From Desertimonas flava (GTDB lineage: Bacteria > Actinomycetota > Acidimicrobiia > Acidimicrobiales > Ilumatobacteraceae), in the NCBI RefSeq assembly GCF_003426815.1, contig NZ_QKYK01000013.1:62001-126000 (forward strand): 64,000 bases of DNA. Reading direction: 5' to 3'. The notes beneath the pieces are model-generated. The model made no database searches, was not told where the DNA came from, and saw only the letters and a program-made list of their open reading frames with translations. Numbering within the stretch: position 1 is the first letter of the stretch; each line of letters opens with the position of its first letter. The translations under genes and the position numbers were made by a program. This document shows, piece by piece, positions 1 to 64,000 of this stretch.

Positions 1-1
1 C

Positions 2-970
2 GTGGGTCGCCCTCCGGAGGCCGACCGCAACGGCTACCACGTCGTGCGCAGGGGCAGCCGGTACAGCGTGTTCCCCCGCACCGCCGTCGCCGAGGTGCTC
101 GGGCGGATGGGGCCGTTCGACGCCCTCGTGGAGATCTGGAACGGGGTGCCGTGGTTCTCGCCCGTGTGGTGCCGCCGGCCGCGGATCACGGTCCTCCACC
201 ACGTGCACGGACCGATGTGGGACCAGATCCTTCCCCGGCCCCTTGCCGGACTCGGGCGAGCCCTCGAGGCGCGGCTGGCGCCGCCCTTCTACCGTCGGAC
301 GTCGGTGGTCACGCCGTCGGAAGCGACGCGCGACGAGTTGATCGGGCTCGGCTTCCGTCCCGATCGCGTGACGGCCGTGCACAACGGGGTCGACCCCTTC
401 TTCTCGCCCGGCCCGGAGCGATCGCCGACTCCACTGGTCGTGGCCGTCGGACGCTTCGCGCCCGTCAAGCGATTCGAGGTGACGATCGCCGCCGCCGTCG
501 AGGCTCGCCGCCACGTGCCTGAGCTCCGCCTCCGCCTCGTCGGCGACGGACCGCTCCGCGGCGAGCTCGAGCGACTGGTCGCGTCACACGGGGCCGGCGA
601 CTGGGTCACGTTCACGGGGCGCGTGGCCGGCGAGCGGCTGCGGGACGAGTACCGCCGCGCCTGGGTGGTGGCGAGCGGCTCGCTCGCCGAGGGCTGGGGG
701 CTCACCCTGACCGAGGCCGCGGCGTGCGGCACACCCGCCGTGGCGACCGACATCCCCGGGCACCGTTGCTCGGTGGTCGACGGCGTCACCGGCGTGCTGG
801 CGTCGCCTGATGCGCTGGGAGCGGCGCTCACGGCGGTGCTGACCGATGGCGCCCGCCGTCAGTCGCTGGCCGACGCCGCTCTGGCCCGGGCGGCGATCCT
901 CACGTGGGAGGCCTCGGCGACCGGCGTGCTGCGCGCGCTGCACGGCGAGGTCGCTCGCCAGCCGCACTGA
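2..970 (+). CDS. GT4-family glycosyltransferase, 5' end outside window
   Basis: This is the C-terminal part of a retaining GT-B glycosyltransferase that moves a sugar from an activated nucleotide donor to an unknown acceptor. The visible 322 residues carry the family landmarks: VTPSEATRDELIGLGF and VHNGVDPFF near the domain junction, VAVGRFAPVKRFE opening the donor domain, and the EGWGLTLTEAAACGTPAV block, whose E-x7-E pattern binds the nucleotide sugar. The reading frame is open to the window edge and the N-terminal acceptor domain looks incomplete, so the first GTG is probably not the true start. The downstream mannosyltransferase operon suggests a cell-envelope glycan locus, which is inference. 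Confidence 0.85.
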   Translation: MGRPPEADRNGYHVVRRGSRYSVFPRTAVAEVLGRMGPFDALVEIWNGVPWFSPVWCRRPRITVLHHVHGPMWDQILPRPLAGLGRALEARLAPPFYRRTSVVTPSEATRDELIGLGFRPDRVTAVHNGVDPFFSPGPERSPTPLVVAVGRFAPVKRFEVTIAAAVEARRHVPELRLRLVGDGPLRGELERLVASHGAGDWVTFTGRVAGERLRDEYRRAWVVASGSLAEGWGLTLTEAAACGTPAVATDIPGHRCSVVDGVTGVLASPDALGAALTAVLTDGARRQSLADAALARAAILTWEASATGVLRALHGEVARQPH

Positions 971-985
971 GCCGGCGCTCGAGGC

Positions 986-1306
986 TCAGCAGGAGCTGAC
1001 TGGGCTGAGGACGTCGCCGACGCCGGCGGCGAACTGCGTACCGCTCGGGATCGCTATCGACTCGCCGACGTTGGGGAGGTTGCCGACGTCGTCGGTCGTC
1101 ACCGGTACGTCGACGAAGGCGATGAGTGTCCCAGGGGCTCCGGCCCCACTGCGGTAGAAGGTGACGACGTAGTCGTTGTTCGGTAGGAAGCCGGAGAGCG
1201 AAGCGTTGACGTAGCACTGAGAGCTCTGGGGGGATTCCGAGAACGACACGGCGACCCGAGGTTCGGTCGAACCTTCGGTCGCCGGCATTGCCACACTGTC
1301 ACCCAC
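986..1306 (-). CDS. Small hypothetical protein
   Basis: A protein of about 106 residues that I do not recognise. It has no signal peptide or membrane segment, and is rich in Ser, Val, Gly and Asn with predicted beta character (YVVTFYRSGAGAPG, LIAFVDVPVTTDDVGNLP). Two cysteines are present, one at the very C terminus. The start is chosen at GTG 1306 because GGAGG at 1320-1316 lies nine bases upstream. An in-frame GTG at 1315 would put that same sequence inside the start. A TACACT hexamer at 1360-1355 could be its -10 box. It is convergent with the glycosyltransferase. Confidence 0.5.
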   Translation of the reverse strand: MGDSVAMPATEGSTEPRVAVSFSESPQSSQCYVNASLSGFLPNNDYVVTFYRSGAGAPGTLIAFVDVPVTTDDVGNLPNVGESIAIPSGTQFAAGVGDVLSPVSSC

Positions 1307-1377
1307 GTCGTTCACCCTCCTCCGTCCAGCGGCCCACGTGCTGGTCGTGGCGCGAGTGTACCGCGCTCATCTGAGCG

Positions 1378-2097
1378 TCAGCGGCGGCGGTGAAGAGCAG
1401 GGGAGTAGCGCACGATGCACACGAGGGCCCACAGGCCGTCGCGCCAGCCGATCTTCTTGCCCTCTTCGTAGGTTCGCCCGTCGTATGAGATGCCCACCTC
1501 GTAGAGCCGCCAACGGCCTCCGGCCACCTTGGCGGTGATCTCCGGCTCGATGCCGAAGCGGTCCTCGCGCAGCTCGATCGACTCCAGGACCTCGCGTCGG
1601 AAGGCCTTGTAACAGCTCTCCATGTCGGTGAGGTTGAGGTCGGTGAACATGTTGGACAGCAGCGTGAGCAGCCGGTTGCCGAGCGAGTGCCAGAAGTACA
1701 GCACCCGGTGCGGCCGCCCCGTGAGGAACCGCGATCCGAACACGACGTCGGCGACGCCCCGCTCGAGCGGCTCGAGCATCAGGCCGTACTCCCTCGGGTC
1801 GTATTCGAGGTCGGCGTCCTGCACGATCACGTACTCGCCGCGCACGGTGGCGAACGCGGTCCGCAGCGACGCGCCCTTGCCACGGTTGCGGCCGTGCTCG
1901 AGGACGCGTACCCGCTCGTCGGTGACCGATCGGAGCACGTCGACCGTGCCGTCGGAGGAGCCGTCGTCGACCACCACGACCTCGGCCACCCACGGCGACT
2001 CGAGGACCCGCTTGAGCAGCGCCTCGACGGTGGCCACCTCGTTGTAGCAGGGGACGGCGACCGACAGGCAAGGCCGTGGTGTCAGCTCGCTGATCAC
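1378..2097 (-). CDS. Family 2 glycosyltransferase, dolichol-phosphate mannose synthase-like
   Basis: Predicted to transfer a hexose, usually mannose, from a nucleotide sugar to polyprenyl phosphate on the inner membrane face, supplying a lipid-linked donor. The 239-residue protein has the GT2 fold signs: SVAVPCYNE, VVVDDGSSDGT and the metal-binding QDADLEYDP (DxD). The C-terminal YEEGKKIGWRDG block is typical of DPM1-like enzymes. No C-terminal membrane anchor is seen, so it is the short soluble type. The start GTG 2097 overlaps the upstream stop by four bases (GTGA). Sharing an operon with two membrane mannosyltransferases fits it making the polyprenyl-phosphate-mannose they would use. Confidence 0.85.
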   Translation of the reverse strand: MISELTPRPCLSVAVPCYNEVATVEALLKRVLESPWVAEVVVVDDGSSDGTVDVLRSVTDERVRVLEHGRNRGKGASLRTAFATVRGEYVIVQDADLEYDPREYGLMLEPLERGVADVVFGSRFLTGRPHRVLYFWHSLGNRLLTLLSNMFTDLNLTDMESCYKAFRREVLESIELREDRFGIEPEITAKVAGGRWRLYEVGISYDGRTYEEGKKIGWRDGLWALVCIVRYSPALHRRR

Positions 2098-3356
2098 GGG
2101 ATCACCGCGTAGGAGCCGTAGATCAGCGTGAACACGACCATCGAACCGGCGCTGAGCACGACGACCCCCTCGAACAGATAGCGGCGGCGACGGGGCAACC
2201 AGGCGGCAACCCCGAACACCAGCGGGAACGCGGCAAACACGAAACGCGGGCGGGCCGAGACCGTTGCGGGCATCACCATCAGCGCGGCGACGCCCGCGGC
2301 GTAGGCGAGCATGGGCAGTGGCACTCGCCGGACGACGGCGCAGTACGCACCGATGGCGAGGGCGAAGAGCGCGAGCGCGGTGTGCATGTACGTGCCGCCG
2401 TACCACGACCCCAACGGATTCTCGAGAAAGCGCCACGTGAATCGCACGGCGGTGGCGCCCCAGCTGTACCCCTCGTCCCACGCCTCGCGCTGGGCGCGCA
2501 TCCATGCGCCGGACTCGCCGGTGTGGTGGGTGAGGAAGAGGTGGTAGCCGAACACGCCGAGCGGAGCGAGCACGACCGACACGAGGGCGCGCCACTGGCG
2601 GCGCTTCCAGATGACGAGGAGCGCGGCGACCCCGCAGGCGGCGACGAGACCGATCGCGTTGGGGCGGGTGGCCGTCCCGATGGCGCTGAAGACGCCGGCG
2701 AGGATCCACCGTTCACGGTGGAGGCACAAGAAGCACGCTGTCGCGCACACGATGAGCGAGGGCTCGGCGTACGACCACGACAACGTGACCGCTCCGGGGA
2801 AGACGCAGAACAGGATCATGGCCCGGCGGGCCGTGTCGAGGTCGTAGAGGTCGCGAGCGATCATGCCGACGAGCACGACGGCGATGGCCGACAGCACGAC
2901 GTTGAGACCGAGCAGGGCGTAGAAGACGTTGCCCGGGAACACCAGGTCGAACCAGCGGGCGAGCATCGGATAGACCGGGAAGAAGGCCACGCTGGCGCTC
3001 GATCCCTGGTCGTAGCGGATGAACGTGGCGAGCTGCCGGGGGTACCCCTCGTCGGCGATGATCTTGTACCACTTGCCATCCCACCGCCACAGGACGTTCT
3101 CGATCATCACGCGGACGCTGCCCGGGACGGGCAGGAACCGCGATTGGCGCTCGCTGACCTCCTGGGTGGCCTGGGCGTATGACCCGACGTACACGAGGAT
3201 CCGCGAGATCACGTAGGCGGCGAGGCCGATGCCGATCGTGCGGTGCCATTCTCGTCGGGAGGCGGCCGCGAAGCGGTCGGCCGCCGTCTCGGCCTGGCGC
3301 GCCCCGATGACGCCGGTCCCGTGCTCGGCGGCAACGGGCAGGGCGGCGACCGACAT
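2094..3356 (-). CDS. Integral membrane mannosyltransferase, PIG-V/Gpi18-like (paralogue 2)
   Basis: A 420-residue polytopic membrane protein with about eight to ten hydrophobic segments. Near the first outer loop is the GT-C signature WRWDGKWYKIIADEGYP, matching the W-D-x-x-WY..IA..GYP pattern of PIG-V/Gpi18-type mannosyltransferases that use polyprenyl-phosphate-mannose on the outer membrane face. It aligns end to end with the next gene (shared ARDLYD-D-ARRAM, AEP, NHTG/HHTGE and ARPR blocks), so the two arose by tandem duplication. ATG 3356 overlaps the upstream stop by one base (TGATG). The acceptor is unknown, and a glycolipid or lipoglycan is the natural guess. Confidence 0.8.
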   Translation of the reverse strand: MSVAALPVAAEHGTGVIGARQAETAADRFAAASRREWHRTIGIGLAAYVISRILVYVGSYAQATQEVSERQSRFLPVPGSVRVMIENVLWRWDGKWYKIIADEGYPRQLATFIRYDQGSSASVAFFPVYPMLARWFDLVFPGNVFYALLGLNVVLSAIAVVLVGMIARDLYDLDTARRAMILFCVFPGAVTLSWSYAEPSLIVCATACFLCLHRERWILAGVFSAIGTATRPNAIGLVAACGVAALLVIWKRRQWRALVSVVLAPLGVFGYHLFLTHHTGESGAWMRAQREAWDEGYSWGATAVRFTWRFLENPLGSWYGGTYMHTALALFALAIGAYCAVVRRVPLPMLAYAAGVAALMVMPATVSARPRFVFAAFPLVFGVAAWLPRRRRYLFEGVVVLSAGSMVVFTLIYGSYAVIP

Positions 3357-4627
3357 CAGGGCACCGCCCCGTAGGCGGCGTAGACGAGCGAGTAGCCGAC
3401 CAGCACACTGGTGGACAGCAGCACCAGACCGCCGAACGCGAGGTGACGGCGGCGGGGCCACCAGGCTGCGACGGCGATCGCCAGCGGGAACGCGGCGAGC
3501 ACGAGCCGGGGACGGGCCGTGAGGTTGTCGGAGCCGAGCATCATGACGGCGATGACGACGCAGTAGACGATCATCGGGGCGGGAATGCGGCGGCGGACGG
3601 CGCAATAGAGACCGGCCACCAGCGACGCCACGGCGAGGGCGGTGTGGCCGTACACCGCTCCCTGGTCGGCGGCCAGCGGGTTGTCGACGAACCGCCAGAC
3701 ATAGCGCGCTGTCGTCTCGCCCCAGTTCCACCCCTCGTACCAGCTTTGGCGTTGGATCCGCCACCAGCCGGCGGCCACTCCGGTGTGGTTGGCGAACCAC
3801 GCGTAGAACGCGATCAGGGCGAGCGGGGCGGCGAGGAGCGACCAGAGCGCCCGCCACTCGCGGCGCACGGCGACGGCGACGACGGCCGCCGCGAGACAAG
3901 CGAACACGAGGGCGACGGCGTGAGGGCTGGCGAGCGCGCCGACGGCGGCGAAGGCGCCGGCCAGGAGCCAGCGTCGCCGGTGCATGCAGGCGAATGCCGC
4001 CGCCGCGAACAGCACGAGCAGTGGCTCCGCCGACGGCCACGTGAGCGCCATCGCTCCCGGATAGAAGCAGAACAGCACCATCGCCCGTCGGGCGACGTCG
4101 GCGTCGTAGAGGTCGCGGGCGACGGCACCCACCATGACGACGGCAGCGAGCGAGATCGGCACCATCACGGCGATCAAGGCGTCGTCGACGCCGCCCGGCC
4201 AGATGACGTCGAAGCCCCGGGCGGTCCACGGCAGGAGCGGCAGGGACCCGAGCGTGGCGCCGGTGCCGCGGAGGCTGCCCAGGCTCTCGGGGATGTTCCG
4301 CGGGTAGCCGCTGCTGGCGATGGAGTGGAACCAGCGCCCGTCCCACTGCATGAGGATCTGGTCCATGATGCCGCGCATGCTCGGCTCGAACGGCAGACCA
4401 CGGGTGTAGCGCTCCCACACGTCTTGGGCGGCGCGGGCGTACACGGCCCCGAACACCAGCAGGCGCGACACGATGAAGGCACCGATCCCGGCCCGCCGTG
4501 CCGACCGCCACGCCTGCGCCTCGGCCGCGGCCATCGGATCGAGCGACGGGCGGGCGTGTCGCCGGGCGGTCCAGGCGCCGGCGAGGGCCGGCCCGATGCG
4601 TCGAGGAGGGGAGACGGTGACGGCCAC
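3356..4627 (-). CDS. Integral membrane mannosyltransferase, PIG-V/Gpi18-like (paralogue 1)
   Basis: First gene of the envelope operon, 423 residues. A soluble N-terminal stretch of about 40 residues is followed by multiple hydrophobic helices. The GT-C motif reads MQWDGRWFHSIASSGYP, with W-D-G-x-W as in PIG-V/Gpi18 enzymes. The aspartate is expected to be catalytic. It is paralogous to the following gene but diverges in loops, suggesting successive transfers or different acceptors rather than redundancy. The next genes follow with TGATG and GTGA overlaps, so the three are probably translationally coupled. The family call is firm; the sugar and acceptor are not visible. Confidence 0.8.
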   Translation of the reverse strand: MAVTVSPPRRIGPALAGAWTARRHARPSLDPMAAAEAQAWRSARRAGIGAFIVSRLLVFGAVYARAAQDVWERYTRGLPFEPSMRGIMDQILMQWDGRWFHSIASSGYPRNIPESLGSLRGTGATLGSLPLLPWTARGFDVIWPGGVDDALIAVMVPISLAAVVMVGAVARDLYDADVARRAMVLFCFYPGAMALTWPSAEPLLVLFAAAAFACMHRRRWLLAGAFAAVGALASPHAVALVFACLAAAVVAVAVRREWRALWSLLAAPLALIAFYAWFANHTGVAAGWWRIQRQSWYEGWNWGETTARYVWRFVDNPLAADQGAVYGHTALAVASLVAGLYCAVRRRIPAPMIVYCVVIAVMMLGSDNLTARPRLVLAAFPLAIAVAAWWPRRRHLAFGGLVLLSTSVLVGYSLVYAAYGAVP

Positions 4628-4637
4628 GTCGATGTGC

Positions 4638-5582
4638 TCAGTACAGGTGCATGGGCAGGATGCGCCGGCGGGGCCCGAAGGCCGGGGCCCGCCTGCCCAC
4701 CATGCCCAGAAGGCGCAGAACGCGCCCGCGCTGTGGCCGGTACGGCTCGAGCAGCTCCAGCATGCGGGCGTCGTCGCCGCGCGGTTCGCCGGCGAGGTTC
4801 CAGGCCACGAGGTTGGGCAGGTGGTAGTCGCCGACGGCGACGGCGTCGTCGTCGCCGCAGGCGGGACCCATGACGATGCCGATCGTCCACGGGCCGACGC
4901 CGGAGATCAGCGCCAGCTTGGCGGCCGTCTCGGCATGCGGGAGGCCGGCCCAGTCCCAGAAGTGATGCGACGCCCGGGCGACGGCGATGAGGGCGGCCGC
5001 CCGCTTGCGTTCGATGCCGATGGGATGGAACCACCAGGTGGGAAGGCGGGCGAGACGCCGGGGATCGGGCGGCAGCAGCAGGCCGGGGTGCGGGCCGGGC
5101 GCCGGCTCGCCGAGGCGTCGCACGAGGATGGCGTACTGCTGGAGGGCCTCGCGAGCGGTGATGCGCTGTTCGACCACCGCCGGGATCAGCGAGTGATACA
5201 GATCGCCGCTGGCGCCGGCGGCGAGCAACGGGTTGCGCCGGGCGGCTTCGGTGACGAGCGGGTGCGGACCGTCGGGGATGTCGAGCACCTTGCCGTTGCC
5301 GGTCATGGCCACGATGGCGGCCGCCGCGTGGTCGGCGCCCGGGCCCCAGGCCTCGACGCGCCGCTCCTGGCTGCTCCAGTCCACGAGGGCCGTCGCCGGA
5401 CCGTCGGGGGTGCGCATCGCGCGGAGCATCCAGGTGGGACCGAGACGGGTGGTGGGATCCCCGCGACCACGGCGATACCAGCTGACGTTGGCTCGGATCT
5501 GTTTGAGCTCGGCGGCCGGCGTGAGTGCTGCCGACCGCGACACCGCCGATGGGGGAGCGATCGTCGGCGCCGGCATCGTCAT
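4638..5582 (-). CDS. DNA-3-methyladenine glycosylase II-like (AlkA/HhH-GPD)
   Basis: A base-excision repair glycosylase that would remove alkylated purines from DNA. The 314-residue product carries the helix-hairpin-helix LISGVGPWT at about residues 225-233, followed at the expected spacing by the catalytic aspartate (VGDYHLPN, D252). The segment VVEQRITAREA matches the LVEQQIS-type substrate-wedge helix of AlkA. The N-terminal domain is beta-rich, as in AlkA. ATG 5582 is chosen; an in-frame TTG lies at 5600 and a further ATG at 5576. It sits ten bases from the mannosyltransferase operon on the same strand and may be co-transcribed with it, with no evident functional link. Confidence 0.8.
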   Translation of the reverse strand: MTMPAPTIAPPSAVSRSAALTPAAELKQIRANVSWYRRGRGDPTTRLGPTWMLRAMRTPDGPATALVDWSSQERRVEAWGPGADHAAAAIVAMTGNGKVLDIPDGPHPLVTEAARRNPLLAAGASGDLYHSLIPAVVEQRITAREALQQYAILVRRLGEPAPGPHPGLLLPPDPRRLARLPTWWFHPIGIERKRAAALIAVARASHHFWDWAGLPHAETAAKLALISGVGPWTIGIVMGPACGDDDAVAVGDYHLPNLVAWNLAGEPRGDDARMLELLEPYRPQRGRVLRLLGMVGRRAPAFGPRRRILPMHLY

Positions 5583-5691
5583 GGCTACCGACCGTAGCAA
5601 GGGGGTGTCATGGCGTTGCGGTCTCCCTGGTCGGCCGACGTGGCGAACCGCCGCCCGGGGCAGGCGCGCCGGATCCCTGTCCGGCGACCGG

Positions 5692-6699
5692 TCAGGCCAC
5701 GAGCGGATGATGGCAGGCGACGAAGTGGTCGCCGCCGTTGCCGCCGACGGGCCGGATCTCCGGCTCGGTGGTTCGGCACACGTCGGTGGCGAAGGGGCAG
5801 CGGGTGTGGAAGCGGCACCCCGGCGGCGGCAGCACCGGCGACGGCGGCTCCCCGGTGATCGGTGGCGGCACGTCGGGCGCCTCGGGGTCGGCGACGGGGA
5901 TCGAGTCGAGGAGGACCTTGGTGTAGGGGTGGGCCGGGCGCTCGTAGAGGGCGTCGCTGGCCGCGACCTCGCACATCTTGCCGAGGTACATCACGGCCAC
6001 CCGATCGCTGACGTTCTTGACGACGGCCAGATCGTGGGCGATGAACACCAACGTCAACTGGTGTTTGGCCTTGAGGTCCTCGAGGAGGTTGAGCACCTGG
6101 GCCTGCACGCTCACGTCGAGGGCCGACACGGGCTCGTCGCAGATGATCAGCGACGGGTCGAGCACCAGGGCACGGGCGATCGAGATGCGCTGGCACTGGC
6201 CGCCCGAGAACTGGTGTGGCTGGCTCTCGGCCGCCCGCTCGGGGTCGATGCCGACCTCTTCGAGCGTGCGGTCGACGACGGCGCCGCGCTCCGCCTTCGA
6301 TCCCCGCTTCCAGATGTCGAGAGGCTCGGCGACGATGTCGCGCACCTTGCGGCGCGGGTTGAGCGCAGAGATCGGATCCTGGAAGATCATCTGCATCCGC
6401 GTGCGGGCCGTGCGCATCGCCGCCTTGTCGAGGGTGGTGAGGTCGGCGCCCTCGAAGCGGACCGTGCCCGACGTCGGGGGCGGGAGCTGCATGACGGCGC
6501 GCCCGGTGGTGGTCTTCCCACAGCCGGACTCACCGACGATCCCGAGCGTCTCTCCGCGCTTGACGTCGAGACTGATCCCGGCCACGGCGCTGACGGTGAG
6601 GCCGGTGCGTCCGATGGGGAAGTCGACGACGAGATCGTCGACGCGCAAGACGATGTCGTCATCGTCGTCGCGCAGATGAGCCTTTCCCGTACCCGCCAT
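5692..6699 (-). CDS. Peptide-type ABC transporter ATP-binding protein (OppF/DppF-like)
   Basis: Second ATPase of the importer. It has Walker A GESGCGKT (residues 56-63), the ABC signature FSGGQCQRISIARAL, Walker B LIICDEPVSALD and the switch histidine in VFIAHDLAVVKN. The C-terminal oligopeptide/HPY extension with CRFHTRCPFATDVC is diagnostic of the Opp/Dpp/Nik subfamily. At 335 residues it has the usual length. It closes the operon (binding protein, two permeases, OppD-like, OppF-like). A 25-codon ORF separates it from the OppD-like gene by only a few bases. The substrate, peptide or otherwise, cannot be read from sequence. Confidence 0.92.
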   Translation of the reverse strand: MAGTGKAHLRDDDDDIVLRVDDLVVDFPIGRTGLTVSAVAGISLDVKRGETLGIVGESGCGKTTTGRAVMQLPPPTSGTVRFEGADLTTLDKAAMRTARTRMQMIFQDPISALNPRRKVRDIVAEPLDIWKRGSKAERGAVVDRTLEEVGIDPERAAESQPHQFSGGQCQRISIARALVLDPSLIICDEPVSALDVSVQAQVLNLLEDLKAKHQLTLVFIAHDLAVVKNVSDRVAVMYLGKMCEVAASDALYERPAHPYTKVLLDSIPVADPEAPDVPPPITGEPPSPVLPPPGCRFHTRCPFATDVCRTTEPEIRPVGGNGGDHFVACHHPLVA

Positions 6700-6701
6700 C
6701 G

Positions 6702-6779
6702 TCAGCGTTCCCCGGCCACGCAGGCTGCGCGATCGCCCGCGCCGACGCCGGGACGCTCGCTGAACCGTGCCATGCTCAT
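6702..6779 (-). CDS. 25-codon bridging ORF between the two ATPase genes
   Basis: Between the OppD-like stop and the OppF-like start lies a 25-codon ORF. Its ATG (6779) overlaps the upstream TGA by one base, and its own TGA ends two bases before the OppF-like ATG (6699). The peptide MSMARFSERPGVGAGDRAAC is not recognised and has no membrane segment. The tight stop-start contacts at both ends suggest it carries ribosomes from one ATPase gene to the next rather than encoding a functional protein. It may also be a chance ORF. Confidence 0.3.
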   Translation of the reverse strand: MSMARFSERPGVGAGDRAACVAGER

Positions 6780-7798
6780 CAGCTGACCGCCTTCGTGATC
6801 GTCACCTTGCGCTCGGTGTGTTCCGGGGAGCCCACCGGGTACCAGCAGGCGTACTCGTGGCCGGGACTGTCGGCCGGGGTGAGCGGCGGTGCCTCGCGAT
6901 GACACCGGTCGCGGGCGAAGGCGCAGCGGGGAGCAAACCGGCACCCGTCGGGCGGGTGCACGAGATCAGGCGGGCGTCCCGGGATCGCCCGCAGCCGCGT
7001 GTGCGACGGTGCATCGAGGGAGGGGATGCTCTCCATCAGCGCTTCGGTGTAGGGCATCTTCATCTCGGCGAAGAGGGTGCGGGTGGGCGCCCGTTCCACG
7101 ACGCGGCCGCCGTACATCACGACGATCTGATCGGTGTGGCGAGCGACGACGCCGAGGTCATGGGTGACGAGGACCACCGACATGTTCCGCTCTCGCCGCT
7201 GTTCACCGATCAGGTCGAGGATCTGGGCCTGAACCGTCACGTCGAGGGCGGTGGTCGGCTCGTCGGCGAACAGTGCCTTGGGCCCGCAGGCCAAGGCGAT
7301 GGCGATCATCACGCGCTGGCGCATGCCACCCGACAGCTCGTGCGGGTACTGGCGCAGCCGCGCCTCGGGCATGGGGATGCGGACGTCGGTGAGGAGCTTG
7401 ACGGCGGTCTCGTTGGCATTGGTGCGGTCCATGCCGAGATGGACGCGGAGCGGCTCGGCGATCTGGTCGCCGATGCGCATCAACGGGTTCAGCGAGCCCA
7501 TCGGGTCCTGGAAGACCATCGCCATCGACCGGCCCCACACCGAACGCATCTGCTTGGTCGACCGGCCGACGAGCTCGTCGCCTTCGAAGCGAACCGAGCC
7601 CGAACGGACGACGTCCGGGCCCGACAGCAACCCCATGATCGAACGGCTGAGCACCGTCTTGCCCGACCCCGACTCGCCGACGATGCCGACCGCCTCGGCG
7701 CGGTCGACGCGCAGCGACACGCCGTCGACCGCCCGGACCAGGCCGCGCTTGGTGCGAAAGTGCGTGACGAGGTCCTCGACCTCGATCAATGAGTCCAC
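6779..7798 (-). CDS. Peptide-type ABC transporter ATP-binding protein (OppD/DppD-like)
   Basis: First ATPase of the importer, 339 residues. It shows Walker A GESGSGKT, signature LSGGMRQRVMIAIAL, Walker B ALFADEPTTALD, H-loop VLVTHDLGVVARH, and the C-terminal HPY region with CRFAPRCAFARDRC. GTG 7798 is chosen as start because it overlaps the permease stop by one base (TAGTG), in keeping with the other couplings in this operon. A TTG at the LIEVEDL position is an alternative. It pairs with the OppF-like protein to form the heterodimeric motor. Confidence 0.92.
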   Translation of the reverse strand: MDSLIEVEDLVTHFRTKRGLVRAVDGVSLRVDRAEAVGIVGESGSGKTVLSRSIMGLLSGPDVVRSGSVRFEGDELVGRSTKQMRSVWGRSMAMVFQDPMGSLNPLMRIGDQIAEPLRVHLGMDRTNANETAVKLLTDVRIPMPEARLRQYPHELSGGMRQRVMIAIALACGPKALFADEPTTALDVTVQAQILDLIGEQRRERNMSVVLVTHDLGVVARHTDQIVVMYGGRVVERAPTRTLFAEMKMPYTEALMESIPSLDAPSHTRLRAIPGRPPDLVHPPDGCRFAPRCAFARDRCHREAPPLTPADSPGHEYACWYPVGSPEHTERKVTITKAVS

Positions 7799-8760
7799 TA
7801 GATCGCCGCCTTGCGGATGTCGAAGCGGCGGGAGAGCCAGTCGCCGACGAGGTTGAACGACAGCACGGTGAGGAACAGCATCAGGCAGGGAAAGATCGTC
7901 GCCCACCACGCGTCGTCCATGTCGTTGCGGTTCTGGTCGATCAACTTGCCCCACGTGGGTGTGGGCGTCTCGACGCTCAGGCCGAGGAAGGCGAGCGCTC
8001 CCTCGGCGGCGATGAGGATGCCGAGCCCGGTGAACGACACCGTGATCATCGTCGGGATGAGGTTGGGCAGGATCTCGCGCCCGATCACCCGGCGGGTCGG
8101 GGCGCCGATGCTGCGGGCGGCGAGGACGAACTCCCGCTCTCGCAGCGAGAGCGTCTGCGCCCGCACGATGCGGGCCAGTGGGGCGATGGCGAGGATCCCC
8201 AACGTGAGCGTGATCTGCCAGCGCCGGCTCAGCCAGCCGAGTCCCGACGTCGTCTCGGTGAGCGTGTCGAGCTTGGTGACCATCACGACGGCGAGCACGA
8301 TCGAGGGCATCGCCAGCAGGCAGTCGACGATGATGCCGACGGCGCGGTCGGTGTAGCCGCGCAGGTAACCGGCGAGGACCCCGATGACGCCGCCGAGGAC
8401 GAGTCCCATGACGGTTGCTCCGAGTCCGACGATGAGCGTGGTGCGGGCGCCGTAGATGCACTTGGCGAACACGTCGCCGCCGAGGCTGTCGGTGCCGAAC
8501 AGCGCCGTCGCACCCGGCCCGAGGCCGTACTGGTTGGCGACCTCGCCGCCCACCCGCACCTTCTCGGTCGCATCACGGACGAAGGGGAGGACGCCGGCGA
8601 AGATGGCGAGGAACGTCAGCACGACGAGGAACACGATGCCGAACAGGGCGCCGAACGGCGGTCGCGACTCCCACGCACGGCGCAGCCGGCTCGGCGGTGA
8701 CGGCGTGCGATCCGCCGTGGCGGTGGCGATCGCCGGCGCGGTGATCCCGTCGACGGTCAT
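7798..8760 (-). CDS. ABC transporter permease (OppC/DppC-like)
   Basis: Inner-membrane permease of 320 residues. It has a cytoplasmic N-terminal tail, a first helix (FGIVFLVVLTFLAIFAGVLP), the periplasmic region with FGTDSLGGDVFAKCIYGART, and five further helices. The EAA loop ARSIGAPTRRVIGREILPN contacts the ATPases. The FGTD.LG.D.. motif is the hallmark of the DppC/OppC branch. Its ATG overlaps the DppB-like stop by four bases (ATGA). Confidence 0.92.
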   Translation of the reverse strand: MTVDGITAPAIATATADRTPSPPSRLRRAWESRPPFGALFGIVFLVVLTFLAIFAGVLPFVRDATEKVRVGGEVANQYGLGPGATALFGTDSLGGDVFAKCIYGARTTLIVGLGATVMGLVLGGVIGVLAGYLRGYTDRAVGIIVDCLLAMPSIVLAVVMVTKLDTLTETTSGLGWLSRRWQITLTLGILAIAPLARIVRAQTLSLREREFVLAARSIGAPTRRVIGREILPNLIPTMITVSFTGLGILIAAEGALAFLGLSVETPTPTWGKLIDQNRNDMDDAWWATIFPCLMLFLTVLSFNLVGDWLSRRFDIRKAAI

Positions 8761-9728
8761 CTGAGCGCGCTCGCCAGGCGGACCCGAGGGTCGATGAAGC
8801 TGTACAGGAGATCGACGAGCAGGTTGGCGACCACGACCGTGATGACGAGGATCGCCGTGATCGACTGCACCGTGAACAGGTCGTTGCTGAGAACCGCGGT
8901 GATGAGCAGGAGGCCCATGCCGTCGAGATCGAAGAACGTCTCGGCGACCACGGCGCCGCCGAGCACGACACCCACTTGGACCCCCACCGACGTGACCAGC
9001 GAGAACACCGAGTTGCGGAGCGCGTGACGCCAGAGGATCCGGCGCGGCGACATCCCCTTGGCCCGGGCGAGCCCGATGAAGTCGGATTGCAGCGTCATCG
9101 CCATCTCGGCCCGCAGCAGGCGGCTGAACACGGCGGCCGCCGGCAGCGACAGCGTGAGCACCGGCAGGGCGAAGTTCCTCACGTGCTCCAGCGGATCCTG
9201 CCAGGGGTACACCTTGTCGGCGATCCGCGGGAACAGGTGCCACTGCTCGACGAAGAGCAGCTTGAGGAACACCGCCGTGACGATCGCCGGGACCGATACG
9301 AAGACGAACGACATGAAGCTCGACACCTTGTCGAACGGGCGGTCCCGCCAGTACGCCTGGGCGACGGCGAGGGGCACGGCGAGGACGAGGGCCAGCACCA
9401 GGGCGTAGAACCCGAGCAGCATCGTGACGCCGAGACGCCGGCCGATCAGGGAGCTCACGGCCATGCTGTTCGACACCGAGTAGCCGAGGTCCTGGTCGAT
9501 CAGCAATCCCTTCAACCAGTAGAAGTACTGAACGAAGTAGTTGCTGGTGAGGTGGTACTTGGCGTTGGTGGCATCGATGAGCGCCTGGTCCGGGTAGCCG
9601 CCGAGCATCGTCCGGGCCGGGTCCCCGGGCGCGTCGAGACCCAGCCTGAGAAACACCATCACGCCGAACGTGACGACGAAGAAGACGATGAGGAATTGGG
9701 TGAGCCGCTGGAGGACGTAGCGCCGCAT
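8757..9728 (-). CDS. ABC transporter permease (OppB/DppB-like)
   Basis: A permease of 323 residues starting MRRYVLQRLTQFLIVFFVVT, the usual DppB N terminus with an immediate first helix. The PGDPARTMLG segment and the coupling loop ARAKGMSPRRILWRHALRN are family features, as are the C-terminal FFDLDGMGLLLITA and DLLYSFIDPRVR. ATG 9728 lies eight bases after the binding-protein stop, so it is co-transcribed. It partners the DppC-like permease in the membrane channel. Confidence 0.92.
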   Translation of the reverse strand: MRRYVLQRLTQFLIVFFVVTFGVMVFLRLGLDAPGDPARTMLGGYPDQALIDATNAKYHLTSNYFVQYFYWLKGLLIDQDLGYSVSNSMAVSSLIGRRLGVTMLLGFYALVLALVLAVPLAVAQAYWRDRPFDKVSSFMSFVFVSVPAIVTAVFLKLLFVEQWHLFPRIADKVYPWQDPLEHVRNFALPVLTLSLPAAAVFSRLLRAEMAMTLQSDFIGLARAKGMSPRRILWRHALRNSVFSLVTSVGVQVGVVLGGAVVAETFFDLDGMGLLLITAVLSNDLFTVQSITAILVITVVVANLLVDLLYSFIDPRVRLASALR

Positions 9729-9736
9729 CGGGCCGA

Positions 9737-11464
9737 TCAGCCCTCGGCGAGCGAGAGCGTGTGCACCCAGAACTGACCGGCCGCCTGACGCAGCGGCTGC
9801 TCGGAGCCCTCGATACGGAGATCGCCGTAGCCCTGGATCTCGGGCGCGCTGATGATCGCCCACTTCGTCCAGCTCAGCGGGATCTCGTAGCAGTTCTCGG
9901 CGAATGCCCGGTTCACCTGCTCAGCCGCCGCCTGGCCCTCCTCCGGCGTCAGGGCGCCACGGGCCGCCTCGAGACCGGCGTCGATGTCCTCGTCGCGGAT
10001 CCGGGAGAAGTTGAGAGCGAGCTGGCCGTCGGGCGCGGCGTTGGTCGAGTGCCACCAGAAGTACTGGTCGGACACCAGCGCTCCCGCGTGGTTGCGCCAC
10101 AGGAACGCCTCGAAGGCGGGATCGCCGAAGAGGGCGAGGGTGATGAAGTCGCTCTGCGGCACCGTCTGGTCGGTGACGTCGACGCCGATCTCGTTCCAGT
10201 AGCCCATGATGAGCTCGGCCGACTGCACGACGCTGTTGGGCGGCGTGTGGCCGAGGTTGATCGTCACGTCCTCGCCGGTCTCCTCCTCGTACTCGGCGAT
10301 CAGGGCGGAGGCGGCTTCGAGGTCCTGCTCGATCGGCAGACCGTTGTCCTCGAGGTAGCCCTGCTGGCCCGGAGAGAACAGGCCGTTGGCCGGCTCGAGG
10401 ATGCCTGCGGCGGTGGCGTCGATCAGCTCCTGGCGATCGATCGCCAGCGACAGGGCACAGCGGACGCGCTGATCCTGGAGCGGGCCTACCTTGTCGAGGT
10501 CGAGGAGGATGTAGTTGGTCTCGCCCTGCTCCTCCTGCATGTTGACCGAGTAGTCGTCGGTCATCTCCTGGAAGTCGGCGATGGCTCGGGCGCCGGACGT
10601 GGTGATCAGGTCGATGTCTCCTGCCTGCAGCGCCTCTGCCGCGACCTCCGAGTCCTCGATGACGCGGAACGTGATGCCGTCCAGGTAGGGGAGCTGGTTC
10701 CCGGCGGCGTCGGTCATCCAGTAGTCGGGGTTGCGCACCACGTCGAGCGACTCACGAGGCGAGTAGCTCTCGACCATGAACGGACCGGTGCCGACGGGCG
10801 TGGCGGCGAGCGACGGGTCACCGGCGACGGCCTGCAGCCACTCCATCGAGGCCATCATCCCCCATTGCGTGCTGAACGCGGCGGGGAAGCGCGGCCAGGT
10901 GCGGGGCTGCTCGGGATCGCCGTCCTTGCCGAGGTAGACGGTGAACGTGTACTCGTCGGCGATCTCGATCTTCAGCTCCATCTTCGACGGATCGTCGGCC
11001 GACGGGACCTTGGCGATGTCCCCGAGCGCGGCCGCGAGCAACAGGCTGGTGCCCGCGACCTGGAGGTTGTAGACGGCGGCTTCGGCGTTGAACGGCGTGC
11101 CGTCGGTGAAGGAGATCCCCTCGCGGAGCTTCACGGTCCACTCGCTGAAGTCGTCGTTGGGCGTGAACGACTCGGCGAGCATCGGCACCGGCTCGCCGTT
11201 CTCGTCGATCGCGGCGATCGTGTCGAAGAACGTCCGGGCCCGCACGTAACAGTACGAGTCGCACTGCATCGCGGCCGGGGTCCAGGCATTGGCGACCTCG
11301 GCCTCGCCCGACACGGTGATGTGCCCGCCCATGACCGGCTCGGCAGCCGTCGACGCGGGCGCCGGACCGGCGGCGGTGACCACCGCGCTCCCAGCGCCGA
11401 TCAAGGTCAGCGCCGCGGCCCCGGCGATCAGACGGCGACTCGCGCGCCCCGTGAGTGTGGCCAT
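9737..11464 (-). CDS. ABC transporter substrate-binding protein, family 5
   Basis: An extracytoplasmic solute-binding protein of 575 residues. The N terminus is a signal peptide (ASRRLIAGAAALTLIGAGSA) without an obvious lipobox, so it may be secreted or retained through the importer. SBP_bac_5 features include WTVKLREGISFTDGTPFNA, GTGPFMVESYSPRESLDVVRNPDYW and CALSLAIDRQELID. ATG 11464 is preceded by AAGGGGGAA as ribosome site. Reading upstream, TATGCT at 11504-11499 is a plausible -10. As the first gene, it gives the operon a separate promoter region facing PPK2. Confidence 0.9.
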   Translation of the reverse strand: MATLTGRASRRLIAGAAALTLIGAGSAVVTAAGPAPASTAAEPVMGGHITVSGEAEVANAWTPAAMQCDSYCYVRARTFFDTIAAIDENGEPVPMLAESFTPNDDFSEWTVKLREGISFTDGTPFNAEAAVYNLQVAGTSLLLAAALGDIAKVPSADDPSKMELKIEIADEYTFTVYLGKDGDPEQPRTWPRFPAAFSTQWGMMASMEWLQAVAGDPSLAATPVGTGPFMVESYSPRESLDVVRNPDYWMTDAAGNQLPYLDGITFRVIEDSEVAAEALQAGDIDLITTSGARAIADFQEMTDDYSVNMQEEQGETNYILLDLDKVGPLQDQRVRCALSLAIDRQELIDATAAGILEPANGLFSPGQQGYLEDNGLPIEQDLEAASALIAEYEEETGEDVTINLGHTPPNSVVQSAELIMGYWNEIGVDVTDQTVPQSDFITLALFGDPAFEAFLWRNHAGALVSDQYFWWHSTNAAPDGQLALNFSRIRDEDIDAGLEAARGALTPEEGQAAAEQVNRAFAENCYEIPLSWTKWAIISAPEIQGYGDLRIEGSEQPLRQAAGQFWVHTLSLAEG

Positions 11465-11498
11465 GTGAACATTCCCCCTTGTCGGTCGGACGGACCGG

Positions 11499-11504
11499 AG
11501 CATA
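11499..11504 (-). promoter_or_regulatory. Candidate -10 box of the ABC importer operon
   Basis: TATGCT on the minus strand, about 35 bases before the ATG at 11464, with the ribosome site AAGGGGGAA in the resulting short leader. No convincing -35 hexamer was identified. Confidence 0.4.
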
Positions 11505-11523
11505 CGACAAGCATTACCGTTGG

Positions 11524-11529
11524 TACGGT
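11524..11529 (+). promoter_or_regulatory. TACGGT -10 box, leaderless PPK2 start
   Basis: TACGGT followed by six bases and GTG 11536. No Shine-Dalgarno lies between, so the transcript is expected to begin at or next to the start codon. Confidence 0.5.
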
Positions 11530-11535
11530 TCGGGC

Positions 11536-12420
11536 GTGACATCCGACACGGAAATCGATCCCGACGAGACCACCGCCGACACGGAGCCCACCGGATCGGC
11601 TCCCGAGGACCTCGACCTCGGCGGCGTGGTCGCCCGGAGCCGGGCCGGCTCGTCGTTCTCGCTCGACGATCACGACCCGCGAGACACCTTCGGCTGGGAC
11701 AAGGAGGCGGCCAAGGCCCGCGTCCTGTCCGAGATCGCCGTGGTCGCCGAGCTGCAGAAGCTGCTGTTCGCCGAGCGCAAGCAGGCCTTACTGGTGGTGC
11801 TCCAGGCGATGGATGCCGCCGGCAAGGACGGTGTCCTGAGGACGGTGCTCACCGGGCTCAACCCCGCGGGCGTTCACGTCACCTCGTTCGGGGTGCCGTC
11901 GGAGGAGGAACTCGCCCACGACTTCCTCTGGCGCGTCCACCGTCAGACCCCGGCCAAGGGACAGATCGGCGTGTTCAACCGCAGCCACTACGAGGACGTG
12001 CTGGTGGTGCGCGTGAAGGGCCTCGCTCCCGCCAAGGTGTGGAAGAAGCGTTACGACCACATCGCCGCGTTCGAGCGGACCCTGGTCGACGACGGCACCG
12101 CGGTGGTCAAGCTGTACCTGAACGTGTCCAACGAGAAACAGCGTGAGCGCCTGCAGGATCGAGTCGACAGCCCCGACGAGCGGTGGAAGTTCCGGCGCGG
12201 GGATCTCGAGGATCGCAAGCTGTGGCCCGACTACATGGCCGCCTACACCGAGGCGATCCGCCGCACCGATGCCGACCACGCCCCTTGGTACGTCGTCCCG
12301 GCCGATCGCAAGTGGGTTCGAAACCTGGTCGTCGCCCGGATACTCCGCCACGAGCTGGAGCAGCTCGACCCCAAGTTTCCACCGCCTGAACCGGGTATCG
12401 CGGGCACGATCGTCGAGTGA
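11536..12420 (+). CDS. ppk2: Polyphosphate kinase 2 family, polyphosphate:nucleotide phosphotransferase
   Basis: Predicted to move phosphate between polyphosphate and nucleotides, coupling phosphate stores to the NDP/NTP pool in the cytoplasm. The 294-residue protein has the Walker A loop MDAAGKDG (about residues 92-99), the Walker B region GVFNRSHYEDVLVVRV typical of PPK2, the lid segment with ERWKFRRGDLEDRKLW, and the conserved WYVVPADRKWVRNL near the C terminus. An acidic, disordered N-terminal stretch of about 35 residues is extra. GTG 11536 is chosen because the TACGGT box six bases upstream implies a leaderless start; upstream in-frame codons would run into the promoter. AMP versus ADP preference cannot be told. 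Confidence 0.9.
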   Translation: MTSDTEIDPDETTADTEPTGSAPEDLDLGGVVARSRAGSSFSLDDHDPRDTFGWDKEAAKARVLSEIAVVAELQKLLFAERKQALLVVLQAMDAAGKDGVLRTVLTGLNPAGVHVTSFGVPSEEELAHDFLWRVHRQTPAKGQIGVFNRSHYEDVLVVRVKGLAPAKVWKKRYDHIAAFERTLVDDGTAVVKLYLNVSNEKQRERLQDRVDSPDERWKFRRGDLEDRKLWPDYMAAYTEAIRRTDADHAPWYVVPADRKWVRNLVVARILRHELEQLDPKFPPPEPGIAGTIVE

Positions 12421-12488
12421 CGCGCCGGGAACGGGCCGAGCGACTCCGGCGACGCCCAGTCCCTCAGCGCGAGTGGTGGCGCGAGCGG

Positions 12489-12494
12489 TACGGT
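12489..12494 (+). promoter_or_regulatory. TACGGT -10 box of the molybdenum hydroxylase operon
   Basis: TACGGT with an eight-base gap to ATG 12503, consistent with a leaderless or near-leaderless transcript for the three-subunit operon. Confidence 0.45.
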
Positions 12495-12502
12495 GACCGG
12501 CC

Positions 12503-13378
12503 ATGCCAGTGGTCGTTCCCCGCACCGTCGCCGAGGCGGTCGCAGCCCTGACCGACCGGCCCGAGGCCACCCTGCTCGCCGGCGGTACGGATCTGATGGT
12601 CGAGGTCAACGAGACGCATCGACGTGTCGATCCCGGCGAGACGGTCATCGCCCTCAACCGGGTCGCCGAACTGCGCACCTGGACGCTCGACCGGGCTGCC
12701 CACACGCTGCGCATCGGCGCCGGCGTGACCTATCGCGAGCTGGAAGCGGAGCCACTCGCCGGCATCGTGCCGGCGCTGGGCCAGGCGGCGCGCACGGTCG
12801 GGTCACCGCAGATCCGCAACGCGGCCACGATCGGCGGCAACGTGGCGACGTGCTCCCCGGCGGGAGACGGGCTGCCGGTGCTCGCCGCCGTCGAGGCAGA
12901 CGTCGAGCTCACCGGGCTGGAGGGGGTCCGCTCGCTGCCGATCACCGACTTCATGGTGGGTGTGAAGCGCACCGCCCTCGCACCCGGTGAGCTGATCACG
13001 GCGATCACCGTGCCGTTGCTCGACGGCTGGCAGGGCTACGCCAAGGTCGGCGTTCGCAACGCCATGGTCATCTCGATCGCCGGGGCGTGCCTCGCGGTCC
13101 ACCGCCCGGCCCGGTCGGTGCGTGTCGCCCTGGGGTCGGTCGGCCCGACCATCCTGCGGGCGAGCGATGCCGAGCGGTTCGCCGCCGACGCCGTCGATTG
13201 GGAGAGCGGAACGGTTGACGTGGCGGTGGTCGAGGAGTTCGGCCGGCGCGCGGCGGCGGCCGCCCGGCCGATCGACGACCACCGGTCGTCGGCCGTCTAT
13301 CGCCGCCACGCGGTCGAGGTGCTGGCGAAGCGACTGCTCGTGCGGGCCTTCCCGGCGACGGCGGAGGTGGCAGCGTGA
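12503..13378 (+). CDS. Molybdenum hydroxylase FAD-binding subunit (CoxM/XdhB-like)
   Basis: Medium subunit of a xanthine dehydrogenase-type enzyme; it passes electrons from the iron-sulfur subunit to NAD+ or another acceptor through FAD. The 291-residue protein shows the two FAD pyrophosphate motifs LLAGGTDLMVE and NAATIGGNVATCSPAGDGLP. It also has the C-terminal CO dehydrogenase flavoprotein domain, with GVRNAMVISIA and the closing YRRHAVEVLAKR. It starts the operon and is followed by the 2Fe-2S and molybdopterin subunits, the actinobacterial PucC-E-D style order. Confidence 0.88.
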   Translation: MPVVVPRTVAEAVAALTDRPEATLLAGGTDLMVEVNETHRRVDPGETVIALNRVAELRTWTLDRAAHTLRIGAGVTYRELEAEPLAGIVPALGQAARTVGSPQIRNAATIGGNVATCSPAGDGLPVLAAVEADVELTGLEGVRSLPITDFMVGVKRTALAPGELITAITVPLLDGWQGYAKVGVRNAMVISIAGACLAVHRPARSVRVALGSVGPTILRASDAERFAADAVDWESGTVDVAVVEEFGRRAAAAARPIDDHRSSAVYRRHAVEVLAKRLLVRAFPATAEVAA

Positions 13379-13420
13379 ACGTCGGTGTCAGCGGTGGGCC
13401 ACGAGGGCAGGGCCTCTGAC

Positions 13421-13897
13421 GTGAGCGAGCAGTACCGACTGCAGGTCAACGGCACCGAGCACGAGGTGGCCGACGCCTGGCTCGGCGAGAACCTCCTGTA
13501 CGTGCTGCGTGAGCGACTCGGGCTGTACGGCTCGAAGGGCGCGTGTGAGCAGGGAGAGTGCGGATCCTGCAGCGTCCTCGTCGGTGGCGAGCTGGTGTGC
13601 TCGTGCCTGGTCCTGGCGGCGAGCGCCGTCGATCAACCGATTGTCACGATCGAGGGGATCGGGGAGGCCGACGGATTGAGCGACGTGCAGCAGGCGTTCG
13701 TCGAGGCCGGAGCGGTGCAGTGCGGCTTCTGCACTCCCGGACTCGTGATGGCCGCTCATCAGCTGCTCGAGACGACGCCCGAACCCACCGATCTGGAGGT
13801 TCGTGAGGCGCTGTCGGGCAACATCTGCCGCTGCACCGGCTACGGCCGCATCCTCGACGCCGTCCAGCGCGTCGCCGTCTCCCGGAGCGCCGGCTGA
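13421..13897 (+). CDS. Molybdenum hydroxylase [2Fe-2S] subunit (CoxS/XdhC-like)
   Basis: Small electron-transfer subunit of 158 residues. The N-terminal plant-type ferredoxin domain has CEQGECGSCSV plus a fourth cysteine at LVCSC. The C-terminal helical domain has CGFCTPG and CRCTGYG, the second cluster next to the molybdenum centre. GTG 13421 is chosen because it gives the usual length and has AGGG at 13409-13412, eight bases upstream. An in-frame GTG at 13385 would add 12 residues. Its stop overlaps the next ATG by one base (TGATG). Confidence 0.88.
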   Translation: MSEQYRLQVNGTEHEVADAWLGENLLYVLRERLGLYGSKGACEQGECGSCSVLVGGELVCSCLVLAASAVDQPIVTIEGIGEADGLSDVQQAFVEAGAVQCGFCTPGLVMAAHQLLETTPEPTDLEVREALSGNICRCTGYGRILDAVQRVAVSRSAG

Positions 13898-16215
13898 TGA
13901 CCGACGTCCTGGTACGCGGCGTCGAGTCCGGGGCGCGCATCGGCGACTCGCCGATCCGCCCCGACGGGCGAGCCAAGGTGGAGGGGTCCTTCGCCTTCTC
14001 GTCCGACCTGCCCTTCGAGAATGCCGTGTGGGGCGCAACGCTGCGGTCACCACACCCCTACGCCCGCATCGTGTCGATCGACACTGCGCCGGCCCTGGCG
14101 ATCCCTGGCGTCCATGCCGTGCTCACCGCGGTCGACGTGCCGGGCAAGCTGACCTACGGGCTCGTCACGGCGGACCAGCCGGTCCTCGCCGATGGCGTGG
14201 TCCGCTACGTCGGCGAGCCGGTGGCGATCGTCGCCGCCGACCATCCCGAGACCGGTCGTCGGGCCATCGCCGCCATCGCCGTCGAGTACGAGGTGCTGAC
14301 GCCACTGATCGATGCGGAGGCGGCGATCTCCGGAGCCCGCGACCCGATCCACCCCGACGGCAACGTGTTGCGGTCGCAGCGCATCATCCATGGTGATCCG
14401 ACGGCCACCGGCGACGTGGTGGTGGAAGCCACCTACGAGCTCGGCATGCAGGACCAGGCGTTCCTCGGGCTCGAGGCGGCGCTCGCCGTCCCCGACCACG
14501 ACGGCGCCGGTGTGGAGCTGCACATCGCCACGCAGTGGCTGCACGAGGATCGCCACCAGATCGCCGCCTGCCTCGGCCTGCCCGACGACAAGGTGCGTCT
14601 CGTCCTCGGCGGCGTCGGCGGCGCGTTCGGTGGGCGCGAGGACATCAGCCTCCAGGTGCACACCTGCCTCCTCGCGCTCCATCTCGGTCGGCCGGTCCGC
14701 ATGCAGTACTCGCGTGCCGAGAGCTTCGTCGGACACGTGCACCGGCACCCCGCCACGATCTGGATGCGCCACCACGCCACCCGCGACGGTGAGCTGGTGA
14801 AGGTGGAGGCCCGCTTCCTGCTCGACGGGGGTGCCTACGCGTCAACGTCGTCGGCGGTCCTGTTGAACGCGATCACCCACACCCAGGGCCCGTACCGCTG
14901 CCCGAATGCCGTCGTCGAGGGCTTCGCTGCGCGGACCAATCACCTGCCGTGCGGCGCGATGCGCGGCTTCGGCGTGGTACAGGCCTGCTTCGCCCACGAG
15001 GGACAGATGGACCGCCTCGCCGCGGCATGCGGTCTCGACCCGCTGGAGATCCGGCGGCGCAACGCGATGGTCACGGGCGATCGGCTCATCACCGGCCAGA
15101 TCGTCGAGAGCGTGGCGCCGGTGCGGCGCTGCATCGACGAGATGGACGCCCTGCCGATGCCCGAGCCGCCCGGCGCCGGCGCCGGCGATGCGCTCGATCG
15201 GCCCGGCGGGGCCGGGCTCACCGCAGACGCGTCGCACGTGCACCGCGGGGTGGGCTGGGCGGTGTCGATCAAGAACCTGATGTACTCGGAGGGCTTCGAC
15301 GACTACTCGACGGCCCGCTGCCGTCTGGCGGTCACCGACGGGGTCCCCGTGGCGACGCTCAAGTTCGCCACCTCGGAGGTCGGCCAGGGGTTCGTCACCA
15401 TCGCCGGGCAGATCGCCCGCACGATCCTCGGCGTCGACGAGGTCGTCCTCGACCGCATCGACACGGGTGTCGGATCGGCCGGGTCGACATCTGCGTCACG
15501 CCAGACGTGGATGAGCGGCGGTGCCGTCGAGGCAGCGTGCCGGGCGGTGCGCGAGGAGCTGTTCCAGCGGGTGGGGGAGCAGCACGGCATCGATCCCCTG
15601 CGGCTCGTCATCGAGGGGTCCGAGGTCGTCGACTCGATGGGCTCGCTGCGGGTGCCGGTGGCCGACGCCATCGGCGATGCATCCTTCGACCGGACCGTCG
15701 AGTACCACCATCGGCCGACGGAGGAGCTCGACGAGAACGGCCAGGGTGATTGCCACACGGCGTTCGCCTTCGCCGCGCACCGCGCCGTCGTCGACGTGGA
15801 CACCGACCTCGGCCTGGTGAAGGTGGTGCAGGTGGCCACGGCTCAGGACGTCGGCCGGGCGCTGAACCCCCTGTCGGTCACCGGTCAGATCGAAGGCGGC
15901 ATCGCCCAAGGGCTCGGGCTGGCCGTGATGGAGGAGATCATCCAGATCGACGGGCGGATCCGCAACGCCAGCTTCACCGACTACCTGTTGCCGACGGCGC
16001 TGGACATGCCTCCGGTCGTCGCCGCCCTCGTCGAGGAGCCCGATCCGCAGGCGCCGCTCGGCGCCAAGGGGGTCGGTGAGCCGCCGTGCATCTCGGTCAC
16101 CCCCGCCATCGCGGCGGCCATCCGCGACGCCCTGCGTCAGGCCGACGGCGACAACCGGCGGGCCGATCGCATCAACCGCGTCCCGGTACGTCCCAGCGAC
16201 ATCGTCGGCCTCTGA
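13897..16215 (+). CDS. Molybdenum hydroxylase molybdopterin-binding subunit (xanthine dehydrogenase, PucD-like)
   Basis: Catalytic subunit of 772 residues that hydroxylates a heterocycle using molybdopterin, with water as oxygen source. The N-terminal aldehyde oxidase a/b hammerhead domain (RSPHPYARIVSID, VRYVGEPVAIVAADH) is followed by cofactor segments GGVGGAFGGRED and AMRGFGVVQACFAHE. Near the C terminus is GAKGVGEPP with the expected catalytic glutamate E728. The layout resembles xanthine dehydrogenase subunit D of actinobacteria. A purine substrate is supported by the phosphoribosyltransferase and amide hydrolases nearby, but nicotinate-like or other N-heterocycles remain possible. Confidence 0.85.
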   Translation: MTDVLVRGVESGARIGDSPIRPDGRAKVEGSFAFSSDLPFENAVWGATLRSPHPYARIVSIDTAPALAIPGVHAVLTAVDVPGKLTYGLVTADQPVLADGVVRYVGEPVAIVAADHPETGRRAIAAIAVEYEVLTPLIDAEAAISGARDPIHPDGNVLRSQRIIHGDPTATGDVVVEATYELGMQDQAFLGLEAALAVPDHDGAGVELHIATQWLHEDRHQIAACLGLPDDKVRLVLGGVGGAFGGREDISLQVHTCLLALHLGRPVRMQYSRAESFVGHVHRHPATIWMRHHATRDGELVKVEARFLLDGGAYASTSSAVLLNAITHTQGPYRCPNAVVEGFAARTNHLPCGAMRGFGVVQACFAHEGQMDRLAAACGLDPLEIRRRNAMVTGDRLITGQIVESVAPVRRCIDEMDALPMPEPPGAGAGDALDRPGGAGLTADASHVHRGVGWAVSIKNLMYSEGFDDYSTARCRLAVTDGVPVATLKFATSEVGQGFVTIAGQIARTILGVDEVVLDRIDTGVGSAGSTSASRQTWMSGGAVEAACRAVREELFQRVGEQHGIDPLRLVIEGSEVVDSMGSLRVPVADAIGDASFDRTVEYHHRPTEELDENGQGDCHTAFAFAAHRAVVDVDTDLGLVKVVQVATAQDVGRALNPLSVTGQIEGGIAQGLGLAVMEEIIQIDGRIRNASFTDYLLPTALDMPPVVAALVEEPDPQAPLGAKGVGEPPCISVTPAIAAAIRDALRQADGDNRRADRINRVPVRPSDIVGL

Positions 16216-16223
16216 CCGCGACG

Positions 16224-17015
16224 TCAGCCGGTGGTGGCAGGCACAGACGCGCTCTCGAACACCGTCGTCCAGGCGAGGTACTCCGTGTGCCACGGGGCCA
16301 GCTCGTCGTCCGACCAGCCGTCGCCGCCGTGGAACTCGCGCTGGAGCTGTGACGGGTACCCCGTTGCCGCTTCGTAGTCGGCCAGCGGCATCGTGTGGTT
16401 GTCCTCGCAATACCAGCCGGTGACCGAGCAGTCGCCGTTCGCCGCCTCGGCGTCGGCGACGAGTTCCTCGCTGTGCGTGAACAGCACGTGCCGCACGAGC
16501 GGTGACGGCTCGCACTCGAGCACACCGTCGTCCATCACGGGGTCGTCCACGATGAATCCCCATGCCCGGCCGCCGAAGTCCTCGCCCTGGCACAACAGTT
16601 TGGCGGCGAGCCCACCACCGTTTGAGTAACCGACGACGAGGACGGGTCCGCAGTCCCGCTCGTCGAGGTATCCGGTGAGGAACTCGACGATGGCCTGGTA
16701 CTCCTCGTCGCCTGTCTCGGGGTCGACCGCGTAGTCGTGGGGACCGTCGTACTCCCAGAACGCTCCGGCGGGGCTGCTCGGCCAGAGCTTCCAGTAGCCG
16801 CCCTGGTCCTCCTCAGCGGCGTCCGCTTGCCCGTTGCCCCCTGCCCAGTGGAGATGGAGCGAGCACCACTTGCCCTCGGTGACGGGTGCGACCGATTCGC
16901 CGGGCTCCGGCACGGTGCTGGCGCCGGCGAGGTGGCCACCGGCCAGATGACCCCCGGCGATGACGGCAATGGCCGCCACGAGCCGGCTCTTCGATCGTCC
17001 TGCTGCACCCTTCAC
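16224..17015 (-). CDS. Secreted alpha/beta-hydrolase-like protein
   Basis: A 263-residue protein with a signal peptide (KSRLVAAIAVIAGGHLAGG). The nucleophile elbow VVGYSNGGGLAAK (G-x-S-x-G) marks an alpha/beta hydrolase. Candidate acid and histidine residues lie in EDNHTMPLADYE and the WHTEYLAW end. Several cysteines (CSLHLHW, RDCGPV, LLCQGED, LECEPS, DCSVTGWYCEDN) suggest disulfides in the exported form. Substrate unknown; an esterase or poly-ester hydrolase role is possible. It is convergent with the hydroxylase operon, eight bases from its stop. Confidence 0.65.
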   Translation of the reverse strand: MKGAAGRSKSRLVAAIAVIAGGHLAGGHLAGASTVPEPGESVAPVTEGKWCSLHLHWAGGNGQADAAEEDQGGYWKLWPSSPAGAFWEYDGPHDYAVDPETGDEEYQAIVEFLTGYLDERDCGPVLVVGYSNGGGLAAKLLCQGEDFGGRAWGFIVDDPVMDDGVLECEPSPLVRHVLFTHSEELVADAEAANGDCSVTGWYCEDNHTMPLADYEAATGYPSQLQREFHGGDGWSDDELAPWHTEYLAWTTVFESASVPATTG

Positions 17016-17039
17016 GGCATCAACTCACTGACGTCCGGC

Positions 17040-17552
17040 TCAGACGAAGTCCTTGACGGCGCCTTCGCGCCTGCCCACCGGATCCTTGTCGCTCCACGGG
17101 AAGTTGATCCACAGATCGGTGCGCTTCCACACGTAGTCGCACTTCACGACGGAATGGGACTTCTCGTAGAGGACGGCGGTGCGCACCTCGGCGACCTTAC
17201 CCTCGCAGAACTGCTCGACGCTGCGCAGGGTGTGACCAGTGTCGGCCACGTCGTCGGCGATGAGGATCCGGGCATCGCCGAGATCGACGAAGTCGGGGGC
17301 GGGCGGCAGGATGCGCGGCACCTCCAGACGCTCGTCGACGCCGGTGTAGAACTCGACGTTCATCGTGTAGACGTTCTTGACCGCCAGCGCGTAGCCAAGG
17401 GCCCCACCGATGAGCAGGCCGCCCCGGGCGATCGACAGGATCATGTCGGGGTCGTATCCGTCGTCGGCCACCATCTGGGCGACTTCCCGGGAGGCCACCC
17501 CGAAGTCGGCCCACGACATGATCTCGCGCTGGGGCGCCGGTGCGTCGGTCAT
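17040..17552 (-). CDS. Purine-type phosphoribosyltransferase
   Basis: A type I phosphoribosyltransferase of 170 residues that would make a nucleotide from a base and PRPP. The PRPP-binding motif is ARILIADDVADTGHTL, and the PPi loop lies in ILSIARGGLLIGGALGYAL. The C terminus WKRTDLWINFPWSD resembles xanthine/hypoxanthine-guanine phosphoribosyltransferases, where an aromatic stacks on the base. ATG 17552 is chosen because TAGCTT ends seven bases before it; an in-frame upstream start at 17591 would ignore that promoter. Closeness to the xanthine dehydrogenase-like operon supports purine salvage. Confidence 0.8.
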   Translation of the reverse strand: MTDAPAPQREIMSWADFGVASREVAQMVADDGYDPDMILSIARGGLLIGGALGYALAVKNVYTMNVEFYTGVDERLEVPRILPPAPDFVDLGDARILIADDVADTGHTLRSVEQFCEGKVAEVRTAVLYEKSHSVVKCDYVWKRTDLWINFPWSDKDPVGRREGAVKDFV

Positions 17553-17559
17553 GGGATCG

Positions 17560-17565
17560 AAGCTA
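17560..17565 (-). promoter_or_regulatory. TAGCTT -10 box, leaderless phosphoribosyltransferase start
   Basis: TAGCTT on the minus strand, then seven bases to ATG 17552 with no ribosome site between. Confidence 0.45.
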
Positions 17566-17587
17566 ACTGATGAATGCCCCGACCACG

Positions 17588-18496
17588 TCAAGCCACCGAC
17601 CCGATCGCCGACCGCAGTCGACCGAGCACCCAGTAGGGCCGATCACGCACGTCGTTGTAGGTGAACACGATCACGCGGTAGCCCGCCAGCGTGAGGACCG
17701 TCCGCCGTTCCTCGTCGTGTTGGCGCTGCTGCCGCGAGCTGTGGGTGGCGTGCCCCTCCAGCTCGATCACGAGCCCGCCCGGGAACGACGCATCGAGGCG
17801 GGCTGCGAACTCGCCGCCCGCGCGTACTACGACCCGCATCTCCGGTCGCGGGAGCCCACCGGTTCGGACGATCGCCAGGAACCAACGCTCGAGCCGGCTC
17901 TCGCCTCCGCTGTCCAACAGCGCCTCGCGTACCGCGGCGCGGCCCGATCCCGGTCGTACCGCCGCCAGGACCCGCTCGCGCAGGTGCGGCTCGTACAGCT
18001 TCTTGCGGCGGATGCCGGAGTCGATCGCGTTCTCGAGCTCGGACGCGGTGAAGTCGAAGCGCGGCGACTCGAGCACGAGCCGCTCGGCCGAGAGACAGCG
18101 CACTCCCTTGACCGTGACTGCGTCGTTGCCTCCGAAGGGCCTCGATGTGGTCCTGACCACGTACGGGAGCCGCGCGCCGCGGTGCTCCCGGCGGAGCAGC
18201 ACCTCGGGGCGTGGTGGCGGTTGGAACCCGTCCAGCCCGTGGAGCCACGCCGCCGTCCGCCCCGCGACGTAGCCCAGCCCGGAGACATCGGCAGCGGCGC
18301 ACCAAGCCACCTGCGCGGCGCCACGAGGTGCTCCCGCGACGACGTACGAGCGGGGTCCGATCGGGATGAGCAGCTCCCGGCGAACCAACTTGGCTCGGAG
18401 GCTCGGACTGACCCCGAGCGACGCGAGCTCCGCCGTGCTGATCGCTCCGTGGTGCCGACCCGCGCTGGCCGCGACGGTGTTGAACAAGCTCGCCAT
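17588..18496 (-). CDS. AbiEi-like winged-helix / DUF559 endonuclease-fold protein
   Basis: A 302-residue protein of a family common in actinobacteria and of unproven function. The N-terminal ~90 residues resemble the AbiEi antitoxin winged helix (HHGAISTAELASLGVSPS, LRAKLVRRELLIPIGPRSYV). The C-terminal ~110 residues match the DUF559/Vsr-like PD-(D/E)xK fold: ESRLERWFLAIVR, then RLDASFPGGLVIELEGHATH, where D and E-x-E are candidate active-site residues, then AGYRVIVFTYNDVR. No toxin partner is adjacent. A nested palindrome lies 47 bases upstream of the ATG, which could be an operator. A DNA-binding or nicking role is inference. Confidence 0.65.
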   Translation of the reverse strand: MASLFNTVAASAGRHHGAISTAELASLGVSPSLRAKLVRRELLIPIGPRSYVVAGAPRGAAQVAWCAAADVSGLGYVAGRTAAWLHGLDGFQPPPRPEVLLRREHRGARLPYVVRTTSRPFGGNDAVTVKGVRCLSAERLVLESPRFDFTASELENAIDSGIRRKKLYEPHLRERVLAAVRPGSGRAAVREALLDSGGESRLERWFLAIVRTGGLPRPEMRVVVRAGGEFAARLDASFPGGLVIELEGHATHSSRQQRQHDEERRTVLTLAGYRVIVFTYNDVRDRPYWVLGRLRSAIGSVA

Positions 18497-18542
18497 GGCC
18501 CGAGTCTGACGATGGGGTGTCACGCGCGTTTGCCGGTCGGGC

Positions 18543-18589
18543 ATTCGGTCCGCGGAGCGGTCCGGGGCGGACCGTGGTGCGGACCGAAT
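18543..18589. repeat. Nested inverted repeat upstream of the DUF559 gene
   Basis: Outer arms ATTCGGTCCGC (18543-18553) and GCGGACCGAAT (18579-18589) are perfect complements. Inner arms CGGTCCG (18558-18564) and CGGACCG (18568-18574) share the same centre at 18566. Four copies of the CGGTCC half-site result. It can fold as one hairpin with a 4x4 internal loop, or serve as a double dyad operator. It sits 47 bases before the DUF559 start and 51 bases after the protease stop, so terminator and operator roles are both open. Confidence 0.7.
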
Positions 18590-18639
18590 GGTGTCGTGCG
18601 GCGGAACGAACGGCGGAGTGTCCGGGCCGCGCGGTCGAA

Positions 18640-19734
18640 TCAGTAGTTGGGGGCGGGGGACTCGACGAGGCTGCGGATGCGCTCGCGGACCACCTTCGGG
18701 GGCACGACGCCGAGCAGGCGGCCCTGCTTCCACACGGTGATCACCGGCCGCAGCGGATTGACGGCGGGGAGCACGCTGGCGAGGTCGTCGTCGATGTCGG
18801 CTCGTGGCACCCGGTCGAGCGGCGCCATCAGCTGCGTCAGCATCGTCCACGGGCGGGCCTCGCTGGGGACGGCCCACATCTCGTCCTCGAGCACGATGCC
18901 GTCGAGCGTGCCGCGGGCGCCGCGCACCGCCACGACGCCGGCCTCACCGAGTCGTGTCCGCTGCCAGAGCATCGAGTCGACGTCCATGTCGGGGCCGACT
19001 TCGGCGAGACCGAACCACGTGAACTGGTTGACCTTCGCCGGGCCGAGCCGCTCGCCCACGATGGCGGCCATCGCCTCGACCCGTGCACTGACGATGATGA
19101 ACAGGCCGCTGGCGACGAGCCAGACGCCGGAGCGGCCGTTGAGCATGAACGAAACGCCGAGGGCGACGAGGCCCCAGCCGACGATGTTGCCGAGGATCGC
19201 CGCTTCGCGCATCGCCCGGTAGCGCTGACCATGCTGGGCCCACCGGATCGCCCGGAAGATCCGGCCGCCGTCGAGCGGCGAACCGGGCAGGACGTTGAAC
19301 GCGGCGAGGGCGAGGTTGACGGCGGCGAACCAGGCCACGGAGACGACGACGTCCTCGTCGGCGACGGCCCGGTCGAGGAGCCACGCGGCGAGCGCGGCCA
19401 GGCCGCCGACGATGCCGTTGCTGAGCGGCCCGGCGGCGGCGATCCAGCCGTCGGCGCGCGGGGTCGCCGGGTCCTTGTCGAGGCGGGCGAGGCCACCGAG
19501 ACCCCACAGCTCGATCGACGACGTGGAGATCCCGAAACGCCGTGACATCAGGGCGTGGGCGAACTCGTGCAGCAGGATGGCGCCGAAGAAGCTGACCACG
19601 CCGATGACGGCGAGCACGGCGCCGAGGTCCTCGACGAGGAACAGCGCGAGCAGCCCGGCGATGACGAACGCGGTCCAGTGGATCCGCACGGTCGTGCCGA
19701 GGAACCGGCCGACGGAGAGTGAGCCGCGCAGCAT
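18640..19734 (-). CDS. Site-2 protease family membrane metalloprotease (M50, Rip3-like)
   Basis: An intramembrane zinc protease of 364 residues, expected to cut membrane-bound substrates such as anti-sigma factors. The zinc motif is LLHEFAHAL (H56, E57, H60), and the third ligand lies in FNVLPGSPLDGGR (D155). About six hydrophobic segments cover the first 210 residues. The cytoplasmic C-terminal ~150 residues look like a degenerate CBS pair, as in actinobacterial Rip3-type proteases. No sigma or anti-sigma gene is nearby, so the substrate is unknown. Confidence 0.85.
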   Translation of the reverse strand: MLRGSLSVGRFLGTTVRIHWTAFVIAGLLALFLVEDLGAVLAVIGVVSFFGAILLHEFAHALMSRRFGISTSSIELWGLGGLARLDKDPATPRADGWIAAAGPLSNGIVGGLAALAAWLLDRAVADEDVVVSVAWFAAVNLALAAFNVLPGSPLDGGRIFRAIRWAQHGQRYRAMREAAILGNIVGWGLVALGVSFMLNGRSGVWLVASGLFIIVSARVEAMAAIVGERLGPAKVNQFTWFGLAEVGPDMDVDSMLWQRTRLGEAGVVAVRGARGTLDGIVLEDEMWAVPSEARPWTMLTQLMAPLDRVPRADIDDDLASVLPAVNPLRPVITVWKQGRLLGVVPPKVVRERIRSLVESPAPNY

Positions 19735-19806
19735 CGTGATCTGTCCCCAAGTCTACCGAGGCGCCGGGCCGACCCAGGCTTCGCCCCGCGGCCGGCGGCG
19801 ATCGTG

Positions 19807-21348
19807 TCAGCCGGTGGTGCCGAGGACGACGGTGGCGCAGTTGCGGCCGCTCGCACCCCAGATGCCGGCGCCCGGGAACGTGGCCGCACCGGTGATGAAG
19901 AGGCCGGGAACGGCGGTCTGATAGCGGGTCAGTTCGGGGTCCGGGTTGCGCAACGCGGCCAGCGGACCGCCGGCGAAGCTGGTGGCGTGACCGCGCGGCA
20001 GGTTGAAGTCGCGCTCGTACACCTCCGGGGTCATCACCCGGTACTCCTCGATCGAACCCAGCAGGTCGTTCTCGCACAGGCTGTCGACGAGCTCGAGCCA
20101 CCGGCGCGGCTCGCTCGACGCCGCCCAACCGCCGGGATGGGCGTACGGGGTGAGGAGGATCTCGATCGACAGCACGTGCCGTCCGGGCGGGGCGATCGTC
20201 GGGTCGAGCAGCGACGGCACGTTGACGAAGAGCGCCGGCCGATCGATCACGGTGCCGGCCCCCAGCTGACGGTGGGCGGCATCCATCTCGGCGATCGTCG
20301 GGGCGATCGTGTGAGTCGACGACAGCGGATGCTCGCTGCCGCGCAGCGTCGGCGGTGCCGAGATGACGGCGTCGATCTTGGACTCGTAGCCGTCCTCGGC
20401 GCGATGGCCGGACCAGCGCTTGATCAGCGAGTCGGCGCCGGCGGGTGCGTGGGACAACCATTCGACGAAGGTGCGGCGCGGGTCGGCCGCCGACACGACG
20501 ACCGGCGCGGTGATCTCGGTGCCGTCGTCGAGCCGCACCCCGATGACCCGGTTGCCGTCGCACAGGATCGCCGCCACGCGAGCACCGGTGCGGACGGTGC
20601 CGCCGTGGTGCTCGACGCTGGCCCGGAGGGCGGCGGGCACCATGCCGCTGCCGCCGACGGGGCGGCCCACCCGGGCGACGTGTCGCATGGCATACCCGAG
20701 TGCACCGAGGCCTGTGCCCGGTAGTTCGGGGCTGATGCCCCACACCATCGGGCCGCTGGCCATGGCGACGGCGGTGAGCGCGTCGTGCCGGAAGTACGAG
20801 CGGATCACGTCGGCGGCGCTGCGCCGGCTCCAAGCCCAGACCGTCGGGATTCCGGCGAAGAGCTTCCGCAGCGCGAGGCGGGTCAGACCGGCCAGCGTGG
20901 GGGGTTCGGCGGCAGCAGCGAGGATCGCCGCGGCGGCCGGCATCGCCCGCTTGGCGAATCGGCGGTAGCCGTCGACCTCGCCGGGATGGGTGCGGGCGAG
21001 TCCGCCGAGCGTCGCGTCGAGCGAGTGCCAGTGCGCCCAGGCCGGCCCCTCGGGTTCGGTCCACGACATGCCGACACCACCGGGTTCGATGTCGTCGTAG
21101 CGCAACCCGAACTGCTCGAGGCCGAGGTCCTGCATCACCGGCGTCGTGCGGAACGTGATATGGTCGCAGTTGCAGATGTTCACGGTGGCCCCTGCAAAGC
21201 CCTCGCTTCCGGCGGTGCCGCCGACCTGGTCGCGCGCCTCGAGCACCAGGGTCCGGCGCCCGGCCTTCGCCAGGTACGCCGCGGTCACCAGCCCGTTGTG
21301 GCCGCCTCCGACCACGATCGCATCGACATCCGTCACGGGAGCCATCAT
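19807..21348 (-). CDS. FAD-dependent oxidoreductase, phytoene desaturase/PYROXD2-like
   Basis: A 513-residue flavoprotein. The N terminus has the dinucleotide-binding loop AIVVGGGHNGLVTAAYLAKAG followed by LVLEARDQVGG, and the C terminus has the second FAD motif PGLFITGAATFPGAGIWGASG. The middle matches CrtI/PYROXD2-type oxidoreductases (VGGSGMVPAALRASVEHHGG for the substrate-side GG motif). No other carotenoid genes are nearby, so the desaturase label describes homology, not substrate. Two consecutive ATG codons (21348, 21345) are possible starts. It is divergent from the creatininase-family gene. Confidence 0.8.
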   Translation of the reverse strand: MMAPVTDVDAIVVGGGHNGLVTAAYLAKAGRRTLVLEARDQVGGTAGSEGFAGATVNICNCDHITFRTTPVMQDLGLEQFGLRYDDIEPGGVGMSWTEPEGPAWAHWHSLDATLGGLARTHPGEVDGYRRFAKRAMPAAAAILAAAAEPPTLAGLTRLALRKLFAGIPTVWAWSRRSAADVIRSYFRHDALTAVAMASGPMVWGISPELPGTGLGALGYAMRHVARVGRPVGGSGMVPAALRASVEHHGGTVRTGARVAAILCDGNRVIGVRLDDGTEITAPVVVSAADPRRTFVEWLSHAPAGADSLIKRWSGHRAEDGYESKIDAVISAPPTLRGSEHPLSSTHTIAPTIAEMDAAHRQLGAGTVIDRPALFVNVPSLLDPTIAPPGRHVLSIEILLTPYAHPGGWAASSEPRRWLELVDSLCENDLLGSIEEYRVMTPEVYERDFNLPRGHATSFAGGPLAALRNPDPELTRYQTAVPGLFITGAATFPGAGIWGASGRNCATVVLGTTG

Positions 21349-21384
21349 GGCCTCGCTCGACCCGGTCCGCTGCCGTGCGTGGCC

Positions 21385-21414
21385 GTGACGTTCGCCCGCA
21401 CCGAGCTCTAGCGT
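21385..21414 (+). promoter_or_regulatory. GTGACG / TAGCGT promoter of the creatininase-family gene
   Basis: GTGACG (21385-21390) and TAGCGT (21409-21414) are separated by 18 bases, and GTG 21421 follows six bases later. This is the clearest leaderless promoter here that also has a -35-like hexamer. Confidence 0.5.
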
Positions 21415-21420
21415 GGACTC

Positions 21421-22206
21421 GTGACCAGTCGCCGGCTCGACCATCTCCGCGCCCCGCAGATCGCCACCGCCCTCGGGCCCGGCAGCACCGTCGTCCTGCC
21501 GCTCGGCGCCATCGAGCAGCACGGTCCACACCTGCCGCTCACCACCGACCTGCTGATCGCCGAGGCCGTCGCCACGGCGGCGGTCGAGCGGGTGGGGGAG
21601 GAGCTCGACGTCTGGCTGCTCCCTGGGCTGGCCTACACGAAGTCCAACGAGCACGCCTGGGCGCCCGGGTCGATCTGGCTCTCGCCGACCACGATGCTCG
21701 CCGTCCTCGACGACATCGGTCGCAGCCTCGCCCTCACGCCGGCCAAGCGTCTCGTCTTCCTCAACGGGCACGGCGGCAACTCGGCCCTCGCCGGTGTGGC
21801 CAACCGCGAGCTGCGCCTGCATCACGGACTGATGACCTTTCTCACCCACCCGGGTGTGCCGCCGGACCAGGGTGGGCTCTCCGCCGAGCACGAGTACGGC
21901 ATGGGCGTGCACGCCGGTCACGACGAGACCTCGATCATGCTGCACCTCGCGCCCGAGCTGGTCGACATGTCGGCGGCCCGCCGCAGCATCCCCGAGCACC
22001 TCGCCGGGAACCGCTACGTGCGCTTCGGCGGCACGGTGTCGTTCGGCTGGGTGTCCAAGGACTTCGCCGACGACGGCGTGATCGGCGACCCGACCGGCGC
22101 CGACGCCGAGCACGGCAAGGTGTTGTTCGCGGCGGCCGTCGACGCCTTCTCCGCCGCCCTCGCCGAGATCGCCGCGTTCACGCACCGACCGGCCGCCCGC
22201 CCGTGA
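21421..22206 (+). CDS. Creatininase-family amidohydrolase
   Basis: A metal-dependent ring or peptide amide hydrolase of 261 residues. Family residues are visible: LPLGAIEQHGPHLPLTTD (E, H and D ligands), FLNGHGGNSALAGVANRELR, and HAGHDETSIMLHL with the conserved E. The family covers creatinine amidohydrolase, formamidopyrimidine-type hydrolases and MftE peptidases. No mycofactocin genes are nearby, so MftE is unlikely. Its stop overlaps the next gene's GTG (GTGA), coupling it to the carbamoylase-like gene. This favours a two-step amide or ureide breakdown. Substrate unproven. Confidence 0.82.
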   Translation: MTSRRLDHLRAPQIATALGPGSTVVLPLGAIEQHGPHLPLTTDLLIAEAVATAAVERVGEELDVWLLPGLAYTKSNEHAWAPGSIWLSPTTMLAVLDDIGRSLALTPAKRLVFLNGHGGNSALAGVANRELRLHHGLMTFLTHPGVPPDQGGLSAEHEYGMGVHAGHDETSIMLHLAPELVDMSAARRSIPEHLAGNRYVRFGGTVSFGWVSKDFADDGVIGDPTGADAEHGKVLFAAAVDAFSAALAEIAAFTHRPAARP

Positions 22207-23456
22207 GTCGCGACGACCTGCGCATCGACGGACAGCGGCTCTGGAACCGCATCGTCGCCCTGGGTGAGGTCGGAGCGATCACCGGTCCGAACGGGGAACT
22301 GGGCTGCGCCCGGTTGGCCCTCACCGACGCCGACCGGGAGGGCCGCGACCTCGTCGTCGGTTGGATGCGCGACCTCGGGTTACAGGTGTCCATCGACGCC
22401 ATCGGCAACGTCGTCGCCACGAGGGCGGGTACCGACCCGACCGCCGCAGCCGTGATGACCGGCTCGCACATCGACACCGTGGCGACCGGCGGACGGTTCG
22501 ATGGCAACCTCGGCGTGCTCGCCGGGCTCGAGGTGATCGAGACGCTCGAACAGCACGGCATCGCCACTCGCCGGCCGATCTCGGTCGCCTTCTTCACGGA
22601 CGAGGAGGGGGCCCGCTTCGCCCCCGACATGCTCGGAAGTCTCGTGTACGTCGGTGGCATGGCGGTCGAAGAAGCCCTCGACGTGCGGGCGGCCGACGAC
22701 GGGGCGCGCCTGGGCGATGAGCTCGACCGCATCGGATACGTCGGGCCCACGCCGTGTCCCACCGCCGCGGCGCCGGCAGCGTACGTCGAGCTCCACATCG
22801 AGCAGGGACCGATCCTCGAGGACGAGGGCGTGACGATCGGCGTGGTCGAGGGTGTGCAGGGCATCTCGTGGACCGAGCTCACCATCGACGGGCGGTCGGC
22901 CCATGCGGGCACGACGCCGATGCGACTGCGCCGCGATCCGCTCTACGTCGCCGCCGAGATCACCACGTTCGTGCGCCGGCTGACCGCCGAGGTGGGCGGC
23001 AACCAGGTGGCCACGGTCGGCCGGCTCGACGTGCGCCCGAACCTGGTCAACGTCGTGCCGTCGACCGTGACCATGAATGTCGATCTGCGAAACACCGACG
23101 AGTCCGCGCTGCAGGAAGCCGAGCGCCGGCTGGCGGACGAGGTCGCTCGCCTCGAAGCGGCCGAGCAGGTGACGATCGGGCGCCGGTCGCTCGCCCGCTT
23201 CGAGCCGGTGCAGTTCGACCCGGCAACCGTCGACCTCGTCGAGGAGACGGCCCGGCGGCTCGGTCACACGACACGTCGGCTGCCGAGCGGCGCCGGACAC
23301 GACGCCCAGATGCTCGCCCGCGTGTGCCCGACGGCGATGATCTTCACCCCGAGCGTGAACGGCCTCTCGCACAACATCGCCGAGTACACCGACCCCGCCG
23401 ACGTCACGGCCGGGGCGAACGTGCTCCTCCAGACAGTGCTCCGCCTCAGCGAGTGA
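22203..23456 (+). CDS. M20-family N-carbamoyl amino acid / allantoate amidohydrolase
   Basis: A zinc-dependent carbamoylase of 417 residues that would release ammonia and CO2 from an N-carbamoyl or ureido group. Motifs follow the AllC/HyuC family: TGSHIDTVATGGRFDGNLGV, FFTDEEGARFAPDMLGS, YVELHIEQGPILED, the dimerisation-domain GRSAHAGTTPMRLRRDP, and the closing PSGAGHDAQMLARVCPTAMIF. GTG 22203 overlaps the creatininase-family stop by four bases. Plausible substrates are allantoate/ureidoglycine, N-carbamoyl amino acids or N-carbamoylsarcosine. The sequence alone does not separate these. Confidence 0.85.
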   Translation: MSRDDLRIDGQRLWNRIVALGEVGAITGPNGELGCARLALTDADREGRDLVVGWMRDLGLQVSIDAIGNVVATRAGTDPTAAAVMTGSHIDTVATGGRFDGNLGVLAGLEVIETLEQHGIATRRPISVAFFTDEEGARFAPDMLGSLVYVGGMAVEEALDVRAADDGARLGDELDRIGYVGPTPCPTAAAPAAYVELHIEQGPILEDEGVTIGVVEGVQGISWTELTIDGRSAHAGTTPMRLRRDPLYVAAEITTFVRRLTAEVGGNQVATVGRLDVRPNLVNVVPSTVTMNVDLRNTDESALQEAERRLADEVARLEAAEQVTIGRRSLARFEPVQFDPATVDLVEETARRLGHTTRRLPSGAGHDAQMLARVCPTAMIFTPSVNGLSHNIAEYTDPADVTAGANVLLQTVLRLSE

Positions 23457-23528
23457 GGCCGCGTGAGGCGCTGATCGTCCCGGACACCGCGACGATCTCG
23501 ACCTCGAGCGACGTGTCGTGGCTCGCGC

Positions 23529-24590
23529 TCACACGCGCAGGCCGGGGCCGCCGAAGGCGATCGCCTCTCGAACCGACGCGGCGTCGACCGTCAGCACGTC
23601 GTCGTCAGCGAGTGTCACGCCGATCACGTCGGCGGCGACCGTGGAGACCGACGCCCACGCGTCGTCGGGCAGCAGGTGCCCGACGAGGATCATCAGCGCG
23701 GCCGTCTCGAACGGGGACACGCGCCCGAGGGGATTGAACGGGTCCTGCACGTTGTCGGCTCCGGCGGCCACCGGGACGCCTGCCTCACGCAACGCGCGCA
23801 CGGCGGTGAGGCCCCGCGGCATCCCCGACTGGTGACCGCGCCCCTGGAGGAACAGGTTCGTCGCGGGCAGGGCGACCACGCCGATGCCCGCCTCGGCGAC
23901 CTGCTCGGCGACGTGGCGCTGCTCGATCTCCGGTCGCATGCCGAGGCTGACGCAGTGGCTGGCGGTGACGGGTCGGTCGAAGCCGCTGGCGAGAACGTAG
24001 GCGGCCAGCTCGGCGAGGCCGTCCGACGTCGGATCCAGCGTCTCGTCCGTGTGCAGGTCGACGCCCCGCCCGTGGTCCTCGGCGATCGACATCAGCGTGT
24101 GGGTGGCCACGAGAGTCCCGTCGTCCTCGAGGTGCGGACAACCGCCGACGAGATCGGCGCCGGCGGCGAGGGCGTCGACGAGCAGGGCCCGGGCGTCGGC
24201 GCCCGCGGTCCCCGTCACCGGGTGACCGGCGAGCGCGACGATCTGGATCTCGATCAGGCCTTCGACGCGGCGGCGGACCTCGGCGAGCGCCTCGACGCTC
24301 GTCAGCCCGTTGTTCACGGTGACGTCGGCGTGGGTTCGCACCGCCCGGTAGCCGTTGGCGGCCATCAGGCGGGCCGCCCGCTCGGCTCGCTCGATCGTCT
24401 CGTGCACGTTCAGCCGGTCGCGAGCGGCGATCATCGCCTCGATCGCCCCGAACAGGTCGCCGGTCTCGTTCGTGACGACATCGGCGAGGAACGCCTTGTC
24501 GAGGTGGGCGTGCGGCTCGACCGCCGCCGGCAGCGTCAGCGACCGCTGGCCCGATGTGGTGAGAGACCCGTCACAGCGCGGCTCGTTCAT
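23529..24590 (-). CDS. Amidohydrolase, cytosine/creatinine deaminase-like
   Basis: A TIM-barrel metallohydrolase of 353 residues. The first metal site is PAAVEPHAHLDKAFL. HADVTVNNGLTSVEAL and VDLHTDETLDPTSDG follow, then VTASHCVSLG, and the final metal aspartate AGADNVQDPFNPLGRVSPFE. The D-N-V-x-D-P-F-x-P-L-G ending is characteristic of the CodA branch, which includes cytosine deaminase, isoguanine deaminase and creatinine deiminase. ATG 24590 follows TACCTT by eight bases. It is convergent with the carbamoylase gene and divergent from the monooxygenase. Co-location with ureide-type hydrolases hints at a deiminase step. Confidence 0.8.
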   Translation of the reverse strand: MNEPRCDGSLTTSGQRSLTLPAAVEPHAHLDKAFLADVVTNETGDLFGAIEAMIAARDRLNVHETIERAERAARLMAANGYRAVRTHADVTVNNGLTSVEALAEVRRRVEGLIEIQIVALAGHPVTGTAGADARALLVDALAAGADLVGGCPHLEDDGTLVATHTLMSIAEDHGRGVDLHTDETLDPTSDGLAELAAYVLASGFDRPVTASHCVSLGMRPEIEQRHVAEQVAEAGIGVVALPATNLFLQGRGHQSGMPRGLTAVRALREAGVPVAAGADNVQDPFNPLGRVSPFETAALMILVGHLLPDDAWASVSTVAADVIGVTLADDDVLTVDAASVREAIAFGGPGLRV

Positions 24591-24598
24591 GCGACCCG

Positions 24599-24620
24599 AA
24601 GGTACCGGCGGAGGTACGTT
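24599..24620. promoter_or_regulatory. Back-to-back -10 boxes of a 37-base divergent promoter
   Basis: TACCTT reads leftward (24604-24599) and ends eight bases before ATG 24590. TACGTT reads rightward (24615-24620) and ends seven bases before GTG 24628. Only ten bases separate the boxes, so the upstream promoter regions must extend into the opposing genes. Confidence 0.5.
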
Positions 24621-24627
24621 GCGAAGG

Positions 24628-25800
24628 GTGAAAGTCGGTGCGTTCTTCTTCGGCGGGGTCGAGATGCCGGATGCCGGTGCCGGTCCGCCCAACCCGATGG
24701 ACCGCCGCTACGACAACGCCGAGGTCTGGCGGGCCACCGAGCAGTACCTGGCGGCCGCCCAGGTGGCCGATCGGCTCGGCTACGACTCGTTCTGGACGAC
24801 CGAGCACCACTTCCAGTACGAGGGCTACGAGGTGATCCCCAACGGCATCCTGCTGTCCACGTGGATCGCCGCTCACACCGAGCGGGTGCGCCTCGGCACG
24901 ATGTTCAACGTCGTGCCGCAGTGGAACCCGCTCCGCCTCGCCGAGGACTTCGCCACGCTCCACAACCTGTCGGGCGGCCGGGCCATCCTCGGTGTCGGCC
25001 GCGGCACCGTGCCGCGTGAGGTGCTCCACCTCAACGACAAGCACGTGTCGATCGGGTCGCACGACAATCCCGAACAGCAGGCCGACGACGCGCACAACCG
25101 TGAGGTGTTCGAGGAGTCGATGGAGATCATCCGGCTGGCCCTGGCCAACGAGTCGTTCTCGTTCGTCGGCAAGCACTTCGAGCTGCCGGTCGCCGGTATT
25201 CCCGATCGTGGCTCCACCGTGCAACATCTGTCGCTCGTGCCTCGGCCCATCCACCCCTACGAGATCTGGCAGGCCGTCACGAGTCCGCCCACGCTCGACT
25301 ACGTTCCGGTCGTCGGTCACGGCGCGGTGTTCTGGAACCAGCACTACAGCTTCATCAAGCGGTTCTGGGACACCTACGGCGAGCGCTATGCCGCCGCTCA
25401 CGACGGCGCCGAACTGGCCCCGAGCGACAAGCGCATGCTGGTCATCTCCGTTCGTGTCGAGGACACCCACGAGGAGGCGGTGCGCACGGCGACGCCAGGC
25501 CACGACGAGTTCTGGAAGTTCCTCGGCCCCTACGGCTGGAGCCGCGGCTACCGCGGTCCCGACGGCAAGCCAGCGCCGGCCGGGCTGATCCCGACGCTCG
25601 AAGAGTCGATCGAGCAGAAGACGATCCTCCTCGGCACGCCGGCCGACGTGGCCGAGGGTGTGCAGTTCTATCGCGACCTGCTCGGCGTGGAGCACCTGAC
25701 GATCTTCCCGCACCTCATCGGCGACCCGTACGCCAAGGCCGAAGAACAGATGACGCGCTTCATGACGGAAGTCCTCCCTCTGCTCGACACCCCGAACTAG
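24628..25800 (+). CDS. LLM-class flavin-dependent monooxygenase (luciferase family)
   Basis: A 390-residue TIM-barrel flavoenzyme of the bacterial luciferase superfamily, expected to use FMNH2 or F420H2. Landmarks are DRLGYDSFWTTEHHF, TERVRLGTMFNVVPQWNPLR and GGRAILGVGRGTVPREV. The C-terminal GTPADVAEGVQFYRDLLGVE is typical of LLM oxidoreductases. GTG 24628 is chosen because TACGTT lies seven bases upstream. An in-frame TTG at 24619 would overlap that box. Adjacent ring hydrolases make an oxidative ring-opening role conceivable, but RutA-type identity is not supported by anything I can see. Confidence 0.82.
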   Translation: MKVGAFFFGGVEMPDAGAGPPNPMDRRYDNAEVWRATEQYLAAAQVADRLGYDSFWTTEHHFQYEGYEVIPNGILLSTWIAAHTERVRLGTMFNVVPQWNPLRLAEDFATLHNLSGGRAILGVGRGTVPREVLHLNDKHVSIGSHDNPEQQADDAHNREVFEESMEIIRLALANESFSFVGKHFELPVAGIPDRGSTVQHLSLVPRPIHPYEIWQAVTSPPTLDYVPVVGHGAVFWNQHYSFIKRFWDTYGERYAAAHDGAELAPSDKRMLVISVRVEDTHEEAVRTATPGHDEFWKFLGPYGWSRGYRGPDGKPAPAGLIPTLEESIEQKTILLGTPADVAEGVQFYRDLLGVEHLTIFPHLIGDPYAKAEEQMTRFMTEVLPLLDTPN

Positions 25801-25898
25801 CGTGACGACGGTCTCGTCATACCGCCACTGACGGTTGACGCCTGCCGCACGACTCGTGCGGTCAGCGCCAACGGAGACGCCAGCAGAGAGAGGTAGAC

Positions 25899-26420
25899 AT
25901 GTCCGACGACACCAACGCGCAGGGAACGCCGCCCACCGAGCCGTCCTGGAGCGCGCCGCCCGCGAGCAGCACGCCGCCCCCGCCTCCACCCGACGCCACC
26001 GGTGCGCTCCCGTCGCCGTCCGGCAAGGCCAGCGGCGGAGGCGTCAGGCTGTCGGTCGACAACCCCGTCGCGCTGGCGCTCGGCATCCTGGCCGTCGTCG
26101 GCGTCGTGCTCGGCCTCGTGCTGAGCGCCGACACCGCCGGCGGCAGCGTGAGCTTCTGGGACCAGATGGGTTGGACGTGGGCGGTACTCGGCATCGTGGC
26201 CGCCGTCGCCACGCTGCTTCCGGTCGTCGGGACGGCTCTCGGTCTGTCGCGCACCCAGGTCGTCAGCATCGTCACCGTCGCCGCCGGTGTGCTCGGGTTG
26301 TGGTGGGTGCTGTTCATCCTCCCGTTCATCAATTCCAACCGGGCTTTCCTCGCCACACTGGGCGTGCTCGCCGCGGCCGGTGCGGCGTGGGTGAGCCGGT
26401 CGGGCGCCGACGAGTCCTGA
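25899..26420 (+). CDS. Small membrane protein with proline-rich N terminus
   Basis: A 173-residue hypothetical protein. The first ~55 residues are disordered and Pro/Ser/Ala rich. Then come four hydrophobic segments, starting at NPVALALGILAVVGVVLGL and ending with FLATLGVLAAAGAAWV. AGAGAGAGGTAGACATG supplies a ribosome site before the ATG. Its stop overlaps the next gene's ATG by one base, so the two membrane proteins are likely co-expressed. No enzymatic motif is visible. Confidence 0.65.
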   Translation: MSDDTNAQGTPPTEPSWSAPPASSTPPPPPPDATGALPSPSGKASGGGVRLSVDNPVALALGILAVVGVVLGLVLSADTAGGSVSFWDQMGWTWAVLGIVAAVATLLPVVGTALGLSRTQVVSIVTVAAGVLGLWWVLFILPFINSNRAFLATLGVLAAAGAAWVSRSGADES

Positions 26421-26836
26421 TGGCCGGCCTCCCCGCCGACGCCGCAATGCGTGGCACCGCACGCACGGCGCTGCGTGCTGCCACCGCGTCTCCGGCGCTG
26501 CTCGGCACCGTCCTCGCCGGCCTGAGCCTTGGCATCGACTGGTATCGGCCGCCGGATTGGAACGTGCCGGGTCGGGCGCTCGACGCCCGAGTGTTCATCG
26601 TGGGTGCCATCGTCCTCGGCGTCGTGGCGACGCTTGGGCGACGACACGCCCGGCTCGCCGCCACGGCCGCCGCCGGATCGATGCTCGTGGCGTTCGGTCT
26701 CGCCGTCCGCCAGATGTCCCTGTCGCTCGTGTCGCCGACGGCGCTCGTGGTGGTCGCCGCCACGGTTGCGGCCTTCGCCGTCGCCCGCGGCGCGGCGGGT
26801 CGTTCGGCGCCGGCGCCGTCAGATCGCAGCGGCTGA
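26420..26836 (+). CDS. Small membrane protein, coupled to the preceding gene
   Basis: A 138-residue protein with about three to four hydrophobic stretches (TVLAGLSLGIDWY, VFIVGAIVLGVVATLG, ALVVVAATVAAFAVA). It is not recognised. ATG 26420 overlaps the upstream TGA (TGATG). The last 18 bases overlap the 3' end of the convergent gamma-glutamyltransferase-like gene. It probably works with its upstream neighbour in the membrane. Confidence 0.6.
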   Translation: MAGLPADAAMRGTARTALRAATASPALLGTVLAGLSLGIDWYRPPDWNVPGRALDARVFIVGAIVLGVVATLGRRHARLAATAAAGSMLVAFGLAVRQMSLSLVSPTALVVVAATVAAFAVARGAAGRSAPAPSDRSG

Positions 26837-28399
26837 ACCCACGCGTGCGCGCGGGTCGGCGGCCGCGCTGAACCCGCCGCCGGGCTCCACGGCGATCACG
26901 TGGGCGTGGCCGAACGCGCTGTCGAACGCGGGAACGGTCACGACCTCGTGACCGACCTCCGCGAGTCCGGCGGCCCAGCTGTCGGGGGCGCCGCTCTCGA
27001 TCGCCACCTCCGGCGGCCGCGCCGCCATCCACGTGTCGAACCCGGTCACGCGGCCGCGCACCGTCCAACGGGCGGCGGCGACGGCAGCGGCGGGTGACTG
27101 GCCGTGGTGAAACAGGCGGGCCGCCAACTGGGCGACGATCTGGGGCTGGGCGTCACCTCCCATCGTGCCGAGCACGGCGGCGAGCTGGCCGCCGCGCAGG
27201 GCGAGCGCCGGCGACAGCGTGTGCGGCGGCCGCCGGCCGGGTGCCAGCTCGGCCGGGTGCCCCTCGACGAGTGAGAAGCCGAGGCCCCGGTTGTGGAGGT
27301 TGATGCCGGTCGTCGGCTCGACGATCCACGAGCCGAACCCGGAGGCGTTCGACTGGATCAGACTGACCGCGAGACCGCTGCTGTCGGCGGTGCACAGGTA
27401 GGTGGTGTCGCCGTCGGCCCCGGCGGTCGCCAGGTCGGAGGCCCGACCACGGTCGATCTCGCCGGCTCGGGCCAGCGCCGCGGCCACCAGTGCATCGCCG
27501 TCGGCGCCCTCGTGGAGGACGGCCGGCCGGTCCTTCGAGGCCGCCTTCGTCGCCTCGATCATCACGTGGGCCCACTCGCTGGATTCGGGGTCGTCGGGCA
27601 GTCCGAGGGTGTCGCAGAGGGCGGCGACGGCGAGCGTGAGGTAGCCCTGCGAGTTCGGCGGGATCGTGCAGAGCTCGACGCCGAACGCCTCGGCCCGCAG
27701 CACGTCGACCCAGTCGGCGGCGCTGTCGATCACGTCGGCGTCCCTGAACAACCCGCCTCCGAGAGCCACGAGGCCTTCGCCGAACGCACCGTCGTAGAAC
27801 GCCTCCCGGCCGCCGCGGGCGATCGCTTGGAGCGTGAAGGCGACGCCGGGCCGGCGGACGAGTGCCCCCGGTGCGGTCGCCTGGTCGACGAGCTCGACGA
27901 GCTGGGCTCGACCCTCCTCGTCGAGCGCGCTGAGCGAGCCGACGAGCAGCGGGCTGGCGGGGAAGCCGCCAGCGGCGAGGGCGATCGCCGGAGCGAGCAA
28001 CTCGTCGAGGGGGAGCGTGGCGAAGCGCTCGTGCAGTGCACTCCACCCGTTGACACAACCCGGCACGGTGACCGTGCGGATGTCGTGGCGCAGCGGCATC
28101 TCGGTCATTCCTTCGGATCGCATGGCGGCAGCCGATGCCCCCGAGCCCGCTCGGCCGCTGGCGTTGAGGCCGACGACCTCGCCGCCGGGCGAGTGCACCA
28201 CGGCGAACAGGTCGCCGCCCAGCCCGCAGAGGTGGGGGCCGACCACGGCCATGGCTGCGTTGGCGGCAATCGCCGCGTCGACGGCGTTGCCGCCCTTGGC
28301 GTAGATCGTCATCGCCGCCTGGGTGGCCAGCTGATCGGCGGTCGCGGCGGCGGCACGTCGGCCGCGCACGAGAGGCATCGGAACCGGTCGGGGAGTCAC
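26819..28399 (-). CDS. ggt: Gamma-glutamyltransferase-family Ntn hydrolase
   Basis: A 526-residue self-processing enzyme family that cleaves gamma-glutamyl or related amides. The new N-terminal nucleophile is expected at the threonine in DGDTTYLCTADSSG. The usual TTH of glutathione-cleaving enzymes is TTY here. KGGNAVDAAIAANAAMAVVGPHLCGLGGDLF near the N terminus and LGTMGGDAQPQIVAQL near the C terminus are family blocks. No signal peptide is seen, so it is probably cytoplasmic. GTG 28399 follows TATGGT by six bases. A role in amide catabolism is as likely as glutathione turnover. Confidence 0.82.
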   Translation of the reverse strand: MTPRPVPMPLVRGRRAAAATADQLATQAAMTIYAKGGNAVDAAIAANAAMAVVGPHLCGLGGDLFAVVHSPGGEVVGLNASGRAGSGASAAAMRSEGMTEMPLRHDIRTVTVPGCVNGWSALHERFATLPLDELLAPAIALAAGGFPASPLLVGSLSALDEEGRAQLVELVDQATAPGALVRRPGVAFTLQAIARGGREAFYDGAFGEGLVALGGGLFRDADVIDSAADWVDVLRAEAFGVELCTIPPNSQGYLTLAVAALCDTLGLPDDPESSEWAHVMIEATKAASKDRPAVLHEGADGDALVAAALARAGEIDRGRASDLATAGADGDTTYLCTADSSGLAVSLIQSNASGFGSWIVEPTTGINLHNRGLGFSLVEGHPAELAPGRRPPHTLSPALALRGGQLAAVLGTMGGDAQPQIVAQLAARLFHHGQSPAAAVAAARWTVRGRVTGFDTWMAARPPEVAIESGAPDSWAAGLAEVGHEVVTVPAFDSAFGHAHVIAVEPGGGFSAAADPRARVGSAAAI

Positions 28400-28405
28400 C
28401 GCCCG

Positions 28406-28411
28406 ACCATA
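28406..28411 (-). promoter_or_regulatory. TATGGT -10 box, leaderless gamma-glutamyltransferase start
   Basis: TATGGT on the minus strand, six bases before GTG 28399, without a ribosome site between. Confidence 0.45.
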
Positions 28412-28442
28412 CCGAGACGGCGGGCCCCGCGTCCCAACGCCC

Positions 28443-28460
28443 CTAGTGGCCTGCCACTAG
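28443..28460 (-). terminator. Hairpin at the end of the glycerophosphodiesterase gene
   Basis: CTAGTGGC (28443-28450) and GCCACTAG (28453-28460) are perfect complements that overlap the TAG stop of the minus-strand gene. No U-tract follows, so termination would have to be atypical. Confidence 0.4.
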
Positions 28461-29209
28461 TCGACCCAGGCATCGCGGGCGACGAGAACATCACGCAGCA
28501 CGCCGGGGGCGTCGGTCATGATCCCGTCGACACCAAGGTCCAAGAGGCGGTGCATCTCGTCGGCGTCGTCGATCGTCCACACGTGCACGGCGAGCCCACG
28601 GCGCCGGGCCCTGGCGAGGAACCGCGGCGTGACCACCTCCACCCGCCCCCGGCGGACCGGGACCTGGGCGCACTGCCCACCGATGCTGGCGCCGGTGGCC
28701 CACAGTGTGCCCAGTTCGCCGCGGGCCGCCGAGGTGCACAGGCGGGCCCCCCCGAGGCGGCGGATGCGACGGATCCGGCGGTCGCCGAACGCCGCGACGC
28801 ACACCCGGTCGAAGGCGTCGTGGGCCAGGATCGCTGCCAGCAACGGCTCGACGGCGGCATCGGCCTTGCAGTCGACGTTGATGCGTGCATCCGGCCACTC
28901 CTCGAGAACCTCGTGGAACGTCGGGATGGGCTCCGACCCGCCGACACGGGCGTCGGCGAGGCCGGCCCATGGAGTCTCGGCGATGCGCTCGGGTCGGCCG
29001 CAGGTCCGTTGCAGGTCGCTGTCGTGAAACGCCAGCAGCACGCCGTCGGCGGTGAGTTGCACGTCCGTCTCGAGGTAGCGATACCCCAGCTCGACGGCGT
29101 GGCGGAAGGACCGCATCGTGTTCTCGGGGTTGTCGTTGGATCCGCCGCGGTGGGCGAAGGCGATCGGACCGGGCCAATCGAGATACGGATGCGTCGTCGC
29201 CATCGTCAT
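28457..29209 (-). CDS. Glycerophosphodiester phosphodiesterase
   Basis: A 250-residue TIM-barrel enzyme that hydrolyses glycerophosphodiesters to glycerol-3-phosphate and an alcohol. It has the canonical AFAHRGGSNDNPENTMRSF (catalytic His, Arg and Glu), YLETDVQLTADGVLLAFHD (metal Glu/Asp and second His), INVDCKADAAVEP and the C-terminal VWTIDDADEMHRLLDLGVDG. No signal peptide is present, so it is the cytoplasmic UgpQ-like form. Two ATG codons (29209, 29203) compete as start. Only 11 bases separate it from the divergent aldehyde dehydrogenase gene. Confidence 0.9.
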   Translation of the reverse strand: MTMATTHPYLDWPGPIAFAHRGGSNDNPENTMRSFRHAVELGYRYLETDVQLTADGVLLAFHDSDLQRTCGRPERIAETPWAGLADARVGGSEPIPTFHEVLEEWPDARINVDCKADAAVEPLLAAILAHDAFDRVCVAAFGDRRIRRIRRLGGARLCTSAARGELGTLWATGASIGGQCAQVPVRRGRVEVVTPRFLARARRRGLAVHVWTIDDADEMHRLLDLGVDGIMTDAPGVLRDVLVARDAWVD

Positions 29210-29214
29210 AGTCT
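29209..29214 (+). promoter_or_regulatory. TAGTCT -10 box, leaderless aldehyde dehydrogenase start
   Basis: TAGTCT followed by CACCAC and ATG 29221. The box overlaps the first base of the divergent phosphodiesterase gene. Confidence 0.45.
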
Positions 29215-29220
29215 CACCAC

Positions 29221-30657
29221 ATGACAGCTGACGGTGATGTACGGGCGCTGCCCATCGCCGGCGAGCGGTACGTGGGGGACGATTGCACCGTCGTCACGTC
29301 ACCGTTCGACGGCCACGAGATCGGTCGCATCCCGCTGTGCTCGGCGGGCGACGTCGACCGCGCCGTGGCCAGCGCCAAGGCCGCCCTCCACGCCGGTGCT
29401 CTGCCGCGCTGGAAGCGGGCGACGGTGCTGGACACGGCGGCCCGCCTCCTCGCCGAGCGGGAGGAAGAGTTCGCCCAGATCATCGCGGCCGAGGCGGCCA
29501 AGCCGATCCGTACCGCTCGGGCCGAGGCTCAGCGCGCCGTCGGGACGTTCCAGTTCGCCGCCGCCGAAGCGCGCACGTTCGACGGCGAGATGGTGCCGCT
29601 CGACGCGATTCCCGCCGGCGAGGGCAAGGTCGGGTTCGCCATGCGGGTCCCCATCGGCGTGGTCGGGGCGATCTCGCCGTTCAACTTCCCGCTCAACCTC
29701 GTCGCCCACAAGCTGGCCCCGGCCATCGCCGCCGGCTGCCCGGTCGTGCTGAAGCCGGCGACGCAGACGCCGTTCAGCGCCATCGCCCTCGCCGAGCTGC
29801 TCATCGACGAGTGCGGGCTGCCCGCCGAGTGGCTCCACGTCGTCACCGGCAGCGGCGGCACGGTCGGCACTGCGATCGTGGAACATCCCGACATCGCCCT
29901 CATCACGTTCACCGGCTCGCCCGAGGTGGGCTGGGGCATCCGGGCCACCGCACCACGCAAGCGGGTGGGCCTCGAGCTCGGCAACAACGCCCCGGTCATC
30001 ATCGAGGCGAACAGCGACTGGAAGGCGGCGGCGTCGAAGATCCGCCTGGCCGGTTACGCCCACGCCGGGCAGAGCTGCATCTCCACGCAGCGCGTCCTCG
30101 TGCACCGGTCGATCGCCGCCGAGTTCACCAGCGCCCTGGTCGACGAGGTGTCCACGCTCGTCGTGGGTGACCCCGCCGACGAGGCCACCGAGGTCTCGGC
30201 GCTGATCTCGCCGGGGGAGCGCGATCGCGTGAAGTCGTGGGTCGACGAGGCCATCACCCAGGGCGCGACGCTGGCGACCGGCGGACATCTCGACGACAAC
30301 GGGGTGCTCGTGCCGACGGTGCTCACCGACGTGCGACCCGAGATGAACGTGTGCGCGCTCGAGGTGTTCGGCCCCGTCGTCACCGTGGCCTCCTACGACA
30401 CGCTCGACGAGGCGATCGCCATCGCCAACGACACGCGCTACGGCCTGCAGGCGGCGATCTTCACCCACGACATCAGCGCGGCCATGCGGGCCTTCCAGGC
30501 GCTCGACTTCGGTGGCGTGCTCGTCAACGAAGTGCCCACGTGGCGAGCCGACCAGCAGCCCTACGGCGGTCTGCGCGACAGCGGCAACACCCGCGAGGGA
30601 CCGCGCTACTCGATCCGGGAGATGACCGAGATCCGCATGGTCGTCCTCGGCGCCTGA
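29221..30657 (+). CDS. NAD(P)-dependent aldehyde dehydrogenase
   Basis: A 478-residue member of the ALDH superfamily that oxidises an aldehyde to an acid. It has the cofactor segment ISPFNFPLNLVAHKLAPAIA, VLKPATQTPFSA and FTGSPEVGWGI, the general base in LELGNNAP, and the catalytic cysteine in HAGQSCISTQRV. FGPVVTVASYDTLDEAI closes the cofactor site. GQSCIS resembles lactaldehyde, glyceraldehyde-3-phosphate (non-phosphorylating) and phosphonoacetaldehyde dehydrogenases. The substrate is not decided by context. Confidence 0.88.
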   Translation: MTADGDVRALPIAGERYVGDDCTVVTSPFDGHEIGRIPLCSAGDVDRAVASAKAALHAGALPRWKRATVLDTAARLLAEREEEFAQIIAAEAAKPIRTARAEAQRAVGTFQFAAAEARTFDGEMVPLDAIPAGEGKVGFAMRVPIGVVGAISPFNFPLNLVAHKLAPAIAAGCPVVLKPATQTPFSAIALAELLIDECGLPAEWLHVVTGSGGTVGTAIVEHPDIALITFTGSPEVGWGIRATAPRKRVGLELGNNAPVIIEANSDWKAAASKIRLAGYAHAGQSCISTQRVLVHRSIAAEFTSALVDEVSTLVVGDPADEATEVSALISPGERDRVKSWVDEAITQGATLATGGHLDDNGVLVPTVLTDVRPEMNVCALEVFGPVVTVASYDTLDEAIAIANDTRYGLQAAIFTHDISAAMRAFQALDFGGVLVNEVPTWRADQQPYGGLRDSGNTREGPRYSIREMTEIRMVVLGA

Positions 30658-30738
30658 CCCGGGCCGCACCTGAGAACGGGAGGGTATCTACCTCACCGAA
30701 GCGTCGGGTATTTGCCCTCCGGTCAGGACGGGGCGGGC

Positions 30739-31152
30739 TCACCAGTCGGGGCGGTCGTGGTACGTGGGGGCCGGCGAGGAGTCGTTGCGTTCCAGCACCA
30801 GCAGCGCCAGCAGGACCGCGGCCGCGGCCAGCTCGAACACCAGGGCGAGGGCCGCTTCGGGGGACGGGTTCCATCCGTACTCCCGGAAGTCGAAGATGCC
30901 GTCATTGGCGCGGCTGAGCCCGAAGGCGAGCAGCGTGCCGTTGACCAACCCGAGGGCGGCGAGGGGCACCAGCCGGTGGCGCCACACGACGAGAGCGACG
31001 GCGATCGCCGCCGACCCGACGGCGTTGAGCAGGAAGGCCGGGCCGATCTTGTCGATGTCCTTGTACCCGTCGCTCCACAGACGGAAGTGGATGATGCCGC
31101 CGGCGAGCACGAGTGCGGCGGCGACGATTCGGATCACCAGATTGCGCATCAT
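30739..31152 (-). CDS. Small membrane protein paired with cupredoxin
   Basis: A 137-residue protein with four predicted membrane helices (NLVIRIVAAALVLAGGIIHF, AFLLNAVGSAAIAVALVVW, LVPLAALGLVNGTLLAFGL, ALALVFELAAAAVLLALLV). The first helix holds a histidine in IIHFRLW. Its ATG overlaps the cupredoxin stop by four bases (ATGATG context), so the two are probably made together. It may anchor or partner the copper protein in electron transfer or copper handling. This is inference from gene order. Confidence 0.65.
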   Translation of the reverse strand: MMRNLVIRIVAAALVLAGGIIHFRLWSDGYKDIDKIGPAFLLNAVGSAAIAVALVVWRHRLVPLAALGLVNGTLLAFGLSRANDGIFDFREYGWNPSPEAALALVFELAAAAVLLALLVLERNDSSPAPTYHDRPDW

Positions 31153-31625
31153 CCCTCCACGACGATCGTGCCGGTCATCTGGGGATGGAAGCCGCAGATG
31201 TACGGGTAGACGCCGGCGGCGTCGAACGTGAACGTGAACGTGTCGCCGTCGGCCATCGTCGGCGACAGCACGCTGCCGTCCTCGGAGATGATGCTGTGGT
31301 TCACACCGTCGCGGTTCACCCAGGTCACCGTGGTGCCCCGCGGGACGGTGATCTCGGCCGGCGAGAAGGCGAACCCGGAGATCTCGATCTCCACGGCTTG
31401 GGCCGCCGGCGCCGCGGTGGTCGCCCCTCCCGCCGTCGTGGCTCCGCCGGCGGCGGTGGTGGCGGTGGTGGTGGTGGTGGGCGACGCAGCGGCAACGGTG
31501 GTGGAGGGGGCGGCGACGACCGGCGGCGCCGGCAACTCGTCGGTCACGGCCCGGGCCACGGCGAACGCCCCGACGGCCACGGTGACTGCGGCAGCGGCGC
31601 CGATGATCGAGGTCCAGCGATCCAT
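31149..31625 (-). CDS. Membrane-anchored cupredoxin (plastocyanin/amicyanin-like)
   Basis: A 158-residue copper protein. An N-terminal anchor (IIGAAAAVTVAVGAFAVA) is followed by a low-complexity linker of Thr, Ala and Gly at about residues 38-75, then a single blue-copper domain. Ligands are visible: His in RDGVNHSIIS, then Cys, His and Met in YPYICGFHPQMTG, which is the type 1 pattern. The domain would face the outside. Likely role: electron carrier or copper binder for the coupled four-helix membrane protein. AAGAGGGGG precedes the ATG. Confidence 0.85.
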   Translation of the reverse strand: MDRWTSIIGAAAAVTVAVGAFAVARAVTDELPAPPVVAAPSTTVAAASPTTTTTATTAAGGATTAGGATTAAPAAQAVEIEISGFAFSPAEITVPRGTTVTWVNRDGVNHSIISEDGSVLSPTMADGDTFTFTFDAAGVYPYICGFHPQMTGTIVVEG

Positions 31626-31679
31626 GGCCCCCTCTTCGTTGGTGAGCCCGCCGCGGTTCGCGGTCGGGGTGTGGTGGCG

Positions 31680-33233
31680 TCAGATGGAGCGGCCGGCGGC
31701 CGCCCAGTACTCGTCCTTGAGCAGGCGCTTGTAGAGCTTGCCGGTCGGGTGGCGGGGAAGTTCCTCGCGGAAGTCCACCGAGCGCGGGCACTTGACGTCG
31801 GCGAGCTGGCTGCGGGTGAAGGTGATCAGCTCGGCGGCGAGGGCGGCGGCGGCCTCCTCGTCGGCGGGCATCTCCACCGGTTGGACGACGGCCTTGACCT
31901 CCTCGCCGAAGTCCTCGTTGGGGACTCCGAAGACGGCCACGTCGACCACCTTCGGGTGCGTGACCAGGACGTTCTCCGCCTCCTGGGGATAGATGTTCAC
32001 CCCGCCGGAGATGATCATGTACGCCTTGCGGTCGGTGAGGAACAAGAACCCGTCGGGGTCGAGGTAGCCGACGTCGCCGAGCGTGGTCCAGCCCTCCGGG
32101 TGGCGCGACTTCTTCGTCTTCTCCGGGTCGTTGTGGTACTCGAACGTGGCGCCGAAGCCCTCGAAGTAGATCGTCCCGCTCTCGCCCTGGGGGACCTCGT
32201 GGAGGTCCTCGTCGCAGATGTGGATCGTGCAGCCGATCGGCAGGCCGACGGTGCCCGGATGGGCGAGCCATTGCTCGGAGTTGCAGTAGACGAACCCGTT
32301 GCCCTCGGTCCCGGCGTAGTACTCGTGGATCACCGGCCCGAACCACTCGATCATCTGCTGCTTGACGGGGACCGGGCAGGGGGCGGCGGCGTGGATCACC
32401 GACTTCAGCGAGGACACGTCGTAGCGCGAGCGGACCTCTTCGGGCAGCTTGAGCATGCGGATGAACATCGTGGGGACGACCTGCGAGATCGTGATCGCGT
32501 GACGTTCCACGAGCCGCAGGTAGTCCTCGGCGTCGAAGCGGTCCATCACCACCACCGTGCCTCCGGAAACGTGGGTGCCCATCATGAAGCGCAGCGGTGC
32601 CGCGTGGTACTGGGGCGCCGGGGACAGGTAGGTGTCGTCGGGGGTCATGCCGAACAGCAGCTGGAGCATGGCCGCGACGCCGTGCGGCGCTGTCTCCAAT
32701 GGCTCGGACTTCAACGTCAGGGCCACGCCCTTGGGCTGGCCGGTGGTGCCCGACGAATAGAGCATGTCGGTGCCGGCGATGCGCCCTTCGAGCGGTGCGG
32801 GATCCTGCGCGGCCACGGCGTCCTCGTAGGAGGCGTAGCCGTCGATCACGCCGTCGAGCATCAACCGGGTCGTGACCGCCGGGATCTCGTCGGCGATCTC
32901 GCGCGCCTGGTCGGCCTTGTACTGCGACGTGATGAAGACCTTGGCCCCGCAGTCGTTGATGATGTAGGCCAGCTCCGAGCTGGTCAGACGCGAGGAGATG
33001 GCCGTGTAGATCGCCCCGGCGTAGTGGCAGCCCCACAGGATCTCCAGGTAGCGGGGATGGTTCTCGAGGCACAGCGCCACGTGGTCGCCGGGCTGGACGC
33101 CGGCCGAGCGGAGCAGGCGCGACAGGCGATTCGCCGCGGCGTCGAGCTCGGCGTAGGTGGTGACCTCCCCGGTGGGTGCCCAGATCACGGCGGGCTTGTC
33201 GGGCGTGGTCGCAGCGTGAGCTCCGGGGAACAT
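31680..33233 (-). CDS. Acyl-CoA synthetase (FadD-like AMP-binding enzyme)
   Basis: A 517-residue adenylate-forming ligase that activates a carboxylic acid to its CoA thioester. Core motifs: MLYSSGTTGQPKGVAL (P-loop), EYYAGTEGNGF, GWTTLGDVGYLDPDG, DRKAYMIISGGVNIYPQE, and the C-terminal catalytic lysine in LPRHPTGKLYKR. ATG 33233 follows TACCTT by seven bases. It is divergent from the acyl-CoA dehydrogenase gene, which suggests a shared fatty-acid or related acid degradation step. Confidence 0.88.
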   Translation of the reverse strand: MFPGAHAATTPDKPAVIWAPTGEVTTYAELDAAANRLSRLLRSAGVQPGDHVALCLENHPRYLEILWGCHYAGAIYTAISSRLTSSELAYIINDCGAKVFITSQYKADQAREIADEIPAVTTRLMLDGVIDGYASYEDAVAAQDPAPLEGRIAGTDMLYSSGTTGQPKGVALTLKSEPLETAPHGVAAMLQLLFGMTPDDTYLSPAPQYHAAPLRFMMGTHVSGGTVVVMDRFDAEDYLRLVERHAITISQVVPTMFIRMLKLPEEVRSRYDVSSLKSVIHAAAPCPVPVKQQMIEWFGPVIHEYYAGTEGNGFVYCNSEQWLAHPGTVGLPIGCTIHICDEDLHEVPQGESGTIYFEGFGATFEYHNDPEKTKKSRHPEGWTTLGDVGYLDPDGFLFLTDRKAYMIISGGVNIYPQEAENVLVTHPKVVDVAVFGVPNEDFGEEVKAVVQPVEMPADEEAAAALAAELITFTRSQLADVKCPRSVDFREELPRHPTGKLYKRLLKDEYWAAAGRSI

Positions 33234-33240
33234 GGGCGTG

Positions 33241-33246
33241 AAGGTA
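33241..33246 (-). promoter_or_regulatory. TACCTT -10 box, leaderless acyl-CoA synthetase start
   Basis: TACCTT on the minus strand and seven bases to ATG 33233. No ribosome site lies between. Confidence 0.45.
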
Positions 33247-33404
33247 TCGCACGGATTTCGGCCAGCTCGGTTCGGACGCCGGACGGCGGCGCCAGTACGG
33301 TTTCGGGCCGTAGAAGCACGCAGCCCCCGCTGTGGCGAAACCTGACCCGGAGGGGTCGGACATCAGCCCGCCCCGAGGAGGGACGGGGATGAGATGGAGT
33401 TCCG

Positions 33405-34607
33405 ATGACTGTCACCGACGAGCCGCGCACCGAAGAACAGCAGGTTGCCGACCTGGTCGACGACTTGCTGGCATCGTTCCCGCCCAAGCAGACGGACCCC
33501 GAGACGTTCCTCGGCGAGCAGTTCGACCGGGGCCTGGCGTGGGTGCACTTCCCGGTCGGCCACGGCGGTCTCGACCTCAGCCCGAAGCACCAGAAGTTCA
33601 TCAACGAGCGGCTCAGCGCCGCCGGGGCGCCGAATTCGGCGCACCGCAATCCGATCGGCCACGGCATGTGCGGTCCGACGGTCGTCGTGTGGGGGAGCGA
33701 GGAGCAGAAGTCCCGGTACCTGCGTCCCCTGTTCACCGGTGAAGAGGTCTGGTGCCAGCTGTTCTCCGAGCCCGGTTCGGGCTCCGACTTCGCCGGCCTC
33801 GCGGCCAAGGGGGTGCGTGACGGCGACGAGTGGATCGCCAACGGCCAGAAGGTCTGGACGACGCTCGCCCACATCGCCCGTTGGGGGCTCCTCGTGGTGC
33901 GCACCGACCCCGAAGCCGTCAAGCACGCAGGACTCACCGCGTTCGTCGTCGACATGCAGGCCCCGGGCGTCGAGGTGCGCCCGCTCCGCCAGATGACTGG
34001 CGACGCCGAGTTCAACGAGGTCTACTTCACCGACGTCCGCATCCCCGACAAGGAGATGCTCGGGCGGCCCGGCGACGGGTGGCGGGTGTCGCTCACCACG
34101 CTGATGAACGAGCGGGTCTCGATCGGCGGCACCATTCCGCCCAGAGGCTCAGGGGTGATCGCCCAGCTCGTGAAGGTGTGGAACAGCCTGCCCGAGTCCG
34201 AGCGCACGGCCGTCGCTCGCGACGAGGTGATGAGGCTCTGGTCTCGCGCCGAGGTCCTGCGCCTCACCAACATCCGCGCCAGCGCGGCCCGCAAGAAGGG
34301 CGACCCCGGTCCCGAGGGTTCGATCTCGAAGGCCGCCTCGGCGATCCTCAACCAGGACGTCCTGTCCTACGCGGTCGACCTGTCGGGCGCCAACGGGATG
34401 CTGTACGGCGACTACACGATGCACGCGCCGCGGTACGCCAGCGACTCCAACTCGCTGCAGCAGGCGTTCCTGCGCAGCCGGGCCAACACGATCGAGGGCG
34501 GCACCACCGAGGTGATGTACAACATCCTCGGCGAGCGCGTGCTCGGCCTGCCCGGCGACGTGCGCGTCGACCGCGACGTGCCCTGGAGCCAGGTGCCACG
34601 GAACTGA
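33405..34607 (+). CDS. Acyl-CoA dehydrogenase
   Basis: A 400-residue flavoprotein that introduces a double bond into an acyl-CoA. It has WCQLFSEPGSGSDFAGLAAK (FAD and substrate contacts), GQKVWTTLAHIARWGLLVVR, FNEVYFTDVRIPDKEMLG, and the C-terminal RANTIEGGTTEVMYNILGER block. The residue that acts as catalytic base cannot be assigned with confidence by eye. Chain-length preference is unknown. The AMP-ligase across the divergent promoter probably supplies its acyl-CoA. Confidence 0.88.
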   Translation: MTVTDEPRTEEQQVADLVDDLLASFPPKQTDPETFLGEQFDRGLAWVHFPVGHGGLDLSPKHQKFINERLSAAGAPNSAHRNPIGHGMCGPTVVVWGSEEQKSRYLRPLFTGEEVWCQLFSEPGSGSDFAGLAAKGVRDGDEWIANGQKVWTTLAHIARWGLLVVRTDPEAVKHAGLTAFVVDMQAPGVEVRPLRQMTGDAEFNEVYFTDVRIPDKEMLGRPGDGWRVSLTTLMNERVSIGGTIPPRGSGVIAQLVKVWNSLPESERTAVARDEVMRLWSRAEVLRLTNIRASAARKKGDPGPEGSISKAASAILNQDVLSYAVDLSGANGMLYGDYTMHAPRYASDSNSLQQAFLRSRANTIEGGTTEVMYNILGERVLGLPGDVRVDRDVPWSQVPRN

Positions 34608-34621
34608 CGCCGTCGACCGTG

Positions 34622-34660
34622 TGACCTCACGGTTGGTGCCTGACACCAACCGTGAGGTCA
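34622..34660. terminator. 17-bp perfect inverted repeat between convergent genes
   Basis: Arms 34622-34638 and 34644-34660 are perfect complements around the five-base loop CCTGA. The right arm contains the TGA stop of the DHOD-like gene. It lies 14 bases after the acyl-CoA dehydrogenase stop, so it could terminate both. No U-tract follows. The core TGGTGCCTGACACCA resembles short palindromes that recur in some genomes, so a mobile or REP-like origin is possible. Confidence 0.6.
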
Positions 34661-35683
34661 GACCGGCGCTTCGCTTCGGCCGAGGAACCGGCTGGTGTAG
34701 GTGGACAGCGTGCCGATGTAGTTGGCCCGCTCGTAGGCGGCGGGGTCCGGCGTGGCGTCACGCCGCATCGCGCCGCGCATCTGGGACACCGACTCGTAGT
34801 CGTGCTCGGCCATCCACGTGACGAGGTCGTCCTCGATGCGGGCGAGATGACCGGTGCCGTTGCGCAACACGGACGAGGTCGTCATCGCCACGTCGGCACC
34901 GGCCAGGAGGAGCTTGGCGACGTCCTCGCCGGCGTGCACCCCGGTCGACCCGGCGACCGAGATGTGGAGCTGGTCGCGGACGATGGCGATCCAGCGCAGT
35001 GGTAGGCGCAGCTCGCCGGGATTGCTCAGCGCCAGCCGGGGCACGACCTCGAGGGTCTCGATGTCGATGTCGGGGAGGTAGAAGCGGTTGAACATGACGA
35101 CGCCGGCCGCGCCCGCTTCCTGCAGGGCGACGACGAAGTTGGCGACGCTGGTGTAGAAGGGCGAGATCTTCACCGCGACGGGAACCTGCACCTCGCCGGT
35201 CACGTCGGCGACGAGCTCGAGCTGTTCCGACTCCAGCCTCGCTCCCGAGATCGCCGGGTCGGCGGCGATGGCGTAGAGGTTGAGCTCGATCGCCGATGCC
35301 CCGGCGTCCTCGAGCAGGCGGGCGTAGCGCACCCACCCGCCGGGGTTGGTGCCGTTGAGGCTGGCGATCACCGGGACGTCGATCCGCGCCCGCGATGCCT
35401 CGATGTGGGACAGGTAGACGTCGACGGGGTTGCCGACACCGTGGAGCTCGGGAAAGAACGAGGTGGCCTCGGCGAAGCTGTCGGCGTGATCGGCGAAGAG
35501 CCGGTCGAGCTCCGTGGCGTCGTGCTCGATCTCCTCCTCGAAGAGGGACGGCAGGACGACGGCGGCCGCCCCGGCATCGACCAGCTCGGCGAGCCGGTCG
35601 AGGTCGCGGGTGAACGGGCCCGACGAGGCCACGATCGGCGACCGCAGCGGCATGCCGAGGTACTCGGTGCGAAGGTCGGTCAT
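34658..35683 (-). CDS. Dihydroorotate dehydrogenase-like flavoprotein
   Basis: A 341-residue TIM-barrel FMN protein of the class I DHOD-like family that is often found beside pyruvate:ferredoxin oxidoreductases. It has LGMPLRSPIVASSGPFT at the N terminus, AIELNLYAIAADP, VPVAVKISPFYTS, and the phosphate loop VAGSTGVHAGEDVAKLLLAGAD. It starts one base after the nifJ stop, so the two are co-transcribed. It could exchange electrons with ferredoxin reduced by NifJ. A true pyrimidine role is doubtful because the gene is tied to nifJ rather than to pyr genes. Confidence 0.82.
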   Translation of the reverse strand: MTDLRTEYLGMPLRSPIVASSGPFTRDLDRLAELVDAGAAAVVLPSLFEEEIEHDATELDRLFADHADSFAEATSFFPELHGVGNPVDVYLSHIEASRARIDVPVIASLNGTNPGGWVRYARLLEDAGASAIELNLYAIAADPAISGARLESEQLELVADVTGEVQVPVAVKISPFYTSVANFVVALQEAGAAGVVMFNRFYLPDIDIETLEVVPRLALSNPGELRLPLRWIAIVRDQLHISVAGSTGVHAGEDVAKLLLAGADVAMTTSSVLRNGTGHLARIEDDLVTWMAEHDYESVSQMRGAMRRDATPDPAAYERANYIGTLSTYTSRFLGRSEAPV

Positions 35684-35684
35684 G

Positions 35685-38600
35685 TCAGGGTTCCTTCCGT
35701 GTTGGCGGTGTGCCCGAGCCCGGCGCGGTGCGGTGAACCCGGGCGAGCTGCTCGTAGTAGCGGCGTCGTTCGTCGATGTCTCCTTGGGCCAGCGAGAGCA
35801 GGTGGTCCGATCGCTCCGGATCGGTGCGGGCGAGCATGGCGAAGCGGGCTTCGGCGAGGGCGAAGTCGCGCAGCGGGATCGACGGTGCCGCCGAGTCGAG
35901 CTGGAACGGTTCGACCTGTTCGTCGGCAGCCGGCCGGAACCGGTAGAGCGGCCAGTACCCGCTGCGCACGGCGTCGCGCTGGTGGGCCATCGACGTCGCC
36001 ATGTCGATGCCGTGGGCGATGCAGGTGGAGTAGGCGATGATCAGCGACGGCCCGTCCCAGGCGTCGGCCTCCAGCAGCGCCTTGACGGTCTGCACGTCGC
36101 TTCCGCCGAGGGCCACCTGGGCGACGTAGACGTTGCCGTAGCTCCGGGCGATGGCGCCGAGATCCTTCTTGCCGCTGGGCTTGCCGGCCGTGGCGAACTT
36201 GGCGACGGCGCCGCGCGGGGTGGCCTTCGATGCCTGACCGCCCGTGTTGGAGTAGACCTCGGTGTCGAGCACGAGCACGTTGACGTTGCGCCCGCTGGCG
36301 AGCACGTGATCGAGACCGCCGAAGCCGATGTCGTAGGCCCAACCGTCGCCACCGACCAGCCACACGCTCGATCGCACCAGTTCGGCGGCGATCACGCGCA
36401 GGCGAGCGACCCGCGGGTCGCGACGGTCGTCGCCTGCGGCGAGCTCGTCGAGGCGCTCGATCAGCGTGGCCAGGCGGCGGCGCTGGGCGATGACTCCGGC
36501 CTCGTCGGACTGCTCGGTCGCCAGCATCTCGCCGGCGAGCTCGGGCCCGATGGCACCCGCCAGTTCCGTCAACAACCTGCGTGCTTCGCGTTGGTGGTGC
36601 TCCACGCCGAGACGGATGCCGAGGCCGAACTCGGCGTTGTCCTCGAACAGTGAGTTGGCCCACGCCGGGCCGAGCCCTTCGGAGTTGGCCGCCCACGGTG
36701 TCGTCGGCAGGTTTCCGCCGTAGATCGACGAGCAGCCGGTGGCGTTGGCGACCACGAGGCGGTCACCGAACAGTTGCGTGAGGAGCTTGAGGTACGGCGT
36801 CTCGCCGCAACCCGCACACGCCCCGGAGAACTCGAACAGCGGCTCGAGGAGCTGTGACGTCTTCACTGAGTCGGGGGCGACGGCTGCGCGATCGAGCTCG
36901 GGGATGCTCGTGAAGAAGTCCCAACGCTCGCGCTCGACGTCGGCGTGCTCGGCATACGGTGCCATGTTGATCGCCTTGCGCTTGACCTCCGACTTGTCCT
37001 TGGCCGGGCACACCTCGACGCAGATGGAACAGCCGGTGCAGTCGTCGGGGGAGACCTGGATCGTCATCAGGCGGCCCGGAAGGTCCCGGGAGCGGAAGGA
37101 CTTCGACAAGAAGCCGTCGGGCGCGCGGGCGAGATCATCGGGCTCGTAGGCCTTCATCCGGATCACGGCGTGCGGGCAGACGATGGCGCACTTGCCGCAA
37201 TCGATGCACAGATCGGGCTCCCACACCGGGATCAGCTCGGCCAGCTTGCGCTTCTCCCACGCGGCGCTGCCGACGGGGAACGTGCCGTCGACGGGCAGCG
37301 CCGACACCGGCAGCAGGTCGCCTTCGCCGGCGAGGATCCGTGCGGTCACCCGTTGGACGAAGTCGGGCGCATCCGCGGCCACGGCCGGCGAGCGTCGCGG
37401 GCCCTCTCCGGCGGAGTCCGGGACGGTGACCTCGGCCAGCTCGGACAGGGCCCGCTCGACGGCTGCGACGTTGCGTTCGACGACGACGGCGCCGCGACGG
37501 CCATAGGTGGTGGCGATCGAATCCTTGATCGCGGCGATCGCCTCGTCCCGTGGCAGGACGTCGACGAGGGCGAAGAAGCACGGCTGCATGACGGTGTTGA
37601 TCCGCCCGGGCATGCCGAGCTCGCGGGCGATGCGGGCGGCGTCGATGACGAACAGCTTGAGTCCCTTGTCGACGATCTGCGTGCGGACCGTGTCGGGCAG
37701 ATGCGCCCACACGTCGCCGGGACCGTAGGGGGCGTTGAGCAGGAGCGTCGCCCCCGGCTTGGCCACGCCGACCACGTCGACCCGATCGAGGAGGACGAAC
37801 TGGTGGCACGCGACGAAGTCGGCCTGGTCGATGAGGTAGGTCGAGCGGATCGGCCGGTCGCCGAACCGCAGGTGGGAGACCGTCATCGAACCGGACTTCT
37901 TCGAGTCGTACACGAAGTAGCCCTGGGCGTAGCGGCCGCCCTGCGAGCTGATGATGTCGACCGACGCCTTGTTGGCGCCGACCGTGCCGTCGCTGCCGAG
38001 GGCGTAGAACACCGCTGTCGTGGCCCCGTCGTCGATGCGGAACTCCCGGTCGTACGAGAGGCTCGATCCGCTGACGTCGTCGACGATGCCGATCGTGAAG
38101 CGACGCTTCGGAGCGTCGGCGACGAGCTCGTCGAACACCGCCTTGGCCATCGCCGGCGTGAACTCCTTCGACCCCAGTCCGTAGCGCCCGCCGATCACGC
38201 GCGGCAGGGCCGGACGCTCGCTGTCGGCGAGGGCGGTGACGACGTCCTGAAGCAGGGGCTCGCCGACCGAGCCGGGCTCCTTCGTCCGATCGAGGACGGC
38301 GATCGACCGCACCGCAGCGGGGAGGCTGGCCAGGAACGCGTCGACCGGGAAGGGCCGGAACAGCCGGACCGTCAGCAGCCCGACCCGCTCACCGGCGGCG
38401 ACGAGGCGCTCGACCGTCTCACCGACGGCGCCGGCGCCGGATCCCATCACGACCACCACGCGTTCGGCATCGGGCGCGCCCTGGTAGTCGACGAGGTGGT
38501 ACTGCCGGCCGGTTCGGGCCGCCAGCTCGTCGAACACCGTGGCGACGACGCCGGGGACCGCGGCATGGAACGGCGACGCCGCCTCGCGCGCCTGGAAGAA

Positions 38601-39266
38601 CACGTCGGGGTTCTGCGCAGTCCCACGCAGGACCGGAGCGCTCGGGCGCAGCCGGCGGCCCTTGTGCTCGACGATGCGGTCCTCGCCGACGAGGGCGAGC
38701 AGGTCGTCGTCGCCGAGCAGCTCGACGCGGTTCACCTCGTGCGAGGTCCGGAAGCCGTCGAAGAAGTGGAGGAACGGCACACGCGTGCGCAGCGTCGCGG
38801 CGTGGGCGACGAGGGCGAAGTCGTGGGCCTCCTGGACCGAGCTGGCGCAGAGCATCGCCCATCCGGTCGTGCGGGCGGCCATCACGTCGCTGTGATCGCC
38901 GAAGATCGACAGGGCGTGGGTGGCGACGGCCCTGGCCGCGACGTGAATCACCGACGGGGTCAGCTCGCCGGCGATCTTGAACATGTTGGGCAGCATGAGC
39001 AGCAGTCCCTGCGACGCCGTGAACGTCGTCGCAAGGGTTCCGGCCTGCAGCGCACCGTGAAGGGCGCCGGCTGCGCCGGCCTCGGACTGCATCTCGACGA
39101 TCTCGGGGACGCTGCCCCAGACGTTGGCGCGACCAGCGGCGGCCCACTCGTCGGCATGTTCGCCCATCGGCGAACTGGGGGTGATCGGATAGATGGCCGC
39201 GACCTCGGAGAGGGCGTAGCCGACGAGCGCGGCGGCGTGGTTGCCGTCCATACACGCGTTGGACAT
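35685..39266 (-). CDS. nifJ: Pyruvate:ferredoxin (flavodoxin) oxidoreductase
   Basis: A single-chain 1193-residue enzyme converting pyruvate and CoA to acetyl-CoA, CO2 and reduced ferredoxin. Domain order is complete: pyrimidine-binding domain (IYPITPSSPMGEHADEW), transketolase-like and gamma domains (SDGTVGANK, QGGRYAQGYFVYDSKKSG), two 4Fe-4S clusters (CIDCGKCAIVCP and CTGCSICVEVCP), and the TPP domain (CAGCGETPY, VGGDGWAYDIGFGGLDH, NTGGQASK). ATG 39266 has GGGGAGAGGA upstream. The enzyme class is oxygen-sensitive. The divergent neighbour is a hemerythrin, and the promoter carries hypoxia-type boxes. Confidence 0.95.
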   Translation of the reverse strand: MSNACMDGNHAAALVGYALSEVAAIYPITPSSPMGEHADEWAAAGRANVWGSVPEIVEMQSEAGAAGALHGALQAGTLATTFTASQGLLLMLPNMFKIAGELTPSVIHVAARAVATHALSIFGDHSDVMAARTTGWAMLCASSVQEAHDFALVAHAATLRTRVPFLHFFDGFRTSHEVNRVELLGDDDLLALVGEDRIVEHKGRRLRPSAPVLRGTAQNPDVFFQAREAASPFHAAVPGVVATVFDELAARTGRQYHLVDYQGAPDAERVVVVMGSGAGAVGETVERLVAAGERVGLLTVRLFRPFPVDAFLASLPAAVRSIAVLDRTKEPGSVGEPLLQDVVTALADSERPALPRVIGGRYGLGSKEFTPAMAKAVFDELVADAPKRRFTIGIVDDVSGSSLSYDREFRIDDGATTAVFYALGSDGTVGANKASVDIISSQGGRYAQGYFVYDSKKSGSMTVSHLRFGDRPIRSTYLIDQADFVACHQFVLLDRVDVVGVAKPGATLLLNAPYGPGDVWAHLPDTVRTQIVDKGLKLFVIDAARIARELGMPGRINTVMQPCFFALVDVLPRDEAIAAIKDSIATTYGRRGAVVVERNVAAVERALSELAEVTVPDSAGEGPRRSPAVAADAPDFVQRVTARILAGEGDLLPVSALPVDGTFPVGSAAWEKRKLAELIPVWEPDLCIDCGKCAIVCPHAVIRMKAYEPDDLARAPDGFLSKSFRSRDLPGRLMTIQVSPDDCTGCSICVEVCPAKDKSEVKRKAINMAPYAEHADVERERWDFFTSIPELDRAAVAPDSVKTSQLLEPLFEFSGACAGCGETPYLKLLTQLFGDRLVVANATGCSSIYGGNLPTTPWAANSEGLGPAWANSLFEDNAEFGLGIRLGVEHHQREARRLLTELAGAIGPELAGEMLATEQSDEAGVIAQRRRLATLIERLDELAAGDDRRDPRVARLRVIAAELVRSSVWLVGGDGWAYDIGFGGLDHVLASGRNVNVLVLDTEVYSNTGGQASKATPRGAVAKFATAGKPSGKKDLGAIARSYGNVYVAQVALGGSDVQTVKALLEADAWDGPSLIIAYSTCIAHGIDMATSMAHQRDAVRSGYWPLYRFRPAADEQVEPFQLDSAAPSIPLRDFALAEARFAMLARTDPERSDHLLSLAQGDIDERRRYYEQLARVHRTAPGSGTPPTRKEP

Positions 39267-39302
39267 ATCGTCATCCTCTCCCCACGGGCCATCGGGGCCA
39301 AT

Positions 39303-39345
39303 GGACCAAGGTCCCGGCGGGCGGCACCTTTCGGACCTAAGTCCC
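39303..39345. promoter_or_regulatory. Two DosR/DevR-like palindromes between nifJ and hemerythrin
   Basis: GGACCAAGGTCCC (39303-39315) and GGACCTAAGTCCC (39333-39345) share the layout GGAC-N4-GTCCC, centred 30 bases apart. On the minus strand the second reads GGGACTTAGGTCCGAA. The known DosR/DevR consensus is TTSGGGACTWWAGTCCCSAA. The pair lies 36-37 bases from each start codon, placed to act on both genes. By eye the second box matches about 14 of 20 positions. Regulation by a DosR-type response regulator is inference. Confidence 0.55.
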
Positions 39346-39380
39346 TGGCGTCGCCGGGCAAGCGAGCCGATGCTGGGGGC

Positions 39381-39806
39381 ATGTCGGACTACAGCGACCA
39401 CGGCTCCCACGTCGAGCTCGACGCTCTCGAGGATGAGCACGAGCAACTCCGAGCCGCCCTCCGGGCGCTCCTCGAGTCCGCCGACCCGGCCGTCGACGAT
39501 CTCCTCGACGCGCTCGGCCGCCTCCTCGATCGCCACACCCGGCGCGAGGAGTCCGGCGTGTTCGCCGAGCTCCGCAGCATCGAGGTCCCCGCCCAGTACG
39601 TCGCCCTCCTCGAGCACCACCACCACGACATCGAGGATGCGCTCGAGGCGGCCCGCCGGGATCACGCACAGGTCACCGAGCTCGCCCGCCGGATCGAGGC
39701 CCATCTGACCATCGAGGAGAACGACATGTTCCATGTCGCCCACCAGCTGCTCTCGCCTGCCAACTGGGACGCGATCGACCGGAACGTGGCGGCCGCGATC
39801 GGCTGA
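39381..39806 (+). CDS. Hemerythrin/HHE domain protein
   Basis: A 141-residue four-helix di-iron protein. Candidate ligands fall at the expected places: H20 (LEDEHEQLR), H52 and E56 or E57 (DRHTRREESG), H79-H82 (LEHHHHDIE), H108 and E112 or E113 (EAHLTIEEND). It would bind or sense O2 or NO, or detoxify iron. It faces nifJ across a 114-base promoter with two DosR-like boxes, suggesting co-regulation under low oxygen. GATGCT six bases before the ATG resembles a weak leaderless -10. Confidence 0.85.
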   Translation: MSDYSDHGSHVELDALEDEHEQLRAALRALLESADPAVDDLLDALGRLLDRHTRREESGVFAELRSIEVPAQYVALLEHHHHDIEDALEAARRDHAQVTELARRIEAHLTIEENDMFHVAHQLLSPANWDAIDRNVAAAIG

Positions 39807-39812
39807 GCCGGG

Positions 39813-40859
39813 TCAGCGAACGGCGAGCGCGGCGAGAACCGCGGAGGCGCCGACCGACCGATCGTCCGTCGCCGCCCGGCCCGCCACCTGGCCGCCCAGC
39901 ATCGCCGTGGCGGCCAGTTCGATCGACGTCTGCAGCTCGCGCAGGTTGCGCGGCGGCGGGAAGTACTCGTCCTCGTCGGTGACCGACACCGTCTCCACGC
40001 CCTCGACCGGGTCGAGACGAGCGATGACCGCTTCGACCACCTCGTTGGGCGCCGATGCGCCTGCCGTCACGCCGACGACGAGTCCGGGACGCGTCAGCTC
40101 GTCGGGCAGCTCGTCGGCGGTGTTGATCCGGGCGACCTCGTTGCACCCTGCCTCGTGGGCGAGCTTCTCGAGGGCTCGGGTGTTGGACGAATTCGCCGAG
40201 CCGACGACCACGATGGCATCGCACCGCTCGGCGAGCGCCATCAGGGCAGCCTGGCGGTTGGTCGTGGCGAAGCAGAGGTCGCTGCGGCCCGGGGTCCAGG
40301 CGTCGGGGAAGCGGCGCTTGACGGCGACGGCGACGTCGTTCCAGTCCCGGTGCGACAGCGTGGTCTGGGCGAGGAGGGCGACCGGCTGATCGAACTCGTC
40401 GAGGGCATCGACCTCCGCTACGGTCTCGACGCGGCTGATGGCGTCGGGCGCGACCGCCATTGTGCCGACGGCCTCCTCGTGGCCGGCGTGGCCGACGTAG
40501 ACGATCCGATAGCCCTTGCCCGAGCGGACTCGCACCTCGTGGTGGACCTTGGTGACGAGTGGGCACACCGAGTCGACCACGTAGCTGCCGCGAGCCCGGG
40601 CCTCGGCGACGACCTCGGGGGCCGAGCCGTGGGCGGACAACATGATCGGATGGCCGGCCGGCACCTCGGCGATTTCGTCGACGAACACGACGCCCTGGCG
40701 CTTGAAGCGTTCGACGATCAGACGGTTGTGGACGATCTCGTGGTAGCAGTACACGGGCGGTGGGAACGAGCGCACCATCCACGCCAGCGCCTTGATCGCC
40801 ATCTCGACGCCCGCGCAGAATCCTCGCGGTTCCGCAAGCAGCACACGTCGAACACTCAC
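39813..40859 (-). CDS. ispH: 4-hydroxy-3-methylbut-2-enyl diphosphate reductase
   Basis: Last enzyme of the MEP isoprenoid pathway, a 4Fe-4S protein making IPP and DMAPP from HMBPP. The three cluster cysteines are visible in LAEPRGFCAGVEMAI, VVDSVCPLVTKVH and SDLCFATTNRQ. HEIVHN, SAHGSAP and the VVGSANSSNT-type substrate segments are intact. At 348 residues it is slightly long at the C terminus. GTG 40859 follows TAGCGT by eight bases. It converges with the hemerythrin gene, six bases from its stop. Confidence 0.95.
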   Translation of the reverse strand: MSVRRVLLAEPRGFCAGVEMAIKALAWMVRSFPPPVYCYHEIVHNRLIVERFKRQGVVFVDEIAEVPAGHPIMLSAHGSAPEVVAEARARGSYVVDSVCPLVTKVHHEVRVRSGKGYRIVYVGHAGHEEAVGTMAVAPDAISRVETVAEVDALDEFDQPVALLAQTTLSHRDWNDVAVAVKRRFPDAWTPGRSDLCFATTNRQAALMALAERCDAIVVVGSANSSNTRALEKLAHEAGCNEVARINTADELPDELTRPGLVVGVTAGASAPNEVVEAVIARLDPVEGVETVSVTDEDEYFPPPRNLRELQTSIELAATAMLGGQVAGRAATDDRSVGASAVLAALAVR

Positions 40860-40867
40860 CGGTGCTC

Positions 40868-40873
40868 ACGCTA
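40868..40873 (-). promoter_or_regulatory. TAGCGT -10 box, leaderless ispH start
   Basis: TAGCGT on the minus strand, eight bases before GTG 40859. Confidence 0.45.
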
Positions 40874-41049
40874 TCGACGCGCGGCCGGGGGCCATGATTC
40901 CCTGACCCTGACGCCCGGTCCTTCCGGGATCGACTGGGCCCGGTGCGGAGCGCCGGTCGGGCGCATGACGCGTGCGGTGACCAATGACACGCCTGTCGTG
41001 GCTCGCCCAGAACCGACGCGACGTGCTGCCGGTACCCTGGAGCAGCCCT

Positions 41050-42474
41050 ATGAGCGCTCCCGTCGTCGTGTCCGTGGCGCCCGGGTCGCCGGCCGAACAG
41101 GCCGGACTCCTTCCCGGTGACGCCGTCGTGCGCGTCAACGGGCGCGTCCCGCGGGACGTGATCGAGTGGCGCCTGTGGTCCGACGAACCCGACGTCGACC
41201 TCGTGGTGTCGCGCGGCGGCACCCAGTTCGACGTCGAGATCACCAAGTCGGCAGGCGTCCCGCTCGGCGCCGAGGTCTCCAGCGCCCTGTTCGACCGGAT
41301 CCGCACGTGCGACAACCACTGCGAGTTCTGCTTCATCTACCAGCTGCCCAAGGGCCTGCGCCGCAGCCTGTACCTGAAGGACGACGACTACCGGCTGAGC
41401 TTCCTGTACGGGAACTTCACCACGCTCACCCGCTTCACCGAGGCCGATCTCGAGCGTGTCATCACCGAAGGCCTGTCGCCGCTCCACGTGAGCATTCACG
41501 CCACCGATCCCGATCGGCGGGCCGACATGCTGCGCAACCGGCGTGGCGCGACCAGCCTGCGGTGGCTGCGCGCCCTGCTCGACCACGGCATCGACGTGCG
41601 TGGCCAGATCGTCGTCTGCCCGGGGGTGAACGACGGCGCCGTGCTCGACGCCACCTTGGCCGGAATCCTCGACGAGTATCCCGAACTGACCACGGTGGCG
41701 GTCGTCCCGCTCGGCGTGTCGAGGTTCAATCCCGAAGCGGCGATGCGTCCTCACACCGTCGCCGAGGCCCGGGCCGTGGTCGCCGCCGTCGAGGATTGGC
41801 AGGACGTCTACCAGGTCGCCCTCGGTCGCCGGCTCGTGTTCGCCGCCGACGAGTACTACCTGATGGCCGAGCTGCCCTTCCCCGCTGCCGAACGCTACGA
41901 CGGCTTCCCGATGCACGAGGACGGCATCGGCATGGCGCGAACGTTCGAGCAGGAGTTCCTGGGGCTCGCCGAGGACGTCACCGGTGTGCGCCGCGGCTTC
42001 TTCGCCGCGGTGGACGGGCGCGAGAACCGCGCCGTCGCCCACCCGCCCAACCCGACCGACTACCGGACGCCGTGCGCCGGCTCGTCCGCCGGCGAGACCG
42101 CCGCCGTGCGGATCGCACCTCGCCGCGACGCCCCCGTCGGGATCCTCACCGGGCCCCTCGGTGCCGCCGTCCTCGGGCCGCTCGTCGCCACGCTCGGTCG
42201 CTCCGACGTGCGGGTCATCCCCGTCGCCAACGACTTCTTCGGCGGCAACACAGGGGTGTCGGGACTGATGGTCGGCGCCGATCTGGCTCGCACGCTCGCC
42301 GCCGAGCCGGCGGGCCACCGCTACCTGTTGCCCGACGTCTGCCTGTCCGACGACGGCCGCTTTCTCGACGGTCTGTCCGTCCACGACCTGCCGCGGCCGG
42401 TCGAGGTCGTCGCCACCGACGGCCACGCCCTGCGCCGCTCCCTCACCGCCCGCATCCCGGAGGCCGTCTCATGA
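41050..42474 (+). CDS. PDZ/radical-SAM-like DUF512 protein
   Basis: A 474-residue conserved protein usually found next to der. An N-terminal PDZ-like domain (VAPGSPAEQAGLLPGDAVVRV) leads into a radical-SAM-type barrel with the cluster motif CDNHCEFCF (C-x3-C-x2-C), YLKDDDYRLSFLYGNF and LSPLHVSIHATDPD. The C-terminal DUF512 part ends near FFGGNTGVSGLMVG. Its biochemical role is not established in the family. ATG 41050 is chosen; upstream in-frame sequence lacks PDZ homology. Its stop overlaps the der ATG (ATGA), so the pair is coupled and a ribosome-related role is often assumed. Confidence 0.85.
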   Translation: MSAPVVVSVAPGSPAEQAGLLPGDAVVRVNGRVPRDVIEWRLWSDEPDVDLVVSRGGTQFDVEITKSAGVPLGAEVSSALFDRIRTCDNHCEFCFIYQLPKGLRRSLYLKDDDYRLSFLYGNFTTLTRFTEADLERVITEGLSPLHVSIHATDPDRRADMLRNRRGATSLRWLRALLDHGIDVRGQIVVCPGVNDGAVLDATLAGILDEYPELTTVAVVPLGVSRFNPEAAMRPHTVAEARAVVAAVEDWQDVYQVALGRRLVFAADEYYLMAELPFPAAERYDGFPMHEDGIGMARTFEQEFLGLAEDVTGVRRGFFAAVDGRENRAVAHPPNPTDYRTPCAGSSAGETAAVRIAPRRDAPVGILTGPLGAAVLGPLVATLGRSDVRVIPVANDFFGGNTGVSGLMVGADLARTLAAEPAGHRYLLPDVCLSDDGRFLDGLSVHDLPRPVEVVATDGHALRRSLTARIPEAVS

Positions 42475-43856
42475 GTCAGCAAGCCCAGCGCAAGGCTCGA
42501 CGAGCCGACGCCGAGCGCGAGCTCCCCGTCGTCGCCGTCGTCGGCCGCCCCAACGTCGGCAAGTCGACGTTGTTCAACCGCATCATCGGCGAGCAGGCGG
42601 CGATCGTCGAGGACCGCCCCGGCGTCACCCGCGACCGCAAGATGCTCGAGGCCGAGTGGCTCGGCGTGCGCTTCAACCTCGTCGACACCGGTGGATGGAT
42701 GCCATCCGGGAGCGACCTCGACACCAAGGTGTCGCGCCAGGTCGAAGAGGCCGTGCGGGGTGCCGACGTGGTGTTGTTCGTGGTCGACGCCTCGGTCGGC
42801 ATGACCGACGACGACGAGGCGATCGCCGGATGGCTGCGTCAGGGCGACCACCGCGTGCTCGTCGTGGCGAACAAGTGCGACAACGACCGCCGCGAGGACG
42901 AGCGCTGGGAGTTCATGGCGCTCGGACTCGGCGAGCCGATCCCGGTGAGCGCCCTGCACGGGCGGCGTGCCGGCGACCTGCTCGACATCGTCATCGCCGA
43001 CTTCCCCGATGCCGACGAGGCGGCCGAGCACACCGGCGAGGTCGACGGCGTCGACGTGGACGGCGACGCGGTCGCTCCGGCCGATGCGCCACGCGTGGCA
43101 ATCGTCGGCCGCCCCAACGTCGGCAAGTCGACGCTGTTCAACCGGCTCGTCGGCGAGGACCGCTCGGTGGTCCACGACATGGCCGGGACCACACGTGACG
43201 CCATCGACACGGTGGTCGACACTCCCGACGGTCCCTTGGTGTACGTGGACACCGCAGGCATGCGCCGCCGCTCGCGCATCGACGACTCGGCCGAGTACTA
43301 CTCGCTGGTGCGGGCGCTGCGGGCGATCGACGACGCCGACATCGCCCTGCTCGTCATCGACGCCACCGAGGGCGTGACCGGCCAGGATCAACGCCTCGCC
43401 GAGCGGGTGGACGCTGCCGGTTGCCCGATCCTGATCATCCTGAACAAGTGGGAGCTGATCACCGACCCCGAGGAGCGGCTCGACCGTCTCGCCGACCTGT
43501 CCCGCAAGCTGGCGTTCGTCGGCGACGCCCCGGTGCTCAAGGTGTCGGCGCTCACCGGTCGCGGCGTCCATCGCCTGCGTCCGGTCCTCCAGGAAGCCAT
43601 CGCCCAGTACCACCGACGCGTCCCAACCCGTGACGTCAACAAGGTGCTGGCCGACGCCCAGCAGCGCCAGCCGGCCGGCGGGGGAGCGAAGGTGCTCTAC
43701 GCAGTGCAGGGGGCCAACGACCCGCCCACGTTCACGCTGTTCGTCAACCGCGAGCTGCCGCAGCATTATCTGCGCTACCTGGAGCGCTCGATCCGCGAGG
43801 CGTTCGAGTTCGGCTCCACACCCATCAAGCTGCGGGTGCGCAAGCGCACGAGCTGA
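42471..43856 (+). CDS. der: Ribosome biogenesis GTPase Der (EngA)
   Basis: A double-GTPase of 461 residues needed for 50S subunit maturation. Two G domains are seen: first G1 VVGRPNVGKSTLFN (about residue 24) with G3 VDTGGW and G4 NKCD; second G1 IVGRPNVGKSTLFN with G2 AGTTRDAID, G3 VDTAGMRRR and G4 NKWE. A KH-like C-terminal domain ends at STPIKLRVRKR. An acidic linker (DADEAAEHTGEVDGVDVDGD) separates the G domains. The ATG overlaps the DUF512 stop by four bases. Confidence 0.96.
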   Translation: MSQQAQRKARRADAERELPVVAVVGRPNVGKSTLFNRIIGEQAAIVEDRPGVTRDRKMLEAEWLGVRFNLVDTGGWMPSGSDLDTKVSRQVEEAVRGADVVLFVVDASVGMTDDDEAIAGWLRQGDHRVLVVANKCDNDRREDERWEFMALGLGEPIPVSALHGRRAGDLLDIVIADFPDADEAAEHTGEVDGVDVDGDAVAPADAPRVAIVGRPNVGKSTLFNRLVGEDRSVVHDMAGTTRDAIDTVVDTPDGPLVYVDTAGMRRRSRIDDSAEYYSLVRALRAIDDADIALLVIDATEGVTGQDQRLAERVDAAGCPILIILNKWELITDPEERLDRLADLSRKLAFVGDAPVLKVSALTGRGVHRLRPVLQEAIAQYHRRVPTRDVNKVLADAQQRQPAGGGAKVLYAVQGANDPPTFTLFVNRELPQHYLRYLERSIREAFEFGSTPIKLRVRKRTS

Positions 43857-43859
43857 TCG

Positions 43860-44093
43860 ATGCCGTACTGCGACGACTGCGACAAGTACTGGACGCCGAA
43901 CTCGATGAACGAGGACGGCACCTGCCCGCGCTGTGGTGCCGACCTCGAGGCCCACACGGCGCCGGTGACCACCGCCGAAGGCGCAACGGACGACGACGAG
44001 GGTGTGCCTTGGCACTTCAAGCTGATGATCGTCGCCTTGGTCGTGTACCTCGGCTACCGCTTCGTGGAGATCGGGATCAAGATCTTCACGTGA
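43860..44093 (+). CDS. Zinc-ribbon, single-helix membrane protein
   Basis: A 77-residue protein with an N-terminal zinc ribbon (YCDDCDKYW and CPRCGADL, two CxxC pairs), an acidic middle (GATDDDEG) and one C-terminal membrane helix (FKLMIVALVVYLGYRFVEIG). It begins three bases after the der stop and probably belongs to the same transcript. No function is known to me. The order, soluble zinc ribbon then membrane anchor, suggests a small adaptor. Confidence 0.7.
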   Translation: MPYCDDCDKYWTPNSMNEDGTCPRCGADLEAHTAPVTTAEGATDDDEGVPWHFKLMIVALVVYLGYRFVEIGIKIFT

Positions 44094-44198
44094 ACGAAGT
44101 GACGTCCGTCACGTAAGTCAACCTTTGGGCAGGGCGGCGCGTCTTGATCGTGAAGCTGCTTCGGAACGGCGGAAGTCCGTGGCGCTTCTGGGCCCTTC

Positions 44199-44238
44199 GC
44201 CCCACTCGCCAGGCGCGCCCAGAGCCGGCGGGTGGGGC
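44199..44238. terminator. GC-rich hairpin between convergent genes
   Basis: GCCCCACTCGCC (44199-44210) pairs with GGCGGGTGGGGC (44227-44238) with one wobble around a 16-base loop. Flanking CCTT/AAGG could extend it past a bulge. It lies in the 172-base gap between the zinc-ribbon gene and the convergent acyl-CoA synthetase. No U-tract is seen. Confidence 0.45.
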
Positions 44239-44265
44239 AAGGCGGCGCGCCCCCTGCATCGAGGT

Positions 44266-45906
44266 TCAGCCGGCGGAGGAGGAGTCAGCGAGCGGGCTCA
44301 CGTCTCCGGAACGCCACTGTTCGACGAGGCGAAACTTCTGCACCTTGCCCGAACCGGTGAGCGGGAACGCGTCGACGGCGAACCACCGCACCGGCGTCTT
44401 GTGGGCCGCCAGGTGCGCCCGCACGTACTCGCGGAGCTCCGCCACGGTGGGGGACTCAGGGTCGGCACGGCGGATGAAGGCCGCCACCACCTCGCCCCAC
44501 TTGTCGTCCGGCAGACCCACGACGGCCACGTCGGCAACCGCAGGATGGCGGAACAGCACCTCCTCGATCTCACGCGGGTACACGTTCTCGCCGCCGCGGA
44601 TGATCATGTCCTTGAGCCGCCCGACGATGGTGCAAAAGCCCCGTTCGTCCATCGCGCAGAGGTCGCCCGTGTGCAGCCACCCGTCGGCGTCGATCGTCTC
44701 GGCGGTGGCGTCGGGGTTGTCGTTGTAGCCCAGCATGACGGAGTAGCCACGGGCGCACAGTTCGCCGGCTTTGCCGTGGGGCACGGTCGAGCCGTCGACG
44801 TCGACGATCTTGATCTCCAGGTGCGGCATCGGTCGACCGAGGGTGTTGGCCTTGTCCTCGACCGAGTCGTCGGGCTGGGTCATCGTGCACACCGGGGACA
44901 GCTCGGTCTGGCCGAACACGATCGTGAACGGCGCGCCGATGTCGCGCTCGAGCCGTTCGACCAGTGCTGCCGGCACCGTCGATCCACCGGACGTCACCAC
45001 CTTCACGCTCGACACGTCGCGCTCGCCGTACGACGGGTGCTCGAGCAGGGCGACGAGCATCGTCGGAACCCCGCTGATGGTGTTGCAGCGGTACTGCTCG
45101 ATCGCATCGAGCATGTGGCCGGGCTCGAACTCCTCGACGAGCGCCAGGGTGCCCGCCGTGGACACGGCACCGAGCACGGCGAGCACCGACCCGCCGGTGT
45201 GGAACAGGGGCATCACCCCGAGCAGCGTGTCGCCGGGCCGGGCGCCGTTGCGGTCGGCCGTGTGGAAGCCGTTGGTGACCAGACCACGGTGATGGAGCAT
45301 CGCCCCCTTCGGGAAGCCGGTGGTGCCCGAGGTGTACTGGATCATCGCCAGGTCGCCACTCCCGACCGGAGGCAACGGCGTGTCGAGGGAACGGCCCGTG
45401 GCGATCGACGCGCCGAACTCGTCGACGGGCACGATCTCGCGAAGGTCCGGGCACTCGGCCTGGATGCTTCGCGCCGCCTCGGCGAGATCGCGCCCCCGGT
45501 ACGCCGTGGACGCGATCACCGCCGCGGCGCCCGACTGGCGCAGGATGTACGCCGCCTCCTGCGGACCGAGGTTGGGGTTGACGGTGACGATCGGCAGCCC
45601 GGCGAGCGCCAGCGCGAACTCCGCGACGACCCACTCGGCCAGGTTCTGGGCCCAGATGGCCACTCGTTCACCGGGTCGGAAGCGCTGCAGGAGCGCACGA
45701 GCCGCCGCCTCGCTGTCGGCGAGCAGGCGGGCGTAGGTCCAGCGCCGTTCGTCGCGCGTGCCGAACAGCGCGAGCTGGTCGGGAGCCGACGCCGTGATGC
45801 GGCGGAGCAGGTCGCCGATCGACTCGTCGAGGATCGCCGGCTCCGCCGGTCCGCGCGCGTAGGAGATCGACGGGTCGACGAACGGTGCGGTCGGCATGCT
45901 GCTCAT
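44266..45906 (-). CDS. Acyl-CoA synthetase (AMP-binding enzyme)
   Basis: A 546-residue adenylate-forming ligase. Motifs: MIQYTSGTTGFPKGAML, VFGQTELSPVCTMTQP, GWLHTGDLCAMDERGF, GRLKDMIIRGGENVYPREIEE, and the lysine in FPLTGSGKVQKF. It resembles medium/long-chain fatty-acid ligases. It follows the enoyl-CoA hydratase gene with an ATGA overlap, so both act on the same acyl chain. It is not closely similar to the ligase at 31.7-33.2 kb beyond the shared core. Confidence 0.88.
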   Translation of the reverse strand: MSSMPTAPFVDPSISYARGPAEPAILDESIGDLLRRITASAPDQLALFGTRDERRWTYARLLADSEAAARALLQRFRPGERVAIWAQNLAEWVVAEFALALAGLPIVTVNPNLGPQEAAYILRQSGAAAVIASTAYRGRDLAEAARSIQAECPDLREIVPVDEFGASIATGRSLDTPLPPVGSGDLAMIQYTSGTTGFPKGAMLHHRGLVTNGFHTADRNGARPGDTLLGVMPLFHTGGSVLAVLGAVSTAGTLALVEEFEPGHMLDAIEQYRCNTISGVPTMLVALLEHPSYGERDVSSVKVVTSGGSTVPAALVERLERDIGAPFTIVFGQTELSPVCTMTQPDDSVEDKANTLGRPMPHLEIKIVDVDGSTVPHGKAGELCARGYSVMLGYNDNPDATAETIDADGWLHTGDLCAMDERGFCTIVGRLKDMIIRGGENVYPREIEEVLFRHPAVADVAVVGLPDDKWGEVVAAFIRRADPESPTVAELREYVRAHLAAHKTPVRWFAVDAFPLTGSGKVQKFRLVEQWRSGDVSPLADSSSAG

Positions 45907-46760
45907 GGCTGCGGCCGTTCACCGTAATCCCCGAACGGGCGGTCTCGTTCCCGCACTGCCTCGCGGAACCCGACCTCCATCGAGCGGGCCACGAAGTCGT
46001 CGCCCTCCTGGCTGTGCCGGGCCACCCCGTCGAAGATCGTGCCGAGCAACCGCGACGCCGGTGGGTCGAACTGGTGGTTGGCGACCGCGTTGAGCGCCAG
46101 GGTGATCATCTCCAGCTGGTTCCCGGGAACCTGGGCGATGCGCTGGGCGAGGGAGGATGCCCGCTCGGCCAAATCGTCGTCGGGCACGACCTCGAGGACC
46201 ACGCCCATCTCCAGCGCCTCGGCGGCGGTGAACTCGTCGCCAGTGAGCATGTAGCGGCGAGCCCGCTGGATGCCCATCCGGGCGACCCAGGTCCACGGTG
46301 CTTCGGGCACGCCCCACACCCGCGACGGGGGATAGCCGAAGCGCGCCGACTCGGCAGCGACGATGAGGTGGGCGTTGAACACGATGTTCGTGCCGCCGGC
46401 GATGCACCAGCCCTGTACGGCGGCGATGGTCGGCTTCGTCGACTCGTGGAGCTTGGCCCACGTCGCGGCGAACGGGCCGATCACATGGAGGTCGGCCGCC
46501 GTGTCCCAGGTCCGCTCGGCGCGGGCTCCGTCGGCTGCCTGTTGCGCCGTCGACCAGTCGAGCCCGTAACCGGCGCAGAAGGCCGGACCCTCGGCATCGA
46601 GCAGGATGACGCGGACGCTCCGATCGCGCTGGGCCTGGTCGAGCGCGGCCCCCAGCTCGTCGCGCAGCTGCGGGGTGATCGTGTTGTAGGCGTCCGGACG
46701 GCAGAACGTCAACCGACGTACCGCCCCCTCGTCGGACACGCGAACCGCGTGGCTGTCCAT
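45903..46760 (-). CDS. Enoyl-CoA hydratase/isomerase family protein
   Basis: A crotonase-fold protein of about 285 residues. It has the oxyanion-hole segments GPAFCAGYGLDWS and AAVQGWCIAGGTNIVFN, and the FGYPPSRVWGVPEAP block where catalytic glutamates usually lie. The acid/base positions are not fully canonical, so hydratase versus isomerase or hydrolase is open. ATG 46760 (MDSHAVRV) gives the normal family start. An in-frame ATG at 46805 (MSKYDP) would add 15 residues. It heads a two-gene transcript with the acyl-CoA synthetase and is divergent from the DUF222/HNH gene. Confidence 0.8.
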   Translation of the reverse strand: MDSHAVRVSDEGAVRRLTFCRPDAYNTITPQLRDELGAALDQAQRDRSVRVILLDAEGPAFCAGYGLDWSTAQQAADGARAERTWDTAADLHVIGPFAATWAKLHESTKPTIAAVQGWCIAGGTNIVFNAHLIVAAESARFGYPPSRVWGVPEAPWTWVARMGIQRARRYMLTGDEFTAAEALEMGVVLEVVPDDDLAERASSLAQRIAQVPGNQLEMITLALNAVANHQFDPPASRLLGTIFDGVARHSQEGDDFVARSMEVGFREAVRERDRPFGDYGERPQP

Positions 46761-46874
46761 CGCCGCAGCGTACGCGCGGCGGATCGCGGGATCGTATTTC
46801 GACATACGCAATCGTCGATTTGCTCCACCAAAGTAAATTTATCCATCGTGGTGGAACTCTCTTGATTCATCGTA

Positions 46875-46894
46875 CGTATGTCTGTTAGCATACG
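46875..46894. promoter_or_regulatory. CGTATG-N8-CATACG dyad containing a -10 box
   Basis: CGTATG (46875-46880) and CATACG (46889-46894) form a perfect dyad, with TAGCAT (46886-46891) inside it as a likely -10 box. ATG 46898 follows that box by six bases. Another CATACG sits at 46803-46808 and CGTACG at 46871-46876. The surrounding 90 bases are clearly AT-richer than the rest. A repressor bound here would block RNA polymerase. The regulator is unknown. Confidence 0.5.
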
Positions 46895-46897
46895 ACT

Positions 46898-48160
46898 ATG
46901 GTTGTCGACGTCGAAGAGCTCCTCCGGCTGTCCGACTTACTCGATCGCTTCTCCGACGTGGATCCGACGGAGTTGTCGCCGGGGGCGGTGCACCGGACCC
47001 TGATCGGGCTGCACGATGTGGCGGCGAGACTGCAGGCCATCACCCTCCGGTACGCCGCCGTCTGGGAAGGTTCCGGCGTCTGGTCAGACGACGGGTCGCG
47101 AAGCCCGGCTCACCGACTCGCACGGGAGACCAATTCAGCTCCGGCGTCGTGCCGTCGGATCACCCGGTTGGCGCGGCAGCTGGAGTCCATGCCGGCCGTC
47201 GCCGAGTCGCTCTCGTCGGGGCGCATCAACATGGACCACATCGCGCTGCTTGTCGGTGCCAATACGACCAAGCGTCGAGCGCTGTTCCAGCGTGACGAAT
47301 TGCAGCTGCTCTCGTTCTGCGAGGAACTCACACTGCACGAAGCGAACGTGGCGGTCGAGTACTGGAAGTGTCGAGCGGATGCCGCCGTAGATCCTGACGG
47401 GGAGGAACCGGCGCTCGAAGATCGGACGGCGACGTGGGGACCGGGCGTCGGAGACGAGGTGACCCTCACGGCGACGTTCGATCCGGTCGGCGGAGCAGTC
47501 TTCACCGAGGCCGTGGAACGGATCGAGCACGAGCTGTCGGTCGCCGACCGCAACGATCCGGACTCCACGCGCAGCCATGGCCAACGGCGCCTCGACGCTC
47601 TCGTCGAGCTGGCTCGCCGGGCGATGGCGATGCCGGACGGCGCGTCGAAGCCTCGTGTGCTGGTGACCGTCGCCGTGGGCGACGAGTCCTTCCGGAGGCT
47701 TTGCGAGCTGTCGAACGGGCAGATCGTCGCGCCGGGAATGCTCGTGCCGTACGCCACGGAGATCGACGTCAACACGATCATCTTCGACGGCCCGTTCCAC
47801 GCCATCGGAGCATCGCCGCAGCGGACATTCACCGGTGCTCTCCGACGCGCGATCGAGATCCGCGACCGTTCCTGCCAGCATCCCTTCGGTGATCACGACC
47901 CGATCAACCGTTGCGACGTCGACCACATCATTCCCAAGGCCGAAGGCGGGATCACCTGCCAATGCAACGGCGAACTCCTGGCCCGTCGACGCAACCGCAA
48001 TGTGCGACTCCGCAACATCACCGCCGCCGACCTGACCGTGGATCACGACGATCCGGTCATCGCAGCCACACGCCGACGAATCGACGATCTCGTCCGGTCC
48101 CGCGAGGCACGTGAGCGACGATGCCGGATCGCCGTCGATGCGGCTCACGTGCCGCGCTGA
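46898..48160 (+). CDS. DUF222/13E12-type protein with degenerate HNH domain
   Basis: A 420-residue member of the DUF222-HNH family that is abundant in actinobacteria. The N-terminal DUF222 region spans about residues 25-270 (LHDVAARLQAITLRYAAVW, INMDHIALLVGANTTKRRAL). The C-terminal HNH region has RDRSCQHPFGDHDPINRC and CDVDHIIPKAEGGITCQCN. Then NGELLARRRNRNVR stands where active relatives have a LC-x-x-H-N type end, so the last cysteine and histidine are replaced. Nuclease activity is therefore doubtful. GC content is lower than in the neighbours, hinting at later acquisition. Confidence 0.75.
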   Translation: MVVDVEELLRLSDLLDRFSDVDPTELSPGAVHRTLIGLHDVAARLQAITLRYAAVWEGSGVWSDDGSRSPAHRLARETNSAPASCRRITRLARQLESMPAVAESLSSGRINMDHIALLVGANTTKRRALFQRDELQLLSFCEELTLHEANVAVEYWKCRADAAVDPDGEEPALEDRTATWGPGVGDEVTLTATFDPVGGAVFTEAVERIEHELSVADRNDPDSTRSHGQRRLDALVELARRAMAMPDGASKPRVLVTVAVGDESFRRLCELSNGQIVAPGMLVPYATEIDVNTIIFDGPFHAIGASPQRTFTGALRRAIEIRDRSCQHPFGDHDPINRCDVDHIIPKAEGGITCQCNGELLARRRNRNVRLRNITAADLTVDHDDPVIAATRRRIDDLVRSREARERRCRIAVDAAHVPR

Positions 48161-48635
48161 TCTTCGTCCCAACCCGTCGCGCCGTCAGTGCCACTACAGC
48201 GACGCATCGGCCGCGAGTCCGTAGATGCTAGAAATCGGCAACCAGGGCAGGGGGTCGCTCGTCTAAGTTGATCGGCCCCGACGCTCCGGCTCGGGGCCGC
48301 GACAACCCAGTCTCTGACGGGGCGGTCGGGCGGACGACGAGGTTGGACGTCGCCGGCTCACGCCGCGCCGCCAGGGAGTCCCAGAAGAAGCACTCCCGTG
48401 AACACCCTCGATCGACCCACCCAACCGAGAAACGCCACGTCACGTCGTTGCGCGTGCGCATGGCCGTCCGAGCGCACCGTGCTCGACGTGATCACCGACG
48501 GCGCGATCGTGCCGTCCATCCTGCGTCTTCGTCTCGGCATCGGTTGCGACGGGTGTGCTCACCGGATCGACGGGATGTACCGGCGCAGCCGGCGCGGCCA
48601 CCGGCACTGACGGACGCGCCTGCCCGACTCGGCGG
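48161..48635. other. 475-base gene-free stretch with one strong hairpin
   Basis: No reading frame here has convincing codon use or a ribosome site. Its clearest feature is CGGCCCCGA (48273-48281) pairing with TCGGGGCCG (48291-48299) around a nine-base loop. GC-rich sequence follows without a U-tract. It lies 113 bases after the DUF222/HNH stop, so it might end that transcript. A structured RNA is also possible, but I could not match it to a known riboswitch class. Confidence 0.45.
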
Positions 48636-48956
48636 TCAGCCGATCGCCGAGATCAGCATCGCCGCGGCGAGGGCGGACACCCCGATCCCGATGCCGGCCA
48701 GCAGGGTGGCCTTGACCCGCTTCCTGGCCTTCGCGGTCTGCCAATGACTCGACGAGCCGAACTGGCGGGCTGAGGCCACCTGGCCCATCGGAGTGAGGAC
48801 GCTCGAGCCGGCGAACGAGCCGGCCCCGACGTCCTGGTCGACCAGTAGCTCCTCGACGCGGGAGTCGCCGCGCCCCGTGATCAGCTCGGCGGGGCCCGTC
48901 GCCTCGAGGGGGTCCAACGGATCGGACGACCGTGATGACGGCACCGGATCGCTCAT
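48636..48956 (-). CDS. Small tail-anchored hypothetical protein
   Basis: A 106-residue protein with an acidic, polar N-terminal part and one C-terminal membrane helix (ATLLAGIGIGVSALAAAMLI). A basic cluster, AKARKRVK, directly precedes the helix, as expected for a protein whose N terminus faces the cytoplasm. I do not recognise it. ATG 48956 is supported by TACCAT six bases upstream. Confidence 0.55.
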   Translation of the reverse strand: MSDPVPSSRSSDPLDPLEATGPAELITGRGDSRVEELLVDQDVGAGSFAGSSVLTPMGQVASARQFGSSSHWQTAKARKRVKATLLAGIGIGVSALAAAMLISAIG

Positions 48957-48962
48957 TTCGCG

Positions 48963-48968
48963 ATGGTA
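48963..48968 (-). promoter_or_regulatory. TACCAT -10 box, leaderless start of small membrane protein
   Basis: TACCAT on the minus strand, six bases before ATG 48956. Confidence 0.4.
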
Positions 48969-49122
48969 CGCCGTTCCAAGACACCAGGCGCGCCGAGCAG
49001 GCGTGGCCCGAGCGGTTGGACTCGTCCGATGAGTCTGTTCCTCGAGAGTCGTCTAGCAGTGACCGTCACGCTCCGCCGATGCGGAGCAGACGTCCCCCAC
49101 CACACGAGAGGACTGTTTCCCC

Positions 49123-49671
49123 ATGCGCAAAATCATCTCCTTCACCCACGCGACGCTCGATGGCTTCATCGACGACCCGCAGGACTGGTCGATGCCCTAC
49201 TCGAACGAGGAGTCGCAGAACTACCTCCTCGACATGCACCTCGAGGCCGATGCCCTCCTCCTGGGACGGGTCACGTACGAGGGCATGGCTCAGGCGTGGC
49301 CGAACATGGGCGGCAACCCGTTCAGCGATCACGTCAACTCGATCACCAAGTACGTGGTCGCGTCGAAGCCCGTCGACACGTCGAGCTGGAGCCCGACCGT
49401 CACCATCGCCGGCGCCGACCTGATCGACGAGGTCGGGCGGCTGAAGTCGGCTGACGGAGGCGACATCCTGGTCTGGGGTGCCGGGCAGCTCACCGACGGG
49501 CTCGCGGCGGCCGGTCTGCTCGACGAGTACCGCATCTGCACCTCCCCGGTCGTCAAGGGAGGCGGCGAGCCGCTGTTCCGTCCCGCCAGCGCGGGCACCC
49601 TCGAGCTGCTCGACAGCACCATCTTCTCCACCGGTGCCGTCGTCCACGCCTACCGCCCGACGTCGTCCTGA
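49123..49671 (+). CDS. Dihydrofolate reductase family protein (RibD C-terminal type)
   Basis: A 182-residue reductase-fold protein. The N terminus ISFTHATLDGFIDDPQDWS and EADALLLGRVTYEGMAQAWP match the YyaP/RibD_C group. GGDILVWGAGQLTDGLAAAGLLDEYRI is the nucleotide-binding and C-terminal part. Such proteins use NADPH, but the substrates of this branch are mostly unknown; riboflavin or folate synthesis should not be assumed. Upstream GAGAGGAC serves as ribosome site, so this gene is not leaderless. Confidence 0.8.
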   Translation: MRKIISFTHATLDGFIDDPQDWSMPYSNEESQNYLLDMHLEADALLLGRVTYEGMAQAWPNMGGNPFSDHVNSITKYVVASKPVDTSSWSPTVTIAGADLIDEVGRLKSADGGDILVWGAGQLTDGLAAAGLLDEYRICTSPVVKGGGEPLFRPASAGTLELLDSTIFSTGAVVHAYRPTSS

Positions 49672-49705
49672 TTGTCCCGCCACTCCGCCGAACGGGAGGC
49701 GGCCA

Positions 49706-49739
49706 AAACGCATGAAGCACCTGCCGGAGCAGGTGCTTC
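49706..49739 (-). terminator. Hairpin and T-run after tRNA-Pro
   Basis: GAAGCACCTG (49714-49723) and CAGGTGCTTC (49730-49739) form a perfect 10-bp stem with a six-base loop. On the minus strand, ATGCG and then TTTT follow, giving an intrinsic terminator five bases past the stem, just downstream of the tRNA. It may also stop the plus-strand reductase transcript. Confidence 0.7.
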
Positions 49740-49743
49740 TTCG

Positions 49744-49818
49744 TCGGGCTGGGGAGATTTGAACTCCCGGCCTCTTGACCCCCAGTCAAGCGCGCTAACC
49801 AAGCTGCGCCACAGCCCG
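49744..49818 (-). tRNA. tRNA-Pro (anticodon GGG)
   Basis: The minus strand folds as a full cloverleaf of 75 bases. The acceptor stem is CGGGCTG with CAGCCCG, then discriminator A. The D arm is GCGC/GCGC with loop AGCTTGGTTA. The anticodon arm is CTTGA/TCAAG with loop CTGGGGG (anticodon GGG reading CCC/CCU). The variable region is AGGCC, and the T arm is GGGAG/CTCCC with loop TTCAAAT. The 3' CCA is not encoded. A hairpin terminator follows. Confidence 0.95.
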
Positions 49819-49899
49819 TGGACGATGCCGAGGGGAGATGTTATCGGGACGATCGACATCGACGGCCGATCATCGCGAACGCGTTCGCGATTCGGGCCG

Positions 49900-49905
49900 T
49901 ACCGT
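49900..49905 (+). promoter_or_regulatory. TACCGT -10 box, leaderless nth start
   Basis: TACCGT and then seven bases to ATG 49913, with no ribosome site between. Confidence 0.45.
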
Positions 49906-49912
49906 GCATCGC

Positions 49913-50590
49913 ATGCGACGACGTGAGAAGGCGGACCGGATCGGCGAGGTGCTCGACGAGCTCTATCCCGACCCGCCCGTGCCGCTCGACCACCGGGATC
50001 CGTACACCCTGCTGGTCGCCGTCGCCCTGTCGGCCCAGACCACCGACAAGAAGGTCAACCAGGTCACGCCGGCGCTGTTCGACGCCGCCCCGACGCCGGA
50101 GAAGATGGTCGAGCTCGGCCCGGATGGCATCCTCGGGTACATCCGCGAGGTCGGCCTGGCGCCGACGAAGGCCAAGAACCTGTGGACCGCGGCCAACCAG
50201 ATCGTCGACGCCGGGGGAGAGGTGATCGGCGATTGGGAGTTCCTCGAGTCGCTCGCCGGGGTGGGCCACAAGACCGCAAGTGTCGTGATGGCCCAGGCGT
50301 TCGGCGTGCCGGCATTCCCGGTGGACACGCACATCCACCGCCTCGCCGCACGGTGGGGTTTGTCCGACGGCACCAAGGTGGAGAAGACGGAGCACGACCT
50401 CAAGGCCGTGTTCCCCAAGGAGACCTGGAACGCCCGCCACCTGCAGATCATCTTCTTCGGGCGCGAGTACTGCCCGGCCCTCCGGCACGACTTCGCGGCC
50501 TGTCCGATCTGCTCGTTCGCGGCCTCGAAGAAGGTCATCAACGGTTACGCCCGCACGCCGCGGCCCGGAGCGCGCAAGCTGAGCACCTGA
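49913..50590 (+). CDS. nth: Endonuclease III with altered Fe-S loop
   Basis: A 225-residue DNA glycosylase/AP lyase for oxidised pyrimidines. The helix-hairpin-helix LESLAGVGHKTASVV contains the catalytic lysine K120, and PVDTHIHRL the catalytic aspartate D138. The 4Fe-4S loop is unusual. The expected C-x6-C-x2-C-x5-C becomes C187, F194, C197, with C200 instead of a cysteine at 203. Cluster binding may be lost or use a shifted ligand. ATG 49913 follows TACCGT by seven bases; upstream in-frame codons would extend through the promoter. Confidence 0.9.
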   Translation: MRRREKADRIGEVLDELYPDPPVPLDHRDPYTLLVAVALSAQTTDKKVNQVTPALFDAAPTPEKMVELGPDGILGYIREVGLAPTKAKNLWTAANQIVDAGGEVIGDWEFLESLAGVGHKTASVVMAQAFGVPAFPVDTHIHRLAARWGLSDGTKVEKTEHDLKAVFPKETWNARHLQIIFFGREYCPALRHDFAACPICSFAASKKVINGYARTPRPGARKLST

Positions 50591-50685
50591 CGTTCGCCGG
50601 ACTGTCGCCGCGGGCGGGTGACGTGCATCACTCGGGCCTGCTTGCTAGGACGTAGGTGCCCGAGCAACAAAGGAGAGTCACCGCC

Positions 50686-51630
50686 ATGACCCGCTCACCC
50701 CGCCGCAACCGCCTCGTGATCGGCGCCTCGGTCGCCGCTGCCGCCTTCGGCACGCTTCTCGTCGCCCACTCCGCGTCCGCCAGCACGCCACCCTCCGACC
50801 CACCCTCGAGCGACGCCTCGCCCCCCACCGGCGGTGCCGACTACGACGCCCTCGTCGACACCATCGTGTCAACGAGCGCCGAGAGCGGCATCCCGATGAA
50901 CCGCGACTGCGTCGCCGGGATCGTCGAGCAGGTCCCTGCGGACGACGTGGCGGCGATCCTCGCCGAGGTCGAGGCGTCGGCCACGGTCGCCGACATGCCG
51001 ATGCCCGACATCTCGATGCCCGACCTGGGCGAGATCTCGATCCCCGAACTGCCCGATATCTCGATGCCCGACCTGGGCGACATCTCGATCCCCGAACTGC
51101 CCGACATCTCGATGCCCGACCTGGGCGAGATCTCGATCCCCGAACTGCCGGACATCTCGATGCCCGACCTGGGCGACATCTCGATCCCCGAACTGCCCGA
51201 CATCTCGATGCCCGACCTCGGTGACATCTCGATCCCGTCGGTCCCCGCCATCTCGATCCCGCCGATTGGGGACATGGGCCTGTCGCCCGAGACGCTGGCC
51301 TTGTCGCAGCAGCTCGTCACGTGCGTCGACGGCGACGCCGACCCGGCGCTCGTCGAGCAGGTCGTCGCCCTCGCCGAGTCGTCCACGCCCCCTGGCGTCC
51401 TCGACCTCGAGTGCGCCTCGAAGATGCTGTCGACCTTCCCTGACGAGGTGCTGCAACAGATCGTCGACACCGGGGCCGTCCAGGCCGATCCCACCGCCGT
51501 CGATCCGACGATCGCGGCCGAAGTCGCCAAGCTCCTCGCCTGCACCGACCTGAGCACGATCACGGGAACCGCCGATGCCCCCGCTCCGTCCGTCGCCGCA
51601 GACGCCGCGCCGGTGACCACCGTCGGCTGA
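50686..51630 (+). CDS. Secreted protein with central 16-residue tandem repeats
   Basis: A 314-residue exported protein that I do not recognise. A signal peptide (LVIGASVAAAAFGTLLVAHSASA) is followed by a Pro/Ser linker, a short helical module with one cysteine (C75), the repeat region at residues 108-187, and a C-terminal helical module with C213, C243 and C286. The repeat unit is DISMPDLGEISIPELP, built from two octads of the form [D/E]-I-S-[M/I]-P-x-L-x. There are five copies, the last degenerate, then AISIPPIG. AAAGGAGAG gives a strong ribosome site. The regular I-x-P spacing suggests an extended or beta-solenoid structure outside the cell. Confidence 0.8.
   Translation: MTRSPRRNRLVIGASVAAAAFGTLLVAHSASASTPPSDPPSSDASPPTGGADYDALVDTIVSTSAESGIPMNRDCVAGIVEQVPADDVAAILAEVEASATVADMPMPDISMPDLGEISIPELPDISMPDLGDISIPELPDISMPDLGEISIPELPDISMPDLGDISIPELPDISMPDLGDISIPSVPAISIPPIGDMGLSPETLALSQQLVTCVDGDADPALVEQVVALAESSTPPGVLDLECASKMLSTFPDEVLQQIVDTGAVQADPTAVDPTIAAEVAKLLACTDLSTITGTADAPAPSVAADAAPVTTVG
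51007..51246 (+). repeat. Five 48-bp tandem repeats inside the secreted protein gene
   Basis: Five in-frame 48-base units encode DISMPDLG(E/D)ISIPELP. The E/D position runs E, D, E, D, D, so a 96-base higher-order unit is visible in the first four copies. Near-identity at the DNA level points to recent expansion by slippage or recombination. Copy number may vary between strains. Confidence 0.9.
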
Positions 51631-51649
51631 GTCGTCCCGATCTCCTGGT

Positions 51650-51685
51650 CACGGGCCGGCCGATCGCCGGATCGGCCGGCCCGTG
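51650..51685. terminator. 16-bp stem hairpin between convergent genes
   Basis: Arms 51650-51665 (starting CACGGGCCGG) and 51670-51685 are perfect complements around loop GCCG. It lies 20 bases after the repeat-protein stop and 14 bases before the end of the opposing gene, a position fitting a bidirectional terminator. Confidence 0.7.
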
Positions 51686-51698
51686 GCGCGTCCGGCGT

Positions 51699-52190
51699 TC
51701 AGGCCGTCGTGGTGGCGACGGGCTCGGTGGTGGTCGTGGTGGGCTGCTGATCGGTGATCAGTGTGAGGTCGACCAGGCGCTCCTCGCCGATCGTGGCGCG
51801 AAGCGCGATCACGAGGTCACCCGGCTTGAGCGCGTAGCAGACGAACTGCTGACCGGTCTCACCGCTCGCCGGCTTGGAGCACGCCGCGTCGGTGACCTCG
51901 AGCTGGAACTGAGACTGGATGTACGACGGGATCAGGCCCTCGGCGGCGAATCGCGCCTCGTTGCCGGACGCGAACCCGACGATCGCCGTGGTGGACGCCT
52001 CCGACGCCGTGGGCGCTGAGGTCGTCGCGGGCGCGCCGGTCGTCGGCACCGCGGTCGTGGTGGGCGCAGCTCCCGGAGCGAGACCATCGCCGTTTCCGAC
52101 CGCCATCGCGGCGAGCCCGGCAACCGCCGCGAGCGGCAGGACGACCGCCGACACGAGGGCTGGACGTCTACGCCGTTCGACCGCACTCAT
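51699..52190 (-). CDS. Membrane-anchored protein with Thr-rich linker and two-Cys domain
   Basis: A 163-residue protein with an N-terminal membrane anchor (ALVSAVVLPLAAVAGLAAMAV), a Thr/Ala/Pro linker, and an outer domain with two cysteines in TDAACSKPASGETGQQFVCY, followed by GDLVIALRATIGEERLVDL. The C-x-x-P...G...C-x-A spacing resembles DUF4333-like secreted domains; this is a weak match by eye. A second Thr-rich tail ends the protein. ATG 52190 is preferred over an upstream in-frame start at 52286, because it places the basic RRRR directly before the helix. Confidence 0.6.
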   Translation of the reverse strand: MSAVERRRRPALVSAVVLPLAAVAGLAAMAVGNGDGLAPGAAPTTTAVPTTGAPATTSAPTASEASTTAIVGFASGNEARFAAEGLIPSYIQSQFQLEVTDAACSKPASGETGQQFVCYALKPGDLVIALRATIGEERLVDLTLITDQQPTTTTTEPVATTTA

Positions 52191-52358
52191 TGGGCGAACC
52201 GTAGCGGCCTTTGCCAGGGAAGTGGTGGTGGGGGGCTTGACCGTGTCAGTCGAAACTGGCTTGAAACTCTGCGAGCTGAAGTCCATACTCCGCCGTCAGG
52301 GCCGCCGCCGCGGGCGCAGCGGCGGCCCGTATGGGTGGGAACGGGGCATGATGGACCC

Positions 52359-53144
52359 ATGTGTGGCCGGTTCGTCTCAGCCAGTTCCCCCGAAACCATC
52401 GCCGAGTACTTCGGTGCCGCGTTCGGCGGCGAGTCCCTCGGCGACAACTACAACGTGGCTCCCACCAACGACGTCTACGGCATCGTCGCCGATCCGGCAC
52501 CGGCGGCCGCGCCCGAGGGCGCACGCGCCGATGCGGCCGCACCGACGTCGAGCACGGACGGCCGCCGGCTCGAGGTCTTCCACTGGGGGCTGATCCCGTC
52601 ATGGGCCAAGGACCGCAAGATCGGCGCCAAGATGATCAATGCCCGGGCCGAGACGCTGGGCGAGAAGCCGGCGTTCAAGGGCGTGTTCCGCAAGCATCGC
52701 TGCATCATCCCGATGGACGGCTTCTACGAGTGGCAAGCCGCCACCGAGAGCTCGCCGCTCGACGCCAAGGGCAAGCCACGCAAGCAGCCGATGTTCATCC
52801 ACCGCATCGACGACGAGCCACTCGCGGTCGCCGGCCTCTGGGCCCGCTGGAAGGACCCGGCGGCGGAGACCGACAGCGGTGACGACATGTGGTTGCACTC
52901 GGCCACCGTCGTCACCACGTCGGCCAACGCGACGATGCGACCGGTCCACGACCGCATGCCCGTGATCCTGCCCCGGTCGGTCTGGGACGAGTGGCTCGAC
53001 CCTGACATGCACGACACGGGGCGCCTGTCGGAGCTGCTCGTGCCCGCCGCCGATGACATCTTGACGATGCATCCGGTGAGCTACGACGTCAACAACGTCC
53101 GCAACAAGGACGCCCATCTCGTCGACGCGGTGGCGGCCGCGTAG
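52359..53144 (+). CDS. SOS response-associated peptidase (SRAP/HMCES/YedK family)
   Basis: A 261-residue protein that shields abasic sites in single-stranded DNA by covalent capture through Cys2. The start is fixed by MCGRF, because the mature N-terminal cysteine is the active residue. NVAPTN, FHWGLIPSWAKD, INARAETLGEKPAFK (Asn and Glu), CIIPMDGFYEWQ and DRMPVIL are all present, and MHPVSYDVNNVRNKD supplies the conserved histidine. An Ala/Pro-rich insertion of about 20 residues (residues 50-70) sits in a surface loop. It works in replication-coupled DNA repair, though no SOS box was identified. Confidence 0.92.
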   Translation: MCGRFVSASSPETIAEYFGAAFGGESLGDNYNVAPTNDVYGIVADPAPAAAPEGARADAAAPTSSTDGRRLEVFHWGLIPSWAKDRKIGAKMINARAETLGEKPAFKGVFRKHRCIIPMDGFYEWQAATESSPLDAKGKPRKQPMFIHRIDDEPLAVAGLWARWKDPAAETDSGDDMWLHSATVVTTSANATMRPVHDRMPVILPRSVWDEWLDPDMHDTGRLSELLVPAADDILTMHPVSYDVNNVRNKDAHLVDAVAAA

Positions 53145-53169
53145 CGGTCGGGTGGACCGTCCCGCCCGA

Positions 53170-54141
53170 TCAACTCAGACCGGCGAGCCGGGTCTCGTCG
53201 TAGTCGGGGATGCCCTCAGCGTCCACCGACGGCCGGACGATCGCCATGCCGCAGACGTCGCAGAACCAGGCCGGCTGGAGCTGATGGTCGCCGTGGTACA
53301 GGAGCATGTCCGCGCGCGGGCCGGTCTCGCTCCACTCGTTGGCCCACAGGTGGGTGAGCACCAGCGCCGGACGGAGGTCGCCGCCTTTGTCGAGCATGCG
53401 GAAGGCCCGGTGCGCGCGACCTGGAACGACGACGGGCTCGACCACTCCGAGGGCGGTCATCTCGTCGAGACGCCGCGACAACAGCGTCGGGGAGATGCCG
53501 AGATGCTTCTGGATCTCGCTGAACCGGGTGAGTCCTTTGACCAAGGCCAGCATGATCAGGCCCGACCAGCGATCGCGCAGCACGGTGAACACGCCGTCGG
53601 ACGCGGTGCTGGCGAACGAGGCCAGCGACGGCCCGCCGGCGCGGCGGTAGCGGTGCGCGGTGCGCGACAGCGAGTCGAACAACGTCTGGTTGCTGACGCC
53701 GACGTCGAGTGGGCTGTCCAGACCGACCTCCTCACCACACGAGGTGCAGCCGAACCACGGAAGGATCACCTTGGCGCACTCGCGGTGCCGGACCGAGGCG
53801 AGCGTCGCCGTGGAATCGCGGATCCAGATCGCCTCCCAGCGCCACAGGCTGACGATCACCGGCCAGTAGGCGTCACCCTTGGGCGTGAGCTTGTACTCGA
53901 ACCGCGGCGGACGGTCGCTGTACTGGCAAGGGGCGATCAGCCCGGCGGCCTCGAGATGGCGGAGCCGATCCGTGAGCACGGCGTGTGACACGCCCAAGCT
54001 GTCCTTGAACTGCTGATAGCGGTGCGACCCGCGAAAGATGTTCCGGAGGACGAGCAGGCTCACCCGATCAGCGAGCAACTCCATCCCCAACGACACCGGC
54101 TCCACGGCGGGCGCTGAGGGCTCGGCCTGTGCTGCGGTCAT
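53170..54141 (-). CDS. Tandem double-HxlR transcriptional regulator
   Basis: A 323-residue protein containing two HxlR-type winged helices in one chain. The first half has LLVLRNIFRGSHRYQQFKDS, HAVLTDRLRHLEAAGLI and YKLTPKGDAYWPVI, then a CTSCG pair. The second half has FTVLRDRWSGLIMLALVKGL, FSEIQKHLGISPTLLSRRL and FRMLDKGGDLRPALV, then FCDVCG. HxlR proteins normally dimerise, so the fusion would be a built-in pseudo-dimer with two CxxC metal-binding ends. ATG 54141 is chosen with GAGG upstream. The effector and targets are unknown, and no obvious target operon is adjacent. Confidence 0.82.
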   Translation of the reverse strand: MTAAQAEPSAPAVEPVSLGMELLADRVSLLVLRNIFRGSHRYQQFKDSLGVSHAVLTDRLRHLEAAGLIAPCQYSDRPPRFEYKLTPKGDAYWPVIVSLWRWEAIWIRDSTATLASVRHRECAKVILPWFGCTSCGEEVGLDSPLDVGVSNQTLFDSLSRTAHRYRRAGGPSLASFASTASDGVFTVLRDRWSGLIMLALVKGLTRFSEIQKHLGISPTLLSRRLDEMTALGVVEPVVVPGRAHRAFRMLDKGGDLRPALVLTHLWANEWSETGPRADMLLYHGDHQLQPAWFCDVCGMAIVRPSVDAEGIPDYDETRLAGLS

Positions 54142-54246
54142 GGTCCTCACCCCTGGGCACCTGAGGGTCAGCGTGCCTAACGGATCATGACGGTATCAGC
54201 CCTCGATTGCCGACGGTACATATTTCAGAGTGACTGCCCGGGGTGC

Positions 54247-54669
54247 TCACTCGGCGACGGCGTCGTGCCCCGCAGCCCGCAACGCAGCGCGGATCGCGTC
54301 CGCGGCCGCTGCCAGATCGGCCCGGTCGACGCTGCTCGCCGCGTTGGCGAACGAGAGGTCCGCCATCGACCTCGTCGGGATCACGTGGACGTGGGTGTGG
54401 GGCACCTCGTAACCGGCGACGATCACGCCGATGCGCTCCACGTCGAAGGCGGCCTGTTGGGCGAGGCCGATGATCCGCGACACCTCGAAGAGGTGAGCCG
54501 CCAACTCCGGCGCTGCATCCAGCCAATGGTCGATCTCGGCGACGGGGACCACGAGGACGTGGCCGCGGGCGATCGGGTTGATCGACATGAACGCGACGGC
54601 GCGGTCGTCGCGCCAGACGAAGGTCCCGGGAAGTTCGCCGTCGATGATGCGGGTGAAGATGGTCGGCAC
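54247..54669 (-). CDS. HIT-family nucleotide hydrolase/transferase
   Basis: A 140-residue histidine-triad protein. PTIFTRIIDGELPG opens the fold and VPHTHVHVIPTRS is the H-x-H-x-H active site. FMSINPIARGHVLVVPVAEIDHW matches HinT-like proteins, which hydrolyse AMP-amidates or dinucleotides. GTG 54669 is preferred because homologues begin at this point; an in-frame start at 54747 would add residues without homology. Confidence 0.9.
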   Translation of the reverse strand: MPTIFTRIIDGELPGTFVWRDDRAVAFMSINPIARGHVLVVPVAEIDHWLDAAPELAAHLFEVSRIIGLAQQAAFDVERIGVIVAGYEVPHTHVHVIPTRSMADLSFANAASSVDRADLAAAADAIRAALRAAGHDAVAE

Positions 54670-54810
54670 GGTGCCCAGCCTGCCCGATCGCGCTGTCGTG
54701 ACGCCACCGGACGACGGTCGCCGAGAGCACCAGGTTCCACCGGACATACTGAGAGCATCGACACCCCAGCCGTCCAGCCGTCCGACGCGGGTGCGGCACC
54801 CGTCTCCGGG

Positions 54811-55359
54811 TTGCTCACCGTCCCGAACCTCTTCACCCTGGCGCGCCTGCTGTGCCTGCCGGTGTTCCTCTACCTCCTCTTCGGCCGGGACAACCGGGCA
54901 GGAGCGGCGTGGCTGCTCGGCGGCCTCGGCGCCACCGACTGGGTGGACGGCTATCTGGCCCGCCGCCTCGGGCAGGTCAGCGAGTTCGGCAAGATCTTCG
55001 ATCCCACCGTCGATCGCCTCCTGTTCATCGTCGGGACTCTGGCGATCATCATCGACGGCGCGGCACCGATCTGGTTCTGCGTGCTGGTGGTGGCGCGGGA
55101 GGTGTTGGTGGGGGCGATGATGGCGATCGCCACGCTCGTGTTCAAGATGCCCCGCTTCGACGTGACGTACTGGGGCAAGCTGGCCACGTTTCTGCTGATG
55201 TTCGCCGTGCCGGGATTCATGCTCGGCGCGAGCGACTTCCCGGGCAACACCGGCTTCCAGATCGCCTCGTGGATCCTCGGGATCCCCGGTCTGGCGCTGT
55301 CCTGGTACACCGCCGTCGCCTACGTCCCCAAGGTGCGGGCGGCGGTCGCCGGTGCCTGA
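54811..55359 (+). CDS. pgsA: CDP-alcohol phosphatidyltransferase (PgsA-like)
   Basis: A 182-residue membrane enzyme that replaces CMP on a CDP-diacylglycerol with an alcohol, probably glycerol-3-phosphate. The full signature is visible: TDWVDGYLARRLGQVSEFGK followed by IFDPTVDR (D-x2-D-G-x2-A-R-x8-G-x3-D-x3-D). Five or six hydrophobic helices follow TVPNLFTLARLLCLPVFLYL. The start is uncertain. No ATG or GTG precedes the family N terminus in this frame, so TTG 54811 is used, and a non-standard ATC upstream cannot be excluded. The position before gcvH mirrors mycobacterial pgsA2. Confidence 0.82.
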   Translation: MLTVPNLFTLARLLCLPVFLYLLFGRDNRAGAAWLLGGLGATDWVDGYLARRLGQVSEFGKIFDPTVDRLLFIVGTLAIIIDGAAPIWFCVLVVAREVLVGAMMAIATLVFKMPRFDVTYWGKLATFLLMFAVPGFMLGASDFPGNTGFQIASWILGIPGLALSWYTAVAYVPKVRAAVAGA

Positions 55360-55435
55360 CCCGGTCCGTCACGGTTCGGTCGCCTCGCCCGGCGATCGGC
55401 TGGCCCGATCATCCGGCAAGCGCGCCCAATTTCGA

Positions 55436-55441
55436 TACGGT
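55436..55441 (+). promoter_or_regulatory. TACGGT -10 box of gcvH
   Basis: TACGGT with eight bases to ATG 55450, consistent with a leaderless or near-leaderless gcvH transcript. Confidence 0.45.
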
Positions 55442-55449
55442 TGGGCCTC

Positions 55450-55830
55450 ATGAACGTTCCCGACCAGTTGCGCTTCTCGTCCGACCACGAGTGGATCAGC
55501 ACGGACGGATCGAAGGTACGCATCGGGATCACCGACTACGCGCAAGATGCCCTCGGTGACGTCGTCTTCGTGCAGCCGCCGACCGTCGGTGACGTCGTGA
55601 AGGCCGGCGACACGCTGGGCGAGGTCGAGAGCACCAAGTCGGTGTCGGACATCTACGCGCCGGTGTCGGGCACGGTGGTCGCCGTCAACGACAGTCTCGG
55701 CGAGACCCCGCAGCTGCTCAACGAAGATCCGTACGGCGAAGGGTGGATCTGCGAGATCGAGGTGTCCGACGCGTCCCAGATCGAGGGGCTGCTCGACGCA
55801 GCGGCCTACACGACCCTGATCGAGGGCTAG
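55450..55830 (+). CDS. gcvH: Glycine cleavage system H protein
   Basis: The 126-residue lipoyl carrier that shuttles the aminomethyl group from GcvP to GcvT. The lipoylation lysine is K63 in GEVESTKSVSDIYAPVSG. FSSDHEWIS and ITDYAQDALGDVVFVQPP are family blocks, and PYGEGWICEI lies near the end. It begins the gcvH-FHA-MerR-DUF151 run. gcvT and gcvP are nearby but in separate units. No lipoyl ligase or dihydrolipoamide dehydrogenase is in the window. Confidence 0.95.
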   Translation: MNVPDQLRFSSDHEWISTDGSKVRIGITDYAQDALGDVVFVQPPTVGDVVKAGDTLGEVESTKSVSDIYAPVSGTVVAVNDSLGETPQLLNEDPYGEGWICEIEVSDASQIEGLLDAAAYTTLIEG

Positions 55831-55837
55831 CGACAAC

Positions 55838-56323
55838 ATGGCCTACGTCTTCTGCAACAGCTGCGGGCACCGCAATCCGCCCGAGAGCGCCTTCTGCTCG
55901 AGCTGCGGCAACCCCCTCGACTCGCTCGACGATCGCACGGTCACGATCGCCGCGGTCGATCCGTTGCAGGACGCCGCCGGCGGGCACGACGATGTCGTCG
56001 TACCCGTCGGGTCGCTGCCGAAGGACTCGGCGGTGCTCATCGTGCGGTCGGGGCCCCAGGCGGGGGAGCGGTTCGTCCTCGACGACCGCGTCACCCACCT
56101 CGGCCGACACCCCGACTCCGAGATCATGCTCGACGACATCACGGTGTCGCGCCGTCATGTCGCCATCGAGCGCACGCCGCAGGGGTACGTCGTCAGCGAC
56201 GAGGGCTCGCTGAACGGCACCTACATCAACCAGGAGCGGGTCGACCGGGCAGTGCTCCGGCACGGCGACGAGCTGCAGATCGGCAAGTTCAGGCTCGTCC
56301 TGTTCGAGCGGGCCGATGGCTGA
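55838..56323 (+). CDS. garA: GarA/OdhI-type FHA protein with zinc-ribbon N terminus
   Basis: A 161-residue phosphothreonine-binding protein. The C-terminal FHA domain is complete: LGRHPDSEIMLDD, VSRRHVAIE, SDEGSLNGTYIN and DELQIGKFRLVLF, closely following mycobacterial GarA, which regulates glutamate and 2-oxoglutarate enzymes. The N terminus differs. Instead of GarA's phosphorylated ETTSVF segment there is a zinc ribbon (CNSCGHRNPPESAFCSSCG) and then DDRTVTIAA. RTVTI might be the phospho-switch. Its position after gcvH and before the MerR gene supports orthology. Its stop overlaps the next ATG. Confidence 0.85.
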   Translation: MAYVFCNSCGHRNPPESAFCSSCGNPLDSLDDRTVTIAAVDPLQDAAGGHDDVVVPVGSLPKDSAVLIVRSGPQAGERFVLDDRVTHLGRHPDSEIMLDDITVSRRHVAIERTPQGYVVSDEGSLNGTYINQERVDRAVLRHGDELQIGKFRLVLFERADG

Positions 56324-57272
56324 ACCCACCGTCGCTCACCTGTCGATCGGCGAGGTCCTCGGGCTGCTCCTCGAGGAGTTCCCCGACGTCACGATCTCGA
56401 AGATCCGCTTCCTCGAGAGTCAAGGGCTGATCGAGCCCGAGCGGACCCCGTCGGGCTACCGGAAGTTCTACGACGCCGACGTCGAGCTGCTGCGCATCAT
56501 CCTGCGCGAGCAGCGCGAGCACTTCCTCCCGCTGCGTGTCATCAAGGACCGCATCGACTCGGGTGAGATCGAGCCCCCGTCGGAGGTCGTGGCGAAGCAT
56601 CCGGCCGCGGGCGGCCGGATCGCGGCCGGTACCTCGGCCCCGTCGCGATCGGCCTCGCACCCGGTCACGTCGCGCCCGACGGAACCGGCGTCGCGGCCTC
56701 GAGCCGACCAGCAAGCCGCGCCGTCACCCCGGCCCTCTGCTCCAACGGCTCGGCCACCGGCCCCGGCCACTCCGGTCTCGCGGGGTTCGTCGTCGGCGAC
56801 GATGGACCTGTCGCCCACGCCGGCCGACATGCCCCGCCCGGCGGCGGCCACCCAGCCGGCTGCGCCGCGCCAGCAGTCACCCCGGCTGTTGCCCGGCGTG
56901 CTGGTGAACCGCGACGAGTTGTGTTCGATGGCATCGGTCACGCCGGCCCAGCTGCATCAGCTCGAGGAGTACGGCGTCGTCAGCCGCCGCAAGGGGTCCG
57001 GTGATCTGTACGGCGAGGACGCCGTCGAGATCACCGCCGCCGCGGGCAGCCTGCTCCGTGCCGGCATCGACGCCCGCCACCTGCGGGCGTGGCGCACGTC
57101 GGTCGAGCGCGAGGTGGGACTCTTCGAGCAGCTCGTCGTGCCGTTGTTGCGCCAGCGGAATCCCGAGGCCCGGGTGCAGGCGTCGGCGCAGCTCGAAGAG
57201 CTCGGAGCGCTGGCGGCGAAACTGCGCGCCGCGCTCACTCGCGCCGCCACGCGCAATTCGCTCAACCTCTGA
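56316..57272 (+). CDS. ftsR: MerR-family regulator, FtsR/Rv1828-like
   Basis: A 318-residue regulator. The MerR HTH lies at about residues 9-80 (LSIGEVLGLLLEEFPDVTIS, FLESQGLIEPERTPSGYRKF, LRIILREQREHFLPLRVIK). A Pro/Ala/Ser-rich linker spans about residues 95-190. A C-terminal effector-like domain begins at VNRDELCSMASVTPAQLHQL, which looks like a second, degenerate HTH, followed by LEEYGVV. Orthologues sit in the same place in mycobacteria (Rv1828) and corynebacteria (FtsR). The eight-base overlap with the FHA gene implies coupling. The cell-division role is known from relatives only. Confidence 0.85.
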   Translation: MAEPTVAHLSIGEVLGLLLEEFPDVTISKIRFLESQGLIEPERTPSGYRKFYDADVELLRIILREQREHFLPLRVIKDRIDSGEIEPPSEVVAKHPAAGGRIAAGTSAPSRSASHPVTSRPTEPASRPRADQQAAPSPRPSAPTARPPAPATPVSRGSSSATMDLSPTPADMPRPAAATQPAAPRQQSPRLLPGVLVNRDELCSMASVTPAQLHQLEEYGVVSRRKGSGDLYGEDAVEITAAAGSLLRAGIDARHLRAWRTSVEREVGLFEQLVVPLLRQRNPEARVQASAQLEELGALAAKLRAALTRAATRNSLNL

Positions 57273-57313
57273 TGTCGGCGGCCGCGCGTCGGCTCCCGGT
57301 GCCGTCCGACTTG

Positions 57314-57319
57314 TAGACT
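57314..57319 (+). promoter_or_regulatory. TAGACT -10 box, leaderless DUF151 gene start
   Basis: TAGACT followed by GACCGC and GTG 57326; no ribosome site. The DUF151 gene therefore probably has its own promoter within the cluster. Confidence 0.5.
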
Positions 57320-57325
57320 GACCGC

Positions 57326-57814
57326 GTGGTTCCCTTGGAGCTCGTCGGAGTCCGGGTCGAAGTCCCGGCCAACACCCCGATGCTGCTCCTGCGCGAGGCG
57401 ACGGGCCGCCATCGTCTGATGCCGATCTACATCGGGACACCCGAGGCGACGGCCATCCACTACGCCCTCGAGGGTGTCGAGTCGCCCCGGCCGCTCACCC
57501 ACGACCTGTTCGTCCAGACCCTCGCCGAGCTCGGCGTGGCTCTCGAGCGGGTCGTCGTCACGGAGATGCGTGACCACACGTACTACGCAGAACTCCACCT
57601 CCGGCGCCCCGACAGCGGCCTCACCGTCATGTCGAGCCGCACGTCCGACGCCATCGCCTTGGCCGTTCGTTGTGACGCGCCGATGATGGCCAACGAGGAG
57701 CTCCTCGACCTCGTCGGACAGGAGCCTCCGGCCGAGCCCGAGGAGGAGGCCGAGGAGATCATCGACGAGTTCCGCGAGTTCATCGATCAGGTGAACCCGG
57801 ACGACTTCGCCTGA
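57326..57814 (+). CDS. Bifunctional nuclease family protein (DUF151, Rv1829-like)
   Basis: A 162-residue protein of the BFN/DUF151 family. It has LELVGVRVEVPANTPMLLLR, RHRLMPIYIGTPEATAIHYA, PLTHDLF and MSSRTSDAIALAVR. An acidic tail (EPEEEAEEIIDEFREFIDQ) closes it. Plant and some bacterial members have DNase/RNase activity, and the actinobacterial role is unsettled. GTG 57326 is supported by the TAGACT box six bases before it. Confidence 0.88.
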   Translation: MVPLELVGVRVEVPANTPMLLLREATGRHRLMPIYIGTPEATAIHYALEGVESPRPLTHDLFVQTLAELGVALERVVVTEMRDHTYYAELHLRRPDSGLTVMSSRTSDAIALAVRCDAPMMANEELLDLVGQEPPAEPEEEAEEIIDEFREFIDQVNPDDFA

Positions 57815-57876
57815 CCGGCCGAGCGTCGGCAACCCGACGTGCCCGAACCCGACGCCGAGCTCGCCGGCTCCGGCGC

Positions 57877-57905
57877 TTGACGTCCTCAGAGCGACCTTCT
57901 AACCT
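57877..57905 (+). promoter_or_regulatory. TTGACG-17-TAACCT promoter of the merR-gcvT unit
   Basis: TTGACG (57877-57882) and TAACCT (57900-57905) are separated by 17 bases, the most consensus-like promoter in the window. A leader of about 65 bases follows, ending in a purine-rich GGAGGAGAGGAGGAGG-type ribosome site (57960-57975) before ATG 57978. Confidence 0.6.
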
Positions 57906-57977
57906 TGAGCGGTCACAATGACGTAACTACGCCGGTGTTGGGTCGGCAGCGTCAGCGTGGGAGGAGAGGAGGAGGCC

Positions 57978-58481
57978 ATGGCCTCGAGCCCGGAGCAGAC
58001 CGGCTTCAGCGGCAGCCAGACCGCCAAGATCGTCGGCATCACCTATCGGCAGCTCGACTACTGGGCTCGTACCGACCTCATCCGCCCGTCGCTCGCCGAG
58101 GCGTCCGGCAGTGGGAGCCGGCGTCAGTACTCGTACCACGACCTGCTCGAGCTGCGGATGATCAAGACCCTGCTCGACGCCGGCCTCAAGCTGGAGTCGG
58201 TCCGCGAGGTGTTCAGCAACCTGCGTGACAACGTCGGCGACGACATCGCCTCGGCCAACATCGTCATCAGCGGCAAGACGTCGGTGGTCCTCCAGAACAA
58301 CGACGAGCTGATCGAGCTGATGAGCCGCCGCGGCCAGGGCGTCTTGAACATCCTGCCCCTCGCCGGTGTGAAGGCCGACGTCGACGCCGGGATCGGCTCG
58401 TTGCCGGTCGACGCTGCCGCCCCTGCTCCGGTGCCCGCTGCCGGACCCGACGCCGCGCGCCCCCTGCACCGCGCCGTATGA
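57978..58481 (+). CDS. MerR-family regulator, Rv1830-like
   Basis: A 167-residue regulator. The N-terminal HTH begins FSGSQTAKIVGITYRQLDYW and continues ARTDLIRPSLAEASGSGSRR and YSYHDLLELRMIKTLLDAG. A short C-terminal region (VLQNNDELIELMSRRGQG) ends in an Ala/Pro tail. No MerR metal cysteines are present. It holds the place of Rv1830 after the DUF151 gene. The very strong purine-rich ribosome site fixes ATG 57978. Its stop overlaps gcvT (ATGA), so this regulator and gcvT share a transcript. Confidence 0.85.
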   Translation: MASSPEQTGFSGSQTAKIVGITYRQLDYWARTDLIRPSLAEASGSGSRRQYSYHDLLELRMIKTLLDAGLKLESVREVFSNLRDNVGDDIASANIVISGKTSVVLQNNDELIELMSRRGQGVLNILPLAGVKADVDAGIGSLPVDAAAPAPVPAAGPDAARPLHRAV

Positions 58482-59545
58482 CCCTCGAGCGTTCGCCGCT
58501 CGACGCCGTCCACCGCTCGCTCGGGGCCCGCATGGTCCCGTTCGGGGGTTGGGACATGCCGCTCGAGTACCCCGGCGGCACCATCGCCGAGCACCGCGCA
58601 TGCCGCGCCGACAGCGTGGTCTTCGACGTCTCACACCTCGGCTCGGTCCGCGTCAGCGGACCTGATGCCTACGACAGGCTGCAGGACGTGCTCACCAACG
58701 ATCTCGGCAAGATCGGTCCCGGCCGCGCCCAGTACACCCACCTGCTCGACGAGGCCGATGCCTCGGTGCTCGACGACATCATCGTCTGGTGGCATCCCGA
58801 GGCGGGCGGCGACCAGGCCACGTTCGACGTGATGCCGAACGCCTCGAACACCGACCGGGTGGTCGCCGCCATCGGCGGTGAGGAGACCACCCACCAACGG
58901 GCGGTGCTCGCCGTGCAGGGTCCGCACGCCGCCGAACGCCTCGCCACGGTGTGGCCCGAGGCCGCGGCCGTCGGTCGCTTCCGCGTCATCCACGCCTCCT
59001 GGGAGGGAGCCGACTGCACCGTCGCCGGCACCGGGTACACGGGAGAGCGAGGGCTCGAGATCGCCGTACCGGTCGCCGCGGCCGAGTCGCTGTGGGCTGC
59101 CATCACCGGTGCCGGCATCGTTCCCGCCGGCCTCGGCGCCCGCGACACGTTGCGTCTCGAGGCGGCGCTGCCGCTCCACGGCCACGAGCTCGGCGAGGGC
59201 ATCACGCCGCTGCAGGCGGGTCTCGGCTGGGTGGTCGCCTGGGGCAAGGGATCGTTCCGCGGCCGTGACGCCCTGGCGGCCGAACGTGATCGCGGCATCG
59301 CCCGCCATCTCGTCGGCATCGCCACCGAAGGCCGTCGCCCGCCTCGTTCCGGCTGTGCGGTGCTCGTCGGCGACGAGGAAGTGGGCGTCGTGACGTCGGG
59401 CAACTTCTCGCCCGTGCTCGGGCACGGCATCGCCTTGGCCTTCGCGCCGCCGACGGTGACCGAAGGTTCGTCGGTGACGATCGACGTGCGCGGCACGCGC
59501 CTCGCGGGCGTGGTCGTGCCCACCCCGTTCGTCAGCAGCTCCTGA
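58478..59545 (+). CDS. gcvT: Glycine cleavage system T protein (aminomethyltransferase)
   Basis: A 355-residue folate-dependent enzyme that releases ammonia from the aminomethyl-lipoyl H protein and makes methylene-THF. Family blocks: VPFGGWDMPLEYPGGTIAEH, VVFDVSHLGSVRVSGPDA, GPGRAQYTHLLDE, GTGYTGERGLEIAVP, GLGARDTLRLEAALPLHGHE and VVTSGNFSPVLGHGIALA. The catalytic aspartate expected near the N terminus is in FDVSHLG. ATG 58478 overlaps the MerR stop by four bases. Confidence 0.93.
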   Translation: MTLERSPLDAVHRSLGARMVPFGGWDMPLEYPGGTIAEHRACRADSVVFDVSHLGSVRVSGPDAYDRLQDVLTNDLGKIGPGRAQYTHLLDEADASVLDDIIVWWHPEAGGDQATFDVMPNASNTDRVVAAIGGEETTHQRAVLAVQGPHAAERLATVWPEAAAVGRFRVIHASWEGADCTVAGTGYTGERGLEIAVPVAAAESLWAAITGAGIVPAGLGARDTLRLEAALPLHGHELGEGITPLQAGLGWVVAWGKGSFRGRDALAAERDRGIARHLVGIATEGRRPPRSGCAVLVGDEEVGVVTSGNFSPVLGHGIALAFAPPTVTEGSSVTIDVRGTRLAGVVVPTPFVSSS

Positions 59546-59563
59546 CCCGGAGAGCGCTCCGGG
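59546..59563 (+). terminator. Hairpin directly after gcvT
   Basis: CCCGGAG (59546-59552) pairs with CTCCGGG (59557-59563) around AGCG, beginning at the base after the gcvT stop. No U-tract follows. Confidence 0.5.
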
Positions 59564-59580
59564 CACCCCTCGGGCCGAGG

Positions 59581-60195
59581 TCAACCCCGAGTCGTCGTCG
59601 TGGGCTTGGCGGCGGCCTTCTTGGCCGCGGGCTTCTTAGTCGCAGGATTCCTGGCAGCGGGCTTCTTGGCCGCCGGCTTCTTCGCCGGTTCGGCTGGCGG
59701 CGGGGGAGGGGCGGCCGGAGCCGGCCGGCTCATCCCCGGGAGCTTGAGGCCGAACATGCCGCCGGCCGTCTCGGCGAGCTGGGACAGCGGACCGAGACGG
59801 TGGACGAGATCGTTGATCGCGTCGAGGAACGAGCCGAGGTCGGTGGGCAACGCGGCGAGCACCGGCGAGTTCAGGGTCTCGGCGAGCCGGACGAGGCCGG
59901 GGATCACCTCGTCGAGCGGTCCGGAGAGCCGGGTGGCGAGGTCGTCGGCGGTCTTCAGGGTGCGTGTCACCTGAGGCATCAGGGCCCGCACCGGTTCCTC
60001 GAACTCGTTCAGCAGGCGGTTGACGCGCGCTGCCGTCTCGTTGAGCGACTCCATCGTCGTGTTGAAGTTCTCGAGTCCCCGCATCAGCTCATCGCTGCCC
60101 TTGCGGAGCTGCTCGAACGAGCGCACGACGGCGGCGATCGGCCCGGCGACGAGCGAGATGAGATCCGAGATCGGGTCGGTGCGCGGGTCAGCCAT
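59581..60195 (-). CDS. Helical protein with histone H1-like Lys/Ala tail
   Basis: A 204-residue protein. The N-terminal ~140 residues are amphipathic and coiled-coil-like (LRKGSDELMRGLENFNTTME, LNETAARVNRLLNEFEEPVR, LKTADDLATRLSGPLDEVIP), and the linker is Pro-rich. The C-terminal ~40 residues repeat K-x-A-A-K (PAKKPAAKKPAARN, KKPAAKKAAAKP), as in histone H1-like and HupB tails. It may bind DNA, polyphosphate or granules; a phasin-like role is also possible. It is placed between the convergent gcvT and downstream of gcvP on the minus strand, with no evident link to glycine cleavage. Confidence 0.65.
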   Translation of the reverse strand: MADPRTDPISDLISLVAGPIAAVVRSFEQLRKGSDELMRGLENFNTTMESLNETAARVNRLLNEFEEPVRALMPQVTRTLKTADDLATRLSGPLDEVIPGLVRLAETLNSPVLAALPTDLGSFLDAINDLVHRLGPLSQLAETAGGMFGLKLPGMSRPAPAAPPPPPAEPAKKPAAKKPAARNPATKKPAAKKAAAKPTTTTRG

Positions 60196-60221
60196 GGCCT
60201 GTGACGCTACATCCCGCGGTC

Positions 60222-63065
60222 TCACCGAAGGGTTGCGAGCGCCTCCAGGCTGTCGCAGGTGCAGATGAGGTTGCGGTCGCCGGACGCACCGTCGATGCGT
60301 GAGACCGGCGCGAAGTACTTGTCGGCGCGCAGCGACGGGAGCGGGTAGGCCGCCTCGGAGCGGCGGTAGGGCCGCGTCCACTCGTCGGCGAGCAGATCCT
60401 CGGCGGTGTGCGGGGCGTGACGCAGCGGGCTGTCGGCCACGGCCCAGTCGCCGTCGAGCACGCGGTCGATCTCGCCGCGGATGGCGATCATGGCGTCGCA
60501 GAAGCGATCGAGCTCGGCCAGTGGCTCGCTCTCGGTCGGCTCGATCATCAGCGTGCCGGCCACCGGGAAGCTCATCGTGGGGGCGTGGAAGCCGTAGTCG
60601 ATCAGTCGCTTGGCGACGTCGTCCACGGTGACGCCCGACGCCTTGGTGATCGCCCGGAGATCGATGATGCACTCGTGTCCGACGCGCCCCTTGGCCCCGG
60701 TGTACAGCACCGGGAAGTGGTCGGCGAGACGGGCGGCGACGTAGTTCGCCGACAGGATGGCCGCCGCCGTGGCGTCGCGGAGTCCCTGCGGTCCCATCAG
60801 GGCGATGTACGCCCACGGGATGTTGAGGATGCCGGCCGAGCCGAAGCGGGCGGCGCTGACGGGTCCGACGGGCTGGTCGTCGCCGCCGAGAGGGTCGCCC
60901 GGCAGGAACGGCGCGAGGTGCGCCCGCACGCCGATCGGACCGACGCCGGGGCCACCTCCGCCGTGGGGGATGCAGAACGTCTTGTGCAGGTTGAGGTGGC
61001 TGACATCGGCGCCGAAGCGCCCGGGGCGGGCCAGGCCGACGAGCGCGTTGAGGTTGGCGCCGTCGATGTAGACCTGCCCGCCGGCGTCGTGGACACGCGC
61101 GCAGATCTCGGTGATCTGCTCCTCGAACACGCCGTGGGTCGACGGGTAGGTGATCATCACGGCGGCCACGCAGTCGCCCGACGCGGCGAGCTTGGCGTCG
61201 AGGTCGTCGACGTCCACGTTGCCGTCGGGATCGGTGGCCACCACGACGACGTCGAAGCCGGCCATCACCGCACTCGCGGCGTTGGTGCCGTGAGCGCTCG
61301 ACGGGATGAGGCAGACGGTCCGCTGTTCGTCGCCGCGTGAGCGGTGGTAGGCGCGGATGGCGAGCAGTCCGGCGAACTCGCCCTGACTGCCGGCGTTGGG
61401 CTGCACGCTCACGGCGTCGTAGCCGGTGATCTCGGCGAGCCACGCCTCGAGCTCGGCGATCAGCCGCCGGGTACCGACGGACTCGTCGTCGGGCGCGAAC
61501 GGGTGGAGATCGGCGAACTCGGGCCACGTGATCGACATCATCTCGGTCGTGGCGTTGAGCTTCATCGTGCACGAGCCGAGGGGGATCATCGTGCGATCGA
61601 GGGCCAGGTCGCGATCGGCGAGGCGGCGGAGGTAGCGGAGCATCTCGTGCTCGGTGTGCAGCCGGTGGAACACCGACTGGGTGAGGAACTCGCTCGTGCG
61701 CTTCATACCGTCGGGCAACCAGTCCGGTCGCAGGTCGGCGGGGGAGGGGTCGACCGCGGCGCTGAGGCCGAACGCAGCGAGCACGTCGGCCCGCACGTCG
61801 GGTGTCGCCTCACCCCAGCTGATGCCGACGGACGTGTCGTCGACCCGGCGTAGGTCGATGCCTCGGTCCCGTGCGGCAGCCACCACGGCGTCGGCGTCGA
61901 CGCCGTCGACGGTGATCGTGTCGAACGCCGCGTCGTGGCGAAGCGTCAAGCCCGCAGCGGCGAGTCGTCCGGCGAGGTCGTTGACGGCACCGGCCGCCCG
62001 GGTGGCGATCGCCCGCAGGCCGGCCGGGCCGTGCCACGCGGCGTAGAGGCCGGCCATGTTGGCCAGCAGCACCTGAGCGGTGCAGATGTTGGACGTCGCC
62101 TTCTCGCGGCGGATGTGCTGCTCCCGGGTCTGCAGCGCGAGACGCAACGCCGGCCGTCCCTCGGTGTCGACGCTGACGCCGACGAGGCGGCCGGGCAGCG
62201 CGCGAGCCGCCGCTGTGTGGGCGCTGAGGAACGCCGCGTGGGGGCCGCCGAAACCGAGCGGCACGCCGAAGCGCTGAGCCGACCCGATGGCGATGTCGGC
62301 GCCGAGCTCGCCCGGGGGAGTGATCAGCGTGCAGGCCAGCAGGTCGGTGGCCACGACGGCGAGGCCACCGAGCTGGTGGACGGTCTCGATGGCTTGGCGC
62401 CAGTCGACGACGGCACCGGTGGACGTCGGCAGGCTGAACAGGGCGCCGAAGCAACCGCCGGCCTCGGGGGAGAGCTCGTCGAGGCCGCCGACGACGAGGT
62501 CGATGCCGACCGGCTCGGCCCGCGTCCCGAGTACGGCGATCGTCTGCGGGTGCGTGTCGTGGTGCACGACGAAGCGCGCCGAAGGCGACTTGGACAGCCG
62601 CCGCGCCATCGTCATCGCCTCGGCCGCCGCTGTGGCCTCGTCGAGGAGCGAGGCGTTGGCGACCTCGAGGCCGGTGAGCTCCGAGACGACGGTCTGGAAG
62701 TTGAGCAGGGCTTCGAGACGGCCCTGGCTGATCTCGGGCTGATACGGCGTGTAGGCGGTGTACCAGGCCGGATTCTCGAGGACGTTGCGCTGGATCACCG
62801 GGGGCGTGTGGGTGGTGGCATAGCCCATGCCGATCAGGCTCGTGCGGGGTCGGTTCTCGGCGGCCATCGCACGGAGTGCGGCGACCACCTCGGCCTCGGA
62901 CCGGGCCGCCGGCAGGGCGAGGCTGTCGTCGCTGCGGATGGCCGACGGCAGCGTCTCGTCCAGGAGCGCCTCCACCGAGTCGACTCCGAGCCGGGCCAGC
63001 ATCGCCTGCTGGGCGGCACGGTCGGGACCGATGTGGCGGGCGGCGAACTCGTCGGGGTGATTCAT
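60222..63065 (-). CDS. gcvP: Glycine dehydrogenase (decarboxylating), P protein
   Basis: A single-chain 947-residue PLP enzyme that decarboxylates glycine and loads the H protein. Both halves of the fold are present. The PLP lysine is K695 in [48 protein letters not shown] and [14 protein letters not shown] mark the N-terminal half, and [14 protein letters not shown] and [12 protein letters not shown] the C-terminal half. A tandem glycine riboswitch lies just upstream on the same strand, so expression is expected to rise with glycine. GGAG lies about nine bases before the ATG. Confidence 0.96.
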
Positions 63066-63107
63066 GTCGTCTCCGTACCGTTGCAGGCGTGCGCGTCTCG
63101 TCGAGCG

Positions 63108-63302
63108 CCCCCGCTGTCATCGGTACCTGAGAGCTTCCATCGCCCCAACGTCCTCGGTGGGTCGACTTTCCCCTTCGGCGATCTCGCCCGGCGGACCGGC
63201 CGATCTGCTTTCCAGCGTTGCCTCACCCGCTCGGTCCCGGGGCCTGAGAGTTTCCGGGGCGGTTGCTCCTTCGGCGCTGGCGGACCAGCTCTCCCGAGCG
63301 GC
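63108..63302 (-). promoter_or_regulatory. Tandem glycine riboswitch upstream of gcvP
   Basis: The minus strand carries two glycine aptamers in series. The first has GGGAGAGCUGG, then GCGCCGAAGGAGCAA and GGAAACUCUCAGG. The second has GCUGGAAAGC, then AUCGCCGAAGGGGAAA and GGAAGCUCUCAGGUACCGAU, ending in GACAG. These are the conserved pieces of the gcvT-type tandem motif. It lies about 43 bases before the gcvP start. A candidate -10 box, TAGCCT, is at 63324-63319. No terminator hairpin was seen in the short spacer, so control of translation start is more likely. Confidence 0.88.
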
Positions 63303-63444
63303 TTCGTCGGCAACCCCTAGGCTACCCGCCCCGTGACGACGACGGGGGAACCAACGCCCGGGCCGTCACGTCGGACGCTGCGCCGGTCTTCCCGGCGCCC
63401 CTCGAGGGACGGTCCCTCGAGGACAGCACGATGAGTGAGGAACT

Positions 63445-64000
63445 GTGGGTAACGAAGGTCTCGGCGGGCTCGCCAAGCGCTGGCTGACGTCGAAGGTGAA
63501 GGAGCTGACGACGGCGGACCGCCGCGTCCGGGAGGCGGCCGAGTACGAGGCCGAGGAGTCGGGCCGGCAGTTCCGCAACGAGGCGGCCGGCGAGGCGCTG
63601 ATGACGGCCATTCCCGGGCTTCGTCGTCTGCGGGACCGTCAGGTCGAGCACGCCGAGCGCGCCGAGGCCGAGCGCGAGCGGCGCGTCGCCGAGGAGTTGG
63701 CGGCGCGGCCGGTCGCCGGTCTGCGGTTGCGGGTGAGCGGTGCGGTGTCGGGGGAGTGGTCGGGGCCGATCCCGGCGTCCGTGGTGGTCGATCCGGATGG
63801 CTCGGCCGGCGACGGCGACCCGTACGCCGGCCAGGATGCGCTGCTGGTCGATCTCCGGCTCCCGGCCGGGGCCGACGAGCGCATCGGTGGACAGCGGTTC
63901 GCGGGGTGGACCTTCGTCGTGCCCGGCTTCAGCGGCGACGGGGTCTACGACCTCGCCGAGTCAGGACTGGCCCGGCGCGCGGCCGACTGCGAGCCGGAGT
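63445..64000 (+). CDS. Hypothetical protein, 3' end outside window
   Basis: An open frame of 185 codons without a stop runs from GTG 63445 to the edge. The N-terminal ~90 residues are charged and helical with Glu/Arg-rich segments (VKELTTADRRVREAAEYEAE, HAERAEAERERRVAEE), probably a coiled coil. The following part looks beta-rich (GLRLRVSGAVSGEWSGPIPA, DALLVDLRLPAGADERIGGQ). TGAGG precedes the GTG closely. I do not recognise it. A short overlapping ORF from ATG 63431 (18 codons) is probably chance. Confidence 0.55.
   Translation, partial: MGNEGLGGLAKRWLTSKVKELTTADRRVREAAEYEAEESGRQFRNEAAGEALMTAIPGLRRLRDRQVEHAERAEAERERRVAEELAARPVAGLRLRVSGAVSGEWSGPIPASVVVDPDGSAGDGDPYAGQDALLVDLRLPAGADERIGGQRFAGWTFVVPGFSGDGVYDLAESGLARRAADCEPE

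Follow-up and report, generated by a model that had tools for sequence, protein, structure and literature searches.

An acidic octapeptide array in a predicted interhelical loop of an exported-looking protein from Desertimonas flava

Described repeat systems and the encoding gene

Proline-rich repeats with a unit of eight residues characterize the cornifins (SPRR), and the repeats of AHNAK resemble the repeated hydrophobic-proline-acidic motifs of the periaxin type. Periaxin itself possesses a PDZ domain and a mixed-charge PEVK-rich region, a pentapeptide tract whose composition, according to a review, suggests at least partial extension or disorder, although the review gives no experimental evidence for this region (PMC7072810). 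The protein considered here is encoded in a 64,000-nucleotide stretch of the Desertimonas flava genome (hereafter, the window), and contains an array of octapeptides. It resembles the cornifins in having proline-rich repeats of eight residues and the PEVK-rich region of periaxin in the repetition of a short hydrophobic-proline-acidic motif with regularly placed proline. However, the loop of the window protein is exported-looking and purely acidic, whereas the PEVK region is described as being of mixed charge, and this is a likeness with no homology shown. The Cornifin/SPRR family (PF02389) matched the window protein with E-value 0.011 and 16.4 bits, below the gathering cut-off of 34.8 bits, and membership was rejected. 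Neither a PDZ family, the trait of periaxin and AHNAK, nor an RTX-type Ca2+-binding beta-roll family was found for it in Pfam at E ≤ 1, the HMMER filters dropping most matches above about 0.1.

Within the host's family, the window protein shares a helical module with two-cysteine four-helix lipoproteins (L034, L018, L077, and L102 from Ilumatobacter sp. MAG), in which the module often occurs twice in tandem. Common to both are the conserved cysteines, an aspartate at Cys+12, a serine starting helix 4, an exported-looking sequence, and acidity. In most of the lipoproteins a lipobox-like site is present and some 10 residues connect helices 3 and 4; in the window protein the signal is of the cleavable type, and the connection holds an octad array of 92 residues. 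On balance, we favour the reading that the locus encodes an exported-looking protein with two tandem modules of this kind, the second weakly supported, and that the acidic array between helices 3 and 4 of the first one (module A) is a recently grown, flexible display or spacer loop of the cell envelope. Profile and alignment argue for the two-module architecture and the loop insertion, as detailed below.

The ORF listing and the sequence give a protein of 314 aa plus stop, encoded on the plus strand at 50686-51630. The ATG start at 50686 was preferred over a GTG at 50656, because a Shine-Dalgarno-like AAAGGAG was seen by eye at about 50669-50675 on the same strand. The minus strand has long open frames at 50841-51620 and 50869-51456, and the third-position GC content of the former (93%) is as high as that of ORF 50686-51630 (92%), two points in favour of a rival reading in which the coding frame lies elsewhere and the octads are a by-product of a GC-rich tandem repeat. 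We consider this reading exceedingly improbable. In coding DNA, the GC content at the first codon position usually exceeds that at the second, as it does in ORF 50686-51630 (68/51/92% at positions 1/2/3), while in the minus-strand frame (46/67/93%) it is lower; ORF 50686-51630 is preceded by the ribosome-binding-like site; and, counted strongly against the rival frame, this ORF alone among the 644 stop-to-stop frames of at least 50 aa in the window matched the module profile at E ≤ 10. The alternative frame was rejected on the GC positions and the profile match.

The N-terminus (50686-50784, plus strand) looks by eye like a signal peptide, with RRNR, a hydrophobic stretch, and an AxA-type end, SASA. 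The protein thus appears exported, in agreement with the initial annotation, which had called it secreted and had correctly counted four cysteines in total (aa 75, 213, 243, and 286). Since no cysteine precedes aa 75, the protein lacks a lipobox, a site that is usual in the module family, if not defining: a lipobox-like site was found, by a permissive pattern, in 45 of the 51 listed module ORFs. The usual lipid anchor of the family would be replaced here by a cleavable-type signal, in which case the protein is probably released or non-covalently held in the wall. The mature part is strongly acidic (50 Asp+Glu versus 3 Lys+Arg in 281 residues), a property common to the whole module family and not peculiar to the octad array, whose acidic faces had initially been proposed as possible Ca2+ binders. 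The sequence ends in an Ala/Pro-rich tail (51556-51627, plus strand), with AlphaFold pLDDT below 50 from aa 301 on.

Position of the octad array in module A

A first module profile was built from 25 modules of relatives, cut by hand, with the window protein left out. On the window protein this profile splits, aa 53-97 corresponding to model positions 2-47 and aa 194-216 to positions 46-68; aa 231-286 were matched as well. The first part of module A (50833-50991, plus strand; 26 bits for aa 53-97) comprises helices 1-3 with Cys75, predicted by AlphaFold at residues 50-66, 73-80, and 85-102, and the second part (51271-51333, plus strand; 4.8 bits for aa 194-216 alone) comprises helix 4 with Cys213, predicted at residues 201-213. 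TRF, profile, alignment, and AlphaFold place the octad array with its edge (aa 104-195; 50995-51270, plus strand) in the helix 3-helix 4 loop, the octads proper occupying 51007-51270 (aa 108-195). With the array left out, module A was matched over its full length in one piece at 40.6 bits, while none of 2,000 shuffles exceeded 12.0. In a blind excision grid (n = 5,329, aa 51-217), the top score, 47.8 bits, was obtained by removing aa 95-192; the 17 removals lying at most 3 bits below the best, with starts at 94-102 and ends at 187-199, correspond to the octad array. The array had initially been placed between two helical modules; according to the profile and the excision grid, it is located within module A, with one cysteine preceding it and three following.

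The same position emerges when the window protein is aligned with 20 relatives, 19 of them with two modules and one with a single module, picked from 51 distinct ORFs, the window's own among them. The array occupies a single gap in this alignment, and across the 21 rows (alignment A3) C75, D87, and C213 are invariant, while S200 is conserved in at least 90%. The hallmarks of the family, that is, the conserved cysteine pair, the aspartate at Cys+12, and the serine starting helix 4, are all present in the window protein. Its Cys-Cys spacing in module A is 138, because of the inserted array, versus 40-49 (a usual, not a defining range) in all 20 aligned relatives.

Module B (51334-51555, plus strand) is weakly supported. 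It carries a cysteine pair (Cys243 and Cys286) and four predicted helices (AlphaFold residues 220-233, 241-250, 253-266, and 274-284). Its profile score of 11.2 bits is little above 10.4, the highest value among the 1,999 shuffles scored, and its cysteine spacing of 43 falls outside the range of 25-38 seen in the second modules of 19 relatives. A second profile (A2), made of 17 modules, again with the window protein left out, was used to search the whole genome; it recovered module A at E-value 2.6e-5, the match stopping at model position 48 of 72, while module B and the second part of module A were absent from its matches at E ≤ 0.001.

AlphaFold modelled a canonical relative with mean pLDDT of 80.9, eight helices, and the helix 3-helix 4 loop at residues 70-79. 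In the model of the window protein (mean pLDDT 66.4), the helices match those of the relative, and residues 103-193 have no secondary structure, with pLDDT of 44-70 in ten-residue blocks. As the AlphaFold input contained no homologous repeats, this does not prove that the array is disordered; a structured repeat lacking homologues in the alignment can also yield low confidence. Together with the strict recurrence of I and P at every eighth residue, in units of 16, the latter consideration leaves some room for the initial suggestion of a rigid rod or beta-solenoid of octads, joining two helical heads at the surface. We regard it as improbable, as the array stands in place of some 10 loop residues inside one module, so that both its ends lie at neighbouring helix ends and must meet, AlphaFold predicts no strand in it, and 19 of its 92 residues are proline and none is basic. 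Searches of the PDB singled out no known fold: Foldseek gave no matches at E ≤ 0.001, the top VIA Z was 3.7, and nothing useful was found by sequence.

To judge from the conserved cysteines, the pair in each module may form a disulphide, in which case the array would be an extended, flexible loop anchored by its two ends in a helical scaffold closed by the cysteines. We infer that it most likely acts as a flexible display or spacer/contact loop outside the membrane, in the envelope, rather than as a rod or an enzyme.

Repeat structure and origin of the array

The octapeptide I-S-x-P array reported in the initial annotation is confirmed by 11 [DEA]IS[MI]P cores in the window protein, compared to a maximum of 2 in 20,000 shuffles of its sequence, and by a tandem period of 48 nt (TRF; 4.9 copies, 95% matches), along with a period of 24 nt (9.7 copies). 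Near-identity, which had been ascribed to five units, holds for units 1-4 (pairwise identity 45-47/48, i.e., 1-3 differences) and does not extend to unit 5, identical to them at 38-40 of 48 positions (8-10 nt changed); a partial sixth unit has 23-26/48 identical positions with the other units (22-25 differences). A higher-order unit of 32 residues was rejected, since its basis is a single codon column, reading E, D, E, D, D, and the two further columns with variation in units 1-4 do not conform to the E/D alternation; besides, unit 1 is equally close to unit 4 and to unit 3 (47/48 in both cases). The near-identity of units 1-4 supports the earlier claim of recent expansion, and the array probably grew through tandem duplication of the 48-nt unit. 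Its length in the assembly may be mis-sized.

Such growth could also have been neutral, or nearly so, with replication slippage expanding an insertion-tolerant loop into an array that has no specific task. Units 1-4 show a single nonsynonymous difference, as expected of a very recent event, and in all 20 aligned relatives the loop between helices 3 and 4 lacks an insert. On the other hand, unit 5 retains the I-S-[MI]-P cores despite its nucleotide changes, and further proteins of the lineage (L002, L039, L041, and L003) display similar octad-like patterns, which makes this explanation rather unlikely in our opinion, if by no means negligible. The array represents a tandem repeat growing inside the loop of a domain instead of in a linker or at a terminus, and is a natural case for studying how repeat insertions are tolerated and act at the surface.

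A possible seed of the array is the helix-cap motif of the loop itself, P-[DE]-[IV]-S. Of the 20 relatives, unweighted for closeness, 8 have the pattern P[DEQ][IVL]S in the Cys-Cys segment, while 5,000 shuffles gave 0.12 on average and never more than 3; as the pattern resembles the octad core P-D-I-S, amplification of a part of the loop itself may have produced the array. This origin is not unique, since octads are also present in L002 and L039, which do not match the module profile (0.6 bits for the best domain of each) and were not accepted as members of the module family.

A search of 200 genomes of the host's family with an octad profile yielded matches at E ≤ 0.01 in 13 genomes, at 16 places, four of which, besides the window, we judge to be real octads. 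Octad-like tracts form linkers or tails in other proteins of the family: a C-terminal tract in the lipoprotein L002, from the same genome as the window; a tract following the lipobox in L039; the C-terminal tail of the HD-domain protein L041; and a tract in L003, an ORF truncated by the beginning of its contig. That octad DNA was recently copied between the window and L002 was rejected, the best ungapped identity being 51/72. The octad pair (16 residues) could be seen as folding into a new compact acidic insertion domain, a repeat fold with two ends that docks on its helical host, and [IV]-[ST]-x-P-[DE] octads as an extracytoplasmic building block of general use in the lineage, serving as a loop in the window protein, a tail in L002 and L041, and a linker in L039; we give this proposal little credence. 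Short octad-like linkers, VPDLSIPEGVEIS and VDIPEGVQVT, join the two modules in the relatives L030 and L082.

Several other candidates were discarded. L006, L042, L043, and L048 were rejected, whether as relatives or as octads; L045 is a lipoprotein with T-V-P-D tracts instead; the matches L004, L007, L040, L051, and L052 in genome G007 are overlapping frames of one repeat; and the frame matched in L049 was not confirmed. L044, L046, and L047, found in three genomes of genus g25, represent a small protein with I-x-L-P spaced motifs, no visible signal, and no octad period. The weak match L108 in the window's own genome (E-value 0.4) was attributed to chance.

In the class, 7 of 345 genomes had octad matches. 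Exported-looking ORFs L097 and L100 contain S/T-VPD octad tracts, and the lipoprotein L098 contains P-D pentads. These 8- or 5-residue V/I-P-D repeats, Pro/Asp spacer tracts in exported-looking proteins, resemble the window array, but sequence and architecture differ, and the likeness is most likely convergent. A tblastn search of plasmids with the window protein returned three records, by repeat resemblance; one of these likenesses, to similar WP[DN][LI][ST]xP[DE] repeats of a Halobacterium plasmid protein (L114, 940-2223) with no Pfam match at E ≤ 0.01, is probably convergent as well.

Distribution of the module family and genomic neighbourhood

The module family appears to be uncatalogued and nearly confined to the host's lineage, to judge from sequence searches. 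As noted initially, the family of the window protein is not a recognised one: no Pfam match was above the cut-off and no NCBIfam match was found. Of seven further proteins (one of which, L002, does not match the module profile), none reached a curated cut-off in Pfam or NCBIfam, and no Pfam family matched more than two of the 21 members of alignment A3, with the best E-value of 0.0016. Scans of genome contigs and viral contigs with the window protein confirmed no relative, and nothing relevant was found, by title, in the literature on Ilumatobacter lipoproteins and tandem repeats or on Acidimicrobiia lipoproteins and domains of unknown function.

When used directly as a query, the window protein had matches at E ≤ 0.001 in 5 of 61 genomes, its own included, mostly by likeness of repeats or low-complexity segments. 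One of these matches, L005/L008, is a lipoprotein of 121 residues that carries the helical module once and lacks an array. Used as a query in turn, it had matches at E ≤ 0.01 in 61 of 150 family genomes, a count that includes matches to the lipoprotein start only, and recovered module A of the window protein at E-value 4.2e-5. With the A2 profile, the module was found in at least 46 of 200 genomes of the host's family (E ≤ 0.001) and, at E ≤ 1e-4, in at least 10 genomes among 345 of the class, of which nine belong to the host's family (its own genome included) and one to another family of the order; these counts are lower bounds, as candidates in some genomes were scored in part. The host's genus is represented by this one genome. 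The module may thus be an uncatalogued, nearly lineage-restricted exported helical module of environmental actinobacteria. Module lipoproteins L075 and L069 (genomes G092 and G079) and L077 (G075) belong to clusters of three adjacent genes each, which suggests duplication.

No pathway was seen in the ORFs neighbouring ORF 50686-51630. Nearby ORFs had Pfam matches to DUF222, RibD_C, HhH-GPD (endonuclease III-like), SRAP, and an HxlR-type regulator. Between ORF 50686-51630 and the convergent minus-strand ORF 51699-52286 lies a strong hairpin (51648-51687; 18 pairs, no T tract, -43.1 kcal/mol, z -6.3), a probable shared bidirectional terminator. The convergent ORF is itself exported-looking, with a Thr-rich tail, two cysteines, and no Pfam match at E ≤ 1. 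At a greater distance, a 15-nt array at 59605-59687 encodes a basic tail of the KPAAK type in a minus-strand ORF ending at 59581.
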